Shown here one piece after another: positions 1-57,212 of a stretch of DNA of 57,212 bases. Source of the stretch: a virus. Under the pieces are notes generated by a model. It worked only from the letters and a program-made list of their open reading frames with translations. It was not told the origin of the DNA and searched no databases. Position 1 is the first letter of the stretch, and each line of letters starts with the position of its first letter. The stretch spans positions 1-57,212 of the IMG/VR virus record IMGVR_UViG_3300030106_004085. The stretch is one strand, 5' to 3'. The position numbers and the translations under genes were made by a program.

Positions 1-99
1 AGTGCCTGTTCGGTTGTTAATCACTACCCCAGCATCTTCGTCCAAAGACCACATAGAGATGTTTGAGTATGGGGCACCGTCGTACATCATTTGTTGAAG
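1..99. repeat. Terminal direct repeat, left copy
   Basis: Bases 1-99 are identical to 57114-57212. A reading frame on the minus strand continues through the joined ends in register, so the molecule is circular or circularly permuted with a unit of 57,113 bp. The odd length of 99 suits an assembler overlap better than a packaged terminal repeat. Confidence 0.95.
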
Positions 100-3000
100 C
101 TGGTCGTTCGAGTATTGACCGCTACTTCTAGCAGCCATTACCTCAGTAAATGCGTCAGGCCGCATAAGAACAGCTTCGTGTCCAGCTTCTGATTCTATTG
201 GAGCGCCACCAATAGTTGTACGTAAGCTTCGCTGCCATCCCTGCATGCTTGGATCTGTCATAGCCGATATTTCGTCTCGAAGATGATTGGCCATTAAAGG
301 TATTTCAAGCAGCCGAACAGCACCTTTGAGGCCGAACTTAGCTACCTTTTTAATCAGCCCATCCTTAACAGTTTCCTTGACGTTCTTCATTCCATAACGC
401 TCACCAAGCTCCTGTATAGCTGTGGCGGACATGCCCTTCATTCCATCGGCGATCTTATCTAAGTTTTTAACCTTTCTAGCTTTCAGGTACTTAATAACTT
501 CTTCGCCCAGAACTTCTGCACCTTGGGCACCCAAAGCTTCCATTGGTATTTTACGCAATGCTACGTTAGTCCACTTGCTTAAGGAGTCTTTCATTGAGCC
601 TGTTACATTCATGGTTGCCATGTATGCAATGTTCTGCTTAACCATATCGGACAAATACGAAATACTCTGCCTTTGACCTGTTGCTTCAGACAAACCAACT
701 ACATTGATAAGACCTTCTGGCACCTTATCCCGAATGTCCATGGGCTTATTGATAAGGTCTTCACGCAACGAGCCAAACATCCCTTCTGTCTCTTTACCTC
801 GAACGACTTGATCCTTCCAAGACATGTCGTCGTAACTGATAGGTTGTCTAAATACAGCAGTCCTTCCTTTGTAGGCATCATCATTAAGCGTTGCGTTTCT
901 TAATGATGACATTAAATGATTCCATGCAGGATGGTTTTCTGGTCGGTTATTGAAAGCATCCGGGCTTGCCTTAACATCCTCTCGTATATACGAAGCCAGC
1001 CTGTTTAAGTTGTCTGCATCTTGCTGGCTTATCTGATTCCGAGAAACCATTGTAGATGTCAACTGCTCCATTGAGCCGTACTGCCCTTTACTTAAATCGT
1101 AAGTTCGACTGCTTTCAGCCTCTGCTCTTTCTAGGTCGCTAAGCTTATTCCACTCCGCTGCAGTCTGGAATCCCGACAAGGCTTCACCAATGTCAGTCGC
1201 ACCAGATACCAAGGGAGATTTCTGGATAGCTTGCGCCTTTTGGTAGCTTCGCTTTGCAAAATTAGTGCTTTGGTCAACCTTGTCTTTAGTCCAGTTAGCA
1301 GCCCTTCTTATCTTTCCAGGGGTTTTTGCCTCTCCTTGACTAGCTACGTCATTTAAGGAAGGTTGAGAGCTTTGTGTTGTTTGACTTGCTGCTTGCTGAT
1401 CAGGAACTTGTGCGGTAGTTGGGTTAATCCCTGGAGGAGGATTGACTTGGCTTTTGTGAGTTTGCCCAGTCTCTCCAGCCTTCCGGTCTTGCTCACCATA
1501 AGGAATGGACTGTGTTGTAGGATTGACATTAGGTGTGGCAGCCGGCGGAGGTTTGACAGCAGGTTGCGCGGAACTGCTTACTCCTAATGAGCTTATCCAC
1601 ACCGCGGCCAGTTTCTGTCTCTTGGCTGGATCCATAGTGTTTCTTATGTGGACAGGTACATCTTTCCAGGTTTTTCCTGCAGCATATAACTGATCCGCAA
1701 TTTCCTTGCCGTAACTACCGATTGCATCCTGATACCCTGCCTGCCAGACCTTACTTTCAGGATCTGACACAGGTTCAGCTGTAGGAGTGACATCAGGCTG
1801 ATTGACATTAGGGGGAGGGGCTGACACGGGTTCAGTGGTAGGAGTGACACCAAGGATCTGCCCTGGCCCCGCTTGCCCAGGATCTACCATACCTAAAAGC
1901 TCTCCAGTTATAGGGTCGATTGCAGGGTCAGTCGTAGCGTCAGTGGTAGGACTGACGTCAGGCCTATTAGCTGAATCGCTGTCGCCTATCGGAAGAACAC
2001 TTTCTAAAGTATTTCCTATCTCCTGAGGGGGGCCGCTTAAATCTGAGGTTGCGGCTTCTTGCTTAGCTCTAATTTCTTCCGCTTTTTGATGCAGCTGATC
2101 TTCGGTGGCGAAAGGATCAACCCCTCCTTCAGTTGCTATAATAAGATCCCTATCTATTTCCCGCTGGCTATAAGGTATTTGTTCTGCATCTGGGGCAAAG
2201 GGATCAACCATCTCTTGTTCTGCATCCGGCACAACCTTATTTATCGTATTGCCCTGCTCTCCTGTCAGGTCACGTATAACATCCTCTGGTGATACTTGCT
2301 CAGCCCGCCCAACTAAAGGATTGTCCATGTCAGGCGCAGGTGCTAGTTGAGATGGCCCTGAAACGGTTTCAGTGGTCGGTTGAACTGCCGGTTGAGGCTG
2401 GCTGGAAGGCGGAGGAGCAACAGCCTGAACCTGACTGCCTGTAGTTACAAGTATCTGGGCTGCCATAGACTTCTTGGTTGCCTTAGGCCCTGGCTGTTTA
2501 CCCATACCCAAGAGAAGCGATTTGAGCTGGCTTTTATTCAGGTTATTGGCTAAATAACTTTCATTGCCCGCTGCTATTGCACGCCGAATGGATTCTTTTT
2601 TCTTTGTTTTGAAGCCTTGATTTACTAACCAGTCTTCTATTTCTTGTTCGACCTTATTCATTCCATCATCTTCCATTCCGCCAGCTACAGGTGGTGGATC
2701 TTTAGGTGGTTCTCCATCGCCAGTTTCAACAGCTTCATTTACAATTCTAGATATATCATCGTCGGTTTGTATATCTATCTGATTGTTAGCACCTCCGCCC
2801 ATAAGTTCTTCTTCTGGGATCTCGGTCATTCTGTCTGGGTCATCAAAGGCTGTGAGGATAACTTTAATATACTCTTCGGCTTGAGGGCTAGGCTTGGTGT
2901 CAATAGATAGACCAAGCTGATCTTCTACCATTCGGACAATATCGTCTTTAGTTCTGTTTCCTAGGGTGAGTTCGGCTTCACTGAGGCCGAGTTGAATCCC

Positions 3001-6000
3001 CGCGTTTTTAATCTGGGAGTATGTAACTTTGTCTAAGATGTTATCAATAGGTCTTTGTCCGTCAGGCTGGAACTCCCACTGACTTGGATCTTGCATCATG
3101 CTAGCCAATTGTCCAGTTGTAATGTCTTTTGGCATAATGGAATCTTGCCCGTACCGACTCTCCCCTGGCATTTCTCTTCTTGCATCAGCGTGCAATTGGC
3201 CATACATATTGCCATCGCTTCGATTCGGTCGGTCTTTTTCGTCTGTAGTCTGACCCCAAAACTGATCTGCGTCTGATTCAAGAGGAGTCTTGGCAAACTG
3301 GAATTGGCCTTTACCTGTCCTTAATGTAGTTCTAGCTGCTGAAGCAGAAGCAACTTGAGGTACAGTCATTTGCATACGCACAAGAGTACGCATAACCCGA
3401 CCTCTCACGTTCTTCCAGGTGCTTGCATTAACAAGCTTTTTATCTGATGTTTTAGCGTTCTTGTCATGTTTAGCCAGCCTATCTAAAATAGCAACCTTCT
3501 CTTCGATCGTTGAAGCATTAGCTATCTGAAGTTTGGCATCTAGGTCGAACGTCTGTTGTCCTAAATAAGCTGAGTAGATGTCTCTGTATTGCGGAAGGTT
3601 TGCTTTATCTACCGCTTTACCTTTGTTTCGATGCTTAAGCTCTTCATCCGTAAACGCAGGATTAAATACAAGATCCCTAAAGAAAAAGTCAGGATCTACC
3701 TTAGTCATGTCTGTATCAGGCTGAAGTATAGAAGGCGTGTATCCTATTGGAATGTTATCATAAGACTTGGCTGGGACGCGCCTTGGAGATGGGGGTATAT
3801 ATTCCCTCTGTGCTGTTGCTGCATCATAAGGAGAAGCAAGTCCACCTGGGCCTAACCTGATTGCATTAGGCTGTTGAGCTAAAAGCTCTGCTTCAGCTTG
3901 AGCTTCTGTTATTCCTTTTTGTTTTGCTAAATCTCTAATAGCACGATTGCTAAACGCTTTTGCTGATTCTGTCTTGAGATCAGAGTAAACTTTCCTAAGC
4001 TCTTCGTTTGACATCTGGTCAAACAGTTCCATCTCAGCAACCGTATCGAGTTGCCCTCTGCTTTCGACCCAATCTTGATGGGTTCGAGTTCCACCTTGCT
4101 CCACCTTAGCTCCCGGAGGTAGCCTTAATGAACGAGTAGGAACATTCGTTTCTCCTGCGATCACTGTCCCAGTACGAGTAACTAACCTGGATTCAAAGGT
4201 GGACTTCATAGGGACTAGTTGATAGTTGTTCCCTTTTCTTTTCTCCTGTTTAACAACCATATACCAAGAAGCCAGGCTTCTCTTTTGGCCCGATGGCCCA
4301 GGCTTTCTCGACGTTTCTTGATAATGAAAGCCTTCAACCTGATGCTTCATTATCTGAGAAAGCTCTTTGATGATTGTGTTATATTTACCTTCTCCGCCTA
4401 GCCTTTCAGCGATTTTTGCTGGTGTGTTTGACTTATTCTTTAGTTCTGGAGAATTGACTTCGTAATAAATACTCTGAAGAGCAGACATGACCTCATCATA
4501 CTCTTGTGCAGTTTCTATTTCGTTCAAGACGGTGATCAAATCGTCTGAAAGCATATGTCGTTTATATTTATTTGGCTTTCGTCTTTTAGTTTTAAGATGC
4601 TTCTTTGTAGGCATCTCAACTGAAGTTACTTCAGGGTACTTAGACTTCCCTCTGAATACTTCTACTTCTGCTTGTTTAACAGGTATCTGCTGAAGCTGGT
4701 CTAGTCTTTTAAGTAACCCACGAACGTGTAGCGTTTCTCCTGCTGTCGCAAAATCCTCTGGGCTTGGAGCCATTCTTTCAGGGATGTGTGTTTTCTCAGT
4801 TCTAAGTTGATTGAGAATTTTTGGCTGGCTGCTTGAAAGTATTCCAGACAACAACGACTTATGTATCTGCGCCTGCAGACTGTTCCTGACAATATTGTCT
4901 TTGCCAAATGGATTCCTTTTCAGAACGACAGAACGCCCCTTAATCTTTTTGTCGCTGTCAGAGCTTTGTTCTGTAGTCAATCGGTATATGATCGAATCAA
5001 CTATTCCGGTTTCAAAGAGCTTGTCCAACTGCCTGCCAATTTGCTCGATAGCATCACCAGAAGTCTGAATGTCGTAAGATACTTTTTGCCGTGCTTCCTG
5101 AATAGATATACCTTCCTCTTGCGCCACCCTCTGGGCTAAGTCTTCATCTCTTCCGATTGGTTGATCAGAAAGTTTTATATCATCAAGACTAGATGGTGCT
5201 GGAGAAAATACATCCCTATCATCATATAGATCATCCCCGCCTCCAAGCATATCGCTTTCCAGCTTAGCTTGTGTTGAGTAAGGCAACTGAGAAGCAGGTA
5301 TTTGGGCTGCACTTCTTGCACCGATAGACTCTTGAAATCCTGAAAGCCCGTGAAACATCTCAGCAATAGACTTGAACCTAGCGACATTCTGCTGAATTCC
5401 ACCAAGGTTAACGGTAGGAAGATGGCTATCTATTTGGAATGGCTTTCGGGTTGGAGTCTGACCTCTCCCTTCGACCAACACACCGCCGGAAACAAAGTCC
5501 TCTCCAGAAGTTGTTTCTGTGGTTACGTCGATGTACGGCGTGCGCCCTATCTCTTCTCTTGCTGCATGGAAAGTTAATAGCAATCGAGAAAAATAAAGAC
5601 CATCCTCGGCTATCTTTAGATCTCTATTAATTCTTCGTTGTTCATCTGCGATTGCAGCTCTTTCCCCACTTCCGGCCTTGGTTCTTTCAGCTCTTCGCTT
5701 AAGATCTTCTAGTTCTTTTGTCAGCTCATTTTGCATATCAAAAGACAGCGATCTTAAAGCATGACCTGCATCAGGATCCCAAAACAAAAGGAGAAGCCAA
5801 TCAGATTGCGTACTTGATATAGGGGATTTCGCCATATTTACGAATCCACCTTTGTACTTTGTTATTTTGTTTCTTCTTTCGTTTACCCCATGGTTTGTTT
5901 TGAAGTTATCTCCTAGGTAGATTTTAGGAGTTTCAAGTTCGCCTCTTTGGTTCTTTACCTTAGCGTCATTTAGAAACTCATACAATCTTTTAGCGTACGC

Positions 6001-6510
6001 ATCTTGTTGTTTATTGCTTAAGCTCTTTGGGTTGCCATGGGCATCTGCCTCAGCCTTTAGTTTGTCGATTATTTTTTTGGCTTCGGCGTCTGATTGTTCT
6101 CTGATGTTAGCAGTTGCAGGAAGATACCCAGGAGTTCCTTTAGGGTGCTCCAAGTTCATAAGCCTGCTGTAGTCAAAGGCGTGTGCCTGTGGCGTACTTC
6201 TTTCTACATTAGACCTTCCATTATTTATCTCGCTCTGCGCATAAAGAATTCGCTCATTGACGGTGGTCTTAATCATTCTCTCTAAGACGAATATCTTAGA
6301 GGCATTGATTGCTTTCAGCTTGGCTTTGAGTAATTCAAGCTGCTCTTGCCTACCAACTTGAGACTGGGCTTCTGCTTGGCTTTCAGCTAATTCATAGCGC
6401 TCAGATCGCTTCTGGCTTTCGACGTGCCTTATAGCTTCCTGTAGATACTTATCACTTTCTTCGCTTTTGCCTAACAACTGCTTAATGCGTTGCTCAAACT
6501 TCGTTACCAT
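1..6510 (-). CDS. Giant virion-type protein, N-terminal 2170 residues (continues across the circle)
   Basis: This is an open frame from an ATG at 6508-6510 to the left edge of the window with no stop. After closing the circle it continues in register to the stop at 56250, giving 2457 residues. The N-terminal quarter is charged and helical, including K/E/R/Q-rich stretches likely to form coiled coils. A central region around residues 1305-1350 (near 2460-2600) has a helix-turn-helix pattern like a SAP/Rho-N type fold, which is a weak resemblance. Residues about 1380-1720 are a Pro/Thr/Gln-rich linker with repeats of the type NPTT/VSPTTE, and the C-terminal part is helical again. Its place inside the late operon, directly after other Q-rich structural genes and 12 nt from its upstream neighbour, points to a virion component such as an internal or ejection protein. 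No enzymatic motif was recognised. One copy of the dispersed palindrome lies in the linker at 2358. Confidence 0.85.
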   Translation of the reverse strand, partial: MVTKFEQRIKQLLGKSEESDKYLQEAIRHVESQKRSERYELAESQAEAQSQVGRQEQLELLKAKLKAINASKIFVLERMIKTTVNERILYAQSEINNGRSNVERSTPQAHAFDYSRLMNLEHPKGTPGYLPATANIREQSDAEAKKIIDKLKAEADAHGNPKSLSNKQQDAYAKRLYEFLNDAKVKNQRGELETPKIYLGDNFKTNHGVNERRNKITKYKGGFVNMAKSPISSTQSDWLLLLFWDPDAGHALRSLSFDMQNELTKELEDLKRRAERTKAGSGERAAIADEQRRINRDLKIAEDGLYFSRLLLTFHAAREEIGRTPYIDVTTETTSGEDFVSGGVLVEGRGQTPTRKPFQIDSHLPTVNLGGIQQNVARFKSIAEMFHGLSGFQESIGARSAAQIPASQLPYSTQAKLESDMLGGGDDLYDDRDVFSPAPSSLDDIKLSDQPIGRDEDLAQRVAQEEGISIQEARQKVSYDIQTSGDAIEQIGRQLDKLFETGIVDSIIYRLTTEQSSDSDKKIKGRSVVLKRNPFGKDNIVRNSLQAQIHKSLLSGILSSSQPKILNQLRTEKTHIPERMAPSPEDFATAGETLHVRGLLKRLDQLQQIPVKQAEVEVFRGKSKYPEVTSVEMPTKKHLKTKRRKPNKYKRHMLSDDLITVLNEIETAQEYDEVMSALQSIYYEVNSPELKNKSNTPAKIAERLGGEGKYNTIIKELSQIMKHQVEGFHYQETSRKPGPSGQKRSLASWYMVVKQEKRKGNNYQLVPMKSTFESRLVTRTGTVIAGETNVPTRSLRLPPGAKVEQGGTRTHQDWVESRGQLDTVAEMELFDQMSNEELRKVYSDLKTESAKAFSNRAIRDLAKQKGITEAQAEAELLAQQPNAIRLGPGGLASPYDAATAQREYIPPSPRRVPAKSYDNIPIGYTPSILQPDTDMTKVDPDFFFRDLVFNPAFTDEELKHRNKGKAVDKANLPQYRDIYSAYLGQQTFDLDAKLQIANASTIEEKVAILDRLAKHDKNAKTSDKKLVNASTWKNVRGRVMRTLVRMQMTVPQVASASAARTTLRTGKGQFQFAKTPLESDADQFWGQTTDEKDRPNRSDGNMYGQLHADARREMPGESRYGQDSIMPKDITTGQLASMMQDPSQWEFQPDGQRPIDNILDKVTYSQIKNAGIQLGLSEAELTLGNRTKDDIVRMVEDQLGLSIDTKPSPQAEEYIKVILTAFDDPDRMTEIPEEELMGGGANNQIDIQTDDDISRIVNEAVETGDGEPPKDPPPVAGGMEDDGMNKVEQEIEDWLVNQGFKTKKKESIRRAIAAGNESYLANNLNKSQLKSLLLGMGKQPGPKATKKSMAAQILVTTGSQVQAVAPPPSSQPQPAVQPTTETVSGPSQLAPAPDMDNPLVGRAEQVSPEDVIRDLTGEQGNTINKVVPDAEQEMVDPFAPDAEQIPYSQREIDRDLIIATEGGVDPFATEDQLHQKAEEIRAKQEAATSDLSGPPQEIGNTLESVLPIGDSDSANRPDVSPTTDATTDPAIDPITGELLGMVDPGQAGPGQILGVTPTTEPVSAPPPNVNQPDVTPTAEPVSDPESKVWQAGYQDAIGSYGKEIADQLYAAGKTWKDVPVHIRNTMDPAKRQKLAAVWISSLGVSSSAQPAVKPPPAATPNVNPTTQSIPYGEQDRKAGETGQTHKSQVNPPPGINPTTAQVPDQQAASQTTQSSQPSLNDVASQGEAKTPGKIRRAANWTKDKVDQSTNFAKRSYQKAQAIQKSPLVSGATDIGEALSGFQTAAEWNKLSDLERAEAESSRTYDLSKGQYGSMEQLTSTMVSRNQISQQDADNLNRLASYIREDVKASPDAFNNRPENHPAWNHLMSSLRNATLNDDAYKGRTAVFRQPISYDDMSWKDQVVRGKETEGMFGSLREDLINKPMDIRDKVPEGLINVVGLSEATGQRQSISYLSDMVKQNIAYMATMNVTGSMKDSLSKWTNVALRKIPMEALGAQGAEVLGEEVIKYLKARKVKNLDKIADGMKGMSATAIQELGERYGMKNVKETVKDGLIKKVAKFGLKGAVRLLEIPLMANHLRDEISAMTDPSMQGWQRSLRTTIGGAPIESEAGHEAVLMRPDAFTEVMAARSSGQYSNDQLQQMMYDGAPYSNISMWSLDEDAGVVINNRTGT
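2358..2372. repeat. Dispersed palindrome copy 1 (CTGAAACGGTTTCAG)
   Basis: This is an exact inverted repeat with 6-bp arms and a CGG centre. It lies in the Pro/Thr-rich linker of the giant virion gene, where the minus strand reads Glu-Thr-Val-Ser. Confidence 0.9.
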
Positions 6511-6522
6511 TAAACGATTCCC

Positions 6523-7509
6523 TTATCCTAGCAAAGCACTTAGTAGCGGCCCCATCATATCATACTGAAGTCCCATGGCCGCAAGACGTTCTTGCAAGAC
6601 ACGGTACTGTTCATCTAAAGACATACCCTGAAGACCATAAAACAACTTGTCTCGTAAACCTTCTTGCTCTAAAGCTAGGTTTGCAAGACTTCGAAACTCA
6701 TCAAACTGAGCTTCTTGTGCTGTGCGTTTATGTGCCTGATCCTCAAGATCGTATTTGAATCGTGCATCTTCTATTGCATCAAAAGCGTTTGTATCTCGTA
6801 CAGCCATATGGCCTAGGTTTCGATAATCCGTTCCAGCATCAGATGACATACCAGCAGCATTCGTAAGCCCCTTCATAAAAGGATCATACTCTCTTCTAGC
6901 TATAGCAGCTCTTCGGTTAATATCTCTCTGTTGGTACTCCCTTCCATGAGGATTCATATTCCTATGGTAGTTCTTAAATGTAGTTCCAACTGTAACATCA
7001 AATGGCTCGGGGGGTTGCTGTACGGCAGGCTGTTGCTGCTGACCTGTGTCTTGCTGCGGTGTTTCTGAAACTATACTCTGCAGGTTTTGTAGAGGGGTTT
7101 GCTGCACCTGAGATGTCTGTTGCTGCTGACCTAATCCGGAGCTTGTCTGCTGCTGACCAGATAAGGGATTTCCTGAAAGTCCGAGATGACCGAATTCATC
7201 TCTCATTCTGTTATCATTCGGGTTTCCAGTAGAACCCCCATCTTTAGTCCACTGGCGAGTTGCTGGATCCCAAGTCCAAGGCCCAGACTTTGCTGGAGCA
7301 TTAGGATTAAATGGAGGCATGGGCTTTCCCGCCTCCCCAGTAGTCACGGGTAAAGTAGAAGGATTATTTGTAGTCGATGTATTATCCTGCAAATGATCCC
7401 ATTCACCTGGGATCCCTTGAGAAGGATCTCCTGCCCACCACTCAGACATATTATTGTTACTATTAAAGGCATTTCCGCCTAGCGGATTCGAACCACCAAA
7501 TATAGACAT
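6523..7509 (-). CDS. Q-rich virion-type protein, 328 aa
   Basis: The function is not recognised. The protein starts with a Gly/Asn-rich segment, followed by a Pro/Thr linker containing a Trp-rich patch (GPWTWDPATRQWTKDGG, residues about 75-91). A glutamine-rich tract spans residues about 115-165, and a charged helical C-terminal half follows (about 170-328). It lies between two very large late genes with gaps of only about a dozen bases, so it is cotranscribed with the virion operon. The low-complexity N-terminal half with a helical C-terminal domain is shared in style with the 357-aa protein at 11406 and the 151-aa protein at 32367, which suggests related minor structural proteins. The upstream A/G-rich AACAGGGAATACAA provides a ribosome site. 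A structural or internal-virion role is inferred from position only. Confidence 0.75.
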   Translation of the reverse strand: MSIFGGSNPLGGNAFNSNNNMSEWWAGDPSQGIPGEWDHLQDNTSTTNNPSTLPVTTGEAGKPMPPFNPNAPAKSGPWTWDPATRQWTKDGGSTGNPNDNRMRDEFGHLGLSGNPLSGQQQTSSGLGQQQQTSQVQQTPLQNLQSIVSETPQQDTGQQQQPAVQQPPEPFDVTVGTTFKNYHRNMNPHGREYQQRDINRRAAIARREYDPFMKGLTNAAGMSSDAGTDYRNLGHMAVRDTNAFDAIEDARFKYDLEDQAHKRTAQEAQFDEFRSLANLALEQEGLRDKLFYGLQGMSLDEQYRVLQERLAAMGLQYDMMGPLLSALLG

Positions 7510-7521
7510 TTGTATTCCCTG

Positions 7522-10500
7522 TTAAGTTAGAGTCCCTCTGTACCAACTAGCGTTACCCAAAGCCTGGTTAATTTCTTCTTGGGTGAGTGAAGACGGGTGA
7601 ACAGCTTGATTGAGCCATTCTTGTTTCGTATCAGGGCGTGTCAAGCCAGCTGCTAGCATAGTGACGGTATCAACTGGCTGCAGATCAATACGCACCGTAT
7701 TCTCTTTCGGTGTTTTCCAGTATTGCTGTCCTGTATCTGGATCTGTTACGAGGTATGGCAATGGCTTATCATAAACTCGTTTGAAGAACATTAAAGCACG
7801 CCCTGCTGAATCGACAAAAGCATTAGCTCCTAATATATCAAAGAATGACTTATTGCCATTAAGACCTGTTCCTTCGTTTGCCTTGTCATAGTTTTCTGGA
7901 AGAATTTGTTTTATATCAGATACTTCTTCTCCGGTGGCAGTATTTTCACCAGTCCACGGCTTCCAGTCTATGTCGTTTTGGTTGCCTTGAGTATTAGCAG
8001 TTTCTCTGTAATTAAACTCATCAGCTACTTGCTGTTCTTTTCTTTCGAGTGGTGTTACAGTTGGATCAAATACATATGAACCATCCTCGTTCTTTAAGAT
8101 CCTAAGAATGTCATGACCCATGTGTTTATTTAGACCCATAGTTGACATCTTTAATACATCAGCCCCTGAAGCCATCATCTGACTACCTGTTAATGGATCT
8201 GTGAATAGATACTGCTTGTCAGGATCTAGTTCTATATCGTTCCAGAAGCCAGGCTGCTCAAGTCTTCGTCTGGTTTCTATTTCGACAGCTGTCAGTTTCC
8301 CTGGCTGCGTTCTTGTGTTACGTAGTAAGCTTTCTATATCTAAATTACCCAAGTCCTCATCAGAAAGGCCTGTCAGCATTAAAGATAACTGGCGATTATC
8401 TGGATCTTCTACGTTGTTGTTGTACTTCTGATCATCTACCCAAGACATAAAGTCATCTAGCGATATACTCCCTGACTGGTAAGCTTGCTTATCTAAATCT
8501 CCGTAGTTATACATTGACCACTGCTGATTGCTGTCACTCGATTGCTGCAAGCTATCTCTAATAGATTGCTCTAGTGCAGCAACTTCATTAGGATCGTCAA
8601 ACTCACCAAGGGCTGCCCTGCGACGCTCTTCTGCTTCAGCAGGGTTTGTAGGATTTCCGGCTGTTGGCTGAAATCTCTCTCCGGCTGCTCTCGCCTCGGC
8701 TGCACGGTTAGTTAGACTTTCTTTGAGCTTTGCCTCCTCCTCGCTCATCCCATACATCATCATCGCTTCAGAGGAAGTTATAGTTTTTCCCGACGGTGTA
8801 TGAAGAAATTTAAGGGGATAACCTGGCAATCGCTCTAGCTCTTTTCCCATGGCATTTTGGTACTTTTGTTCAGGAGTGAGCTGACCTGAGAGAACCTGAC
8901 TTAAAGCATCTGTATTCGCTCCCAAGTTAGCTCTCCAGTCTTGTGAACCCAACGCATTCTGTTGCTGTGGCTGTGCATTCATGCCTTGAAGTGCTTGAAC
9001 ATTTGCATTTACTTGAGGGTTAACTTGAGCAGCAGGCTGAGCTTGCTGTTGCTGGTTTCCAGCTAGTGCATTGACAACTGGATTGTCCATCATAGCTTGC
9101 AAAGCTTGTACGTTTGCATTAACACCTGAGCTAACAGCAGGCTGATGTGGCTGGGCACCTATTAAAGCACCCGAGATAGGATCTGTCTGTTGCTGGGCAA
9201 CCCCTGAAACGGTTTCAGCGGGCTGCTGTTGCGTGTTGCCCATTTGATTAAGGGCTTGGACATTCGGATTAACAGCGTTGCTTTGCTGGGCAGCAGGCTG
9301 TTGGGCACCTATAGCTCCCACCAATGGATCAACAGCTCCCTGATCTCCTCCAACTATTTGATTGAGTTGGTCTATTGGATTCTGACCTTGAGATCCCTGC
9401 GTTGCCCCAAAGCTGTTCTGATTACTACCTTGAGCAAAGCCTTCATCGTAGTCTTCACCGCCGCCGAATGTTTCATCTCCACCACCAAATACATCACCGC
9501 CGCCCATTCCCATGCCGCCGGTATCGCCTTGTCCGTATATGTTAGCGAACCACTCACAAAATTGATTTAGCAGTTCCCCTTTTGCTTGTGGAGCCATTAC
9601 GTTAATTGGAATTAGGGGTGCTGGCATATGAACTACATCAGACTTCCACTCTGTCACTTCCCAGTTGGCATCATCATCTCTTGGGTCTGGGCCATAGTTG
9701 TAAGATGGGTCAGCATTTGCTGGATCGCTGGCACTGTTTTTAAGCCAGACTTTTGTTACATTTCCAGTTTCATCTGTAACTTCATAATAGGCTTGCGGCT
9801 GACCTGGAGGGGGAGGGCCAAACGAAAGATGGTCGGCATAGGGTCTTATTATCTCCGGGGCAGATTCTTTATAAAGCATGGCTTTCTGGACAATCGGTGT
9901 AACCAGAGGTATAGCAGTCTTGAAGGCCATACTAAAGTCATTAAACAAATCGTCTGCTTTTTCGGGAGTGTAGTTGCTAAGGAAATCATTAACCTTAACC
10001 ATAAGGCGATCAGCTTCGCCCTTAAGAATAGTTACCCCTGCCTTCACTGGATTAAGACCAGTTAGAGCTGCAATTGCCTGATCGGGATTAGCGAAGAAAG
10101 GTCGCATTTGATCGAAGATAGCACGAGCATCCGCACTTCTGAACTGATCTGCAAGTTGAACAGCGTGATCTCGAATATTGAATTCTGCAAATTTCGCTTG
10201 GAGATTGTTGAAAAGTTCTTCTGGAACTTCAGCATATAACAATCTGTTATCATTCGGATCTTGCCCGGATACATAATTATCTGAATGGGCCGCAGCACCA
10301 AATTCAAACTCTCTGACCTTATTTCCTGCACGACCCCCGAAATATTCCCTCAAGGCCGCACTCGATATCCCAGCACTTGCTAAATCTGGATATACTTCCT
10401 TTACCCAGTCAAAATAAGTGCCTTCGCCAAATTCATCATAAATAGATCTAAGCGTTGTGTCTGAGTTTAACCAATCAACATTATCTCCCCACGCACCTCC

Positions 10501-11358
10501 ATATATATCCCTAGGTGCCTGATGGTAATCCATCCAACTGCCAGAGTATTGAGAAGGATCAAAATCGTCTAAGCCGCCTGGGTAGTTAGGATTGCTTGGA
10601 TCGGCTTGGCCACCGCCATCGCCCTGACCTCCGCCTTGATTTCCACCTTGATTTCCACCTTGATTTCCACCACCTTGATTTCCACCACCTTGGCCGCCTC
10701 CTTGATCTCCTCCGCCAGCTGGATCTAATGGCTGTGGCCAGTCCTGCTTACCTGGAATTCTAGGCCTTTGGTTTGCTGGCATACCTAATATCTGGTTTAG
10801 CCTATCAACAGGATTAAGAGCAAGATTTTGCTGCATTTGCTGGGCATTTTGCTGGCCTAGCTGCTGTTGCCCTTGCTGCTGCTGTTGCTGATCTTGTTGC
10901 TGGTCTTGCTGCTGGTTTCCAGCCACAGCGTCATTTACCGCTTGCTTGTCTGCTTCGTAATTTGTGCCCGCTTGCTGAGATAAAGAACCTTGGGTTCCTT
11001 GGTTAGCTGCATTTGCCAAGCCAGCAAACGAACTTTGAGAACCTATCCCCGACAGCCCTCCAAAGGACTGAGATGCCTGGTTTTGTTCGGAAAAAGTATC
11101 ACGACCTACTCCAGTCTGGCCGGGCTTGCTTGCATATCCCATCTTAAAGGGAGCTGGAGATTCAAACTTTGGGGCAGCTCCTCCTTGATGGGTAGTTTGA
11201 GATTGCAATCCTCCTATCGAGTCGCGAAGCTGAACTGCATTTAACTTGTCTTCAGGCTTAAACTCGTTTGTATCTAATTGATTCTTGTCTATTTGATTGT
11301 ACAAGCGTCCAATTTTTTCAGATTCCCATCCTAAAATAGGATTGCGTTTAAGAGGCAT
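7522..11358 (-). CDS. Large Q/G/N-rich virion-type protein, 1278 aa
   Basis: The product is unknown but lies in the late operon. It is modular. A low-complexity N-terminal third has poly-Gln (residues about 150-175) and a Gly-Gln-Asn repeat block (about 215-250). A well-mixed, probably folded region rich in aromatic residues follows (about 260-600). Next comes a second low-complexity Q/N/A region in which the phrase VNPNVQAL or VNANVQAL recurs four times (about 700-830), then a folded C-terminal part (about 840-1278). The dispersed palindrome lies in the second linker at 9204. Internal virion or ejection proteins of short-tailed phages are often this large, but no catalytic motif was seen. 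The start ATG at 11356-11358 follows an AAGGAAGAAGC ribosome site. Confidence 0.8.
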   Translation of the reverse strand: MPLKRNPILGWESEKIGRLYNQIDKNQLDTNEFKPEDKLNAVQLRDSIGGLQSQTTHQGGAAPKFESPAPFKMGYASKPGQTGVGRDTFSEQNQASQSFGGLSGIGSQSSFAGLANAANQGTQGSLSQQAGTNYEADKQAVNDAVAGNQQQDQQQDQQQQQQGQQQLGQQNAQQMQQNLALNPVDRLNQILGMPANQRPRIPGKQDWPQPLDPAGGGDQGGGQGGGNQGGGNQGGNQGGNQGGGQGDGGGQADPSNPNYPGGLDDFDPSQYSGSWMDYHQAPRDIYGGAWGDNVDWLNSDTTLRSIYDEFGEGTYFDWVKEVYPDLASAGISSAALREYFGGRAGNKVREFEFGAAAHSDNYVSGQDPNDNRLLYAEVPEELFNNLQAKFAEFNIRDHAVQLADQFRSADARAIFDQMRPFFANPDQAIAALTGLNPVKAGVTILKGEADRLMVKVNDFLSNYTPEKADDLFNDFSMAFKTAIPLVTPIVQKAMLYKESAPEIIRPYADHLSFGPPPPGQPQAYYEVTDETGNVTKVWLKNSASDPANADPSYNYGPDPRDDDANWEVTEWKSDVVHMPAPLIPINVMAPQAKGELLNQFCEWFANIYGQGDTGGMGMGGGDVFGGGDETFGGGEDYDEGFAQGSNQNSFGATQGSQGQNPIDQLNQIVGGDQGAVDPLVGAIGAQQPAAQQSNAVNPNVQALNQMGNTQQQPAETVSGVAQQQTDPISGALIGAQPHQPAVSSGVNANVQALQAMMDNPVVNALAGNQQQQAQPAAQVNPQVNANVQALQGMNAQPQQQNALGSQDWRANLGANTDALSQVLSGQLTPEQKYQNAMGKELERLPGYPLKFLHTPSGKTITSSEAMMMYGMSEEEAKLKESLTNRAAEARAAGERFQPTAGNPTNPAEAEERRRAALGEFDDPNEVAALEQSIRDSLQQSSDSNQQWSMYNYGDLDKQAYQSGSISLDDFMSWVDDQKYNNNVEDPDNRQLSLMLTGLSDEDLGNLDIESLLRNTRTQPGKLTAVEIETRRRLEQPGFWNDIELDPDKQYLFTDPLTGSQMMASGADVLKMSTMGLNKHMGHDILRILKNEDGSYVFDPTVTPLERKEQQVADEFNYRETANTQGNQNDIDWKPWTGENTATGEEVSDIKQILPENYDKANEGTGLNGNKSFFDILGANAFVDSAGRALMFFKRVYDKPLPYLVTDPDTGQQYWKTPKENTVRIDLQPVDTVTMLAAGLTRPDTKQEWLNQAVHPSSLTQEEINQALGNASWYRGTLT
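9204..9218. repeat. Dispersed palindrome copy 2 (CTGAAACGGTTTCAG)
   Basis: This is an exact 15-bp palindrome, identical to the copies at 2358, 41140 and 56034. It sits in the Gln-rich linker of the 1278-aa protein and is again read as Glu-Thr-Val-Ser. Confidence 0.9.
10627..10700. repeat. Short tandem repeats encoding a Gly-Gln-Asn tract
   Basis: Units of the form CCTTGATTTCCA, with or without an extra CCA triplet, are repeated in tandem. On the minus strand they encode alternating Gly-Gly-Asn-Gln-Gly. The near-identical units indicate recent slippage-type expansion inside the gene rather than an independent element. Confidence 0.85.
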
Positions 11359-11405
11359 TGCTTCTTCCTTGTTGTATTTAAGAAGTTTTTATAAAAAACT
11401 ACGTC

Positions 11406-12479
11406 TTAGCCTTGTCCAAAAGTACCCATTGCTAATTGTGCAATTCTGTTTTGGAGATCTAGTATACTGCTATTAGCGGCACGGGCGTTTCTTGCAGCTT
11501 TGCCTTGGTTGGCTGCTTGCTGCATAGCAGCATTGCCTTGGTTGCCTTGCATTGCCAGGCCTGTATTGGCAGCGTTTATACCTGCTGAAGCTTGTCCGGC
11601 TAATCCCTGCATTTGCTGTTGGCTAGACTGGGTGTTTCTTTGAGCATTATTTTTGGCTTGGCTAAGCTCAGAGCCGCCGGCCATCATATCGTTGTATGCT
11701 TGTGCATTTCCACCGCCTACATCTGCTCGTGCGGTTCTATCTAGAAGCTGGGGGTTTACTTTTGTAGGTGAGTCTATTCCAGTGTTAAAATTCACCTTAC
11801 CATCCTTGGTATTCACAAACTGATTTCCCGAAGCATTATAAATACCGCCAATAGAAGGTAATGCCCCGACTCCACCTACTACTCCACCTGCTCCTCCACC
11901 GGCTCCACCGCTGCCAGCCCCTCCTATATTTCCACCAATATTGGCCAAAGCCTCCATCAGTTTATCCATTCGCTGCGTTTCGGCTTCGCGATCAAGGTTT
12001 TGTTGCTCCAGATCAGCGAGTTTGAATGCACCTCTTTGGTTGTATTCATCAGTCCACTGCCTTGAATCCCTATTGAACTGATCATAATGATCCCATCGGG
12101 CATACATGTCATCAATCATCTTCTGTAAAGCCCATTGCCCATACTGCGGATCGTAATAGCTGGGCATGTAATTAGGATTGTCTGGTGTCGCTAATTGATT
12201 CATTTGGCCATTTCCTTGATTATTTCCTTGATTATTTCCTCTGTTGTTTCCTTGTTGATGTTGAGGGTTCCATTTTGCAGCGTTTTGAGTTAGCCATTTA
12301 TACAAAATTGGTGAAGCAAATCGACCTGTAGGGCTAACCGGGACAGCAGTTCCTCTCGCGTTAATTACATGCGGAACACCACCTATCAGCCTAAGGCTTC
12401 CGCCGTGATCGCCAACAATTCCCGCTAGTACATTCCTCGGGATTTCTTTCCCGTCCATTAAATCTTTGAATATGCTCAT
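11406..12479 (-). CDS. Q/N/G-rich virion-type protein, 357 aa
   Basis: The function is unknown. Residues 1-70 look folded. An Asn-Gly-Gln tract follows (NNRGNNQG type, about 75-95), then a charged helical stretch (about 120-180) with a heptad-like pattern, a Gly-rich spacer (about 180-205), and a C-terminal Ala/Gln/Asn-rich helical tail. The ATG at 12477-12479 shares its first base with the end of the collar-like gene (boundary at 12479), so the two are translationally coupled. Composition and position among head-tail genes suggest a minor virion protein. The Gly-rich hinge between helices is typical of extended internal or fibrous proteins, but no family was recognised. Confidence 0.75.
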   Translation of the reverse strand: MSIFKDLMDGKEIPRNVLAGIVGDHGGSLRLIGGVPHVINARGTAVPVSPTGRFASPILYKWLTQNAAKWNPQHQQGNNRGNNQGNNQGNGQMNQLATPDNPNYMPSYYDPQYGQWALQKMIDDMYARWDHYDQFNRDSRQWTDEYNQRGAFKLADLEQQNLDREAETQRMDKLMEALANIGGNIGGAGSGGAGGGAGGVVGGVGALPSIGGIYNASGNQFVNTKDGKVNFNTGIDSPTKVNPQLLDRTARADVGGGNAQAYNDMMAGGSELSQAKNNAQRNTQSSQQQMQGLAGQASAGINAANTGLAMQGNQGNAAMQQAANQGKAARNARAANSSILDLQNRIAQLAMGTFGQG

Positions 12480-13351
12480 TACTGTAACCTGTTATTTGAG
12501 TTGTTGAGTCTTTCGTATACTGCAACATATACATAAGGCGGTACACTTGAAGCTGACGGGCTTCCGCTTCCACCGGCACCTGTAAAAGTTACGCTTACAT
12601 TGCTTAGATCAATGCCTGAATCCCCTGTTGGCGTTCCAGTAACAACATCAACCGTACTTTCACTGCCCGTTCCGATGGTGCTTTGGCTAAGTGTATGACT
12701 GTGGTTGCCTATGTCTGTAGCACTAACAGTACCCTCAATGGTTAAGCTACTACTTGTAGCGCCACCAGTAGTTCCCGAACTGCTACTTGCATTCCATTGT
12801 CGCAAAAACCGGTCTTTACCGTCTATACCAGAACCGCCCTTCTCCTTGGAGTTGTTAGTACCATCCATTAAAGCCCAGCCCTTTATTGCTCTTTCTGTTT
12901 GAGTGCTATGAAGAAGGGAACCTATCCGAGCGTCACCATAGCCCACGGCGGTATATGATCCGTCGTTGGATGCAAAGAACATAATAACATCGCCCTCTTC
13001 TACATTAGGATCCTGGGAGGGGGATACAGGGAGATATATCTTTTTAACGTGACCCGTCTTTCTTTTTCCTACAGGGTCTTCGCATTCATCAGCATATACA
13101 TATGCTATTGGCCCCCCTTGGCTTGGAGGATCATCGTCATATTGCCAGTTTGTATTAGCGATAGCCCATCTCGCAGATTTCAAGTCTGGAGAAGCAATGG
13201 CTTTAGTTACTACAATGTTCCCGTGATGCTCTAGATCAGAGTCGGGGTTTGTTAAGATACTTTTTAATATCTCAACTTGGCGTATAGGCATGCCTTCGTG
13301 AACAAGCCGATCGAATTGGACTGCATGCTTACTGAACATCAGAACTGCCAA
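12479..13351 (-). CDS. Tail collar/fibre-tip-like protein, 290 aa
   Basis: The C-terminal half has the hallmarks of phage tail-collar or fibre-tip domains. These are a WALMDGTNN segment (about residue 160), a DRFLRQW motif, an internal NHSHTLS histidine motif, a Ser/Thr/Gly-rich beta region, and a terminal PPYVYVAVYERLN strand. In that family the region is a trimeric beta structure at the distal end of fibres or a collar. The N-terminal half (1-150) is a mixed fold with AYVYADECEDP and a GDVIMFFAS strand. The gene overlaps the 914-aa tail gene by 23 nt and the next gene by 1 nt. The role as a virion appendage is inferred from the C-terminal motif set and context. Confidence 0.7.
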   Translation of the reverse strand: MAVLMFSKHAVQFDRLVHEGMPIRQVEILKSILTNPDSDLEHHGNIVVTKAIASPDLKSARWAIANTNWQYDDDPPSQGGPIAYVYADECEDPVGKRKTGHVKKIYLPVSPSQDPNVEEGDVIMFFASNDGSYTAVGYGDARIGSLLHSTQTERAIKGWALMDGTNNSKEKGGSGIDGKDRFLRQWNASSSSGTTGGATSSSLTIEGTVSATDIGNHSHTLSQSTIGTGSESTVDVVTGTPTGDSGIDLSNVSVTFTGAGGSGSPSASSVPPYVYVAVYERLNNSNNRLQ

Positions 13352-16073
13352 CCCCTTTAATGTCTACTTCCCTAATCTTTGGCGTTTTATCGGATCCATA
13401 CCCTCTGATTTCAATTGCAACCTTATGATCTGATTGTGCCATCCCCGAAGACATTCCATCGAAACTAAAAGATTCCTTACCAGTTGATTCAGACAAGATA
13501 CTCGCATCCTTATCCATATTGATAACTACATCTTGCTTGTGCTCTTCTTTTATTTCGACACCATCTCCTAGCTTTTGTGCAATTGCAAATTCAACAGGAG
13601 ATTCATCGTTGTTCATATACAGACGTACATCACAAGATTGCTCACCGTCGATTGGGGAGAACTCAATAGAGACCTCTCTGGCTTCACGTTCTTCGGTTTG
13701 TTCAATGGGGAATGAACCTGTCTTCCAGTTCCAGGGTATAGCACCGACAATATACTTGCTTGTTGAATCCGGGTTAGTTGTCCAGTTAGGGCTTACAGTT
13801 AATGCTGTAGAAGTTTGTGAGATTACAGTTCTTTTTTGCCCCTTTCCAGTGCCATCGTATATATAAACAAAAGCATTAACGCAGGCACTGGTAAATGTTG
13901 CTGAACTATCTGTAATAGAACTGGCGTTTGACGAATCTACTACACCCTTAATCTCAGAAGTCACAACATCTGTAGCTCCAGCATCAGCCATATAGACAGC
14001 ACTATTTTCTGAACTAAATAAAATCCTAGGCTGCCCATCTTTTTCTACGGAAGCGGCAGATGTTATTTGAGTTGCGTACTCCATTGGGTCAAAGGTTTCG
14101 CGTTTAATGTTGTAAACCAAAGCCCGTTTAGGATGATTACCCGTATCCCCTACAAAGCATACGAAAAAGTAAACCTTTTCTTTTAGTCGATCTGCTTTGA
14201 CAAAAAAGTTCTGTGATTTAGTGAAGTCTATTTTGTCTCCAGTACCATCTTTCCTAAAGATGTCGTGAATAGATTCCGATATTGATTCTGACTTTGTACC
14301 ATCGAAAACATAGCAGCCCGAATCATCCATTAGGTAAGCAACATTCTCAAAATAGTCCCAGCAATAATGGTTAAATGCACCACGGTCATCTAGGAAGCGA
14401 ATGCTACCGTCTTTGACAGGCTCCTGACTATAAGACAATGCGTACTTGTGCCTCTGTGAAAGAATGTATAAGTACGGGCCATATGGCATAGCGCCGACAA
14501 TCTCGTCATCATCTCCAGAGTTTTCTTGAAGTGTCATTGTATTTGTAGATGGCACACTCTCAGGCTCATCTTGATAGCTGTAGTAAATCTGGCGACGCTT
14601 TTGCTTTGGCGGGTATATAGTGTAGTTAGTTAAGCTGGCAACCTGGATGTATTCAGATACATACAACTTAGTCGCACTTGCGTACCCAGTTATCTTTATA
14701 GGTTTATCTACACCGTCTATCTCCATATACCGACCAACCATGGATTCAGTCCATTCAGTACCAGAACCTTCCACTGCCCTGTCGAGGCCACCAGATAAAC
14801 TTCTTGCAGTACCCTTGTTGTACTTAACAATCCCAAAATAAAAGTACCTATCCTGGAACATAACTACATAAGCCATGTCATTTGGTGGTGGTGCAAATCG
14901 CCTTGCTACAAGGGTATTGTCTGTTGGTGGGTTTAGTAAAACCAGTAAGACATCTTCATTTACAGAGAGATTTAATGTCGGGTCATCAAATGTATCTTCG
15001 TATGACACATGCGTGAATGTAATTCCGGTACCGCCACCAGTGCCATCTTCACCACCAGGGATCGTAACATCAGTAAGTACCATCTGGCCACCATTTGTAG
15101 ACACTTCCTCTGTGATGTTACAACTGACATTCATATAAGATTTAGATGAATTAGCGATAGTTATTTTTTGGCCTACTGCCCAGGTTTCTGAATCTCCAAT
15201 TAAAGCCAGCTTACCTCCGCTGGCAAGTGTCATTCGTATATTCCCCGATATTGCAAACTTAGCAATTTTGTAATAAACATTGCTAACTCCAGAGGTAGTC
15301 CTCCAAAGCTCATACCTATCGACCCTGGACTCAGAAGAAGCTTTTGCACCACTCCAATTCCAGACAAACTTGTCGGCTGTGAAAGCCTTAACTGTATTTT
15401 CAGTGCTTAAACTACTTACTGTTGGCTTAGAAGAGTTATCGACAAACCTATAGGCGAACTTATAAGTACCCTTGGTCGCACCAGTCCCAGAAGCAGAGCA
15501 TGCGCCACCGCCCACCCTTGCCCCATCGAACGATGTGCCATCTACATCAAACTGAGTTGCCGACACTTGAGTGACTTCAAAAGTTCCCCCATTAAGATCA
15601 CCTGCCATGGCTCCTGTCGAAACGATACCCCCTATTAAAACTTCATCGCCAGTTGAAAATCCATGATCTGTCGATGTGGTAATTCGATACGGGCCATTAG
15701 AACCCGTGGAGTCAGCTACAGCACTTATAGTTAAAATAGAGCTTCTTGTAATGCTAAGTACCTGACTAGGTTCATTAATACCAAGATCAACGGCGGAATT
15801 AGATACGCCGTCCCATATTAGACCCCGATCTATACCATTAACACCTATTACTTCCCCTGTCCTAGTTTTACAAAAACACATCTTTTGGAATGTGTGATAC
15901 CCAGTACCAATAGTTTTTTCAGACGAAAAGGTTGCTGGCTGTATTCCTTCGCGAGGAGATATTTCACCATACTTAGTTGTTATTAAGTTGGTTTGATCTG
16001 ACGCAGCACCGCCAGGTAAATCTCCCGCATCAGCATCTGTTACAAGACCCTTGAATACTTTGATCTTTGGCAT
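13329..16073 (-). CDS. Large tail/stabilisation-type protein, 914 aa
   Basis: The order adaptor then a large beta-rich protein is that of short-tailed phages, where the second protein forms the tail nozzle or stabilises the portal (T7 gp12-like or P22-like role). The N-terminus resembles such proteins: a ...DLPGGAASDQTNLITTKY... segment followed by REGIQ. The sequence is dominated by beta-strand and Ser/Thr/Gly turns, with repeated short blade-like segments such as RYFYFGIVKY, YLYILSQRHKYALSY and YVFDGTKS that recall propeller repeats. There are no long helices and no coiled coil, so it is not a tape measure. Its stop lies 23 nt inside the next gene and it begins 3 nt after the adaptor stop. 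The exact family was not confirmed. Confidence 0.7.
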   Translation of the reverse strand: MPKIKVFKGLVTDADAGDLPGGAASDQTNLITTKYGEISPREGIQPATFSSEKTIGTGYHTFQKMCFCKTRTGEVIGVNGIDRGLIWDGVSNSAVDLGINEPSQVLSITRSSILTISAVADSTGSNGPYRITTSTDHGFSTGDEVLIGGIVSTGAMAGDLNGGTFEVTQVSATQFDVDGTSFDGARVGGGACSASGTGATKGTYKFAYRFVDNSSKPTVSSLSTENTVKAFTADKFVWNWSGAKASSESRVDRYELWRTTSGVSNVYYKIAKFAISGNIRMTLASGGKLALIGDSETWAVGQKITIANSSKSYMNVSCNITEEVSTNGGQMVLTDVTIPGGEDGTGGGTGITFTHVSYEDTFDDPTLNLSVNEDVLLVLLNPPTDNTLVARRFAPPPNDMAYVVMFQDRYFYFGIVKYNKGTARSLSGGLDRAVEGSGTEWTESMVGRYMEIDGVDKPIKITGYASATKLYVSEYIQVASLTNYTIYPPKQKRRQIYYSYQDEPESVPSTNTMTLQENSGDDDEIVGAMPYGPYLYILSQRHKYALSYSQEPVKDGSIRFLDDRGAFNHYCWDYFENVAYLMDDSGCYVFDGTKSESISESIHDIFRKDGTGDKIDFTKSQNFFVKADRLKEKVYFFVCFVGDTGNHPKRALVYNIKRETFDPMEYATQITSAASVEKDGQPRILFSSENSAVYMADAGATDVVTSEIKGVVDSSNASSITDSSATFTSACVNAFVYIYDGTGKGQKRTVISQTSTALTVSPNWTTNPDSTSKYIVGAIPWNWKTGSFPIEQTEEREAREVSIEFSPIDGEQSCDVRLYMNNDESPVEFAIAQKLGDGVEIKEEHKQDVVINMDKDASILSESTGKESFSFDGMSSGMAQSDHKVAIEIRGYGSDKTPKIREVDIKGVGSSDVQ

Positions 16074-16075
16074 AA

Positions 16076-17254
16076 TTAGCTACTCGTAGTAATGACATTG
16101 GATAAATGAGTAAATAGGTAATCGTAGCGGGTCATTCTACCTGAGCTATTCATAGCGACTCTGGATTCAGCCTCTAAAGCCCGTCTCAATTCAAAGTCAG
16201 CAACTTTTTGTGCAGTTACTGTACCTCGCTGGTCATTAGAAAATCTAGCGAGCCTGTATTCCATTTGTGCCTTAAAAGCTTCTAGCATATTATCTGACAT
16301 GTCTATGGGATCAGATATTAAAAGCTTTGCGCCCGAATAAGCTTGGGAAAGGGTTCCTAAAATGCTAATAGTTCCTGAACCTACGGCTGTAATTTCATGC
16401 TGCTCATTAAACGGGTTTGATCCAGAGAAGCCGGTAGGCAATGCGGAATCAGCAGCAAGGCGAACAATAGATCCAACCATAGAGCTAGGCATGGTAACAG
16501 CACCACTTGAATCGGCAACCGATGTGATAGCGGGATCGGCTGAAGTTGAACCATTGGCTGTACAGGTTCTGGCCTTTGCTTCTGTACCAGACCATCGCAA
16601 TACACGGGGTTTTCTTCGGTACATAAACATTAACGGTTCAGCTGTACTAGGATTTGGATCAACATAAAGCGCCCACACACCCTTGTCGTGAGGATCTTTC
16701 ATGATAGTCCAAGCCCAAGTTTGCCCTGTTCCCGAGAAATAGCGTTCCCTTTTTTGCCACTCTGTAGGCGAAATGTAATAAGTCACCCAGTTATTCTTCT
16801 CTATCCCGACCTCGTAAATCCGCTGCATGTCTGATGGCAAGGGGTAGATGCTTCTATGGATAGTATATTTAGTACCCCCTGAAATCGTTTCAGTGGGCTT
16901 TAATGTACCAAGATTGAGAACAGTGGTACTAACTCTCTTTGAGACATCGTACAAGTCATCGCCAATTTCAATCCGGCCATACTTAGCCCATGTAGGCCAA
17001 GTGCCTCCAGTTAAAGTTAGCTCATTGGTAGATGTGTTATACGCGACTGTCCCTGTAGAGTAAGAGGCATCTAAATTTACACGACCTTCGGTCATGTAGT
17101 ATTGCCATTCATTGCCCATGGCTATATCTCGATATGCGCCCTGAATAACTTCTTTGTGCATTCGCAAGTCTTTAGTTCTTGCGCCACCATCAAGCAAACT
17201 TGTAAGGTAGGATAGCATGTCGTCATAAGTAACGTATCGTTCTGATATTGACAT
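16076..17254 (-). CDS. Head-to-tail adaptor-like protein, 392 aa
   Basis: Probably the adaptor that sits below the portal (tail tubular A/gp11-like role). The N-terminus is helical with a YDDMLSYLTSLL start and a short GNEWQYYMTEG segment typical of the adaptor helical bundle. A beta-rich insert follows, then an SIYPLPSDMQRIYEV strand pattern. Near residues 175-230 comes the EWQKRERYF ... WALYVDPNP ... FMYRRKPRVL series that is common in phage adaptor proteins. The C-terminal helix (residues about 320-370) is rich in Arg/Ala. The gene overlaps the upstream 632-aa gene at 17254. The dispersed palindrome lies at 16879, read as Glu-Thr-Ile-Ser in a turn. Confidence 0.65.
   Translation of the reverse strand: MSISERYVTYDDMLSYLTSLLDGGARTKDLRMHKEVIQGAYRDIAMGNEWQYYMTEGRVNLDASYSTGTVAYNTSTNELTLTGGTWPTWAKYGRIEIGDDLYDVSKRVSTTVLNLGTLKPTETISGGTKYTIHRSIYPLPSDMQRIYEVGIEKNNWVTYYISPTEWQKRERYFSGTGQTWAWTIMKDPHDKGVWALYVDPNPSTAEPLMFMYRRKPRVLRWSGTEAKARTCTANGSTSADPAITSVADSSGAVTMPSSMVGSIVRLAADSALPTGFSGSNPFNEQHEITAVGSGTISILGTLSQAYSGAKLLISDPIDMSDNMLEAFKAQMEYRLARFSNDQRGTVTAQKVADFELRRALEAESRVAMNSSGRMTRYDYLFTHLSNVITTSS
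16879..16893. repeat. Dispersed palindrome copy 3 (CTGAAATCGTTTCAG)
   Basis: An exact 6+6 inverted repeat with a TCG centre inside the adaptor-like gene. The flanks (CCC on the left, TGGG on the right) match the extended consensus of the other copies. Confidence 0.9.
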
Positions 17255-19152
17255 TAAAAGCCTCCGGTTCTGTCAGGCCTATAATTGGTACTAAAGTTTT
17301 CCAATACCTTCAAAGGATCGGCAACACCCTGTTCCAATAACCTCTTAATCATTTCCTTTACCTCTGGAGAAGCGTTTGACTCTAGTACCCTTTGAATGAC
17401 GCTGCTCGTTGATAACGGATTCGCCACTTCAGAAGGGATAGGCCTTGTTGACTCAAAAGTAGACGGGCCAGGCATGGGCGCCGCTTGCGGACTAGAGCCT
17501 CTCTGGATAGCCGCATTAGCGAGAATCTCTAAAGGCGTTGGTGGACTCACACGCTCTGGACTAGCCCCTTCCGCTTGTGCAACTGGCCCTCTATAACTTG
17601 GACTTTCAAAGTGCGTCTGGGGGTAAATAGGATTAACATCACGTTGCATTCCTGGGTCTTGGCTTGGCATATACGCACCTGTTCCAGTTGCATCGCCAAC
17701 ATTAATATAAGGCCAAGTGCTCTTAAAGAGACCCTCTTGGGGTGGCTCCCTTTCTGGAACCGGAGTAACGCCAGGCAAATAAGATCCTTCTGGAGAACCA
17801 ATATAGGGCCATGTTGGTTTTAACGGACTGCGAGCGCCAGGGTTTAATAAATCCATAGCGTCAGATTCTTTAACAGAGTCGTAAAGATTTTCTGCGGCCT
17901 CAACAGTACCTTCAACACCACGTTTACCCATATCCCACAGATTCTTACCGGCTTGTGCAGCGTCACTTGCTCCCTTCCAGTCTTCATAGACTCCTCTCAT
18001 TTCAGCTCCAGCACCTCTGCCCTGAAGAGCTGGATCTGTAGAAGGAAGGCCAGCCGGAGTTACTGTTGGGTCGCCTAGGGCATGCGCCATCTTCAACTCT
18101 TCTTGCGATCGAGTATCTCCTGGAGTGCTACTGCTGTAACCCCAGTCGAAATCCTCCATCATCTCAGCTTCGTAGTTATCGCCAGGTTGAAGAGGAAGGT
18201 TCTGACCAGCAGTTGCACCACTGACACCAGCATCACCCCAGTCGAAATCTTCTTCGTACTCATCTTTGATGCTATAAGGAGATCTTAAATTTTGAGCTGT
18301 ACTATTTGTCGTATATGGAGATGTCCCAGGTATGCTTGGAAAATATCCTGTACCAATAGATCCGCTTGGGCTTTTTGTGTCACCTCGAGGATCTCCAGAC
18401 GCATAGTTAAACTTTGCGTCTGCTAAATCCCATTCTTCAGGCGATGTTCCTTGCATATTTTCATGGGCATCAACAGCTCCTTTCAATTCTTCCGGTGTTC
18501 GCATTCCATGAAGTCTACTCGGCTTAGTTTTCTGGCTGTGTTGCAGATCACTACGAGACCGAATCTTCACTCCATCGTAATATGCTGCGTCAGCACTAGC
18601 AGTCAAGTTGTGATACTCTGATCCTGGATCTTTGACAACAAACTGCATCTTTCCTGAGTTGGGATCCCTGTAATATTGAACCTTACCAGAGCTTTTCCCT
18701 GCATAGTTTCTAATGTCGTCTTCTACTAGAGAATTTCCGCCATTGTCCCCAAAATCTCTTCTAATAGGCTGGCCGTCTTCACCAACTAATCCTGGGGGTT
18801 CATAGACTCCATAATTAGAAAGCATGTTATTTGCGTAGTCTTCATTTCGCTGATCATATTCACCTTTACGGGATCGCTCTCTTTCCTCTTTAGCTTTTCT
18901 TTTAGCTTCTTCTCTAGCGTCATGTTCCGCTTGCTGTTGTGCAATCCTGTCTTTAGTTCGCTGGCCAGGGGTTCGGAAGTTACCGGCGTTTCGAACGCTT
19001 TTAGGAACAGACGGGTGATAACCGCCTGTGCTTGCACCACCATAAGTTACTTCGCCAACAGGATTGTACGTTGTACCACCAGAAGAATATGAAACAGGAT
19101 TCCCCTCTTCATCGAGTCGATTCCCATACCGATCGTATCTTAATTTTGCCAT
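17254..19152 (-). CDS. Disordered virion-type protein, 632 aa
   Basis: The function is unknown. It is a low-complexity Pro/Gly/Ser/Thr/Glu-rich protein. Residues about 60-95 form a strongly charged helix (Arg/Glu/Lys-rich). Most of the remainder is predicted disordered, with recurring short phrases such as EDFDWGDAG and EDFDWGYSS (around 18120-18260) and ...LKPTWPYIGSPEGSYLPG... and ...FKSTWPYINVGDATGTGAYMPS (around 17660-17830), which are internal duplications. The C-terminal 60 residues look helical (VIQRVLESNASPEVKEMIK). The gene lies between portal-side genes and the adaptor and overlaps the adaptor start by 1 nt. It is probably an internal or minor head protein by location. Confidence 0.7.
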   Translation of the reverse strand: MAKLRYDRYGNRLDEEGNPVSYSSGGTTYNPVGEVTYGGASTGGYHPSVPKSVRNAGNFRTPGQRTKDRIAQQQAEHDAREEAKRKAKEERERSRKGEYDQRNEDYANNMLSNYGVYEPPGLVGEDGQPIRRDFGDNGGNSLVEDDIRNYAGKSSGKVQYYRDPNSGKMQFVVKDPGSEYHNLTASADAAYYDGVKIRSRSDLQHSQKTKPSRLHGMRTPEELKGAVDAHENMQGTSPEEWDLADAKFNYASGDPRGDTKSPSGSIGTGYFPSIPGTSPYTTNSTAQNLRSPYSIKDEYEEDFDWGDAGVSGATAGQNLPLQPGDNYEAEMMEDFDWGYSSSTPGDTRSQEELKMAHALGDPTVTPAGLPSTDPALQGRGAGAEMRGVYEDWKGASDAAQAGKNLWDMGKRGVEGTVEAAENLYDSVKESDAMDLLNPGARSPLKPTWPYIGSPEGSYLPGVTPVPEREPPQEGLFKSTWPYINVGDATGTGAYMPSQDPGMQRDVNPIYPQTHFESPSYRGPVAQAEGASPERVSPPTPLEILANAAIQRGSSPQAAPMPGPSTFESTRPIPSEVANPLSTSSVIQRVLESNASPEVKEMIKRLLEQGVADPLKVLENFSTNYRPDRTGGF

Positions 19153-19154
19153 GG

Positions 19155-19727
19155 TTAAGTTCTCTTTTTCTTAGAATGTTTCTCGATTACTTTATTCTTA
19201 AGGGCTTTTAACTTCTTGGGGCTTTTGGATACTTCTTCTCTAAGCGATGGATTCTTTTGTAATTCCTCAGACATGAACCGATTAACTACATCATCACCCA
19301 TTCGCTTCTTTTTCTTAAACTCCTGAGGTGGTGCTTCATAATTAACGCCACCTGTAGCGCTAAAGCCTTTAGCTTTTAACGCTGCTTTCACATCGTCTTG
19401 GGTAGAAATCCAGGCCATTGGATCATTGGGTCTACCGAGTCCGCTAATATACTTCTTCCCTTGCGTACTTATACCGGCCTTTTTCGCTTGCCGATGTAGC
19501 TCTTGTGCGCCTTTGGGATGTATCTTGTCAGCCCAGTGCTGCTGTCCTTCAAGGAATGCCCTTTCAGTACCTTTAGCACCAGCGGGACTTTGCATTGCCA
19601 ACATAGCTGCAAAACCTGGGTTATTACCTTCATCAATTAAATGCTCGTAAAAATCTAGGCGACCACTATCTTCACACTGCTTGCGGTAGCGGTCGTAGTC
19701 TTTATTCTTGCGGAGATCCTTGGGCAC
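19155..19727 (-). CDS. Basic protein downstream of portal, 190 aa
   Basis: The function is unknown. The protein is strongly basic, with Lys/Arg clusters at both ends (MPKDLRKNKDYDRYRK at the start and KHSKKKRT at the end) and KKKKRM near residue 140. The middle is mixed alpha/beta and contains a short AMLAMQSPAGAKGTERAFLE helix. The gene overlaps the end of the portal gene by 26 nt and stops 2 nt before the next start, so translation is probably coupled. A basic protein beside the portal could bind DNA or the portal during assembly, but this is inference only. Confidence 0.75.
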   Translation of the reverse strand: MPKDLRKNKDYDRYRKQCEDSGRLDFYEHLIDEGNNPGFAAMLAMQSPAGAKGTERAFLEGQQHWADKIHPKGAQELHRQAKKAGISTQGKKYISGLGRPNDPMAWISTQDDVKAALKAKGFSATGGVNYEAPPQEFKKKKRMGDDVVNRFMSEELQKNPSLREEVSKSPKKLKALKNKVIEKHSKKKRT

Positions 19728-22035
19728 GGCTCTTTGCTCTCATAAAATCAAGTTCTTGTTGATGCTTCTCACGACTTTGGTTCAGCTCTTGTTCGTGCTT
19801 CTCTTGGTCATGCTTAAGCTTTTGGTTATTCATTTGGATTGCAAGCTGCGATTTCTGCTGCTCAATCTTAAATCTTTCTTGCTCAACCCTCTGATTTGCT
19901 GACTCTTTTTGCGATTGGCTTTGAGAATCTTTTTGTTTTTGAGCGAGTTCTGCTTGAGCTATCTGAGCTTCCTGCTGTTTCATCTGTATATCAAGCTGCT
20001 TGACTTGAAGATCAGCTTGCATCTTTTGCATTTCCATCTCAGCCTTTTGCTGCTCAACCTGAGCCTGCTGCTGCTGGGCTTGCTGCTGTTGCTGCATCTG
20101 AGGGTCTTGCTGTTGCTGTTGAGCTTGCTGCTCCTGTTGTTTCTGTTGCTCTTCGGCGATATTAACAAGGTAAGGAGCAACATCTAGTTCATTTGCTTTT
20201 GCCCAGTCACTCATAAACGCATTGTATGGATCACCAATACCCATCTGTGCAAATTGCTGCATCATTGGCATTGCTATCTGGCCAAACTCATTTAACTGCC
20301 TAATTCGGTTTACTTTGTTCGGCTTTCTTGCTGAACCAGCTTCAATTCGGTAGTTGTAATCTCTTACGGTTTTTTCAAACTCTTGAGCTTGTATTTGCTG
20401 TTCCCATATCATTGACCCGACTTCACCCAAGACAGGCTTAACGTCTTCCTGGGTAAGCCCCCACTCAGCGGCTTCCATCTCTTTCATTGCACAATGACTT
20501 AGCCAATCTTCGACGCGACTCGCCATGTCGTCAGGACGCACTGAGACGTTCTGATTGCGTACATCAGCTTCCGTAGCAGAACGTATCTGAGTACCGCCCG
20601 AAAGCCCGTACAGAAGCTCTGTGAGGCCTGTACGCTTATCTATCATGTCTAGCACTTCAGACACCATTCTCCATATGTCTGAATTAAAAGATGGAGCATC
20701 TAAGAATGAAACGACATCCGATACTCGCTGACCGAATATTTCACTTAACTCAATGACACCATATGGCCCCATTTTGTTTTTAATTTGATCTTGAATCTCT
20801 GCCCCTGCTGCCTTAGCTACGGCAACATAAGTCGTCGAGCTTGCTGCCACTTTATCGGCAAGAAAAGACATACACCAGTTAACAAATCGAAGCTCTCCAA
20901 TAGCTGGCTTAATCAATGAGATTGGCCAGACTTCTTTTGGCTTCTCGTAGAAATGTAGCTTGCTAAATGGCCAGCCACCATCCGTCCAGAAAGGTATGGG
21001 CCACTGCGACCTGACAAACATCTCTTCTTGAGGAAGATCGAGAACCTCTGGAGGCATGTTCATGGGGAATGGAATGTCTTCACAAACGGCCAAGAAACAG
21101 AAATCTCCGAACTGCTCGTAGTCAAAGTTTTCCTTAACGTCCTTTTTGATTCCGCCTTTCTTTAGGCGAGAACCAAAACCCCCTTTAGAGTACACTTGCC
21201 AGTATTCTACTAGATCGTATGACTCTCCCTTTCGTTTCGATTCAGAGCTTTCTTTTCTGCCCTTTGCCTTTACCTCTGCTTGCTTAGCAGCCGAAGACAT
21301 ATTGCCGCGTATCTTCCCTTCAATGCCATACTCCCTCTCCACCTTCCAGACGGGGTGAACGCACTTACGGGCAATCCATTGAACGTCTTCCCAATACTGA
21401 GCATCAGGGTCAATCACAATGTCATCAACAGAAACATAAACACTTCTAGGGTGAGATACAGTAGAGCCGTGAGGCTGGTGCATTTCAGTCCATAGAAAGC
21501 TCATGCCTTTAATGATGGCCTCGTTAATGGCCATTCGAGCATGCTCTTTCTTTTGGTTCTCCTGCTGAAGCCAATTCAGATAATGTTCCTTCAGCCTGGC
21601 TATGTTTCGCTTTTTGTCATTCTCCTCGTCTTGCTGGTAGACAAGTTGTTGAGCCTGTTGGACTTGAGCTTCATCCTGAGGATTAATTCCCAGCATTATA
21701 GGCTCAATCTTGGGTGCTACTTTTGGTGATACCTGTATTACAGGATTTCGGTGATAGAGTACGGGGCCGAACAAAGCGACGGCCTCAAATACTCTATTCA
21801 CCGTCATCCTGAAGGTTGGTAAGTTGCCAGTGGTACTCTTATCAAGGAACCCTTCGTTTCCTTTCGAGTATGCACCCTTCCACATAAAATCATGTGAACC
21901 GTCAAAGAACTGCATGGCTTCTTTAGCGTACCTGCCAAATCGCTCTTCTTTTTGTTTCTTAGCGCGTTTAATCTTTTCCATCCACTGACTAACAATGGGT
22001 GAAAAAGGATGGTCGTAATCGCTATATTGATCCAT
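19702..22035 (-). CDS. Portal protein, 777 aa
   Basis: This forms the dodecameric DNA channel at one capsid vertex. Evidence: position two genes after the large terminase, a length typical of the larger short-tailed-phage portals, and internal features of that family. These include SFLWTEMHQPHG (residue about 180), conserved Trp/Asp-rich stretches such as DIVIDPDAQYWEDVQWIARKC split over residues 209-229, and a long helical region with DMIDKRTGLTELLYG (about 465-480) near the channel stem. The last 150 residues are an extreme Gln-rich coiled coil (QQQ runs at about 630-660, then QKQ/QEQ heptads to the end). This corresponds in place to the barrel of P22-type portals. The TerL-like small gene at 22059 precedes it by 23 nt. 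The Q-rich barrel composition is unusual. Confidence 0.85.
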   Translation of the reverse strand: MDQYSDYDHPFSPIVSQWMEKIKRAKKQKEERFGRYAKEAMQFFDGSHDFMWKGAYSKGNEGFLDKSTTGNLPTFRMTVNRVFEAVALFGPVLYHRNPVIQVSPKVAPKIEPIMLGINPQDEAQVQQAQQLVYQQDEENDKKRNIARLKEHYLNWLQQENQKKEHARMAINEAIIKGMSFLWTEMHQPHGSTVSHPRSVYVSVDDIVIDPDAQYWEDVQWIARKCVHPVWKVEREYGIEGKIRGNMSSAAKQAEVKAKGRKESSESKRKGESYDLVEYWQVYSKGGFGSRLKKGGIKKDVKENFDYEQFGDFCFLAVCEDIPFPMNMPPEVLDLPQEEMFVRSQWPIPFWTDGGWPFSKLHFYEKPKEVWPISLIKPAIGELRFVNWCMSFLADKVAASSTTYVAVAKAAGAEIQDQIKNKMGPYGVIELSEIFGQRVSDVVSFLDAPSFNSDIWRMVSEVLDMIDKRTGLTELLYGLSGGTQIRSATEADVRNQNVSVRPDDMASRVEDWLSHCAMKEMEAAEWGLTQEDVKPVLGEVGSMIWEQQIQAQEFEKTVRDYNYRIEAGSARKPNKVNRIRQLNEFGQIAMPMMQQFAQMGIGDPYNAFMSDWAKANELDVAPYLVNIAEEQQKQQEQQAQQQQQDPQMQQQQQAQQQQAQVEQQKAEMEMQKMQADLQVKQLDIQMKQQEAQIAQAELAQKQKDSQSQSQKESANQRVEQERFKIEQQKSQLAIQMNNQKLKHDQEKHEQELNQSREKHQQELDFMRAKSRAQGSPQE

Positions 22036-22058
22036 GGTTTATTCCTTGACGATAAGCC

Positions 22059-22445
22059 TTAAGAGTCTTTGGTTTTTTTCTTGCTTGCTGTGCTTTTGGT
22101 AGCCGTGTACTCAAGAGCATCTAACCGAGCAAGAATGTCCTGCCGTTCTTTCTCAAGTGCTTTATTTTCATCTGTATAATCCCAAGAGCCGTTTTCTCGA
22201 TGATCGGCATTCCAGGTAAGCTTAGGATCTGTTACGTGTCGGGCACCATCATGAACATGGCCGTTGGTTGTTCGGATGCTAACATTTCGTCTTGAGCTAG
22301 TTACGCTTAAAACAAATCCTAAGAAAGGGTGTTTTAGGTTGTGGTACGGGTAAAAGAGTACGGGTGCCCCGATTCTTATTTCGGGCATCTTGTACTCATT
22401 AGACTCTTTTGTTTGCTCTTCAGTTATCTGGGGTGCCATAGACAT
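22059..22445 (-). CDS. Small protein between terminase and portal, 128 aa
   Basis: The function is unknown. The N-terminal 70 residues look like a small beta-barrel: short strands with IRIGAPVLFYPYHN and FLGFVLSVTSSRRNVSIRT, followed by a NGHVHDGARHV loop. A charged helix (NKALEKERQDILARLDALEY) and a Lys/Ser/Thr tail follow. The gene starts 1 nt after the terminase stop and is part of the packaging/portal block. The SH3-like barrel plus helix is only a visual impression. Confidence 0.7.
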   Translation of the reverse strand: MSMAPQITEEQTKESNEYKMPEIRIGAPVLFYPYHNLKHPFLGFVLSVTSSRRNVSIRTTNGHVHDGARHVTDPKLTWNADHRENGSWDYTDENKALEKERQDILARLDALEYTATKSTASKKKTKDS

Positions 22446-22446
22446 T

Positions 22447-24153
22447 TTAGGATCCTTGTGGGCCTAGGTTAATATGCTGCTGTGCTCCGCCACGTTGCTT
22501 TGCATTTCTAGCAGCACTTCGTTTTTTACGTTCTTGGATTATTCTACCAATAGCGGTAGATCGTTTTGCTTTCTTTCGGGGCTTTACATATTTTAACCCA
22601 TGAGCCGCCGCATACTCTAGGGTTTCTATTGCGTGACAATTTCCTCGACGATTTCCTTCGTCGGTAATGTACCCATTTATCCGCTTTTTCTTGAACCTAT
22701 TAAACTCCCTGCATAGGTTTGGGCAACGTGCAGTTACGACAAGAAGTTTAGTTGTACCTTTTTCATTTACATTAATCCAGCTACGGAGCTTCATTTCACG
22801 ACCGGGAACATCATCTGACCCGCTAAGGAAACCATGCCCAGTTAAATTGCTTTTAACCTTATTAGCCTCAAGCTCTCTCGTGTACTGAACTCTTGGCAAT
22901 ATACCGCTACCGATTTCGCGAATTCTACCACCGTGAGCATCTATGATAAAAGCTTCAAACTGATCCACGCCTACCTTTTGCCTTACCATAGCTGCAAATT
23001 TCGCTGCCGTACAGTTGTGTATATAAAGCTCGTCGTAACAAACAACATGGTCGCCCATAGAAGCAGGGGGCACGGCATAGAAAGTAACAGCGCAAACACT
23101 GTGACCTGGGTCAACGACCATGTACCTGCACCAGTCTTTGCCAGGTTTCCCGTCGTTATTCGTAAGGTACTCTTGGACTTTATTTCTTGGATGATCGAAC
23201 TTGATCGCATTATGTACATCCTTTGAGAAGTTTGGGTACATTAACACGCTATCAGTGACCAGCTCACCTAAAGCACGTTTCCTAAACTCATCCTCACCTT
23301 TAGCTTTCCACCTCTTAATGTTCTCTTGCTTGACCTGTTCTGGCATAAAAGGGTTATCAAAGATTGTTGCTTTGAATACCCTAGTAGACGCATTCTCTTT
23401 CCCTGCTTCGTCTTCGGCACGTTCACACAAATTGACTAATGCGTCGTTCTTTGCATGAGGCAAAGCAGACCACCTTAACTTGCCATCACGCATGGATAAA
23501 CGAGCAATCATTTCGTCGTACCATTCGGGGCGTTCTAGGTCTTCGTCTATATGCACTAGGTCAGCCTGAAAACCTTGAGAAGGATCCCCTTTAGAACCCA
23601 TTGCATAAATCGTCCAGCCATTGTGCAATTCACATATCTCAAACACATGTTGTGCACGCTTCTTCCATGCCCACTCCTTGATGAAGCGTTCGGGTATTAA
23701 AGGCGGGGCATCCTTTGCTTCCGACTTCCTTTGCCAGTCACTTCCAAGCCAAGGCTTCCATGCTCTCCACTTATCCGTTTCTTCGTCTTGGATGATCTTA
23801 AAAGCGCCTGGACGAAATAGGTACTTGTGTATGGTTCTTCCTATATGGCCTTCATCCATCCCTAGGCAAACCATGATGCCATTTTCTTTAGGGTATTTCC
23901 CGTAGGGATCTTGGCCTGTAGCTGCCCTGGCATCTTCCACGAAAGCAGCTAAAGATTTTCCTACTTGGTTTCCTGCTTGAAGAAGAACTTCCTTTGCCGT
24001 GCATGCGTGGTAAGAATCCTGAAACGGCAATGGTTCATATAGCCTAAGAGCTTCGCTATCCCTCTTTGCCTTCTCAGCATGAAGTTGACGAAGCTCTGCT
24101 TTCTGATGCTCGGTAATAGAGCTTAATATATCATTTACGTTTTCTTGGGGCAT
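22447..24153 (-). CDS. terL: Terminase large subunit, 568 aa
   Basis: The DNA-packaging ATPase and nuclease. The N-terminal ATPase has a Walker A AGNQVGKS at residues 60-67 and a Walker B VHIDEDLE near residue 220. The C-terminal RNase H-like nuclease shows MVVDPGHSVCAVTF near residue 340 (first metal Asp) and FIIDAHGGR near 395 (second Asp). Length fits TerL of short-tailed phages. The gene overlaps the small upstream gene by 23 nt, as is usual for TerS-TerL pairs. The C-terminus is basic (KPRKKAKR and RIIQERKKRSAARNAK). Confidence 0.93.
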   Translation of the reverse strand: MPQENVNDILSSITEHQKAELRQLHAEKAKRDSEALRLYEPLPFQDSYHACTAKEVLLQAGNQVGKSLAAFVEDARAATGQDPYGKYPKENGIMVCLGMDEGHIGRTIHKYLFRPGAFKIIQDEETDKWRAWKPWLGSDWQRKSEAKDAPPLIPERFIKEWAWKKRAQHVFEICELHNGWTIYAMGSKGDPSQGFQADLVHIDEDLERPEWYDEMIARLSMRDGKLRWSALPHAKNDALVNLCERAEDEAGKENASTRVFKATIFDNPFMPEQVKQENIKRWKAKGEDEFRKRALGELVTDSVLMYPNFSKDVHNAIKFDHPRNKVQEYLTNNDGKPGKDWCRYMVVDPGHSVCAVTFYAVPPASMGDHVVCYDELYIHNCTAAKFAAMVRQKVGVDQFEAFIIDAHGGRIREIGSGILPRVQYTRELEANKVKSNLTGHGFLSGSDDVPGREMKLRSWINVNEKGTTKLLVVTARCPNLCREFNRFKKKRINGYITDEGNRRGNCHAIETLEYAAAHGLKYVKPRKKAKRSTAIGRIIQERKKRSAARNAKQRGGAQQHINLGPQGS

Positions 24154-24667
24154 TGGCTGGTTTTAGCTCATGTAGCATACTTATTTCTGGATCTATTATA
24201 TTCTGAACTGACTTCTCAATCTCTTTGTCAAGTTCCTCATTTGTTAATTCATCCAGGGATTTTTGAGCTGCACCCGACTCAGATACCTTAATATTAAGTC
24301 GGAGTACAGCTTCAAGAATCCGCTGTCTTTGGAGGCTTCCAGGGGCTGACCGGTAAAAGGTAGACATTACCTGCTGGGAGAAACCTCCCGGCCCCCCAAA
24401 AGCCTCCATGATGCGTTGGAATGTTTCTGCCATATGCGGAACACTAGAGCCACCCTTGCTCATATCATCAAGAAGGTCGATGCCTGCATCTTCTATTTTC
24501 GACACACGTTCATCTAGTTTCTTCTTGCGAGTGGCCTCCACTTCTTCAGCCCTACACATTTTACATGTAGACCGGAACCCATCTGCCGCAGAATTATCTC
24601 TGTGCCAGAATTCCTTGTTAAGTGGATATTCGACGCTACAGTTCTTGCATTCCTTCGCTTTAGCCAT
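24131..24667 (-). CDS. Zinc-ribbon protein, candidate terminase small subunit, 178 aa
   Basis: It lies immediately upstream of TerL, overlapping it by 23 nt, the usual place of the terminase small subunit. The N-terminus has a two-pair cysteine zinc ribbon (CKNC at 7-10 and CKMC at 36-39), a type also found in small phage DNA-binding proteins. A charged helix follows (RKKKLDERVSKIEDAG), then a Gly-rich turn and a helical C-terminal half (LQRQRILEAVLRLNIKVS, ELDKEIEKSVQNII). DNA recognition through the zinc ribbon would suit TerS, but the classical HTH is not seen, so the call rests on context. Confidence 0.55.
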   Translation of the reverse strand: MAKAKECKNCSVEYPLNKEFWHRDNSAADGFRSTCKMCRAEEVEATRKKKLDERVSKIEDAGIDLLDDMSKGGSSVPHMAETFQRIMEAFGGPGGFSQQVMSTFYRSAPGSLQRQRILEAVLRLNIKVSESGAAQKSLDELTNEELDKEIEKSVQNIIDPEISMLHELKPANAPRKRK

Positions 24668-24673
24668 TTATTC

Positions 24674-25078
24674 CTACCTCTGCATAGATGGGCCTTGTGG
24701 CCCCATTCTAACATCCCTTAAGTCGGGGTTAGATGGGTGCATTGCACCAGTGGCGTTTGTATTTGCTCCACTAAGCAATGACTGGACAATTGGATCAATA
24801 GCACCAGGAGCTTGCTGCTGAGGTGCGCCTCCGCCTTGGCCTAAAGGTATTGCTGTCCCTTCAGCTTGGCGACGCTGCAATTCTTGCATCTGTCCAACTG
24901 CATCTTCAGGTACACTCTGCTGCTGTTGCTGACCACCACCAACAGGCTGCCCTGTAGCTAGGTCTATAACAGTCAATCCCTGCTGTAATGCGCTCATAAC
25001 TTTATCTTGCATATTAGGGTCATTTGGCTGAATCATAGATCCAGTTTCTTCGACCATATAGCCTGCTTGCATATTCAT
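24674..25078 (-). CDS. Small Q/G-rich protein, 134 aa
   Basis: The function is unknown. The sequence is low complexity: a helical N-terminus (DPNMQDKVMSALQQGLTVIDL), then runs of Gln, Gly and Pro, and a second helix (PIVQSLLSGANTNATG) before a Pro/Gly/Met tail. It sits between the terminator at 25095-25133 and the TerS candidate, so it is the first gene after the capsid transcript stops or attenuates. Q-rich composition matches other virion genes here. Confidence 0.7.
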   Translation of the reverse strand: MNMQAGYMVEETGSMIQPNDPNMQDKVMSALQQGLTVIDLATGQPVGGGQQQQQSVPEDAVGQMQELQRRQAEGTAIPLGQGGGAPQQQAPGAIDPIVQSLLSGANTNATGAMHPSNPDLRDVRMGPQGPSMQR

Positions 25079-25094
25079 AATTTTTTCTTTCTAT

Positions 25095-25133
25095 ATAAAG
25101 CAAATGCCGGGTTCCCACAGGAGGAACCCGGCA
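25095..25133 (-). terminator. Intrinsic terminator after the capsid genes
   Basis: A perfect 11-bp stem (TGCCGGGTTCC at 25105-25115 with GGAACCCGGCA at 25123-25133) and a 7-nt loop are followed on the minus strand by the T-rich TTTGCTTTAT. It lies between the capsid/decoration genes and the terminase block. The imperfect U run suggests partial termination, lowering downstream expression relative to the capsid. Confidence 0.85.
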
Positions 25134-25200
25134 CCGCACCCAAGACCCTACACTTCCGTGAGGAGGTGTTCTTGTTGGCTTTGCAGCCGGGTATTAGGGA
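25134..25200 (-). other. Spacer between decoration gene and terminator
   Basis: This stretch holds no gene. A weaker imperfect hairpin can be drawn from CAAGA (25141-25145) to TCTTG (25170-25174). It may extend the terminator structure. Confidence 0.4.
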
Positions 25201-25788
25201 TTAATAGTTAACACAAAGGTGAACTAGACCTGCAGCATTATCGGCAATGTCATCAAGGGCAATACCCAAGATTTGACCAACGACGTTAGCAGCGTCGGCA
25301 GCAATGACATGGCCATCAGTACCTGCGTCTGCAACAACTGCACTACCTACTCCAATGGGACTACCTTCGCCTTCAGCGTAAACTGGAACAGCTCCGCCGA
25401 TAATCAACCAGAATAGGTCGTCATCTGCGACAGTAGTGGTTCCAAGTTCAGGGTCGCCAACTCCGGCCCAATCGCCTTCAGTTAGACTTGCACCTGCAAC
25501 TTGACCAGCTGCTTTTCGTCCAGTGCCTGAAGCTGTAGTACCGAAACCAAGAACCAGTCCATGAGTAGCGGTTGCTACTGTCAGGGCTGAGCCTTTAATG
25601 TTTCGCACACAAACAGCCCGAAGAGTTCCGCCGCTTCGTCGAGACTTACCTCCACGAAGAGCTGGGGTTCGGTCAACATCGGGGAACTCAAAAACAGCTC
25701 CCTCCCATTGGCTATTAATCTGTTCTCCGGCATCGTTAGTCCCTTTAAGGGTTTCACCGAGATCAAATGGTGGATCTACATGAATCAT
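25201..25788 (-). CDS. Head decoration-like protein, 195 aa
   Basis: It lies directly downstream of the major capsid gene (27 nt gap) and before the terminator, a common place for a decoration or head-stabilising protein. The sequence is Ala/Gly/Val/Thr-rich with short beta strands and no long helices (for example LRAVCVRNIKGSALTVATA, PVYAEGEGSPIGVGSAVVA), typical of small head-surface beta proteins. The region beginning ...AVPVYAEGEG... resembles strands of DUF2190-like head proteins, but I cannot confirm that family. High expression is expected as it shares the capsid transcript. Confidence 0.6.
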   Translation of the reverse strand: MIHVDPPFDLGETLKGTNDAGEQINSQWEGAVFEFPDVDRTPALRGGKSRRSGGTLRAVCVRNIKGSALTVATATHGLVLGFGTTASGTGRKAAGQVAGASLTEGDWAGVGDPELGTTTVADDDLFWLIIGGAVPVYAEGEGSPIGVGSAVVADAGTDGHVIAADAANVVGQILGIALDDIADNAAGLVHLCVNY

Positions 25789-25815
25789 AGTATTGATTCC
25801 TTTCCTAAAAAGGGG

Positions 25816-26967
25816 TTAAGCAATTGCTTCCAATTTGAAGAAGTTCCGTGGGGAACTGAACTTCAAGTTAGACAAGGTTGAAACAACAGCATTGAAGCTT
25901 TGGCTATGAATATCATACTCAGGGCCTTCAGAGCGAAGGAGAGAATCATCCATAGATTTCAGTTCAATGTTATCGTAGTTAAGACCATAACCAACACCCT
26001 GCTTGATGGCAGCTTCCCAGCTGACTTCAATGCCGTCAAAGTTGACAACATTCTTGAAACCGAGTGCTCGAAGTTGGTGTTCGCTAGAAACCTGAATACG
26101 TTCTTTGTCATCTAACAAGTTGAGAAGATCCATGTAAAGATCTCGTGCCAACATGATGTTAGTGATCTGACCGTTCTGGCTACTATTACGCTGAGCGTGA
26201 ATGATAGCGAAACGCATAGCTTCATCACCTTGTGTAGCAAATGTATTTCCACTTCCACCAAAAGATGTTGAAGTATAGTTAACGATCAGCGGTGACCAGA
26301 AGTCATACTCTGGATCAGCAATACCTTCTGGCCAAGGAAGATTAGCTTCCTGCTCACCAGCGATACCGCCCATTGCACAGTTCAAGCCAGCATAAGTTGC
26401 AGTTGGTACACCAACCTGGTCAACAGCGACTTTACTGCGATGGTCATTAATTGCAGCGCCACCAGAAGTATCCACAGCAACAGTTTGACTGACTGTTCCA
26501 AACATACTTTCGACACCGTGCCATCCCTGCTCATTTCCAGAGTCTGCACCATTAACGTAGTATTCTCCACCGAGAGCTTGCTCGATAGATGTTTCCAGTC
26601 GCTGAGTGAAGTTGTCAAATACTTTGACGATACCTTCTTCTCCGCTATTGGATTTGAATTCGCGGTAATACATGGAGTCTGTAGCTTGGTAGCCACGGAA
26701 TTCCAAGTTTGCGGTTTTCCACAAGTTCTTACGTGCGAAGTTACGGGCTGTTTCTCCAGTGTTACCTTCTACTTTGTGTAGACGATATTGAACTGGCCAG
26801 TCGAAACCTTCCCCAGTGTTGTTGTAGTTTACCCGTCCTGCGGCTTCCAGCAATGCACCTAGCTGGTAGTTGCGGAGCATATTCTCCTCAACGTCGCGGA
26901 TGTGCTTTGCGAGCGTGGTTGCTGCGGTACGAGCAAAAGCTACGGGATTAAAACCTTTATAGGCCAT
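25816..26967 (-). CDS. Major capsid protein, 383 aa
   Basis: HK97-fold shell protein by context and composition. It follows the scaffold-like gene with a 26-nt gap. Length is typical. The N-terminal arm is helical (FARTAATTLAKHIRDVEENML). An E-loop-like beta segment follows (DWPVQYRLHKVEGNTGETARN). A P-domain-type helix occurs around residues 110-135 (EEGIVKVFDNFTQRLETSIEQA), and an A-domain with the helix-strand pattern NIMLARDLYMDLLNLLDD (about 260-280) plus NVVNFDGIEVSW comes later. The start ATG has the upstream ribosome site AGGTTAGGATC. No protease site or protease gene is seen, so the delta domain may stay uncleaved or be cut by an unknown enzyme. Confidence 0.85.
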   Translation of the reverse strand: MAYKGFNPVAFARTAATTLAKHIRDVEENMLRNYQLGALLEAAGRVNYNNTGEGFDWPVQYRLHKVEGNTGETARNFARKNLWKTANLEFRGYQATDSMYYREFKSNSGEEGIVKVFDNFTQRLETSIEQALGGEYYVNGADSGNEQGWHGVESMFGTVSQTVAVDTSGGAAINDHRSKVAVDQVGVPTATYAGLNCAMGGIAGEQEANLPWPEGIADPEYDFWSPLIVNYTSTSFGGSGNTFATQGDEAMRFAIIHAQRNSSQNGQITNIMLARDLYMDLLNLLDDKERIQVSSEHQLRALGFKNVVNFDGIEVSWEAAIKQGVGYGLNYDNIELKSMDDSLLRSEGPEYDIHSQSFNAVVSTLSNLKFSSPRNFFKLEAIA

Positions 26968-26993
26968 GATCCTAACCTTTCTCTAAAAGGAAA

Positions 26994-28196
26994 CTAAAAT
27001 AAACCATCCGTCAACGCTTGTTGACGCAACTTTTCACCAGCGGACATATTCTGGTTCTGTGAGGTCGGGCTTGGATTTTCTGGCGGGGCACTACTACCTC
27101 CTCGATTAGGAATGTAGCCAGCACCTCGTTGCAAGTGACGCATATTACGCTCTTGGGCAGCGCGAGAGTATTGCAAGTCTTGGGTTGTTTGGTCAAGCTT
27201 TCTTTGTGCTAGTTTCCCAGCCAAAAGTTGCGAAGCAAGATCCCATAGCCTCTTAGGTTCAGTGATGCCGTTCTGTCTCAATTGATTAATATATTGGACG
27301 GCCTCTTCCCCTTCGTTGGTAAGGATCATTTGACCATTGTAGTCTCTCGCAAAATCCCCTGTCCTGGGATCTCTTTGATAGACCCAATCAGCATTTCGCT
27401 TGCTGATTTCAGCTGCTTCGTTTATCGTTTGTTGCTCTCGTTGCTGTTCTTGATAAACATCAATCATAGAGCCGTAGCGATCTGCAAACAGCTTATCGAA
27501 TTCTTCTTCAATAATCTTAGGAAGAACTTCCTTTGGTTTCTGAAGAATATCTTCTTTCCATTTATTGTGGTACTCGACATAATCCTCTGCACGAGTAACT
27601 AATTCTCTTGGAGCATTTGGCTTCCAATCCCAGTACCACTCTCCCGTATTTCGGTTTTGTTTTTGTATACGGTATTTCTGTATTTCTTCCTGATCTAGAT
27701 TAGGAGGTGCCCACCACCCCTGATCTACAGGTTCCGGCTCAGGCTCAGGCTGAGCTTGCTGGTTGTATTGCTGTTGTTGCATTTGCTGCTGCTGATACAT
27801 CTGTTGTTGATACATCTGCTGCTGCTGCATTTGTTGGAGTTCTTGAGAATATCTCTCACGCTCCTGCTGCCTTTGGCGTTGGTCGTTTTCATACCATTCT
27901 TGCCATTGGCGATTGTAGTTATAGGCCTGCTCGTAAGAATCTAAGATTGCTTGTTGAGCAGACGAATTATCTTCCACCTCAAAGCCGAGCTGAGAGACTC
28001 GTTCATGAAACCGAGGTTCGTCTGATTCGACTACACCTCCATCAAAAACACCAGTTAGATCAAGCTCTGCTTTTCCAGAATCTTCTGGCACTGAATCGAC
28101 TTCAGGGGTACTATCAACATAGTCATCTGCTGGCTGTGTATCTTCCACAACTTGTGATTCTTCTGGTGCCATTTCTTCCATTTGTTCTTCGCTCAT
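26994..28196 (-). CDS. Scaffold-like protein, 400 aa
   Basis: It lies just upstream of the capsid gene. Residues 1-90 are acidic (Glu/Asp-rich, with EEMAPEESQVVEDTQ). A long Gln-rich coiled coil with QQMYQQ repeats follows (residues about 110-150), then a helix-rich middle (Glu/Lys/Arg). A C-terminal tail holds Ser/Pro/Gln and a helical LRQQALTDGLF end that may bind the shell. Acidic, helical, coiled-coil proteins before the capsid gene are characteristic scaffolds. The start has an AGGAG ribosome site, and a promoter lies 40-70 nt upstream. Confidence 0.75.
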   Translation of the reverse strand: MSEEQMEEMAPEESQVVEDTQPADDYVDSTPEVDSVPEDSGKAELDLTGVFDGGVVESDEPRFHERVSQLGFEVEDNSSAQQAILDSYEQAYNYNRQWQEWYENDQRQRQQERERYSQELQQMQQQQMYQQQMYQQQQMQQQQYNQQAQPEPEPEPVDQGWWAPPNLDQEEIQKYRIQKQNRNTGEWYWDWKPNAPRELVTRAEDYVEYHNKWKEDILQKPKEVLPKIIEEEFDKLFADRYGSMIDVYQEQQREQQTINEAAEISKRNADWVYQRDPRTGDFARDYNGQMILTNEGEEAVQYINQLRQNGITEPKRLWDLASQLLAGKLAQRKLDQTTQDLQYSRAAQERNMRHLQRGAGYIPNRGGSSAPPENPSPTSQNQNMSAGEKLRQQALTDGLF

Positions 28197-28236
28197 AACG
28201 GCTACTCCTGTAAGGTCATTGGGTTAGTAACTGTAT

Positions 28237-28264
28237 CTTATAACGCTTTATTGTTCCGATGCAA
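28237..28264 (-). promoter_or_regulatory. Sigma70-like promoter of the capsid operon
   Basis: On the minus strand TTGCAT (-35, plus 28259-28264) is followed after 16 nt by TATAAG (-10, plus 28237-28242). A 40-nt leader with AGGAG then leads to the scaffold ATG at 28196. This is the likely start of the late operon transcript. Confidence 0.65.
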
Positions 28265-28281
28265 CCCCGATAAATTCAAAA

Positions 28282-29538
28282 TCATCCCCAGCCATCCCTT
28301 AAAACCCTCAAAGAGTTCTTTCCCATGATAGCCTCTAGCTGCTTGTTGCTATATCTAGGTATTCTCGGAGAGGACATCTCGCTTGCTATTCGATGAAATA
28401 CTCGCTGTATCTCACTCATATCCTCACAGTCGTCTGGTGGGTCTGTAAAGCCATCAAAGTCTGTTCCTAGCGCGGCAACTCCTATGCCTCCCACATCTAC
28501 CAAATGCCTGATAGTTTTTGCGACGTGATCTAATCCTAAGGATGTATGATGCGGAACGAGCCAGTAATTCATAAGAATAACGCCTACAACTCCGCCATTG
28601 TCTGCTATCCACTCTATCTCCCAGTCTTCCAGGTTGTACATGTTATTGTTTATCTCATATGCGCCTACATGAGATGCAATAACTCGCGATGTTGTTTTCG
28701 TTCTCTCTGCTATCTCATAAACCTCAGACCTTGCCATTGGTGTGCAATGAGCTACATCTACAATAATGCCGAGTTCAAAACACTTCTCAACAACCATTCT
28801 CCCTATAAGAGTTAGCCCTTCAGTAGTATCCCACCTGCCCAGCATTGATTTCCATCTGGCAAACTTCGACGTGTATTCAGGATACGGGAAAACCGGGCTG
28901 CTCAATATGTTTGGGTAGAAATGAGCCAGAGTAAGATAGGCTACGCCTCGCTGCTTGAAGTCAAGAAGATTAGCCATTACCTCTTGAAGTGCTTCTTCAT
29001 GAGGGGCGTTCTCAAAGTCATCCTTTTCTTTTCCGCAGAATTCGCCCTGAAGCGAATGCCCTCCTTCTACTGCGTGAACAATAGCCAGTGCATTATCTCT
29101 TTGAGCGTGTTTTATATCCTGGAAAGAACGGCAGATAGCGACAGGTCGATACCAATCCTCGTTTTTGTTCTCTAGGTTATGCTTAGCGGCCTGCTCCTCT
29201 ACATCTTCGATTGCGTTAATGGTTGCATCGTAATACGATTTAGCACCAAAGATGCGCTTCCATGCACGAGGGGCAAGCCACTTAAGCCAACGGATAGGCG
29301 GGATGTCGTCCTGCCACTCCACCTCGGGGACATATGCGACAGAAAGCGATACGTCAACACCGCCTTCTATCATCTTAGGAAAGTCGGCTCTGCTCGTCAG
29401 AGGAGAGAATCCACGACTAAAGATTCTCCTTTTATGGCGTTTAGATAAGTCTCTGTGAAACAGAGCCGACTTAAGCGAATAATGAGTATGCCAATCGACT
29501 AAGGCATACTTCTCTAGTTTATCTAGATCTCTTCTCAT
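28282..29538 (-). CDS. Peptidase M19 (membrane-dipeptidase-like) metallohydrolase, 418 aa
   Basis: It would cleave dipeptides using a binuclear metal centre. M19 family signatures appear in order: DWHTHYS at residues 15-21, HAVEGG near 165 (bridging Glu), LTLAHFYPN near 205, DVAHCTP near 265, ASHVGAYE near 290, and GTDFDGFT near 355. In the classic human enzyme the first motif is HxD. Here it is HxH, like other amidohydrolases, so one metal ligand is swapped. Length equals cellular enzymes. It overlaps the one-TM gene by 4 nt and stops 85 nt before the scaffold gene. An M19 enzyme is rare in phage. Candidate roles are cleavage of peptidoglycan-derived dipeptides at lysis or peptide turnover, both inferred. 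No signal peptide is seen. Confidence 0.85.
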   Translation of the reverse strand: MRRDLDKLEKYALVDWHTHYSLKSALFHRDLSKRHKRRIFSRGFSPLTSRADFPKMIEGGVDVSLSVAYVPEVEWQDDIPPIRWLKWLAPRAWKRIFGAKSYYDATINAIEDVEEQAAKHNLENKNEDWYRPVAICRSFQDIKHAQRDNALAIVHAVEGGHSLQGEFCGKEKDDFENAPHEEALQEVMANLLDFKQRGVAYLTLAHFYPNILSSPVFPYPEYTSKFARWKSMLGRWDTTEGLTLIGRMVVEKCFELGIIVDVAHCTPMARSEVYEIAERTKTTSRVIASHVGAYEINNNMYNLEDWEIEWIADNGGVVGVILMNYWLVPHHTSLGLDHVAKTIRHLVDVGGIGVAALGTDFDGFTDPPDDCEDMSEIQRVFHRIASEMSSPRIPRYSNKQLEAIMGKNSLRVLRDGWG

Positions 29539-29723
29539 ATTAAGGGGCCGCCACCGCCCGTGCTTCTGTTTAAGCTGTCTTGTAATTGGTGAAGCCAGTT
29601 ATACCATACATAGCTCTTCCAAAGCAAAACACCCATATAAATAGTTACCGCAGAAAAACAAATCGACCCAGTTGTCCAGAACAGATTCTGCATTCTGTTC
29701 TCACTCCTCTTCCTCTTACTCAT
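29535..29723 (-). CDS. One-TM small protein, 62 aa
   Basis: The ATG at 29721-29723 follows a good ribosome site (GAGGGAG). A basic N-terminus (SKRKRSENRM) precedes a hydrophobic helix at residues about 14-34, followed by an aromatic segment (SYVWYNWLHQL) and a Gly tail. N-in topology is predicted from the basic end. It lies between the phosphoesterase and the dipeptidase, overlapping the latter by 4 nt. It could be a holin-like or anchoring protein for the dipeptidase, but only the membrane segment is evident. Confidence 0.75.
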   Translation of the reverse strand: MSKRKRSENRMQNLFWTTGSICFSAVTIYMGVLLWKSYVWYNWLHQLQDSLNRSTGGGGPLI

Positions 29724-29733
29724 AACTCCCTCT

Positions 29734-30408
29734 CTATAATTGCATTGGCTCAAAAAAAGCATACTTGCCATCAATGACCACGCCGCAGCCAACTATCGGC
29801 TTTTGATTGAACTTCTTTCCATAGTTCATGGCCATGTTATCAACATCCAGTCCGCAACCTACGGACATACCAAAGATGATGAAATCGTTGTTCGCGAAAT
29901 AGGTGACGTTTGCTTGCCCGTGGAGATGTCCCTGTACCCATGACTTAAAATGCTCCTTAGCATTTTTAAGCGCGGCTCCTATGCCGCCCTTCCCTCTATC
30001 TCCATGAGCATACAGAACGCCATCTATTTCGTGTATCGCATACCTGGGCTTCCATTCCCACTTAGGTGTTTCCCATATATCTGAGTATTGCCTTATTAAT
30101 TCAGAAGGAATACCTATTGTAGTTGCCTTTCGCTTGGGCAAGCTATCGTGATTCCCCGTCATGACAACTGCTTTAGGAAACATCTTATACAGTTGGGCAA
30201 CCTGCTTCTTGGATTGTTCGTATTCATCGCGCGGCCCCATAGCATTGGGATCCTTTTCGTGATACGAAATTGCGCCCCAATCCACCACATCGCCAATGTG
30301 AACCACCGTGTCGCACTTCCAGGTCTTATATATATCCCTTAAGAAGTCAGGATAGTCGTCCCTCATCGCAGGAGCATGTGTGTCCCCTATTATCAGAACC
30401 CTCGCCAT
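29734..30408 (-). CDS. Calcineurin-like metallophosphoesterase, 224 aa
   Basis: All five family motifs are present in order: DTH (residues 9-11), GDVVDW near 40, GNHDS near 75, a YAHGDRG histidine near 125, and GHLHG near 150. Such enzymes hydrolyse phosphodiesters or phosphomonoesters with two metals, and phage versions include lambda-type phosphatases and cyclic-nucleotide or NAD-derived signal degraders. The sequence is close to full length with no insertion. It overlaps the HExxH gene by 62 nt and is followed 11 nt later by the one-TM gene. ATG at 30406-30408 is chosen because the upstream AGGGAGGGG ribosome site is close. The substrate is unknown. Confidence 0.88.
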   Translation of the reverse strand: MARVLIIGDTHAPAMRDDYPDFLRDIYKTWKCDTVVHIGDVVDWGAISYHEKDPNAMGPRDEYEQSKKQVAQLYKMFPKAVVMTGNHDSLPKRKATTIGIPSELIRQYSDIWETPKWEWKPRYAIHEIDGVLYAHGDRGKGGIGAALKNAKEHFKSWVQGHLHGQANVTYFANNDFIIFGMSVGCGLDVDNMAMNYGKKFNQKPIVGCGVVIDGKYAFFEPMQL

Positions 30409-30682
30409 CAACCCCTCCCTTTCTCCAGCCTAAAGCATAAAGAGCTTTAGACAAATCTATCGCACTGTCGTATACCCACTCTTCATCAAACATCTTGAAT
30501 GCAAGAGCATGGAGCATTTCGTGAATAGAAACCTCTAATTCCTCAACGCCCTTTAGTCGTTTGTCTATTAAGATCTCAGGGTTTTCTTTTTTCGGGTGGT
30601 CGCAGCTGCCTCTATTCTTTCGCATACGGGTATATCTAATAGAATAATCACACCCGTTGATAGAAACATTAATCTTTTTCAT
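30347..30682 (-). CDS. Small HExxH protein, putative minimal metalloprotease, 111 aa
   Basis: The core is SIHEMLHALAF, a HExxH zinc motif with the second half of a metzincin/gluzincin-like helix (about residues 53-63). A conserved acidic residue follows at FDEEWV. The N-terminal 35 residues are beta strands with Cys/Lys/Arg, and the C-terminus is Gly/Asp/Cys-rich (CSCDEG). Small HExxH proteins are common in phages, but substrates are unknown. The ATG at 30680-30682 lies only 7 nt from a perfect -10 box (30689-30694), with no ribosome site, so the message may be leaderless. It is the first gene of the divergent minus-strand transcript. Confidence 0.65.
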   Translation of the reverse strand: MKKINVSINGCDYSIRYTRMRKNRGSCDHPKKENPEILIDKRLKGVEELEVSIHEMLHALAFKMFDEEWVYDSAIDLSKALYALGWRKGGVDGEGSDNRGHTCSCDEGRLS

Positions 30683-30688
30683 TTTTTT

Positions 30689-30694
30689 ATTATA
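30689..30694 (-). promoter_or_regulatory. Perfect TATAAT -10 box, minus strand
   Basis: On the minus strand TATAAT occurs 7-12 nt before the ATG of the HExxH gene. The -35 region is weak (TTTGGT at about 16 nt spacing). Initiation would place the transcript start at or next to the ATG. Confidence 0.55.
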
Positions 30695-30702
30695 CAAAAA
30701 GC

Positions 30703-30730
30703 TTGATTAAACCAAAGAATGATTTATTCT
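30703..30730 (+). promoter_or_regulatory. Divergent early promoter, plus strand
   Basis: TTGATT (30703-30708) and TATTCT (30725-30730) with a 16-nt spacer, each matching consensus in four of six positions, face the early genes. It is divergent from the minus-strand promoter. Confidence 0.5.
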
Positions 30731-30738
30731 AAAGATCT

Positions 30739-30989
30739 CCTCACTTGGGGGTGGCTCGTAAATCTCCGAATAGCGAGTCGCCCCCTCCCCTCGTAACTCC
30801 GCCAGCGCAATACACGACTAAAGAACTGCTGGGAGTGAGCCTGTTTCGCAAACGGGAGTGTTCCCCAGTCTCACCTGTAATACAATATAGGTGGGAGCCT
30901 GAGTTACCTACGGACTTACCCCTGAAATCGTTTCAGTGGTAGCCCCCGTAGCCCTTATCTCTGAGTCGGGGTGCGCGCTTGAGAGGACA
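30739..30989 (+). ncRNA. Structured leader or noncoding RNA before the first early gene
   Basis: About 250 nt without a gene can fold into four successive stem-loops. These are a 12-bp stem with G-U pairs at 30747-30785; a bulged stem (30825-30869) topped by a 7-bp CGC-loop hairpin (30840-30856); a 5-bp hairpin at 30872-30893; and a long imperfect stem from CTACGG (30908) to CCGTAG (30951) with the dispersed palindrome as its tip. It could be a small RNA, a regulated leader, or part of an origin. Confidence 0.45.
30922..30936. promoter_or_regulatory. Dispersed palindrome copy 4 (CTGAAATCGTTTCAG), intergenic
   Basis: An exact palindrome forming the tip of the 30908-30951 stem in the early leader, 60 nt before the first early ATG. 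Its flanks (CCC before, TGGT after) agree with the extended consensus. It may be an operator for the early operon. Confidence 0.8.
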
Positions 30990-30995
30990 CCATTC

Positions 30996-31274
30996 ATGAA
31001 AAAGTATTACGTACTTGAAGAAGAATATGGACGTGGGCCTATTAAAGGTGATGTGTTTGTCTGGGAGGGTGAGTATTGGAACAATACCGCTAATTCAACC
31101 AAACCTGAACTGCTAGTACGCTATTTGTATGACTTCGATGGCTTTTTCTTTATTGTCCCAAGAAGTGATCTGGTAGAATTTGTTTCTGAAAGAGAGCTTG
31201 AAGACCCTGATAAATACCACGATCACCCAGCAGACGGTAGAAAAATCTGGAACGTGTTCATTGAGAGGATGTAA
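30996..31274 (+). CDS. First early gene, 92 aa, unknown
   Basis: The function is unknown. ATG at 30996 is chosen because GAGAGGA lies 8-14 nt upstream; an in-frame extension upstream would run into the palindrome. The sequence is a small mixed alpha/beta protein, rich in aromatic and acidic residues, with strands KKYYVLEEEYG, DVFVWEGEYW and FFFIVPRSDLVEF. The pattern resembles a small SH3-like or signalling-type fold, but no family was recognised. It shares its stop with the next start (TAATG-type, 1-nt overlap), showing coupled translation. Confidence 0.75.
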   Translation: MKKYYVLEEEYGRGPIKGDVFVWEGEYWNNTANSTKPELLVRYLYDFDGFFFIVPRSDLVEFVSERELEDPDKYHDHPADGRKIWNVFIERM

Positions 31275-31522
31275 TGAGCAAAGTAAACTGTGAAGGATGC
31301 CTGTATTGGGACTCGAAAGAGGATGAAAGCGGTTGGGGAGTGTGTATGTTAACCTCTCCTGAAGCTCATGAAACGCTAAACAAGCAAGTCTTGTATATCG
31401 CTAAAGTAGAAAACGGAGAAGATCTCTGGATTCCTTTAGAAGAAACCGAAAAGTTCACAGCTTTCCTCCACACAAGAAAGGATTATGGTTGTGTACAATA
31501 CGAACACAGCGACTTGCAATAG
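31274..31522 (+). CDS. Small cysteine-pair protein, 82 aa
   Basis: The function is unknown. A CxxC pair (CEGC, residues 5-8) and a third Cys (WGVC, about residue 22) suggest zinc or metal binding. The rest is mixed, with a helix-forming SPEAHETLNKQVLYIAKVENG segment split over residues 27-46. It overlaps the upstream gene by 1 nt and the downstream gene by 38 nt. Small cysteine proteins of this kind are common in early phage regions. Confidence 0.7.
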   Translation: MSKVNCEGCLYWDSKEDESGWGVCMLTSPEAHETLNKQVLYIAKVENGEDLWIPLEETEKFTAFLHTRKDYGCVQYEHSDLQ

Positions 31523-31826
31523 TTGCGGAAGCAAAAACCTTAGGCGATACAAAGTCGCATTTGGAAATAATCCATTAAAACGATACCTTCAATGCTTAGA
31601 GTGTGCCTGGAGCAAACAATTGACAAGACCTGAACCACCAAAGCACTACGATCAAGGCATACAGCCATGGGATGTAATCGACGCATGGAACCTAGACTTC
31701 TGGGAAGGCAACGCAATCAAGTACATTTGCCGAGCAGGTAAGAAAGATGGTAATACAGCAGTCGAAGATTACAAAAAAGCAATCACATATCTTGAAGAAT
31801 GTGTAAGGAGAGCTTCCATTGATTGA
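31485..31826 (+). CDS. Zinc-ribbon plus DUF3310-type protein, 113 aa
   Basis: Residues 1-42 hold a zinc ribbon (CNSC at 11-14, CLEC at 37-40). Residues about 53-108 match the small phage domain DUF3310: HYDQG...PWDVIDAW, then FWEGNAIKYICRAGKKDGN and EDYKKAITYLEECV. The domain is widespread in phages with no settled function; the helical, Trp- and Lys-rich pattern is diagnostic. The start overlaps the previous gene by 38 nt and has an AAAGGA site. Confidence 0.75.
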   Translation: MVVYNTNTATCNSCGSKNLRRYKVAFGNNPLKRYLQCLECAWSKQLTRPEPPKHYDQGIQPWDVIDAWNLDFWEGNAIKYICRAGKKDGNTAVEDYKKAITYLEECVRRASID

Positions 31827-31935
31827 CTTCCTAATCAAAACACCAGCAGTATTCCTACTTTTCGCAGCGTCAATGGTCTTCTTCATGATCCAATTAAGGG
31901 CATACAACGAACTGCAGCAGAAGTTCAAAGAGTAA
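31819..31935 (+). CDS. 38-aa single-TM protein (TTG start)
   Basis: A TTG start at 31819 follows AAGGAG (31805-31810) by 8 nt. The product begins IDFLIKTPAVFLLF and continues through one hydrophobic helix (residues about 7-25) to a charged tail (ELQQKFKE). It overlaps the DUF3310 gene by 8 nt. It is probably a membrane peptide; the function is unknown. Confidence 0.65.
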   Translation: MIDFLIKTPAVFLLFAASMVFFMIQLRAYNELQQKFKE

Positions 31936-31956
31936 TTAAGCAGAGAGAGAAAGCAA

Positions 31957-32190
31957 ATGAGCAAAGTAGAGAAGTTACCACGAAGAGCAAAGGTAAGAAT
32001 AGCCTATAACCTCCTAGAATCATCCAAGGTTATATGTCAAACACTTGAAGCAGTAAGCACTGTATACCTGGGAACAGAAGATGACGACTCCCTGTTCGTA
32101 ACTGAAGCACTGTTATACGCAAGATCACTACAAAAGACCCTACAGGACATGAGCGATAAGAATGGCAGACCCAAGACTATTTCTGAGTAA
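31957..32190 (+). CDS. Small helical protein, 77 aa
   Basis: The function is unknown. It is almost entirely alpha-helical and charged, with Arg/Lys at the start (RRAKVRIAYNLLESSKV) and heptad-like spacing. Start ATG has an AGAGAG site 10 nt upstream. It overlaps the next gene by 29 nt. Its partner gene at 32162 has a similar helical pattern, so the two may be paralogous or act as a pair. Confidence 0.65.
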   Translation: MSKVEKLPRRAKVRIAYNLLESSKVICQTLEAVSTVYLGTEDDDSLFVTEALLYARSLQKTLQDMSDKNGRPKTISE

Positions 32191-32365
32191 CATGCGATAT
32201 GCCAAAAGCGCACTAGAAGCAGCCGCAAATATACTTCAACAAGACCCCGAAAGAGCAGAAAACCAAGAATTATCTGCTATCTGCATAAGCATCGGGGAGA
32301 AAGCTCGCGTCCTATCTAATATGCTGGGCGAAGAAGAGAAGCTGATTATAGAGAAATATAGCTAA
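32162..32365 (+). CDS. Small helical protein, 67 aa
   Basis: The function is unknown. It forms two amphipathic helices (YAKSALEAAANILQQDPERA and SAICISIGEKARVLSNMLGEE). The layout and the spacing of Ala/Leu/Glu resemble the upstream 77-aa gene, which it overlaps by 29 nt. It ends 1 nt before the convergent minus-strand gene at 32367, and no terminator is visible between them. Confidence 0.65.
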   Translation: MADPRLFLSNMRYAKSALEAAANILQQDPERAENQELSAICISIGEKARVLSNMLGEEEKLIIEKYS

Positions 32366-32366
32366 A

Positions 32367-32822
32367 TTAGCCCGCATACGGAGGAATGCTCCGCCTTTCT
32401 CTCTCAAGGCCTTCCTGGAGACCCCTGATCTCTGCTTGCCTCATTTGTTGATTGTGCAGCCTCTGCTGTTCCCTGAGGTCTCTATCGGCCTGCTCAGCCT
32501 GTTCTCGTTGAATTCCGGTTAAATCCATTGCGTCTTGGTTCATCATTTGCTGGTCGTAACTGCCACTCCACTCATCCTTGGGCCAGCCAGGGTTAGGCCA
32601 AGATGTGGTTGGCTTCATTGGGGGTGTATCAACGCGATTTGAACCAGGAACCGGTGGCATTACCTGTGGATTAAGAGCTTCTTCTAGCGGGCCTCTCATA
32701 TCGCTAGTATCAAAAGGATTGCTAGGGGCTCTCTGTTTCAGCGGCGGAAGCCTCGGCGACTTAAACGGACTGTTATCTTGTCCAACTCCAGAGTTCCATT
32801 TTCGATCTTGATAGTTCTTCAC
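32367..32822 (-). CDS. Isolated minus-strand Q-rich protein, 151 aa
   Basis: The GTG at 32820-32822 is chosen since AAGGAG lies 6 nt upstream; a longer frame would lack a site. Residues 1-95 are Pro/Ser/Gly-rich. From about residue 95 a charged, Gln-rich coiled-coil-like helix runs to the end (QREQAEQADRDLREQQRL...). The style resembles the Q-rich virion proteins, so it may be a virion or late protein transcribed from its own promoter within the early region. The promoter's -35 overlaps the palindrome copy at 32873. A strong second ribosome site with a 23-codon upstream frame precedes it. Confidence 0.7.
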   Translation of the reverse strand: MKNYQDRKWNSGVGQDNSPFKSPRLPPLKQRAPSNPFDTSDMRGPLEEALNPQVMPPVPGSNRVDTPPMKPTTSWPNPGWPKDEWSGSYDQQMMNQDAMDLTGIQREQAEQADRDLREQQRLHNQQMRQAEIRGLQEGLERERRSIPPYAG

Positions 32823-32844
32823 CGTATTCTCCTTGGTTTTGCAT
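32773..32844 (-). CDS. Upstream ORF of 23 codons ahead of the 151-aa gene
   Basis: Minus strand: a CAGGAGG ribosome site lies 5 nt from an ATG (32842-32844) in another frame, and the frame ends at 32773. The product would begin MQNQGEYGEE. It overlaps the GTG start of the 151-aa gene, so it could control that gene's translation or be a true micropeptide. Confidence 0.4.
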   Translation of the reverse strand: MQNQGEYGEELSRSKMELWSWTR

Positions 32845-32858
32845 TGCTTTACCTCCTG

Positions 32859-32887
32859 ATTATACACGACCACTGAAATCATTTCAG
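32859..32887 (-). promoter_or_regulatory. Promoter with embedded palindrome operator (copy 5)
   Basis: On the minus strand -10 TATAAT (plus 32859-32864) is 17 nt from CTGAAA (plus 32882-32887) as -35, and that hexamer is the right arm of the palindrome CTGAAATCATTTCAG (32873-32887). A protein bound here would cover the -35. The site supports the idea that the repeat is an operator. Confidence 0.6.
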
Positions 32888-33193
32888 GGGCTGCCGAATC
32901 AAACTCTACCAAAAAACAATTCCACGTTGATTTCGAGCGGTATCAGGCGGCCTTTTTACGCCTTTTGGCCTATAGGGGTGAAAAAATCTGTGAGTGGGAC
33001 GTAATATAGTGTGTTCGCAGTTGGGGGGCAAGGCGGGGGCTATTGCCGAGTCAAACAAATTCCCTAGCACGAGGGTACGCCCTGCACGTTCTTTTCTCAC
33101 CATCTCGGTCAATGAGACGGGCACACCTACCCGACTGAAGTCGGGCGAGGAGATGCCCGCACATTAACCTTTTAACGACATAGGAGATACATT
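32888..33193 (+). other. Gene-free structured region before the 33194 gene
   Basis: No convincing gene is seen in these 300 bases. It is rich in short inverted repeats: AGGCG/CGCCT (32945-32963), GGCAA/TTGCC (about 33029-33049), and a nested pair CGGGCA/TGCCCG (33118-33159) enclosing CCCGAC-TGAA-GTCGGG. It probably contains the promoter and leader of the next gene and may host an origin or small RNA. Confidence 0.4.
33118..33159 (+). ncRNA. Nested stem-loop in the 5' leader of the 33194 gene
   Basis: Outer stem CGGGCA (33118-33123) with TGCCCG (33154-33159); inner perfect 6-bp hairpin CCCGAC-TGAA-GTCGGG (33130-33145). It lies 35 nt before the 33194 ATG and may modulate or stabilise the message. 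Confidence 0.45.
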
Positions 33194-33838
33194 ATGTCAA
33201 CCCAAAGTAAACCCCAGATGAAACTATCCGCACAGCCTAAGCTAAGCTACACACAGCTAGAGCAACGTAAGGCAAAGGCCACCCGCATACCGAAAGGGCA
33301 TAGTCACGAGGCTGTGCTATCCGGCAGTGCTGAGGTCGTTGATGTCCCGCTGACTGATGGCGAGGGCAGGCTTCAGCTCCAGTACGTTGTCGATGGGGAG
33401 GTTCAGTTCAAGAAGCCCGTGCAGGTGCGTGGTGGCAAGACCTACCTGTATCCGCATACCCCATTCGCTACTGACGACCAGCTGAAGGCTCAGTTCGTAC
33501 CCACCGTGTTCCTCTCCGTTAGCGGTACAAAGCCGGAGACTACGAGGATAACGCTTGAGTATGTCGAGGGCGAGCACCTAGCAACTGGCGACGTATTTGA
33601 AGTGGCGTGTGAGATGGGCACATTCGTGGACACTGCGGGGACTATGGAGTTCATCGGAGTGGACGATTGTGCTGGCAACCAGTACCTAGACCACATCAAA
33701 GATATGCTTGTGTTCATGGGTATCACATCGCACACTCTTGGTGTCGAAGATACCATGGAGTGGATGGTTGCTAACAAGCGAATCGTAATGGTAACTGATG
33801 GAGGCATGGCTGGTAACACGCTGAAATCTGTACTGTAA
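33194..33838 (+). CDS. Early protein, 214 aa, unknown
   Basis: The function is unknown. It has a strong AGGAG site. The N-terminal 55 residues are basic (Lys/Gln-rich); the rest is mixed alpha/beta. The C-terminal part includes LDHIKDMLVFMGIT and a VANKRIVMVTDGGMAG strand-loop. The gene carries its own leader structure and is followed 10 nt later by a perfect terminator (33849-33883), so it is a one-gene transcription unit. Codons look more G/C-rich at third positions than those of the small genes nearby, as expected for high expression. It may be an early host-takeover or DNA-binding protein, but this is inference. Confidence 0.7.
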   Translation: MSTQSKPQMKLSAQPKLSYTQLEQRKAKATRIPKGHSHEAVLSGSAEVVDVPLTDGEGRLQLQYVVDGEVQFKKPVQVRGGKTYLYPHTPFATDDQLKAQFVPTVFLSVSGTKPETTRITLEYVEGEHLATGDVFEVACEMGTFVDTAGTMEFIGVDDCAGNQYLDHIKDMLVFMGITSHTLGVEDTMEWMVANKRIVMVTDGGMAGNTLKSVL

Positions 33839-33848
33839 ACAGGTTCAA

Positions 33849-33883
33849 GGCACAGGCATCTAACGGTGTCTGTGTCTTTTTTT
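33849..33883 (+). terminator. Intrinsic terminator after the 33194 gene
   Basis: A 12-bp stem with G-U pairs (GGCACAGGCATC with GGTGTCTGTGTC), a 4-nt loop and seven T bases immediately follow the stop codon by about 10 nt. It cleanly ends the one-gene transcript. Confidence 0.9.
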
Positions 33884-33897
33884 ATCTTCACCAGAGA

Positions 33898-33942
33898 GCT
33901 ATCAACTGGGGGGAATTCTTAACGTGTTCTTCACATTGGTAG
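33898..33942 (+). other. Second stem-loop after the 33849 terminator
   Basis: AGCTATCAA pairs with TTGGTAGCT (9 bp with one G-U) over a 27-nt loop, followed by a T-rich ACTTTTATTTTC. It could be a weak second terminator or part of the leader of element A. Confidence 0.35.
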
Positions 33943-33968
33943 CTACTTTTATTTTCTAGGAGGGGTCA

Positions 33969-33998
33969 ATGTATATACCATCCGTTAGCAGAGTCTGA
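33969..33998 (+). CDS. Leader peptide A, 9 codons
   Basis: AGGAGGGG at 33958-33965 lies 5 nt from an ATG (33969) whose frame encodes MYIPSVSRV and stops at TGA 33996-33998, inside the 5' arm of stem-loop element A. Position and strength suggest a regulatory leader peptide, though no codon bias for one amino acid is seen. Confidence 0.45.
   Translation: MYIPSVSRV
33979..33990 (+). repeat. 12-mer CATCCGTTAGCA, copy 1
   Basis: An identical 12-mer appears at 35209-35220. Both lie in intergenic promoter-like regions, directly after a TATAC or ATACAT box, so they may mark the first transcribed bases of two related promoters. Confidence 0.5.
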
Positions 33999-34046
33999 CA
34001 AAAACCCCTACTCCCTCGTTCCTCGGGATTAGAAATTTTTGCAGAC
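33993..34046 (+). ncRNA. Stem-loop element A
   Basis: Arms GTCTG-A-CAAAAA (33993-34004) and TTTTTGCAGAC (34036-34046) pair with one bulged A. The loop contains CTCCCTCGTTCCTCG, found unchanged in element B. It ends at the ribosome site of the 35-aa gene. The outer base pairs differ from element B but still pair, which argues for a conserved RNA structure. Confidence 0.6.
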
Positions 34047-34059
34047 TTAGGAGACAGAA

Positions 34060-34167
34060 ATGAGTGCAGAGCAAGAACACTTTATCATGTTCGTATTAGT
34101 ACCAGCTATCATCGGAGTGGCTGCGTTAATCAGCTTGATATACAAGAAACTACAGGGAGATCGGTGA
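34060..34167 (+). CDS. 35-aa single-TM protein
   Basis: The ATG follows AGGAG by 6 nt. After an acidic start (MSAEQEHF) comes one strong hydrophobic helix (residues about 9-28) and a basic tail (YKKLQGDR). The pattern predicts N-out/C-in insertion by the positive-inside rule. It is flanked by elements A and B, suggesting tight control. The function is unknown; small membrane peptides here may affect the host membrane or superinfection. Confidence 0.65.
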   Translation: MSAEQEHFIMFVLVPAIIGVAALISLIYKKLQGDR

Positions 34168-34241
34168 TGTCTAGTGTGTACAGCACCCTGACAAAAACCC
34201 TTTCTCCCTCGTTCCTCGCTCGTCAGTTTTTTGCAGGGTGA
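34167..34241 (+). CDS. Leader peptide B, 24 codons, overlapping stem-loop element B
   Basis: The ATG overlaps the TGA of the 35-aa gene (TGATG). The frame of 24 codons ends with TGA 34239-34241 inside the 3' arm of element B, so translating ribosomes would open the stem. The product begins MSSVYSTLTK. Whether it is a peptide or only a regulatory frame cannot be decided here. Confidence 0.4.
   Translation: MSSVYSTLTKTLSPSFLARQFFAG
34184..34240 (+). ncRNA. Stem-loop element B
   Basis: Arms CACCCTG-A-CAAAAA (34184-34196) and TTTTTTGCAGGGTG (34227-34240). The loop repeats the conserved CTCCCTCGTTCCTCG. An alternative pairing CTGAC (34188-34192) with GTCAG (34222-34226), directly before six T bases, would form a terminator-like hairpin, so the two folds are mutually exclusive. 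Confidence 0.6.
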
Positions 34242-34323
34242 GAGGACTAACAGAATCAGATTGATGGCATGTCGTCATCAGTCACTTTCATTAACGCCAT
34301 TTATAATCATAAGGAGATTCAAC

Positions 34324-35079
34324 ATGGCTACTATTAATAACCTTAAGCAAGTCAAAGAAACCACCGAGAGCCACATCGAAGGCTTGCAAGACATCATGGT
34401 CTACGGTGACACGGAATGGCAGTTCGTTGACGACAATCAACGAATTGATTGGCTCGTAAGAGATGACGAAGGCAACGTGGTAACAACAGCACCAAACGAG
34501 GGCAGTAAATACCACCGCATTGAGCGTATCAACAACGCAACCGGGTTCGATGATAACGGTCAGCCTATCATCGAGCGTATGGCAAATGCGTTTGCACCAT
34601 ACGACATCAGTTACGAGGCCTTTATGAATGAGCATGACAAGGACGAACAGGGTCGTGCTAGATTGCACATCCGAATCAACCACTGTCTCCTCACTGCCAA
34701 AGATGAGCACGGTGGGGTCATGATATTCCCATCCGCTATCGGACTGGCTGAAGAGGTGACACTCGAAGACGGTACCCACACACTGAAAGAAGTACAGTCA
34801 GTACCAATTCAGAAGTGGCGTAGCAGTACCATCAAAGGCTTTAACCTTGCAGGATACGGTCAACGCACCGACATCCACATGCTTGAAGCTGACGGTGTTA
34901 GCACAGTAGTAGTAACAGGAATCGAAGAAGCTCTGTTCGATGACAGATTCGATTGCTTGCATGTTAAGCGTACTCAACCCACCAAGCAAGCGGGGCCGAG
35001 TGTTAGCGTAGCATCTGTCATTAGTGGCAATGCGACAGCTAAACAAGAGCAGCAAGTTGACGAAGACATCTTTGTATAA
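34324..35079 (+). CDS. Early protein, 251 aa, unknown
   Basis: The function is unknown. The ATG follows AAGGAG by 7 nt. The product is acidic, mixed alpha/beta: WQFVDDNQRIDWLVRDDEG early on, an IRINHCLLTAKDEHGG strand in the middle, and a long Thr/Val/Gly C-terminal part that ends DEQQVDEDIFV-like in an acidic-hydrophobic tip. Such tips occur in proteins that mimic the SSB C-terminal partner tail, but this resemblance is weak. The gene ends in a strong terminator (35123-35181), so it is likely a separate, well-expressed unit with elements A and B upstream. Confidence 0.7.
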   Translation: MATINNLKQVKETTESHIEGLQDIMVYGDTEWQFVDDNQRIDWLVRDDEGNVVTTAPNEGSKYHRIERINNATGFDDNGQPIIERMANAFAPYDISYEAFMNEHDKDEQGRARLHIRINHCLLTAKDEHGGVMIFPSAIGLAEEVTLEDGTHTLKEVQSVPIQKWRSSTIKGFNLAGYGQRTDIHMLEADGVSTVVVTGIEEALFDDRFDCLHVKRTQPTKQAGPSVSVASVISGNATAKQEQQVDEDIFV

Positions 35080-35122
35080 GCTGAATGTGACCTGTTAAGT
35101 ACATCTTAAAGACATTAATATA

Positions 35123-35181
35123 CCCTCGCGGTTCATACGATATACATCCAAGTGCATTGTGTGGACTGCGGGGGTTTTTTT
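35123..35181 (+). terminator. Strong intrinsic terminator
   Basis: A 16-bp stem with G-U pairs (CCCTCGCGGTTCATAC at 35123-35138 with GTGTGGACTGCGGGGG at 35159-35174), a 20-nt loop, and seven T bases to 35181. The next promoter's -35 starts 2 nt later. Confidence 0.85.
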
Positions 35182-35182
35182 A

Positions 35183-35211
35183 TTGACATTGCATTAGCGT
35201 ACCACATACAT
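35183..35211 (+). promoter_or_regulatory. Promoter of the next early unit
   Basis: Perfect -35 TTGACA (35183-35188), 17-nt spacer, -10 ATACAT (35206-35211), followed by the 12-mer at 35209. It starts the transcript for the 35234 gene and the genes after it. Confidence 0.65.
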
Positions 35212-35220
35212 CCGTTAGCA
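35209..35220 (+). repeat. 12-mer CATCCGTTAGCA, copy 2
   Basis: Identical to 33979-33990. It lies at the -10/initial-transcribed region of the promoter at 35183. Confidence 0.5.
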
Positions 35221-35233
35221 AAGGGAAGGATAG

Positions 35234-35599
35234 ATGAATACAAGACGAGAACGTCAGCGAATATTTATAGGAGGAGGAGATAGGCGACATCAAATAATGT
35301 ACCACTCACATACATGTTGCTTGAAACCGTCAGAGATATATGAATTAGCGGACATGATAGCAGTAAAACAGTATGGAAAACAGAGATGGTTTAACGTAGT
35401 TAAGCCCAGGTTTGCCGGTGAAGGTAAGCTTGATTGTTGTATCGAGGTAGTTGAGAAGTTTATATCCGATAAAGGTTCCGACCCAAAGGATACCAACTAC
35501 CGAAAAGTTTTTGATTATGTAAAGGAAATGGATCAATGCAAACTACCAATTGCGAAACCAGTTATTACTTCAACACTGCAACCAACACATTTCAAATGA
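35234..35599 (+). CDS. Early basic protein, 121 aa
   Basis: The function is unknown. The N-terminus is very basic (NTRRERQRIFIGGGDRRHQ). A His/Cys patch (HSHTCCLKPSE, about residues 25-35) could bind metal. A mixed region with helix ELADMIAVKQYG and an acidic helix ending CCIEVVEKFISDKG follows. Overlap with the next gene is 64 nt, so the C-terminus is encoded together with another frame. Confidence 0.6.
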   Translation: MNTRRERQRIFIGGGDRRHQIMYHSHTCCLKPSEIYELADMIAVKQYGKQRWFNVVKPRFAGEGKLDCCIEVVEKFISDKGSDPKDTNYRKVFDYVKEMDQCKLPIAKPVITSTLQPTHFK

Positions 35600-36006
35600 A
35601 CCTATCCAATGGATGGTCTATTGAATACGAGATGAAGGACAAGGAGATACTACGTAATAAGTATGGCGAACGAGAAGAAGTGCTAATGAAATACGGCAGT
35701 ATGAATATCAAAGTATATGACCCAACTAATAGTGAGTACGCACCACTATGCCAAGAGGATGTGAACCCTCAGGAAATTAGTGAGTACATAAACATAGTAA
35801 ATAAATACGACGAAGAAGATATACCACATGCAAACCTAGTAGATTACGTACAAGCACATGACCTGGATAGTCTGGTAGTATCCAACCAAGACAGCAAGAC
35901 ATTGCTATCTGTAATTAAATCCAATGAAGAACTAGAACAGATCAGAAAAAACCACGAGCCTCAGCTAACACAAGCTGACCTGCAAGGAGGGAGTGACAAT
36001 GCCTAA
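35536..36006 (+). CDS. Early acidic protein, 156 aa
   Basis: The function is unknown. The N-terminal strand-rich segment (TSYYFNTATNTFQMNLSNG and WSIEYEMKDKEILRN) is followed by an acidic helical region (ISEYINIVNKYDEEDIPHANL and ...ELEQIRKNHEP). The start at 35536 lies inside the previous gene, and its stop overlaps the next ATG by 8 nt. It is probably cotranslated, but a later start cannot be excluded. Confidence 0.6.
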   Translation: MQTTNCETSYYFNTATNTFQMNLSNGWSIEYEMKDKEILRNKYGEREEVLMKYGSMNIKVYDPTNSEYAPLCQEDVNPQEISEYINIVNKYDEEDIPHANLVDYVQAHDLDSLVVSNQDSKTLLSVIKSNEELEQIRKNHEPQLTQADLQGGSDNA

Positions 36007-36133
36007 AGTATTAATTGAATTAGAGTTTGACCATGATGTTGTCTCTGCTGAAGATGTATACAACTATCTGTATGAGATTCTAGAAAACGAGTGCTTGAGT
36101 TGGGAGATAGAAACTAATGGTAACTCTAACTGA
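35999..36133 (+). CDS. 44-aa protein in a dense overlap
   Basis: The ATG at 35999 follows AAGGAGGGA and overlaps the upstream stop (35536..36006) by 8 nt. The product is acidic, starting MPKVLIELEFD and running with a helical, Glu-rich middle. It overlaps the next gene by 17 nt. The function is unknown. Confidence 0.6.
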   Translation: MPKVLIELEFDHDVVSAEDVYNYLYEILENECLSWEIETNGNSN

Positions 36134-36329
36134 GAAAGAGGAAACAGTAGTAGATGAAGCATATAGATACTTCGTTGAGCAAGAACATGAGCCAACGCGA
36201 GCCGAGATGTATATGTGGACAGCAAGAAGAATGCAGAAGTACATGATGGCTGACTCACCTATGAATCGTCAGCAACTAGGTGTGCTTGAAGCAATCGTAT
36301 CATCATTACCTTGGGAGAAAGATAAATGA
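36117..36329 (+). CDS. Small helical protein, 70 aa
   Basis: The function is unknown. It contains two helices (VVDEAYRYFVEQEHEPTRAE and YMWTARRMQKYM) with an alternating acidic/basic pattern and ends PWEKDK. It overlaps the upstream 44-aa gene by 17 nt and the downstream lipoprotein gene by 4 nt (ATAAATG). Confidence 0.6.
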   Translation: MVTLTEKEETVVDEAYRYFVEQEHEPTRAEMYMWTARRMQKYMMADSPMNRQQLGVLEAIVSSLPWEKDK

Positions 36330-36433
36330 AAAAGATATTAATAGTATTGTTATGCCTATGCCTGGTATCCATGGCTGGGTGTAGGACATTGGTAGTAAGC
36401 AGCGACGCTCAAGTAGAAGTGTTCCGCTGGTAA
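36326..36433 (+). CDS. 35-aa lipoprotein
   Basis: It begins MKKILIVLLCLCLVSMAGC: a short basic start, hydrophobic core and lipobox (LVSMAGC), so it would be lipidated at Cys19 and exported. Only 16 residues follow (RTLVVSSDAQVEVFRW). Phage lipoproteins this small can block superinfection or act as outer spanins (Rz1 type), but no Rz partner is seen beside it. Start ATG lies on the TAAATG overlap with the upstream gene, with a GGGAGAAA site. Confidence 0.75.
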   Translation: MKKILIVLLCLCLVSMAGCRTLVVSSDAQVEVFRW

Positions 36434-36441
36434 GTAACTGG

Positions 36442-36518
36442 GTAGGGCTGGCGAGTCTATGCACAAACTCTCTCGTGCATACTAGGTGGGGATCTAGATG
36501 TACTCGTCAGCCCTCTAC
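36442..36518 (+). ncRNA. Three-way-junction RNA element
   Basis: An outer stem (GTAG-GGCTG-G-CGAGT with ACTCG-T-CAGCC-CT-CTAC, bases 36442-36456 and 36502-36518; one G-U and one 2-nt bulge) encloses two hairpins. One has a perfect 7-bp stem TATGCAC/GTGCATA (36458-36464, 36475-36481) with a 10-nt loop. The other is CTAGGT-GGGG-ATCTAG (36482-36497; one G-U). It ends just before the ribosome site of the next gene. No tRNA features or known ribozyme core were recognised. Confidence 0.6.
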
Positions 36519-36533
36519 CAGTAGGAGATATAC

Positions 36534-36734
36534 ATGAGCGAAGAGTATATAGACTGTGATCAATGTCAAGGCACAGGAATAGGTAAGTATGGGCCACCGG
36601 ATGAAAGCAAATGCTGGGTATGCGGTGGACGAGGTTACTTTACTGAGGAGACAGCATGCAATACGAACACTTATCAAAAGAAGAACGTGAAGAGTACCAC
36701 GCCTGGTTGGACAAGAAAGAACAGGAGGATATAG
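36534..36734 (+). CDS. DnaJ-type zinc-finger protein, 66 aa
   Basis: Two Cys pairs in a DnaJ-like pattern: CDQCQGTGIG (residues 8-17) and CWVCGGRG (residues 27-34), each a CxxCxGxG. They would hold one zinc. In cells such modules bind unfolded proteins or other proteins, but in phages small free forms are common and unassigned. The ATG lies 5 nt after a GGAGA site and just after the three-way-junction RNA. The C-terminal half overlaps the next frame by 79 nt. Confidence 0.65.
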   Translation: MSEEYIDCDQCQGTGIGKYGPPDESKCWVCGGRGYFTEETACNTNTYQKKNVKSTTPGWTRKNRRI

Positions 36735-36826
36735 ACTACCGGGAACGTATGTTAATTGGACTAACAGATATTAAACCTTTAGAAGGATACAAAGGATGGA
36801 AGAAACTAAAGCAGGACTGCAACTGA
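36656..36826 (+). CDS. 56-aa acidic/basic helical protein
   Basis: The ATG at 36656 follows GAGGAG and overlaps the zinc-finger gene by 79 nt in another frame. The product (MQYEHLSKEER...) is highly charged, with one long helix and a Lys-rich end; it stops at 36826 after the next gene has begun. The function is unknown. Confidence 0.55.
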   Translation: MQYEHLSKEEREEYHAWLDKKEQEDIDYRERMLIGLTDIKPLEGYKGWKKLKQDCN

Positions 36827-37128
36827 CACTTGACTGCGATGGTGCAGTGAACACGGTGTTCCTTGAGTTCAAGGATATAAGCAAGGGGAACCTTGCAACA
36901 CCTACACTATGCTCAATGCTAGGCGGTTCGATAAAGAACTTAATAGGAATCAGGCAGGTGCAGAAAATAAACGGTGTGATCAGCAGCTTTGAAGTTGATC
37001 TAGTTAAATTAACCCAAGCGTTTGAAAAGATAGAGGAGAGTTATAGAGATGAGCGAGAAGATAAACAAACTGATGGGAACGATAGCGATAACCAAGCCAC
37101 ACGTAATGAAGATGAGGGATGCGAGTAA
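36796..37128 (+). CDS. Early protein, 110 aa
   Basis: The function is unknown. A beta-rich middle (LQLTLDCDGAVNTVFLEF and INGVISSFEVDLV) with a helix at TLCSMLGGSIKNLIG suggests a small fold. The C-terminal 25 residues are Asp/Glu/Asn-rich. It overlaps the previous gene by 31 nt and the 334-aa gene by 80 nt, so much of its acidic tail is shared with the next gene's N-terminus in another frame. Confidence 0.6.
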   Translation: MEETKAGLQLTLDCDGAVNTVFLEFKDISKGNLATPTLCSMLGGSIKNLIGIRQVQKINGVISSFEVDLVKLTQAFEKIEESYRDEREDKQTDGNDSDNQATRNEDEGCE

Positions 37129-38053
37129 AGCTATTGATGAAATAGAAGGATACTTTAACCACATACCCCTAACGATAACAAGACCAGACATACCCATACA
37201 AACAAACGTAGAGATGGCATTAAGGGCATCGTTCAAGATCGTAGCTGGATACAAAGAAAGGTTTCAGATTGAAAGGCTATGGGAACCCAGAGCAAAGGTA
37301 AGAGACAAGTGGAAGTTCGGGTACTTAAAACCTATATCAAGGACAAGCCCGGACGATACGGATACAGCTGAGTATCACCACATAGGATACGCATTGCTAG
37401 TTAAAGACAGTGGAACGACAAGCGGATACAACATAGAGATCAGCTACAACCACGGGAATCAATGGCATTCACTAGAGTATGCGACCATACAATCAGGTAC
37501 TGTACCACTACCTGATAACTACTATCACGTATGCGTTTCGAAACTAGAAGCAATGCTTCTTGAATTACGTGGCAACGCATGGCCTGAGTTTAACGACAGA
37601 CTTGGTACAACTCAGACACACAGTATAGTTGACCAGATATTGAAGATGATATGGGAAGACGCTGTTGAAGTGCAGAAGAATGTGTATTGGATACCAGAAA
37701 CTGTGTATACATGGGAGACATTCAGGCAAGACATCAAGCATTTCTGTACAGTATTAGATTTCCCACCAGAAAGAAACCCTGAATCCGTTTCAGCGTTGTT
37801 TGAATCCCTAAAGAAAGACATCAAAGATAACATACATACTGCAAAGAGAGAAGCAAAGGATGAATTCAAGGGGTGGAAAGGACAGCATGCCCTAGAAAAC
37901 ATGAGTAAAGCAGATAAGTATCGAGAAATGTTTGGAGGATTAAAAGAATTCCAGGAACTTGTAGAAGAATTAAAAGACGAAGCAAAGCCATTAGCTTACG
38001 AGCATGTTGTTCGTGAGGAAGAAGATGTTTTCAGTGATATAACAATTGACTAG
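37049..38053 (+). CDS. Early protein, 334 aa, unknown
   Basis: The function is unknown. The N-terminal 250 residues are mixed alpha/beta with strands (LTITRPDIPIQTNVEMALRA, NIEISYNHGNQWHSLEYA) and a Trp/Tyr-rich middle. The last 80 residues are a long, charged helix typical of a coiled coil. GAGGAG lies 10 nt before the ATG, and the start lies 80 nt inside the previous gene. The one imperfect palindrome copy is at 37779. It precedes the MoxR/VWA genes by 17 nt, so it may act with them. Confidence 0.65.
   Translation: MSEKINKLMGTIAITKPHVMKMRDASKAIDEIEGYFNHIPLTITRPDIPIQTNVEMALRASFKIVAGYKERFQIERLWEPRAKVRDKWKFGYLKPISRTSPDDTDTAEYHHIGYALLVKDSGTTSGYNIEISYNHGNQWHSLEYATIQSGTVPLPDNYYHVCVSKLEAMLLELRGNAWPEFNDRLGTTQTHSIVDQILKMIWEDAVEVQKNVYWIPETVYTWETFRQDIKHFCTVLDFPPERNPESVSALFESLKKDIKDNIHTAKREAKDEFKGWKGQHALENMSKADKYREMFGGLKEFQELVEELKDEAKPLAYEHVVREEEDVFSDITID
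37779..37793. repeat. Dispersed palindrome copy 6, one mismatch (CTGAATCCGTTTCAG)
   Basis: One arm base differs (T for A at position 6). It lies in the 334-aa gene and is read as Glu-Ser-Val-Ser, again in the same reading register as the other intragenic copies. Confidence 0.65.
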
Positions 38054-38069
38054 TAGAAAGGTTAGACCT

Positions 38070-39173
38070 ATGAAGAAAGAAAACAAACAGCTTAATTGGG
38101 CATACATGATTGCACCTCAAGCAGGTGTGGCTGCCATGGCATACGGAGATCCAGGTACTGGTAAGACAGAGACAATCAAAGCATTAGCTGGTGCAACCAG
38201 CAGGCTATGGATACTCAACTCACTAGACCAGAAGGAACCGGAGGCCATGGGTGGATTCCCTAAGCCATCTGAAATCACACATCGAGGCAGGACATATCCA
38301 GTAGTAAAGAGAATACCTGAAGAAGACTTCGTGCGTGCCAAGCTTGAGCCATCCGTCATGCTGATTGATGAGTTCACCTGTGTATCAGAGGAGATCCAGG
38401 CAGCAGCCCTAGGATGGATGGCATCACCGCCTGAAAACTGTTGGGTATTTGCAGCAGGTAACAGGATTGAGCAGGCAGCTAATGGTAACGAGCTGACCGA
38501 ACCTATGATTAACAGGATGTTGATCGTAGATTGGGAGGTTGATGTTGATTCATGGAGTGAGGGTATGAACAACGGCGGTGAGTTTAGTCCGCCCGAAGTA
38601 CCTATCCTGCCTGCTGGATGGCAAGAGTTCGGGAAGATATATGCTGTACAGATCGCTGAGTTTGTGACTGGAGACACCACTCACTCACGGCCTGACTATC
38701 TCAATAAGGTCAACGACCCTGAGCGTATGGGTTTACCATTCCCTTCGCAGCGTAGCTGGACTAACCTCGCTAAGGTTCTAGGTGCAGCTGATTCTGTAGG
38801 TGCCAACATGGATACCAAGAATAAGATCGCTGCCGGTATGGTAGGTGAACACATAGCTTTAGAGTTCATGGCATTCCTTGAGCTGAGTGAATACAAAAGC
38901 CCAGAGGAAATACTTGCCAACCCTACTGAGACAGAAATACCTAAGCAAGCTCACGTAGCACTGTCGTATATACGATCTGTACTAAGAGCTGTGCATAGGC
39001 ACACAACTGCTGACAGATGGGAAGCAGCCAGGGTATTCCTTGCATATGTACACAAGAAACTGCCCGATGTTGCCAAGAGTCTTGAAGCTAAGCTGTACCA
39101 GATTAAACCTGAAGGGCACAAGCCTAATCAAGATGAGTTATTCAGTGAGCTAGAAAAAGAAAGGCTAGGATAA
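38070..39173 (+). CDS. MoxR-type AAA+ ATPase, 367 aa
   Basis: Walker A GDPGTGKT at residues 26-33, Walker B VMLIDEF near residue 90, and a sensor-1 type AAGN near 130 are visible. Length and motif order match MoxR ATPases, which pair with VWA proteins in bacterial and phage genomes to remodel or assemble protein complexes. The ATG at 38070 is chosen because AAAGG and a spacer precede it and the upstream frame would overlap the previous gene. It precedes the VWA gene by 11 nt. Phage MoxR-VWA pairs are known but their role is unsettled. Confidence 0.85.
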   Translation: MKKENKQLNWAYMIAPQAGVAAMAYGDPGTGKTETIKALAGATSRLWILNSLDQKEPEAMGGFPKPSEITHRGRTYPVVKRIPEEDFVRAKLEPSVMLIDEFTCVSEEIQAAALGWMASPPENCWVFAAGNRIEQAANGNELTEPMINRMLIVDWEVDVDSWSEGMNNGGEFSPPEVPILPAGWQEFGKIYAVQIAEFVTGDTTHSRPDYLNKVNDPERMGLPFPSQRSWTNLAKVLGAADSVGANMDTKNKIAAGMVGEHIALEFMAFLELSEYKSPEEILANPTETEIPKQAHVALSYIRSVLRAVHRHTTADRWEAARVFLAYVHKKLPDVAKSLEAKLYQIKPEGHKPNQDELFSELEKERLG

Positions 39174-39184
39174 TAGGGAATAAC

Positions 39185-40789
39185 ATGAGTGATTCATTGA
39201 AAACAAATGACTTACAAAGTAAAATAATCTACCGAGAAAGCAATAGTTTAAGGAAGGGTCGCCTTGCAGCAGCGAGGCTATGGCCCTTCGCCAGGAATGC
39301 TATCTTCTCTATGCGTCCTATACCTGTGAAGGGATTCGGTACGCTAGGAGTTGATAAGCACTGGCGACTAGCTTATGACCCGGACTTTATTGAGACACTA
39401 TCTGTCGGTGAACTGGGTGGGGTTATCCTACATGAGCTATTGCACTTGCTTAATAAACATCACGATAGATTTGAGTTAACTAACGACAGCTCAAAGGAAG
39501 ACATATCAGATTGGAATATTGCTACAGATATAGCAATCAACGAGATGTTATCCCAAGAGTTCGATGATCAAAGACCCAGTAAGCATGACAGATTAACCTT
39601 ACCGTTAGATGTTCTGTACTACTGGAACTTAAGTTACTCAGTACCTGGGCTAGAAGAGATAAAGATAGACGATCACTATAGCTCCGAAGAAAACTATAAA
39701 ATTATCAAGAGTTATAGAGAGGAAAGAAAGAAAGATGCCAAGAAAAGCAACCATAAACGCACCGACGAAGGAGAAGTTCCTGGAAGTGGACTCCAAGCTG
39801 GAGCAACTACAACAGACATCGAGGGCACTAGAGGAGTTGATGACAACAGTGTCGAAGATGGACGAGATAGTTCTGACACAGAGCCAGAACAAGGGAGCAA
39901 TACAGACACTAGCACAGCAAATAATGCACCTGAATCACACAACGATCCAGTCGATAGTGGAACTGCAGAACAACCTAGTGGAGCTCAAGATAACAGTGGA
40001 TGCCTTGATGTCTCCGCAGATGGAGAACTATCCTGGACAGGGGATGCACAGACCAGACCCTGTTCAGGAGGCCTTCCGCCCGACCTAAGCAGTGTACTTG
40101 GTGACCCCAACGACGATGAGCATGGCATTGGTTTATCTAAAGATGAGATAGCCAGCGTCATGAAGGACGTTGCGTATCGCACTCAATGCAATGAAGGGTA
40201 CACACCTGCAAGCATGAAGCGATGGGCAAAGGGAGTGTCAAAGCTAACGAACGATCCTTGGCGAAGAGTGCTTAACATAGTTAAGTCCGTAACCAAGAGA
40301 TCAAGAGGGTCAGGTCGCAGGAGATACAACAGGTTTAATTATCGCAGCAATTACAGCAATGTGATATTGCCAACGAGATCTCACAACGAACCCAGGATTA
40401 TGATTTGCTTAGACACATCTGGATCTATGATGGATCTAGACTTTAGCAAGGCACGTGGCCTAGTAAAGAACTTATTCAAGAACCTTAAGCAGACAAACAA
40501 AATAGACATATACACAGGCGACATGGCACTAGAGAATGTAGTGTCTATCAGTAAAGACCTAGCCGAGATGGAGTTAACTGGAGGTGGCGGCACTGATGTC
40601 GGTGTTCTTATTGAGGAATCTCTCAAGGAAATAGAGCACAAGCCAGACATCATTGTAGCTATCACTGATGGTTACACACCTTGGCCAAGTAAAGACATCG
40701 GTATCCCCTTGGTTATAGCCTACACCAGGGACTCGCGGATGCACAACACACCCAAGTGGGCAACCAGTATCCTATTGGAGGAGATTTAA
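39185..40789 (+). CDS. VWA/HExxH (DUF2201-like) protein, 534 aa
   Basis: The N-terminal part is a metallopeptidase-like domain with HELLHLLNKHHDR (HExxH at residues 83-87 plus a third His). Residues about 180-300 are a long Ser/Asp/Gly/Thr-rich linker. The C-terminal part is a von Willebrand factor A domain with the MIDAS motif CLDTSGSMMD near residue 408, followed by TGGGGTD near 460. The combination is that of putative VWA metallopeptidases that accompany MoxR ATPases. Codons of the linker also encode a complete coiled-coil frame (see 39735). The start has a weak GGGAA site. Confidence 0.85.
   Translation: MSDSLKTNDLQSKIIYRESNSLRKGRLAAARLWPFARNAIFSMRPIPVKGFGTLGVDKHWRLAYDPDFIETLSVGELGGVILHELLHLLNKHHDRFELTNDSSKEDISDWNIATDIAINEMLSQEFDDQRPSKHDRLTLPLDVLYYWNLSYSVPGLEEIKIDDHYSSEENYKIIKSYREERKKDAKKSNHKRTDEGEVPGSGLQAGATTTDIEGTRGVDDNSVEDGRDSSDTEPEQGSNTDTSTANNAPESHNDPVDSGTAEQPSGAQDNSGCLDVSADGELSWTGDAQTRPCSGGLPPDLSSVLGDPNDDEHGIGLSKDEIASVMKDVAYRTQCNEGYTPASMKRWAKGVSKLTNDPWRRVLNIVKSVTKRSRGSGRRRYNRFNYRSNYSNVILPTRSHNEPRIMICLDTSGSMMDLDFSKARGLVKNLFKNLKQTNKIDIYTGDMALENVVSISKDLAEMELTGGGGTDVGVLIEESLKEIEHKPDIIVAITDGYTPWPSKDIGIPLVIAYTRDSRMHNTPKWATSILLEEI
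39735..40088 (+). CDS. Nested coiled-coil gene overprinted on the VWA linker, 117 aa
   Basis: An ATG at 39735 with a GAGAGGA site (39717-39723) opens a +1 frame of 117 codons wholly inside the VWA gene. Residues 10-90 read as a regular heptad coiled coil (LEVDSKLEQLQQTSRALEEL, then further Leu/Ile/Val at a/d positions). A short Pro/Gly tail ends it. In this stretch the VWA frame is a disordered Ser/Thr/Asp/Gly linker, so the nested frame looks the more protein-like of the two. It is probably a genuine overlapping gene, perhaps a partner of the VWA or MoxR protein. Confidence 0.6.
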   Translation: MPRKATINAPTKEKFLEVDSKLEQLQQTSRALEELMTTVSKMDEIVLTQSQNKGAIQTLAQQIMHLNHTTIQSIVELQNNLVELKITVDALMSPQMENYPGQGMHRPDPVQEAFRPT

Positions 40790-40790
40790 G

Positions 40791-41195
40791 ATGGCTAGTT
40801 TTAGCAATGTAGTAATAGTTGGTAACCTAACAAGAGATGTTGACTTGCGTACTGTTGCAACCAGGAATGGCGACAAGGAAGTAGCAGATATAACAGTAGC
40901 AGTTAACGATGGTTACGGAGAAAACCAGGCAGTTAGCTTTATTGATGTTACTCTATGGGGTCAGCCAGCTAAATTCGCAAGCGACTTCATGGGTAAGGGG
41001 TGGCCTGTCTTAGTGCAGGGTACACTGAAACAAGAAACCTGGGAGAAGGATGGGCAGAAGCGAAGCAAGATCAAGATCGTCGGTAGTACGATTAAGAACT
41101 TGAGATCCAAGAGGGAAGCTGAAGAGATGGGGCTAGGTACTGAAACGGTTTCAGCATCTCAACCATCCTTCGATACAAGTGCACCACCATTCTAG
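40791..41195 (+). CDS. ssb: Single-stranded DNA-binding protein, 134 aa
   Basis: An OB-fold SSB: the start SFSNVVIVGNLTRDV, the strand pair SFIDVTLWGQPAKFA (residues about 48-62), WPVLVQGTLKQETWEKDG and KIKIVGSTIKNL are all characteristic. The C-terminal tail is short and ends SFDTSAPPF, lacking the usual acidic DDDIPF tip, so partner binding may be unusual. The palindrome copy at 41140 sits in this disordered tail. GGAGGAG precedes the ATG, and an inverted repeat follows the gene. Confidence 0.93.
   Translation: MASFSNVVIVGNLTRDVDLRTVATRNGDKEVADITVAVNDGYGENQAVSFIDVTLWGQPAKFASDFMGKGWPVLVQGTLKQETWEKDGQKRSKIKIVGSTIKNLRSKREAEEMGLGTETVSASQPSFDTSAPPF
41140..41154. repeat. Dispersed palindrome copy 7 (CTGAAACGGTTTCAG)
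   Basis: An exact copy in the disordered C-terminal tail of the SSB, read as Glu-Thr-Val-Ser. Confidence 0.9.
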
Positions 41196-41201
41196 TAGAT
41201 T

Positions 41202-41242
41202 AGCTAGGCCTGCAAGGGTATTGTCTCTCGCAGGCCTTAGCT
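41202..41242 (+). other. Stem-loop after SSB
   Basis: AGCTA-GGCCTGC (41202-41213) pairs with GCAGGCC-T-TAGCT (41230-41242) with one bulged base and a 16-nt loop. The run after it is CTTTAAG, too poor in T for a strong terminator. It may stabilise the SSB message or act as an attenuator. Confidence 0.5.
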
Positions 41243-41260
41243 TTAAGTGAGGAGATAAAA

Positions 41261-41452
41261 ATGAGAGATAGCTATATCGTAGTGCAAGGAAACCCAATAG
41301 AAGGGTACCGGTTTATAGGGCCGATGCCAAACAAAGGAGCAAGGCTTTTGGCAGAACATCTAATGCCGCAGGAAGATACATACGTAGCACACCTGGAAGA
41401 ACCGCAGGCTATACCTGCTCCACAAGATGATGACGGGGAGTATCCATTCTAA
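41261..41452 (+). CDS. Small protein with SSB-like acidic tip, 63 aa
   Basis: The function is unknown. Its N-terminus is a short strand/turn (YIVVQGNPIEGYRFIGPM), a helix follows (GARLLAEHLMPQEDT), and the C-terminus is APQDDDGEYPF, an acidic tip ending in Pro-Phe as in bacterial SSB tails. It follows the SSB, whose own tip is not acidic, so it might supply that interaction motif. GAGGAG lies upstream and the stop overlaps the next ATG. Confidence 0.65.
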   Translation: MRDSYIVVQGNPIEGYRFIGPMPNKGARLLAEHLMPQEDTYVAHLEEPQAIPAPQDDDGEYPF

Positions 41453-41640
41453 TGAAACTAGCAATCAACGCCAAAGGATTGGCACGAGAAGTATATAGAA
41501 AGAAAGATCCAGGAATGGGTAAGGTACTACGTAAGCACTACAAAGATGTGTTTGCTTATGATGATGATAGAATAATCAAGCGGTGCATGAAGCACGTGCC
41601 TGGTTCTACATACGAAGAGTGGCTGCCACTGATTGGATAA
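41452..41640 (+). CDS. Small protein, 62 aa
   Basis: The function is unknown. It is basic at the N-terminus (NAKGLAREVYRKKDPGMGKV) and mixed thereafter, with HVPGSTYEEWLPLIG at the end. The ATG overlaps the previous stop (TAATG). Confidence 0.6.
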   Translation: MKLAINAKGLAREVYRKKDPGMGKVLRKHYKDVFAYDDDRIIKRCMKHVPGSTYEEWLPLIG

Positions 41641-41643
41641 CCT

Positions 41644-42420
41644 TTGAAGATTTACGGTTACATCAGAGACTCAATAGATCCCGACTATTCTGTAGACGTA
41701 CAGCGTATAGGGATCGAGTCCTGGTGTAGGCGTAACTACGAACAAGAACCATACGAACACTACACAGATGAAACCCCCTGGGGTGGAGTCAATATCTTTG
41801 ACCGGCCAGCTGGGTCGGAGCTGTTCGAGATGCTGCAAGCTGGAGACATGATAGTTGGATACACACTAGCTAGATGTTTCACCAGTATACAACAAGCAGC
41901 CAGGACAATAGACGAGCTACGAGAACGTAGCATTATCTTTAACGTCGTCGAGTTAGGCTATGATCTGAACACAGATTACGGTGAACTCATGCACGACTCT
42001 GTTAAAACCTGGATAACATTCGATAGTACAATCAAGACCGAACGTATTAAAGAAAGAATTTCAGATCCAGACAAGCCCAGAAATAGACACTCACCTATAG
42101 GATACAAGCAAGTAAAGTCTGAAGGTAAATCTTATTTTGTTCCCGATGAAAAGGAACGTCAGATAGTACGTCAGCTAATAGAATGGAAGGACATCGACGG
42201 CATTACATGGTCAGAAGCTTTGCGCAGGATGATAGATAAGCCTCGTGCGTCAGGAACTAAATGGAACCAACAGAACATCCGTGTCGCATACAAGGCAGGG
42301 CTAGATGGATTCCCAGGCTGGAAGGGACAAGTCGATCCAGCTGAAATTATCCAAGAGAAGAAAAGGGAAAGCGCAAGGAAGAGGAAGATAGCATCCGAGA
42401 AAGAAAAGAAACGGGATTAA
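41644..42420 (+). CDS. Serine-recombinase-like protein, 258 aa (one catalytic Arg missing)
   Basis: A TTG start is forced by an in-frame stop just upstream. Residues 1-135 match the resolvase catalytic domain: YIRDS with Ser10 and Arg8, DRPAGSELFEML (Arg54, the position of the family's third essential Arg), and GDMIVGYTLARCFTS, where Arg77 is kept but the second active-site Arg is replaced by Thr80. Residues 145-235 resemble the 'Recombinase' domain of large serine integrases (GYKQVKSEGKSYFVPDEKE, GTKWNQQNIRVAYKAG). The rest of a large serine integrase (zinc domain and coiled coil) is missing. It may be a degenerate or DNA-binding-only protein. A lysis cassette lies antisense after it. Confidence 0.75.
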   Translation: MKIYGYIRDSIDPDYSVDVQRIGIESWCRRNYEQEPYEHYTDETPWGGVNIFDRPAGSELFEMLQAGDMIVGYTLARCFTSIQQAARTIDELRERSIIFNVVELGYDLNTDYGELMHDSVKTWITFDSTIKTERIKERISDPDKPRNRHSPIGYKQVKSEGKSYFVPDEKERQIVRQLIEWKDIDGITWSEALRRMIDKPRASGTKWNQQNIRVAYKAGLDGFPGWKGQVDPAEIIQEKKRESARKRKIASEKEKKRD

Positions 42421-42423
42421 GCT

Positions 42424-42675
42424 TCACTCTATTTTAGTTTCTATCGTAGTTATACGCCTATCATGCTCATCTAATCTGCTATCAATGCCATCAATAGCAC
42501 CCCAGACACGAACGTTCTTTGCCTTTTGATCAGCCATGTAATCAGCAAGCGTATTGTTTATTCTCTTTACTTCAGAGTACAACGCACTCATCCACCATAC
42601 AGCACCGGCAAACGCACCGAGTCCTGAACCTACTAAGGATATGACCCCTAGTGCATTGTCAGTAAACCAACTCAC
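42424..42675 (-). CDS. TM plus coiled-coil protein, lysis-type, 83 aa
   Basis: A GTG start lies next to the upstream gene's TAG, with AAGGAA upstream. Residues 8-30 are a hydrophobic helix; residues 35-83 are a charged coiled coil (SEVKRINNTLADYMADQKAK, then heptads). The layout is common in XhlA-type or spanin-like lysis accessory proteins. It is in the minus-strand cassette with the holin-like gene, convergent with the recombinase-like gene (3-nt gap). Confidence 0.7.
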   Translation of the reverse strand: MSWFTDNALGVISLVGSGLGAFAGAVWWMSALYSEVKRINNTLADYMADQKAKNVRVWGAIDGIDSRLDEHDRRITTIETKIE

Positions 42676-42861
42676 CTACTCAATTCCTTCTTCCGTGATC
42701 TTACGCAGGTACACATTAACTATAGCAATAGCACACGTAACAACAGCTGCAATCACTGGTTGTTCTGCAATCCATTCGCTTCCAGCAATAGCCGTGAGTG
42801 CAGATACAGCCATAGTCCCTACATTAAACCAGATTGTTTTACTTTGATACCACTTTTTCAT
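42676..42861 (-). CDS. Holin-like protein, 61 aa
   Basis: It begins MKKWYQSKTIWFNVGTMAVS, followed by a second hydrophobic segment (AAVVTCAIAIVNVYLR), giving two membrane helices with a short polar turn and a charged C-terminus. This matches small phage holins whose start is K/Q-S-K-T-I-W-x-N. The ATG overlaps the upstream stop by 1 nt (TAATG). It would form the lesion that releases the endolysin; no classical endolysin gene is seen beside it. Confidence 0.7.
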   Translation of the reverse strand: MKKWYQSKTIWFNVGTMAVSALTAIAGSEWIAEQPVIAAVVTCAIAIVNVYLRKITEEGIE

Positions 42862-43049
42862 TAGAAGATTCCCTTCGATTTGATGAATACAAATACTGCT
42901 ATACCAACGATTAATAATATCACTAACCACTTACGTTTAGAAGCAACTGCCTTTGCTTTTTCTGTGATTGCGTTGATCTTGTCAATTTTATAGTCACGAC
43001 GAGAACTTTTTTTGTCTTGTTTGTCGTCTCGCTTATTGCGTCCAACCAT
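42861..43049 (-). CDS. Basic one-TM protein, 62 aa
   Basis: A very basic first half (GRNKRDDKQDKKSSRRDYKIDK) is followed by a helix and one hydrophobic segment (KWLVILLIVGIAVFVF, residues about 40-57). It is the first gene of the minus-strand cassette, 1 nt overlapping the holin-like gene. It may be an antiholin or membrane anchor. The function is not established. Confidence 0.65.
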   Translation of the reverse strand: MVGRNKRDDKQDKKSSRRDYKIDKINAITEKAKAVASKRKWLVILLIVGIAVFVFIKSKGIF

Positions 43050-43099
43050 GTTTTATTTTAACCTATAAAGTGTTGAAGAAATATTCCGCATACGATACC

Positions 43100-43105
43100 A
43101 TTATA
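43100..43105 (-). promoter_or_regulatory. TATAAT box upstream of the lysis-type cassette
   Basis: On the minus strand a perfect TATAAT occurs about 50 nt before the ATG of the 62-aa gene. Its -35 is not convincing. On the plus strand the same bases lie just before the HTH-gene ATG, so the two directions share this spacer. Confidence 0.4.
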
Positions 43106-43107
43106 CC

Positions 43108-43317
43108 ATGTCAAAACCAGTAGACGAAATCCTAACGACCAAAGAAGCAGCTGGAATACTAGGTGTTACACAAAGCAGAGTGCGTCAGCTGATACGCGAA
43201 GAAAGAATAGAAGCCATTAATAAGAATGGGGGGGGCTGGCTGATAGAAAGAGATCACCTCCTGGAATTTGCATCGCACCCAAGACAAGCCGGAAGGCCGA
43301 GGAGAAAGGAGGAGTAA
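43108..43317 (+). CDS. Excisionase-type HTH DNA-binding protein, 69 aa
   Basis: A small MerR/Xis-like winged HTH: LTTKEAAGILGVTQSRVRQLIREERIEAI (residues about 9-37) and GGGWLIERDHLLEF, with a basic C-terminus (RPRRKEE). Such proteins bend DNA as excisionases or act as regulators. There is no ribosome site, and a -10-like box (TACGAT or TATACC) lies just ahead of the ATG, so leaderless expression is possible. It is the first gene of the HTH/CsrA/alpha-CTD cluster and is a candidate binder of the dispersed palindrome, although this is inference. Confidence 0.8.
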   Translation: MSKPVDEILTTKEAAGILGVTQSRVRQLIREERIEAINKNGGGWLIERDHLLEFASHPRQAGRPRRKEE

Positions 43318-43502
43318 TGCTAATACTAACCAGAACTAAAGAACAATCCATACAAATTGGTGATAACGTATCAATTAAAGTGCTCGACATCTATTCAGAC
43401 AATAGAGTACGGATAGGTATAACAGCACCAAAGGATGTTCTTATATTGCGTAGTGAACATGTCAACGAAACGCCCGAAGAAAACAGAGCTGAGCTTAAGT
43501 AA
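43317..43502 (+). CDS. csrA: CsrA-family RNA-binding regulator, 61 aa
   Basis: A phage-encoded CsrA. It starts MLILTRTKEQSIQIGDNVSI and continues IKVLDIYSDNRVRIGITAP and KDVLILRSEH, matching the family along its whole length. The RNA-contacting Leu4 and Arg6 and the second-site Arg (the family's Arg44, in LRSE) are all kept. CsrA dimers bind GGA-containing leaders to repress or activate translation. Start codon overlaps the previous stop (TAATG). A copy in the phage would compete with or redirect the host's global regulator. Confidence 0.92.
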   Translation: MLILTRTKEQSIQIGDNVSIKVLDIYSDNRVRIGITAPKDVLILRSEHVNETPEENRAELK

Positions 43503-43827
43503 GCCTGAAGCCAGGCATTACGCAGAGAGGATATACATTCTTCTGCTTAATGGTAGGTTCCCAAGCTGTCACAAAGCCATCAATGAAGCTGAGCTAACAG
43601 TACAAGGCAGCGAAAAATCTGCGTTGAACAGCATAGCTATAGCACAGCTAGATCTAAGTGATAGAGTTATCAATCTATTAGACAAGGCTGGGTACAGTTT
43701 TATTGGTGATCTAATTGGTGTCGGAGAAGAACATTTACTAGCAAGTATCCCCATGTGCGGGGATAAAACAATTGATCTAATCAAGGGTGCTTTGATGAAG
43801 GAGATGATCAAACACCAACAACAATAA
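43459..43827 (+). CDS. RNA polymerase alpha C-terminal-domain-like protein, 122 aa
   Basis: Residues about 60-115 match the alpha-CTD. The segment LSDRVINLLDKAGYSFIGDL aligns with the family without gaps, and the DNA-contact Arg265 and Asn268 equivalents (RVIN) are kept. CGDKTIDLIKGAL keeps Gly296, Lys298 and a Thr in place of Ser299. The N-terminal 55 residues are a basic, helical extension not found in the host alpha. It could bind UP-element-like DNA or RNAP partners and redirect promoters. It overlaps CsrA by 44 nt in another frame; the start is uncertain because a ribosome site is lacking. Confidence 0.8.
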   Translation: MSTKRPKKTELSLSKPEARHYAERIYILLLNGRFPSCHKAINEAELTVQGSEKSALNSIAIAQLDLSDRVINLLDKAGYSFIGDLIGVGEEHLLASIPMCGDKTIDLIKGALMKEMIKHQQQ

Positions 43828-43837
43828 GGAGATTGTT

Positions 43838-44668
43838 ATGAAACAAATCTTAGAAATCTCAGCAGACGAATACTTTTCTTTACCGTATCTCTCTCAGTCT
43901 GCAATAAAAGACTTTAGAAACGAAGGGTCTTGGACTTACTACCACAAGTATGTCAAAGGCGACATAAAATCTAAGCCCCCGACTGATGCAATGAAGATAG
44001 GCTCAGCATTGCATGCCATCATATGCCCTGACATCGACATCGCTGAAACCATTTCAGTGGTGCCTGAATGGATAGACTTTGGCGGGATGCAACCTGAGAA
44101 AATTAACCGCCGATTAAAGAAGCATCGAGAATACCTTGCTGACTTTGAGGCAAAAAACAAGGGGAAGATAACACTAACAGCTAAAGACATGGATACAGTT
44201 ATGGGGATGAGGGAGTCAGTCCTGAACAACCCAGCAATATCTAAATACATAGACAGGCTCACAGCCAAGAGGAGTGAAGTAGTAGCGTTAAACAAGGTTA
44301 ACGACTACGATTGTAAAGCAATGTGCGACGCTGACTTTTCCGACGAAGGGCTAATCATAGACTTCAAGACAACTCGCCAGCACCTAGGTAAAGAGTTTGT
44401 TAAAGACGCTATATGGAAGTACGGTTATCAATACCAAGCAGCTCACTACTGCGATGTATTCAACGCAGAAAGATTCCTTATCGTAGCAATAAGAAACTTT
44501 CCGCCTTATGAATCCATGGTATTTGAAATGCCAGAAGAGTTTATTGGACAGGCCAGGATGCTTAACTATCAGGTGATAGATAGGATCAAATACTGCGAGT
44601 CACTATCGGAGTGGCACTCAGATGGCTGGGGAGAAATTATTAATATCGAGGAGATCATCGATGCCTAA
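43838..44668 (+). CDS. RecE-like (PDDEXK) exonuclease, 276 aa
   Basis: A phage/RecE-type exonuclease core with the N-terminal signature LSQSAIKDFR...WTYYHKY (residues 19-45), MKIGSALHAIICP (about 53-65), and a catalytic IDFKTT motif (the Lys-containing end of the PDDEXK fold) near residue 170, followed by YQYQAAHYC. It would resect double-stranded ends to give 3' tails for the ERF annealase next door. It carries an exact palindrome at 44043. The start has an AAGGAG site and the end overlaps the next gene by 8 nt. Confidence 0.85.
   Translation: MKQILEISADEYFSLPYLSQSAIKDFRNEGSWTYYHKYVKGDIKSKPPTDAMKIGSALHAIICPDIDIAETISVVPEWIDFGGMQPEKINRRLKKHREYLADFEAKNKGKITLTAKDMDTVMGMRESVLNNPAISKYIDRLTAKRSEVVALNKVNDYDCKAMCDADFSDEGLIIDFKTTRQHLGKEFVKDAIWKYGYQYQAAHYCDVFNAERFLIVAIRNFPPYESMVFEMPEEFIGQARMLNYQVIDRIKYCESLSEWHSDGWGEIINIEEIIDA
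44043..44057. repeat. Dispersed palindrome copy 8 (CTGAAACCATTTCAG)
   Basis: An exact arm palindrome with a CCA centre inside the RecE-like gene, read as Glu-Thr-Ile-Ser. Confidence 0.9.
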
Positions 44669-45287
44669 GCATGAATCACTAAGAGCTGCACAAGTAGCGG
44701 TAATGAAAGACGTTGGATATGTCCAGAAGAAAGGACGTGTCGGATCAGGTAACTATGGGTACACATATGCTGGAGAAAAAGAACTTATCGCCCAGCTCAG
44801 GCCATCAATGATTAAGCATGGCATTGTTATGTATCCAGACATTTGTGAGGTAGTTAAGACAGAGGACTACACCACAAGCAAAGGACATCGAATGTCTCTG
44901 TTCTTAGGTAAGAGGAGGTTTTGTTTTGAGCATGTTGAATCTGGTGAGCAGGCTTTTGTTGAGGTCTTTGCTGAGGCTTCTGACCAAGGGGACAAGCGTG
45001 CATCAAAGGCTATGACCCTAGCCAAGAAGTATGCACTGCGTGAGTTCTTCTTGATTGAAACGGGAGACGACCCTGATGCACAGGTGTCTAAGCGTGCAGT
45101 TGGCAACGAAGACTTTCTTAAGAAAGCAATCAGTGCCATCAAGCAGACACCTTTAGAAGGACTCGATGAAAAGAATGAAGCAATCGTCACAGCAAAAGAA
45201 ATAAAGTGGACTGACGATGAGCTGATAAAGATTAACGATGCACTCATCAAGAGAAGAGAGGAGTTGATGAATGAAGGAGACACTTAA
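44661..45287 (+). CDS. ERF-family single-strand annealing protein, 208 aa
   Basis: The ATG at 44661 is chosen over an upstream start because GAGGAG lies 6 nt before it and it overlaps the RecE stop by 8 nt. Family features are present: MKDVGYVQKKGRV and a YTYAGEKELIAQLRP helix early on, and KALTLAKKYALREFFLIETGDD-type conserved motif (here SKAMTLAKKYALREFF, about residues 115-130). ERF proteins anneal complementary single strands and work with a RecE/exonuclease partner in phage recombination and end processing. The C-terminal quarter is an acidic helix. Confidence 0.85.
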   Translation: MPKHESLRAAQVAVMKDVGYVQKKGRVGSGNYGYTYAGEKELIAQLRPSMIKHGIVMYPDICEVVKTEDYTTSKGHRMSLFLGKRRFCFEHVESGEQAFVEVFAEASDQGDKRASKAMTLAKKYALREFFLIETGDDPDAQVSKRAVGNEDFLKKAISAIKQTPLEGLDEKNEAIVTAKEIKWTDDELIKINDALIKRREELMNEGDT

Positions 45288-45471
45288 TCTCCAGCATATC
45301 CATGTCTTATGCTCTATGCTTCTAGATTCAGGCAGCCCACAAGAGCTAGCTGAGTATGGCAAGAGCATAAAGACTTGGAATATGAATGAGCGAACTAAAG
45401 AAGTAGCGAGGGAACTATACACCTCGCGAATGGATACCATCCTAAGTAAAGGAAACGATATAAATGTCTGA
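45271..45471 (+). CDS. Small protein, 66 aa
   Basis: The function is unknown. Two helices (LQHIHVLCSMLLDSG and PQELAEYGKSIKTW) and a basic helix (ERTKEVARELYTSRM) make a compact helical protein. It overlaps the ERF gene by 17 nt and the ParB-like gene by 8 nt. Confidence 0.6.
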   Translation: MKETLNLQHIHVLCSMLLDSGSPQELAEYGKSIKTWNMNERTKEVARELYTSRMDTILSKGNDINV

Positions 45472-46261
45472 ACTAATAATCAACAGAGAGATTCAAGAGC
45501 TTTTGCCTGAGCTAAGTGAGGCAGAGTACAAGCAGCTAGAAGAGAATATCATCAGTGCCGGAGGAGCAAGAGATCCTATTGTTGTGTGGAAGGAAGAGAA
45601 CATCATCATAGACGGTCATCACAGGTACCATATATGTGATATGAATGGCCTATCGTTTAGCACGAAGATGCTGTCGTTCCCTGACAAGGCTTCTGTTTTT
45701 GGGTGGATGGTAAAGAACCAGGAAGGTCGAAGAAACATGACACCCAATGCCATCTCTTACCTGCGAGGAAAGCACCTTAGTGAACTACCAGAAGGTGAAA
45801 GAACGCAAGCTGCTAAGGCGTTAGCTGAGTCAGCCGGCGTTACTGACAGAACGGTGTGGTCTGACAAGGCGTTCGCCGAAGAGGTAGATGAGCTACCAGC
45901 AGACGAAAAGAAAGAAGTGCTTCAGCGTAAGAAGCGTACCAGAGCTGTTGGTGAAAAGAAACCAAAGGCAGAAGAGCTTTGGTATGTACTTGAAGGAAAG
46001 CCATACCGAGCAGCGAAGAGAGAACTTCATAGGATACTCGCTGAGATGGAGACTATCTCCGAGGATCCTGTACGAGGCAAGATAATTGCAACTAAGTTTA
46101 CTCGTATTAAACACAACCTTGATGAAGCGATTGATGCTATTAGCCAGTGTGAACCTGTAGAGGAGTGTAACGGATGCACAATAGAAACAGCAGCGGGATG
46201 CAACAAATGTTTTGGGACAGGGTTTCTAAGCCGCGCAGCCAAGGAAAGCAGGGATCGTTAA
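45464..46261 (+). CDS. ParB-like protein with C-terminal zinc finger, 265 aa
   Basis: Residues 1-100 match the ParB N-terminal nuclease/CTPase domain, with DGHHRYHICDMNG (about 50-62) as box II. A helical middle includes an HTH-like SAGVTDRTVWSDKAFAEE (about 125-142). The C-terminal 40 residues have Cys pairs (CNGC and CNKCFGTG, the second of DnaJ type). In phages such ParB-fold proteins act in partition, DNA binding or as co-activators of enzymes. The DNA target is unknown; the dispersed palindrome is one possible candidate. It overlaps the helicase start by 88 nt. Confidence 0.8.
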   Translation: MSELIINREIQELLPELSEAEYKQLEENIISAGGARDPIVVWKEENIIIDGHHRYHICDMNGLSFSTKMLSFPDKASVFGWMVKNQEGRRNMTPNAISYLRGKHLSELPEGERTQAAKALAESAGVTDRTVWSDKAFAEEVDELPADEKKEVLQRKKRTRAVGEKKPKAEELWYVLEGKPYRAAKRELHRILAEMETISEDPVRGKIIATKFTRIKHNLDEAIDAISQCEPVEECNGCTIETAAGCNKCFGTGFLSRAAKESRDR

Positions 46262-47826
46262 GTTATTTTAAGGAGAGAAATTACCAAGCTCAGGCAAGAG
46301 AGGCTGTCGAAGAAGCATTCAAATCATACGACTCTGTTGTCATAGAGCTTGCAACTGGACTGGGTAAGACTGAAGTCTTTACACAGATAATGAAGACCTG
46401 GACAGCGGGGCGATGCTTAGTCATCGCCCCGTACATTGAACTAATATCTCAAGCAGCGAAGAAGATCTATGCAAGAACAGGTGTACAACCTGGCATTGAG
46501 CAAGGCCCCAACTGGTCTGTCGAAACTCCATGGGGTAGAAGCAAGTATGTCGTGGCTTCTAAGGATACACTTATTTCTAGAGATCCACCTCGTTACGAAC
46601 GGCTGCGAGATATTGGGCTGGTTGTGGTGGATGAGGCCCACTTATCTATTACAAGCAGATGGAAAGACTTACTTGATTACTATCGAAAAGATGGAGCCAA
46701 AGTTCTTGGCGTTACAGCCACAGCAAAGCGACATGATAGAAGAGCAATGCTTAACAACTATGAGTATTGTGCATTCCAATACGGTATTAACCAAGCCATT
46801 GATGAAGGCTGGCTAGTACCAGCAAAGAGCTGTTGTGTACAGCTTAAGTCCCTGGACTTAAAGGATGTATCCACTACGAACACAGTGTTTGGTGCAGACT
46901 TCAATCAAAAAGAACTAAACAAACTATTAGAAGACTACGAAACAGTAGCGGAGATAGCAGATGTTACCGCAAGAGAAACACGAGGAGAGAAGACCGTTGT
47001 TTACTGCTCCTCAGTCGAAGAGGCAAAGCTCGTCGGACAGCGACTCAATGACAACTACGGAATCAAAGCCGACTGGATTGCTTCAGACCCCAAACGATGC
47101 ACCCCACAGCATAGACGAGAGGTTATGCGATCTTTTCAAGAAGACACTGAGGGTATTACTCATGTCTGCAATGTGGGTATCCTTACTACTGGGTGGGATT
47201 TTCCTGACCTTCGAAACATTGTCATGGCTAGACCCACCAAAAGCCGTGCCTTATACACTCAAATTTTTGGGCGTGGTACTAGGCCTCTCAGTGGCGTGGT
47301 TGATTTCGATAATAGCAATGCTGACACTCGGAAGGAATCTATAGAGTTTAGCGACAAGCCTCACTTCAGAATGATAGACCTGGTTGATGCCAGCCTTGCA
47401 CACAAGATAGTTACGTCAGTAGATGTAATGGGAGGTGAGCTGGGATTTGATGTACTTGCCCGAGCAAAGGACAAGATGATCGAAAAGGAAAAGGCTATGG
47501 ATCTTGATGATGTGCTGCTTGATGCACAGAAAGAAGTCCGTGAGCAAAGAGAAGCTGAAGAGCGAGAGAGAAGAAGGAACATTAAAGCACGAGCTGACTA
47601 CAACAAGTTCGATGTTGATCCTACAAAAGGTGGAGGCAGTGGAGTACGCACGAAGAAGAAGGAGAGAGGTGCGAGAATGCCATTCGGTAGATTTAAAGGA
47701 AAATTAGTACGGGACTTAGAAACGTGGTACATAAAGGGAGCCATCTGGCAGGACAGACCTAAGATAAGCAAAGGCTGGTTAAGGGATTCAATGATACGTG
47801 AGCTAAACAAGAGGCTTGGATTATGA
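46174..47826 (+). CDS. SF2 DEAH helicase, 550 aa
   Basis: Superfamily 2 motifs: Walker A ATGLGKT (about residues 58-64), DEAH box VVDEAHL (about 152), VTATAKR (motif III, about 185), a strand LTTGWDFPD (motif V region, about 340), and QIFGRGTRP (motif VI, about 370). The start ATG at 46174 has GAGGAG at 46160-46165 with suitable spacing, although it lies inside the ParB-like gene. The C-terminal 100 residues are a charged helix then a basic domain. It probably unwinds DNA at replication or recombination forks; together with SSB, RecE-like, ERF and RusA it fits a recombination-dependent replication set. Confidence 0.88.
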   Translation: MHNRNSSGMQQMFWDRVSKPRSQGKQGSLSYFKERNYQAQAREAVEEAFKSYDSVVIELATGLGKTEVFTQIMKTWTAGRCLVIAPYIELISQAAKKIYARTGVQPGIEQGPNWSVETPWGRSKYVVASKDTLISRDPPRYERLRDIGLVVVDEAHLSITSRWKDLLDYYRKDGAKVLGVTATAKRHDRRAMLNNYEYCAFQYGINQAIDEGWLVPAKSCCVQLKSLDLKDVSTTNTVFGADFNQKELNKLLEDYETVAEIADVTARETRGEKTVVYCSSVEEAKLVGQRLNDNYGIKADWIASDPKRCTPQHRREVMRSFQEDTEGITHVCNVGILTTGWDFPDLRNIVMARPTKSRALYTQIFGRGTRPLSGVVDFDNSNADTRKESIEFSDKPHFRMIDLVDASLAHKIVTSVDVMGGELGFDVLARAKDKMIEKEKAMDLDDVLLDAQKEVREQREAEERERRRNIKARADYNKFDVDPTKGGGSGVRTKKKERGARMPFGRFKGKLVRDLETWYIKGAIWQDRPKISKGWLRDSMIRELNKRLGL

Positions 47827-48212
47827 AGCTGACACGCAAAGAGATACTAGAACTAATGGATGAAAGAAGGGAATGGGCAGAGAAGCACCATCACTGCTGG
47901 ATATGTAATGCCACCAGTCACGCAGGGTTCCCCCTGGAAACACACGAGATAGAGAAGAGAAGCCAAGCACCACACCACAAGTGGGCATCCCTGGTAAACT
48001 ACTTCCGTGTGTGCAAGAAGTGTCATATGGATGACGTTGAAGACATGACTCATGCTGAACAGTTAGCATACAAGAGAGTTTATGATCCGGAAAACTACGA
48101 TAGAATAGAGTGGATGAAACTAAAAGACCCTGAACTCAAAGCACCAAAGAGAGTAGAAGCATGGGAAGTCAAAGAAGCTCACGAAAAGTTCCAAAAAAGA
48201 GGGTGGAAATAA
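47823..48212 (+). CDS. HNH-type nuclease, 129 aa
   Basis: An HNH-like zinc motif with Cys ligands: CWIC (residues 26-29), then ETHEIEKRSQAPHH with the active-site His/Glu region, and CKKCHMDD (about 65-72). The helix after it and the basic start (KLTRKEILELMDERREW) match small phage HNH proteins. Next to RusA it could nick or cut DNA during packaging or recombination. It overlaps the helicase by 4 nt and RusA by 52 nt. Confidence 0.75.
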   Translation: MKLTRKEILELMDERREWAEKHHHCWICNATSHAGFPLETHEIEKRSQAPHHKWASLVNYFRVCKKCHMDDVEDMTHAEQLAYKRVYDPENYDRIEWMKLKDPELKAPKRVEAWEVKEAHEKFQKRGWK

Positions 48213-48574
48213 CCATCCCTTACCCGCCAAGCGTAAACACATACTGGAGAATGGCCAGGGGAAGGATGATTATATCCAAGAGAGGGCGAGAGTACCGAGA
48301 TGCAGTAGATGTTGCAGTAAAGAATCACTTCGATTCAGAAGAAGTAGAAGACCCAAGGCCACTACTAGGTAGGCTCAAGGTAAAGATCAAAGCAATCATG
48401 CCAGACAGGAGGAGAAGGGACATAGATAACATAGCCAAGGCAACACTAGATGCACTAGGATACGCTGGAATATACGGGGATGACGAACAGATAGATGACC
48501 TTCGGATAGTGAGAGGAGAAGTGCTAAAGCCAGGCTGCCTTGATATAGAAATAACAGAGAAGAAGGAGGTATAA
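48161..48574 (+). CDS. rusA: RusA-type Holliday junction resolvase, 137 aa
   Basis: The core is typical of RusA: ITIPYPPSVNTYWRM (residues 18-32), RRRRDIDNIAKATLDAL with the catalytic DxDN (about 80-96), and YGDDEQIDDL (about 103-112) with the remaining acid residues. It resolves four-way junctions. The annotated ATG lies inside the HNH gene; the first family residues begin at a GTG at 48203, so a shorter form is equally plausible. It ends the recombination block. Confidence 0.9.
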   Translation: MGSQRSSRKVPKKRVEITIPYPPSVNTYWRMARGRMIISKRGREYRDAVDVAVKNHFDSEEVEDPRPLLGRLKVKIKAIMPDRRRRDIDNIAKATLDALGYAGIYGDDEQIDDLRIVRGEVLKPGCLDIEITEKKEV

Positions 48575-48575
48575 T
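48570..48575 (+). promoter_or_regulatory. TATAAT box at the RusA end
   Basis: A perfect TATAAT directly follows AAGGAGG and overlaps the RusA stop region, 26 nt before the fibre gene start. No convincing -35 was found, so a weak or extended-type promoter for the fibre genes is possible. Confidence 0.35.
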
Positions 48576-48600
48576 AGGAAAGTACCTTTAGGATTTTTCA

Positions 48601-49260
48601 ATGACAACTACAGTAAATGAAATAATTGTTACCGGAAACGACGATGGCTACATGGACGAAGAGTATTACTACGGCATGTACGATTCTTCTTCGTCCGCCC
48701 TTAATAGAACTCATGCTCGTGTTCGGTTTGGTCAGTCGTCTACTATGGGCGACATCAATATGCACCATAAGATTTTGACGGGCTACTTTAGATTTCAAAC
48801 AGTAGACATACCTCAGGGAGCGAGCATTGTTTCTGCTAAACTGCAGCTTGCTTTCCATAGCACCGGCACTGGAGTTGGGAACACCTTAGACATATATGGG
48901 AATGACGTAGATGATGCCTCAGCCCCGACCACTCTTAGCGATTTCCGAAGCAAAGTTAAGACAACTGAAAAGGTGACTTGGACTCTACCATCAGGAAGTG
49001 CAGGCACTTATTATGACACGCCAGATATTTCAGATGTTGTTCAAGAAATTGTTGACAGGTCAGGCTGGGCTGCGAATAACGACATAATGTTTATTCTTCC
49101 TGCTACCTCGTGGAATAGCTCTACAAACTGGCTTTATCAGTTTAGAAGCTATAACTACGGAGGTTCTTACAAACCTAAATTAGTAATAGAATATTCGACA
49201 GCAACCGCAAGTGCTGTCCCAATGGCACTTAATACATATCAACAAATGAGGAACAACTAG
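48601..49260 (+). CDS. DNRLRE-like fibre/adhesin domain protein, 219 aa
   Basis: A beta-sandwich protein. The strand pattern YFRFQTVDIPQGASIVSAKL, then LQLAFHSTG, a DVVQEIVDRSGW helix, DIMFILPATSW and a terminal PKLVIEY is that of DNRLRE-type domains found in adhesins and polysaccharide-binding proteins. It is the first gene of the plus-strand fibre set and probably contributes to host-surface recognition. The N-terminus is Asp/Gly/Tyr-rich. Confidence is moderate because only the domain pattern supports the call. Confidence 0.6.
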   Translation: MTTTVNEIIVTGNDDGYMDEEYYYGMYDSSSSALNRTHARVRFGQSSTMGDINMHHKILTGYFRFQTVDIPQGASIVSAKLQLAFHSTGTGVGNTLDIYGNDVDDASAPTTLSDFRSKVKTTEKVTWTLPSGSAGTYYDTPDISDVVQEIVDRSGWAANNDIMFILPATSWNSSTNWLYQFRSYNYGGSYKPKLVIEYSTATASAVPMALNTYQQMRNN

Positions 49261-49261
49261 A

Positions 49262-50737
49262 ATGTTTCTAAAACAATCCACAGCTTACACTTTTCGTTTC
49301 GGCCCATTCTTAGATGACACTGACGGAAAGACTGCGGAGACCGGGCTTAGTATTAGTCAGGCGGATATACGGCTATCAAAGGGTGGTGGCAACTTCGCCC
49401 AGAAAAGTGAAAGTTCTACATCTACACATGATGAGATTGGCTTTTACATTGTTGCGTTAGATGCCACAGACACAAACACATGTGGCGAGTTGCTGATTGC
49501 GTGTCATGAATCAGGAGCATTGCCAGTATTCAAAACATTTTACGTACTAGAAGAAGCTATATACGATGCCATGTTTGCTGCTAGTGCTAGTGCTTTCGAT
49601 GCTAATGCTAGGGTTGATGTGGCTAGCATCGAAGGTTCTGATGCCACCGACCAGATAAACGCTGCATGCGACACTGCTTTGTCAGACTACGATGCTCCTA
49701 CAAAAGCAGAGTTAGATAGTGCGTTCACTGAAATTAAGGGCGGAAGCTGGTCAGCATCTACGGATACGCTTGAAGCTATCCGAGACAGAGGCGATGCTTC
49801 ATGGGTAACAGCAACAGGCTTTAATACAACTACGCCACCAACAGCAGCAGCTATACGCTCAGAAATAGATAGCAATAGCACTCAGCTTGCAGCCATCGTA
49901 GCAGATACGAACGAGCTTCAGGGAGACTGGGCCAATGGCGGTCGCCTTGACTTGCTTTTAGATTCAGCCATATCAAAGATTGATGTCGTCGATGGCATTG
50001 TAGATAACATATTAGTTGATACTGCAGAGATCGGTGCAGCAGGGGCTGGCCTAACAGCGGTACCGTGGAACAGTGCTTGGGATGCGGAAGTTCAAAGCGA
50101 ATGCAATGATGCCTTAGTTGCAATTGGGCTTGATCATATAGTCTCAGCTTCCGTAGCAGGGTCAGATATAGCAGATGATTCTATTGTCGCTAAGCTAGTC
50201 AGCAAAGAATCCACTGCCGACTGGGATGATTTCGATAACACAACAGACAGCTTACAAGCTATACGAGATAGAGGTGATGCTTCATGGACTACCGGTAGCG
50301 GTGGTGGCGGTGGAGGTGGCGGTGCTAGTGCTGCTGATATTGCAGATGCAGTATGGGATGAAGCCGTTAGTGCACATTCCAGTGCAGGTACATTTGGCAA
50401 GTACATAGCAGACATACTTACTGACACTGGAGAGATTGGAGCAGCGGGTGCAGGGCTTACTGCCGTGCCATGGAACTCTGCCTGGGACGCAGAGGTGCAA
50501 AGCGAATGTGCTGACGCATTAACAGCCCACTGGGGAGCCACATTAACAGAGTCTTACGCATCTGATAATGCAGCAGCAACACCTGCTCAGTTACTGCACA
50601 TGATCTATTGTGCCGTAAGTCAATTCAGTATTAGTGGTACTACAATTACTGGCTACAAAATAGATGGAAGTACCACGGCCATGACATGGACTCTTGATGA
50701 CGCAAGCAATCCAGTAGAGAGAAAGAGAGCTACGTAA
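49262..50737 (+). CDS. Repeat-containing tail fibre protein, 491 aa
   Basis: A fibre-type protein. The first 110 residues form a compact beta domain. Beyond it are repeats: the about 30-residue block GEIGAAGAGLTAVPWNSAWD-type occurs at residues about 258-285 and again about 392-420, and IRDRGDASW also occurs twice (about 178 and 341). A Gly run (GGGGGGGG) at about 354 forms a hinge. Repeats are 95% alike in protein but differ at many third positions, showing old duplication under selection. It ends in a beta-rich tip. It starts 2 nt after the previous stop. Confidence 0.75.
   Translation: MFLKQSTAYTFRFGPFLDDTDGKTAETGLSISQADIRLSKGGGNFAQKSESSTSTHDEIGFYIVALDATDTNTCGELLIACHESGALPVFKTFYVLEEAIYDAMFAASASAFDANARVDVASIEGSDATDQINAACDTALSDYDAPTKAELDSAFTEIKGGSWSASTDTLEAIRDRGDASWVTATGFNTTTPPTAAAIRSEIDSNSTQLAAIVADTNELQGDWANGGRLDLLLDSAISKIDVVDGIVDNILVDTAEIGAAGAGLTAVPWNSAWDAEVQSECNDALVAIGLDHIVSASVAGSDIADDSIVAKLVSKESTADWDDFDNTTDSLQAIRDRGDASWTTGSGGGGGGGGASAADIADAVWDEAVSAHSSAGTFGKYIADILTDTGEIGAAGAGLTAVPWNSAWDAEVQSECADALTAHWGATLTESYASDNAAATPAQLLHMIYCAVSQFSISGTTITGYKIDGSTTAMTWTLDDASNPVERKRAT
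50024..50520. repeat. Two diverged copies of a fibre repeat module
   Basis: The blocks at about 50024-50115 and 50421-50520 encode nearly identical 30-residue modules with many synonymous differences. They are coding repeats within the fibre gene. Confidence 0.8.
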
Positions 50738-51054
50738 TGGCAGCAAAGGATTTCATAGGCCCTGGTTTTGTTGGCGATAATAACATTAAGTTTATTGTCA
50801 CTAGAGGGATGGCTGTACTAACGCCAGATCCTTTGTATATCTCTATGACTCATTACTTAAGAGGCATTGAGGGTAATATAATTACTCAAGACGACGAGGG
50901 TGCCATCAAAGTTCAGTTCGGGTACGGTGTACCTGATCCATTTACAAATACAAGCGATACCTTTGTAGCAATGGAAGGCTACGAAAAAATTGGTGGCGAT
51001 TCATTTGTCGTACTAGAAGATCACGCAGGTAATATAAAGATAAAGATTATCTAG
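50737..51054 (+). CDS. Small fibre-associated protein, 105 aa
   Basis: The function is unknown. It is beta-rich, with strands KFIVTRGMAVL, IKVQFGYGVPDP and KIKII at the end, and an NITITQDDE-like loop. The 1-nt overlap with the fibre gene suggests a chaperone or fibre-base partner. It overlaps the convergent minus-strand gene at its 3' end by 8 nt. Confidence 0.6.
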   Translation: MAAKDFIGPGFVGDNNIKFIVTRGMAVLTPDPLYISMTHYLRGIEGNIITQDDEGAIKVQFGYGVPDPFTNTSDTFVAMEGYEKIGGDSFVVLEDHAGNIKIKII

Positions 51055-54000
51055 TGCGAGCGTCGCTTCTGATCTTGTTGTTATACTTTAGCATCTCAAG
51101 AAGATTGTATTGGTCGCTTCCAGGGGTAAGGCTATCTAGCGTAACGCCTGCTTCTGGCTGCGGTATATTGAACTGGTAGAACCCAGGTGTAATGTCTACC
51201 ATGTCCAATACTTTCCTATTCATTGTCTGTCGCTTTTGTTTATCAGCGTCATAAATAGTTCTCTGGCCCATGGGCAGTAGCATCATCAAGTTATCGACTG
51301 TCTTGTTGTCAATTATCTTTGGATACCATCCTCCCCATTTCTTTCTGCCAGCTTCGTCCATCTCTTGGTCGAACACATCCTCCTTCTTCAGTGCACGGGC
51401 GTGCCCAGGAACCAATCCAAACACAGGGTGGTTTAGCCAGTGGTTCTTATCTCTTACTTGAAGGTCTGCGTCTTTCCCGATTACAGTTTTACCTCTAGAT
51501 AACTGACGGGGATCTCTGCCGTAGAACAAGTCCTGCCCAAACGCCATCTCTGCTCCAACTTGAGCCACAGGGTTAGCTCTGACTGCTAGGTTTCTAGCTA
51601 AATCTCCAGGGCTAAAGCTTGTAGGTATTAAGTTCATAACATCTTCAAAGGGAGTACCTACGCTGTGTATGTATTTCATCTCCCTGGTGCCATCCTCTTT
51701 GACTTCATCATATAAAGGTACACCTGCACCCTCTCTGATATAATCTGGTGCCCAAGGTTGGAACTCATCATCTCTCTTAAGGCGACCGATGCCACGCATA
51801 GTGTGCATCATTCTACCGCCTGGTTCTGTTACCATTTTCTCAAGAACAAATGGCACCATGTGCCTAGTAAATGTATAGAAGCTAAAGCTCCTACGCATTA
51901 CATTCTTTTCAAAGTCACTGAGATTTGAGTAATCTACTTGTGACTTCTTAACTAAGTCTACCGCTGCCTTTGGGCTATAGCCTTCTTTAACCAGCTTCCA
52001 GAATGGTGCGATTCGGTTATATCCTTCAATCTTACTAGCAGCTTTGTGTCCTGCTGCGTGCAATGCTGAACGGTGACTATCTCCAAATGCCCCCTTACCT
52101 ACCATTGAACCAGGCGAAAACGGGAATACTGGATTGACCATACCCACAATATCCCACAGCGTCATGTCGTATTGACCGTTCGCACTTTTGGAGAATAGTC
52201 CTTTGATGTATTCCATAGATGCTTCAGTGCCTTTAACAGGCTTGTCGGACATCTTAACAAGTTCACCAACCACGTCAGCGTGCTTTTGGTTCAGGATAAC
52301 TTCCATCTGTGGGGATTGCATATCAGGAACCCACAGTCTATTGCTGAATATATGGGCTAGTCCGATGCGAGTCCCTATCTCATCCGTCATACCACCGGCC
52401 TTGGCAATATCCGCTTCGATAGTTCTCCTTAAAGAATCCGGGAATATGGACAAGTCCCAGTTCACCCTTCCTGCACCGGCTACAGCATTGCCCAGCATCG
52501 TATTGTGTGCATCCGCTAAAGAGCGAGCACTCCAAGATTTTGTGATCCAGTTGTTGAACTGACCGCCAAGGAAGTTTCTAGTATGGAAACTAGGGAAGAG
52601 TATAGTAACACCAGCACGCCAAGCATTCTGGAACTTGTCCAATACGGAAATAAACTCAGAGAAGCCATTCACTTTCCCTGGATTTTGCTGTGCCTCAAGA
52701 AGCATACCTGCACTTGAAACCATTTCTTCGGGGACATAGATCATATGTTTAGATCCATGGTCATTAAGGTAACGGATTATCTGCTCATCCGTTAATCTCC
52801 CTCCCCCACTGACATGCCTTAGAGTTTCTGGATTGGCCTCTATAATTTTGCGGGCCATTGCCACTCCTGGCACTTTCCTTGTAAACGTCGTGGCACCGAA
52901 CTGTTCCTCTAGTTCCCTTCTTGTTCCTGAAGGTAGTAAGACAGATTCCTCTCTCGTCATGCCAAGCTGTTCGAGCGCTGCTTTTAAGCTTATATGTTTC
53001 TGCTGCACAGACCTTGGGTCTAACTTAGATACGGCGCTCTCAGCTAAAGACATACCTATCTGTTCGTGTGTAGCAACAACCCGGTGCATCTTCTCAGCAT
53101 AGGCCATGTACGATTCAACTGGGTTAGCAACAAACGCTGGCATCCCTTCTCTTGCATGCCTTGAATCAAGCTTGCCCATGAACTCGATGACTTGATCTAA
53201 GTGACGATCCTTTTCTGCTTGTGTTGTAGGTCTAGTTACCCTTCTGCCATTTTTGTCTATGTCTACGGCTTTCCTCAGCTCTATGTCAGCGATACCATTA
53301 ATCTGTAACGCGAGTGGTTCTTTACCTCCGTAGCTTAACTTGACTCCTTCTTTCCTACCTGACCCTATCTGTATTGCTTTTCGTATGTACTTCCTCAGGA
53401 AGCTCTTTGATTCCCAGGGTCTGCTTCCTCCGTATGCAGTATCTTCCCATACATTTGTTAGCTGATCTAATGTTTCTCGCCCTGTGCCCTGAAGGTTATA
53501 GCCTCCGTGCTTGTGTGCTATCCCACTAAGGAATGGATCCATAGATAATTCCTGGATACCAGCTATACCGTGTGGTATATCCCTGAATAACACACGAGCT
53601 TCCTGGGATTGATGCTCTGTTAAGGCTGTTGCTTTAGGCTTGAACTGTGTAGGTGATCCATCGCCGAATCCCTGGAATAGCATACGGTGTACATAGTTAT
53701 CTCCGATCTCAAGATCGTCAAGCATCTGTACTTCCACACCGGCTTCGCGTGCACGAAGGTACATCTGCTTCATGTCTTTCTTTAGATCAAGAAGGCTGTC
53801 ACCCACGGCCTTTAAGTCCGTTGGCAAGTTGTATGTCTCGTCCTCCATGAACCTGGTTAAGGCGATGTGGTTTCTGGATACTTCTTCCTGAGTTAGTTTT
53901 CGCCCACCACCTAGGTCATGGCCTACTGCAAACCTTTCAGGAATAGCCTCCATATTACGCAGGACATTTTCAGATCGAAGCCTAACCAAACGGTCAGCCT

Positions 54001-54958
54001 CCCTCGCTCCTCGCCATGAATTCCTAGCAAAGGCTTGCGCTTTAGGGTCGAGCATGCCCTGCAGCTCTGGGTTAAACAGGACTCTTAGGTGATTAATCCC
54101 AGGAGTCATCGCTACTGTGTGTTTAAGCTGCCCGGCTGTCTTGGCTATACCTTTGGTCATTTCATTAGTACCAAAGCTACCTATGCTATCACCCCACATA
54201 GACCGGCCAAATAATTTAGGTACAGGATTGGCTGACTGCCTACCAAAAGCATCGCCTATATTCTGATCCAGTAAAGCCTGCAGCTGTGACTGTTTCTTAT
54301 TACCCTGGATAAGACCTGTGTCTATAAGACCTTCAGCTTGAGCTGTATTAATGAAGTTGTCGTTAAAAGATTTAATGAGTGGGTCAGCATCTGCACCCAT
54401 CTTTTTTCGAAGGCTATCTGTGTATGCCTCAATACCTTCACCAACGGTGCTGTCCATCTTTGTGAACTTAGGGAGTAGACCAGTCTCATATGATCGGCCA
54501 GCTTTTATTGCTGCTGCCTCAACCACATCATCAAGTGCCCCCATCTTGTTTAAGACTTTACCGCCTTTTGTAAGTGCACCGACCCCGCCAAAGGTTATTA
54601 AGTTAAGAGGGTCTAATGCCATTTCAGCAGCAAATCCAGCCGCACCTTGAAACATATTGTCTTTGTCGTGAAGACCAAGTACATCTCTACCGGTGGCAAT
54701 GTTCTCGGGATTCGTTAAGCCAAGTTTATCCGAATAAGGAAGCGGGGCAAGAAGCTCCGAAGCTTTGAAGTCATGCTCCGGCCCACCAAACCACGATCTA
54801 ACCTCTGATCCAATCTGACGCAAAGGTCTAGCCGGTTTGTCGAGTATTCCTCCAAGCCATTCTAGCCAACCTTCTTCACCACCAAACTTTTCTTCCTCCT
54901 GTTGCGGAGTGTAGTATGGAGAACTAGAGGCCTTTGGTGTGGTAGGCGATCTGTACAT
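51047..54958 (-). CDS. Probable ejection/internal virion protein, 1303 aa
   Basis: The last gene of the late operon. Residues 1-60 are a Trp-rich flexible start; 60-600 are helical, rich in Lys/Arg/Glu; a segment at about residues 800-815 has FPSFHTRNFLGGQFNNW; and about residue 1040 the sequence SNLSDFEKNVMRRSFSFYT is followed by FTRHMVPFVLEKM. Runs of this kind (DFEKxVMRR + FPFYT/FSFYT + R/H) occur in large virion ejection or adhesion proteins. It ends with a beta-rich tail. The gene overlaps the plus-strand fibre-associated gene by 8 nt. The role is inferred from size, motif and position. Confidence 0.65.
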   Translation of the reverse strand: MYRSPTTPKASSSPYYTPQQEEEKFGGEEGWLEWLGGILDKPARPLRQIGSEVRSWFGGPEHDFKASELLAPLPYSDKLGLTNPENIATGRDVLGLHDKDNMFQGAAGFAAEMALDPLNLITFGGVGALTKGGKVLNKMGALDDVVEAAAIKAGRSYETGLLPKFTKMDSTVGEGIEAYTDSLRKKMGADADPLIKSFNDNFINTAQAEGLIDTGLIQGNKKQSQLQALLDQNIGDAFGRQSANPVPKLFGRSMWGDSIGSFGTNEMTKGIAKTAGQLKHTVAMTPGINHLRVLFNPELQGMLDPKAQAFARNSWRGAREADRLVRLRSENVLRNMEAIPERFAVGHDLGGGRKLTQEEVSRNHIALTRFMEDETYNLPTDLKAVGDSLLDLKKDMKQMYLRAREAGVEVQMLDDLEIGDNYVHRMLFQGFGDGSPTQFKPKATALTEHQSQEARVLFRDIPHGIAGIQELSMDPFLSGIAHKHGGYNLQGTGRETLDQLTNVWEDTAYGGSRPWESKSFLRKYIRKAIQIGSGRKEGVKLSYGGKEPLALQINGIADIELRKAVDIDKNGRRVTRPTTQAEKDRHLDQVIEFMGKLDSRHAREGMPAFVANPVESYMAYAEKMHRVVATHEQIGMSLAESAVSKLDPRSVQQKHISLKAALEQLGMTREESVLLPSGTRRELEEQFGATTFTRKVPGVAMARKIIEANPETLRHVSGGGRLTDEQIIRYLNDHGSKHMIYVPEEMVSSAGMLLEAQQNPGKVNGFSEFISVLDKFQNAWRAGVTILFPSFHTRNFLGGQFNNWITKSWSARSLADAHNTMLGNAVAGAGRVNWDLSIFPDSLRRTIEADIAKAGGMTDEIGTRIGLAHIFSNRLWVPDMQSPQMEVILNQKHADVVGELVKMSDKPVKGTEASMEYIKGLFSKSANGQYDMTLWDIVGMVNPVFPFSPGSMVGKGAFGDSHRSALHAAGHKAASKIEGYNRIAPFWKLVKEGYSPKAAVDLVKKSQVDYSNLSDFEKNVMRRSFSFYTFTRHMVPFVLEKMVTEPGGRMMHTMRGIGRLKRDDEFQPWAPDYIREGAGVPLYDEVKEDGTREMKYIHSVGTPFEDVMNLIPTSFSPGDLARNLAVRANPVAQVGAEMAFGQDLFYGRDPRQLSRGKTVIGKDADLQVRDKNHWLNHPVFGLVPGHARALKKEDVFDQEMDEAGRKKWGGWYPKIIDNKTVDNLMMLLPMGQRTIYDADKQKRQTMNRKVLDMVDITPGFYQFNIPQPEAGVTLDSLTPGSDQYNLLEMLKYNNKIRSDARTR

Positions 54959-54978
54959 GCTATTGCCTCAATTAATCG

Positions 54979-56247
54979 TTAACGATATTTCCATACGTCT
55001 TCTGGCTTCCTGTCTTTCGATTCCGAGCCACCAAACATGCCCTTTATACTATCGAACCAGCCTTTTTCTTCTTTAGGCTTTTCTGTTTCAAAGTCTCTTG
55101 GGTCGCTAGGTGCAGAAAGAAGGCCGTTTGGCATTGCATTTAGGTACATCTTAACTAGCCGACCGTACTGCGGGTGACTCTGGTACTCTAAAAGAAGAGG
55201 CGTGTTCTTTATGAACAGCTCATACTCTTTTCTGTGATGCTGGCGGAACCGGGCAATTCTTTGTTTGCGTTCTTCCGGTGTTAGGTTTTCATCGTCGGCA
55301 GGCATGGTTATACCTCTTGCTGCCAGATCATCTTGCATTTGGTCATTATGCTGTGTAATAACCGAATCTATTATACTGCGTACTCCTGCCGGTATCTCCA
55401 TAACTTTTTCGGCCTGCTTAGGTGTGAGAGCTTTAGCCTGGATAAGCTCATTCAGCATAGTAGTTGGCGTGAATCCTTCATCCTCAAGCAGTCGGCCTTC
55501 GGCGAGTATTCGTGCTTGGTTGCCACTATCAAGAGCTTTGGTGTACTGCTTCATTCTTTGGGTAGCAGCTTTTCTTATCTTGTTTTCGTAGTCTTGCCTG
55601 AACCATGGCAAGGTAAATCTGTGGCGGTTTATATCTGCCATATCCCTTGAACTGTACCCAGTCATGGTAACGGGGCCGTACTTAGAGTTTAGTTGCATGC
55701 GTGGATCTATACGAACCCGATGTGTTTTAATCATGTTCTTAGACCACTGATCTAACTGGCTCTTGCTATAGCCTACCGGCCCGTCCCTACGGCTAAACCT
55801 TTCCATGAACATATTCTTATTTACTCTAGGGTTGCCTTTAATGCCTTCCATTATTCTTTGAGCAGAGTGTTTAGCTACTCCGTTTGACATCAAAGACTTT
55901 TCCATCACCTTGTAAACATCTCGTTCATCTGTTTTTTGCTCAGGCTTAAGTTCCGTGTAGCTCTGCTCTAGATTCGGCTGAGGCTGTGGCTCTCCTCCCA
56001 TTACCAAACCACCCATATCACTAGCACCTCGCTCTGAAACGGTTTCAGGGGGTGCAGCCTGCGGCGATACACTGGCTCTAATCATCTCTTCGGGAGGCAG
56101 CCTCTGTTCACTCCAGCCTGAAACAGGCGAAGGCCCATGAACATCAGATTCCATGCTGCCTGTGTAATACTTATGCTTTAGACCGGGCACAAAAGGCCTG
56201 CGAGGATCTACTTCATCTGCATAGTCATTTGGATACATTGGATTCAT
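54979..56247 (-). CDS. Helical virion-type protein, 422 aa
   Basis: The function is unknown. The first 110 residues are Pro/Gly/Glu-rich and disordered (with PPETVSERGAS), the rest largely helical and charged (RKAATQRMKQYTKALDSG, ARILAEGRLLEDEGFTP, KQRIARFRQHHRKEYEL). The layout resembles internal virion proteins, as do its neighbours. It lies 2 nt from the giant gene's stop and 20 nt before the 1303-aa gene. The palindrome copy at 56034 lies in its disordered region. Confidence 0.7.
   Translation of the reverse strand: MNPMYPNDYADEVDPRRPFVPGLKHKYYTGSMESDVHGPSPVSGWSEQRLPPEEMIRASVSPQAAPPETVSERGASDMGGLVMGGEPQPQPNLEQSYTELKPEQKTDERDVYKVMEKSLMSNGVAKHSAQRIMEGIKGNPRVNKNMFMERFSRRDGPVGYSKSQLDQWSKNMIKTHRVRIDPRMQLNSKYGPVTMTGYSSRDMADINRHRFTLPWFRQDYENKIRKAATQRMKQYTKALDSGNQARILAEGRLLEDEGFTPTTMLNELIQAKALTPKQAEKVMEIPAGVRSIIDSVITQHNDQMQDDLAARGITMPADDENLTPEERKQRIARFRQHHRKEYELFIKNTPLLLEYQSHPQYGRLVKMYLNAMPNGLLSAPSDPRDFETEKPKEEKGWFDSIKGMFGGSESKDRKPEDVWKYR
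56034..56048. repeat. Dispersed palindrome copy 9 (CTGAAACGGTTTCAG)
   Basis: An exact copy, identical to copies 1, 2 and 7, in the disordered N-terminal region of the 422-aa protein, read as Glu-Thr-Val-Ser. Confidence 0.9.
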
Positions 56248-56249
56248 AA

Positions 56250-57212
56250 TTATCTTAATCCCTGCCAGTGTGGTTGTGGTATTAATGCTCCGGCTGGAGG
56301 AGGTGCTAAACCACCAAACTCCTGCGCCCTTCTCTTGCTTTGCTCTTCGGATTCAATATGCCCTACGTCAGTAGGATCAATGTAGTATTGGCCATATCTT
56401 TGCGCGTCTGACTTTGTGAAGGGACTTGCAATATCTTCTGCATGCTGGCCTATATCCATTATATGGCCTGACTCGTATGGTTGCATCTTCGATGGTAGAA
56501 CATTCCCCTCGGCTGTTGTTGTCTCTGGATAGAACACCATAGTCCTGTTTTTCCAGAGCCTTTCTCCCCTATCTCCTGTCTTTCTAGTAATGGCTTGTTC
56601 AGCTGCACTTAGTGCACTCATTGGATTTATGTTCCAGTCCCAGTCTGGGATTAGATAATCCAGTGGCGTAGCGAATAAACTCCTTGGTCTCTCGGGGTCG
56701 CCTGTGTGCCCTGAGACCGCATCGCTGGCATCTTTAAGGGTAAATCTATCACCTAATCCTTCTAGGCCTCCGCCTTTCTTAAATGAATAGCTCCACCCAG
56801 CATCGCGTTGACTTATTCTATTCTCGTTTGGATTAAGAAGATCGTAACCTTGCATTTCATCATCACTGAATCCAGCGGTGTACCCCTTACCTCTAGTCGT
56901 AAACTCTTTCTCTAATTCACTAACTTCCGATTGAGTTAAGTCGCTAAACTCTGTACGCATCATCCTTCCTCGGATCTGCTCAGCTTCTTCGTCGTCCAAT
57001 GCAGATCGTCCTAAGAATTTCAGGGCGGTCATGTTAAGCATTCTTAGCTTTTCGTCATTGTACTTCTTAACATATCCAGGAATTCTTCCATTTACTTCTT
57101 TGAGAGATACTTCAGTGCCTGTTCGGTTGTTAATCACTACCCCAGCATCTTCGTCCAAAGACCACATAGAGATGTTTGAGTATGGGGCACCGTCGTACAT
57201 CATTTGTTGAAG
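56250..57212 (-). CDS. Giant virion-type protein, C-terminal part (residues about 2138-2457)
   Basis: This is the end of the 2457-residue frame that starts at 6510. Bases 57114-57212 duplicate 1-99, so the two parts should be joined there. An internal ATG at 57201-57203 (residue 2141) is in frame but has no ribosome site and is not a separate start. The C-terminal part is charged with short helices (KKYNDEKLRMLNMTALKFLG) and Pro/Trp-rich turns. It stops 2 nt before the 422-aa gene. Confidence 0.85.
   Translation of the reverse strand, partial: LQQMMYDGAPYSNISMWSLDEDAGVVINNRTGTEVSLKEVNGRIPGYVKKYNDEKLRMLNMTALKFLGRSALDDEEAEQIRGRMMRTEFSDLTQSEVSELEKEFTTRGKGYTAGFSDDEMQGYDLLNPNENRISQRDAGWSYSFKKGGGLEGLGDRFTLKDASDAVSGHTGDPERPRSLFATPLDYLIPDWDWNINPMSALSAAEQAITRKTGDRGERLWKNRTMVFYPETTTAEGNVLPSKMQPYESGHIMDIGQHAEDIASPFTKSDAQRYGQYYIDPTDVGHIESEEQSKRRAQEFGGLAPPPAGALIPQPHWQGLR
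57114..57212. repeat. Terminal direct repeat, right copy
   Basis: Identical to bases 1-99; see the left copy. It marks the artificial linearisation point inside the giant gene. Confidence 0.95.

Follow-up and report, generated by a model that had tools for sequence, protein, structure and literature searches.

A probable coiled-coil gene nested, in the +1 frame, within the VWA gene of a phage MoxR–VWA module

The locus and its embedded reading frame

The sequence analysed (the window) was the 57 kb virus record IMGVR_UViG_3300030106_004085 at its whole length, positions 1–57,212. On its plus strand, a gene for a MoxR-type AAA+ ATPase (38070–39173; PF00004, E = 9.6e-5; PHROG 1297, E = 1.3e-35) lies directly upstream of a gene (39185–40789, plus strand) for a protein of 534 aa. 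Pfam and PHROG searches divided this protein into an N-terminal metallopeptidase-like DUF2201_N domain (PF13203, residues 34–199, E = 1.4e-16), a linker, and a C-terminal VWA-like domain (PF09967, residues 406–531, E = 7e-11), and the whole protein matched PHROG 1314 (E = 5.7e-41). With a MoxR-type AAA+ gene adjoining a VWA gene that has a DTSGS motif, the pair constitutes a MoxR–VWA module. The gene encoding a single-strand DNA-binding protein (SSB) follows directly downstream (40791–41195, plus strand; PHROG 44, E = 1.6e-26), and an SSB gene is likewise found 3' of the VWA gene in the relatives L131, L125, and L126. Among the other products of the record are a helicase, a RecE-like exonuclease, and a portal protein related to PHROG 156/332, for which no match was retrieved from the phage collection.

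An open reading frame of 117 codons, running from ATG to TAA at 39735–40088 (plus strand), is shifted by +1 against the VWA gene, which contains it completely, and covers the linker of that gene; the original prediction was exact in its coordinates, start codon, frame, and containment. The VWA codons beneath it (39734–40087, plus strand, approximately residues 184–301) are largely disordered in the VWA frame. The frame had also been credited with its own ribosome site. A putative ribosome-binding site (GAGAGGAA, 39717–39724, plus strand) does place GAGG, as part of a ribosome-site-like GAGAGG, approximately 12 nt 5' of the ATG, but its predicted anti-SD duplex is modest (−6.0 kcal/mol) and that of the close relative L005 is weaker still (−2.7). 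The site is clearer in most other lineages, and in each carrier lineage, the nested ORF has an ATG of its own with a ribosome-site-like sequence 5' of it; this comparison is partly circular, as the carrier candidates of the main ORF survey were pre-filtered for an SD-like motif. The ORFs of the window, L017, L018, L020, and L040 were found without this filter.

AlphaFold2 modeled residues 9–92 of the nested protein as a single helix with pLDDT mostly above 90, whereas residues 190–270 of the VWA frame received a pLDDT of approximately 30. Both models are supportive only, as few homologous sequences lay behind them (6 for the nested protein and 12 for VWA), and AlphaFold2 is prone to draw helices for coiled-coil-like sequence. 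By prediction, the heptad pattern and the long helix together mark the product as a coiled coil, consisting of one long heptad helix between short basic/Thr-rich and disordered tails. Foldseek returned no match for the nested protein, and its matches in Pfam, PHROG, and the PDB had the look of weak coiled-coil similarities and were disregarded.

Other reading frames in the record were also inspected. A 127-codon +1 ORF (46961–47344, plus strand) inside the helicase gene (46174–47826) reads like two membrane segments. It is kept in the near-identical L200 and is interrupted by stops in L201 and L202; thus, it is probably a chance ORF, and helicase-gene +1 ORFs were dropped as further hidden genes. 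L201, the helicase homologue of the L131 contig, is otherwise 69% identical but has one TGA stop in the helicase frame, possibly representing the gene end within the match, a sequencing error, recoding, or a pseudogene. Positions 1–6522 of the window contain no closed ORF of at least 100 aa, as would be expected if a long gene on the minus strand extended past the left end.

Distribution among relatives

Scans that started from the window's VWA protein by itself, from its nested ORF, or from its MoxR protein directly matched only two near-identical contigs (95–97%). Searches of phage records by tblastn, with VWA and with the nested ORF as queries, gave no match, and neither did a single-sequence scan of genome contigs. 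More distant family members were reached through alignments with plasmid VWA proteins; one candidate VWA homologue, VBP47 ORF 4825–6123, was set aside as not being VWA.

Nested-frame stop codons in the corresponding linkers of relatives had been named beforehand as the observation that would count against the gene, and the gene passed this test. The ORF is intact in both near-identical contigs, and at least six more lineages, all diverged, with VWA proteins 25–33% identical to that of the window, have a nested-like ORF at the equivalent position and in the same frame. Carriers of the +1 ORF comprised L131/L017, L163, L125, L126, L120/L020, L121/L040, L122/L018, L098, L096, L097, and L123, of which L098, L096, and L097 are contigs from Planctomycetota genome bins and are possibly viral. 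An intact ATG-started ORF was present at the equivalent site in 14 sequences, plus three found later. L205, L206, and L207, found after the prediction, also carry the nested ORF, and the pattern thus predicted new data. The nested start lies approximately 85–130 codons past HExxH, where this motif is present, and the ORF ends before DTSGS. A MoxR homologue was present in all nested-clade loci tested, truncated by the contig end in some. More distant VWA relatives outside the nested clade lack the embedded ORF, which is what a single gain of the gene would predict.

A profile of the nested proteins of L131, L163, L125, and L126, searched against six-frame translations of all loci, matched the window ORF with E = 2.8e-6, while the best unrelated match had E = 0.36. 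By such sequence matching, homology of the nested protein is established only within the sub-clade of the window, L131, L163, L205, L125, and L126. The nested proteins of group B (L120 and L121), group C (L122, L098, L096, and L097), and L123 gave no significant match to this family; they resemble it in site and frame, in beginning with a short basic/Thr-rich stretch, and in their coiled-coil character, and their homology is thus positional. No homologue of the nested family was found outside the VWA gene in flanking loci or viral contigs. The viral-contig scan is a weak negative for standalone copies, as it also missed diverged members already known.

Coding evidence and selection by reading frame

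As a null model, the VWA amino acids were kept and synonymous codons were redrawn 2000 times, with a simple home-made measure as the heptad score. The +1 frame of the window was still open in 6.8% of the recodings. An open +1 frame alone is weak evidence, because acidic, Ser-/Gly-rich linkers yield few +1 stops. The coiled-coil pattern, unlike openness, is more than that: the heptad score observed in the window was equalled in 0.05% of the recodings, and in all 12 carriers tested, the score was reached in at most 0.55% (p ≤ 0.0055).

Substitutions were compared by frame in six pairs of relatives, whose alignment was guided in part by the nested protein. In the VWA domains, differences fell mostly at VWA third positions (first to third positions, 387:828), whereas in the overlap, the ratio of VWA first to third positions was 173:70; VWA first positions correspond to nested third positions. 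This codon-position flip between overlap and domains was significant for the pooled pairs (Fisher p = 6e-30) and for every pair singly (p ≤ 0.0017), and in a seventh pair (L205/L207), the differences at nested positions 1, 2, and 3 numbered 2, 0, and 10. The direction of the flip was unchanged under nucleotide-based alignment and, for most pairs, under VWA-frame alignment; the exception was L096/L097, a pair in which the linker far exceeds the nested ORF in length and third positions lead in the VWA-frame alignment.

With sites counted by their effect in both frames and the six pairs pooled, dN/dS was 0.34 (0.27–0.43) in the nested frame and 1.01 (0.78–1.39) in the VWA linker. Six control linkers without the ORF gave 0.96 and 0.64, the reverse of the carriers, and most of the differences in control pairs, or joint most, were at VWA third positions. 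Between L125 and L126, identity is 71% for the nested protein, compared with 31% for the same DNA read in the VWA frame. Comparison of substitution patterns by frame among relatives, the check proposed with the original prediction, thus came out on its side: within the overlap, purifying selection on the nested frame exceeds that on the host frame. The overlapping VWA stretch is a disordered linker with almost no constraint on its amino acids. The claim that the nested frame is the more protein-like of the two holds by predicted fold and selection but fails by codon usage, in which the host frame looks like an ordinary gene of this phage.

The evidence has to be weighed against a compositional accident, in which an acidic linker rich in D, E, S, and G is stop-poor in +1 and yields M, I, K, L, V, and E-like residues that merely look like a coiled coil. 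Recoded linkers of most nested-clade members outside the sub-clade of the window are indeed usually open in +1 (up to 100%), and this genome has other long +1 ORFs that arose by chance, such as that in the helicase gene. However, the heptad score exceeded the synonymous null in 12 of the 12 carriers tested, selection shifts to the nested frame only where the linker carries the ORF, and the nested ORF stays intact among relatives while the helicase ORF acquires stops. The dN/dS and codon-position results already contradict such an accident, which we regard as extremely improbable. The sequence comparisons instead indicate that 39735–40088 almost certainly encodes a protein of its own, as a genuine gene lying within the phage VWA gene in its +1 frame.

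Origin of the embedded gene

In a VWA tree built without the linker, the 16 carriers all lay on one side of one branch, which corresponds to a single change, and a single origin is thus sufficient. The support of this branch is weak (71/52), because L127, which is without the ORF, sits beside it; an earlier quick tree placed L127 within the clade, which would imply a loss. Most simply, the nested gene would have had one origin in the common ancestor of this MoxR–VWA clade. Codon usage in the overlap resembles that of the phage's own genes in the VWA frame, while the nested frame scores as off-frame, which suggests that VWA is the older frame and that the coiled coil was overprinted on it.

The original prediction had left open whether the gene arose de novo or invaded the linker. 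Insertion of a pre-existing coiled-coil gene into the linker in the +1 frame would account for a linker of approximately 120 aa in the window, compared with 20–43 aa in some relatives without the gene, and small coiled-coil-like ORFs do occur near the MoxR–VWA genes of L127 (2399–2632) and of L136 and L177 (3837–3986). Against this, gene-less relatives such as L124 have equally acidic linkers of up to approximately 137 aa, the overlap has native codon usage in the VWA frame and off-frame-like usage in the nested frame, and a standalone homologue was not found in flanking loci or viral contigs. Relatives without the ORF have linkers of approximately 20–160 residues, many of them acidic. As acidic linkers thus pre-exist outside the clade and the VWA frame has native codon usage, de novo origin is favored and invasion is considered unlikely. 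Overprinting de novo also fits a published trend, in which internal overprints are mostly in +1 and de novo +1 proteins are enriched in hydrophobic and depleted in acidic residues (review PMC8227390).

The small ORFs of these relatives are observations in their own right. L127, a close relative with a short VWA linker and without the embedded ORF, has a standalone ORF of 77 aa just 5' of MoxR (plus strand), which is possibly a relocated or analogous gene. L136 and L177, in which the embedded ORF is also absent, share a conserved ORF of 49 aa directly 5' of the VWA gene (plus strand). Homology of these ORFs to the nested family was not detected.

Expression of the embedded gene

We propose that the part of the MoxR–VWA mRNA covering the overlap would be translated from two starts, that of VWA and the internal one, and that VWA and the coiled coil would thereby be made together. 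The original prediction had offered a frameshift product joining the VWA N-terminus to the coiled coil as an alternative. Two features of the window are compatible with such a fusion being the main product: the nested frame is open for 66 nt 5' of its ATG, and an A-rich stretch lies upstream of the ATG (GAAAGAAAGAAAG). Among the relatives, however, a nested-frame stop precedes the ATG by 12 nt in L131 and L163 and by 18 nt in L096, which leaves little room for frameshifting. An ATG with a ribosome-site-like sequence occurs in every lineage, and inspection of the upstream sequences revealed no slippery motif in common. The frameshift product is thus disfavored and appears very unlikely, and internal initiation is the favored route to the coiled coil on the present sequence comparisons.

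Proposed role and comparison with known systems

The coiled coil would oligomerize and serve the MoxR–VWA remodeling complex as an adaptor or accessory subunit, either recruiting substrates or bridging the ATPase ring and VWA. This role, suggested by the position and coiled-coil character of the gene, has in our estimate about an even chance of being correct. The gene could also be real and its product serve something unrelated; a phage regulator or an anti-host factor hitch-hiking on the mRNA would be examples. We consider this a substantial possibility, though somewhat below an even chance: accessory functions are frequent among overprinted viral genes (PMC8227390), whereas the gene was found only within the VWA gene, with a MoxR homologue alongside in all nested-clade loci tested. 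This location fits a partner role, short of proof. Under the adaptor reading in its fullest form, phages and Planctomycetota-binned contigs would hold a concealed third MoxR–VWA component, an overprinted coiled-coil subunit that is co-translated with VWA and essential to substrate handling, with the hidden frame constrained and the annotated frame reduced to near-neutral filler; we hold it tentatively, at slightly less than even probability.

The embedded frame is a well-supported and anciently conserved case of overprinting in a tailed phage, and genes of this sort are known to escape gene callers. A disordered linker here doubles as the coding room of a structured protein, and selection has measurably moved to the hidden frame. 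The gene also points to a third player in MoxR–VWA modules.

MoxR AAA+/VWA pairs include RavA–ViaA and CbbQ–CbbO. MoxR/DUF2201-VWA pairs also occur in N4-like phages and actinobacterial plasmids, and N4 gp24–gp25 and the DUF2201 proteins resemble the present locus in having a MoxR-type ATPase gene beside or near a DUF2201 or VWA-like gene. The embedded coiled-coil ORF was not identified in the phage, plasmid, and actinobacterial MoxR–VWA homologues examined, whose VWA proteins are approximately 19–29% identical to that of the window; the clade described here differs from the known pairs in its extra third, hidden ORF. An embedded gene in a MoxR–VWA module was not found in the literature searched, of which coverage was partial.

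Embedded phage genes as such are already known: lambda Rz1 sits in the +1 frame of Rz, and genes of this type often go unannotated (PMC6139136). In the Rz/Rz1 two-component spanin, as in the present locus, one small phage gene is contained entirely within another, in its +1 frame. Coiled coils are predicted in the i-spanin, and the two spanin products assemble into a complex. The spanin differs in its host gene, which here encodes the VWA protein of a MoxR module and not a lysis protein. By inspection, the nested N-termini are basic/Thr-rich (MPRKATINAP..., MAKAKTTKTT...), without the hydrophobic signal or lipobox of an Rz1-type spanin. The internal +1 overlap is also shared with phiX174 D/E and other overprints. 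In contrast to phiX174, the host here is a larger tailed-phage genome and not a small compressed one, and the present overlap differs from these systems in that the apparently older frame is disordered and near-neutral, whereas the younger frame is the constrained one.
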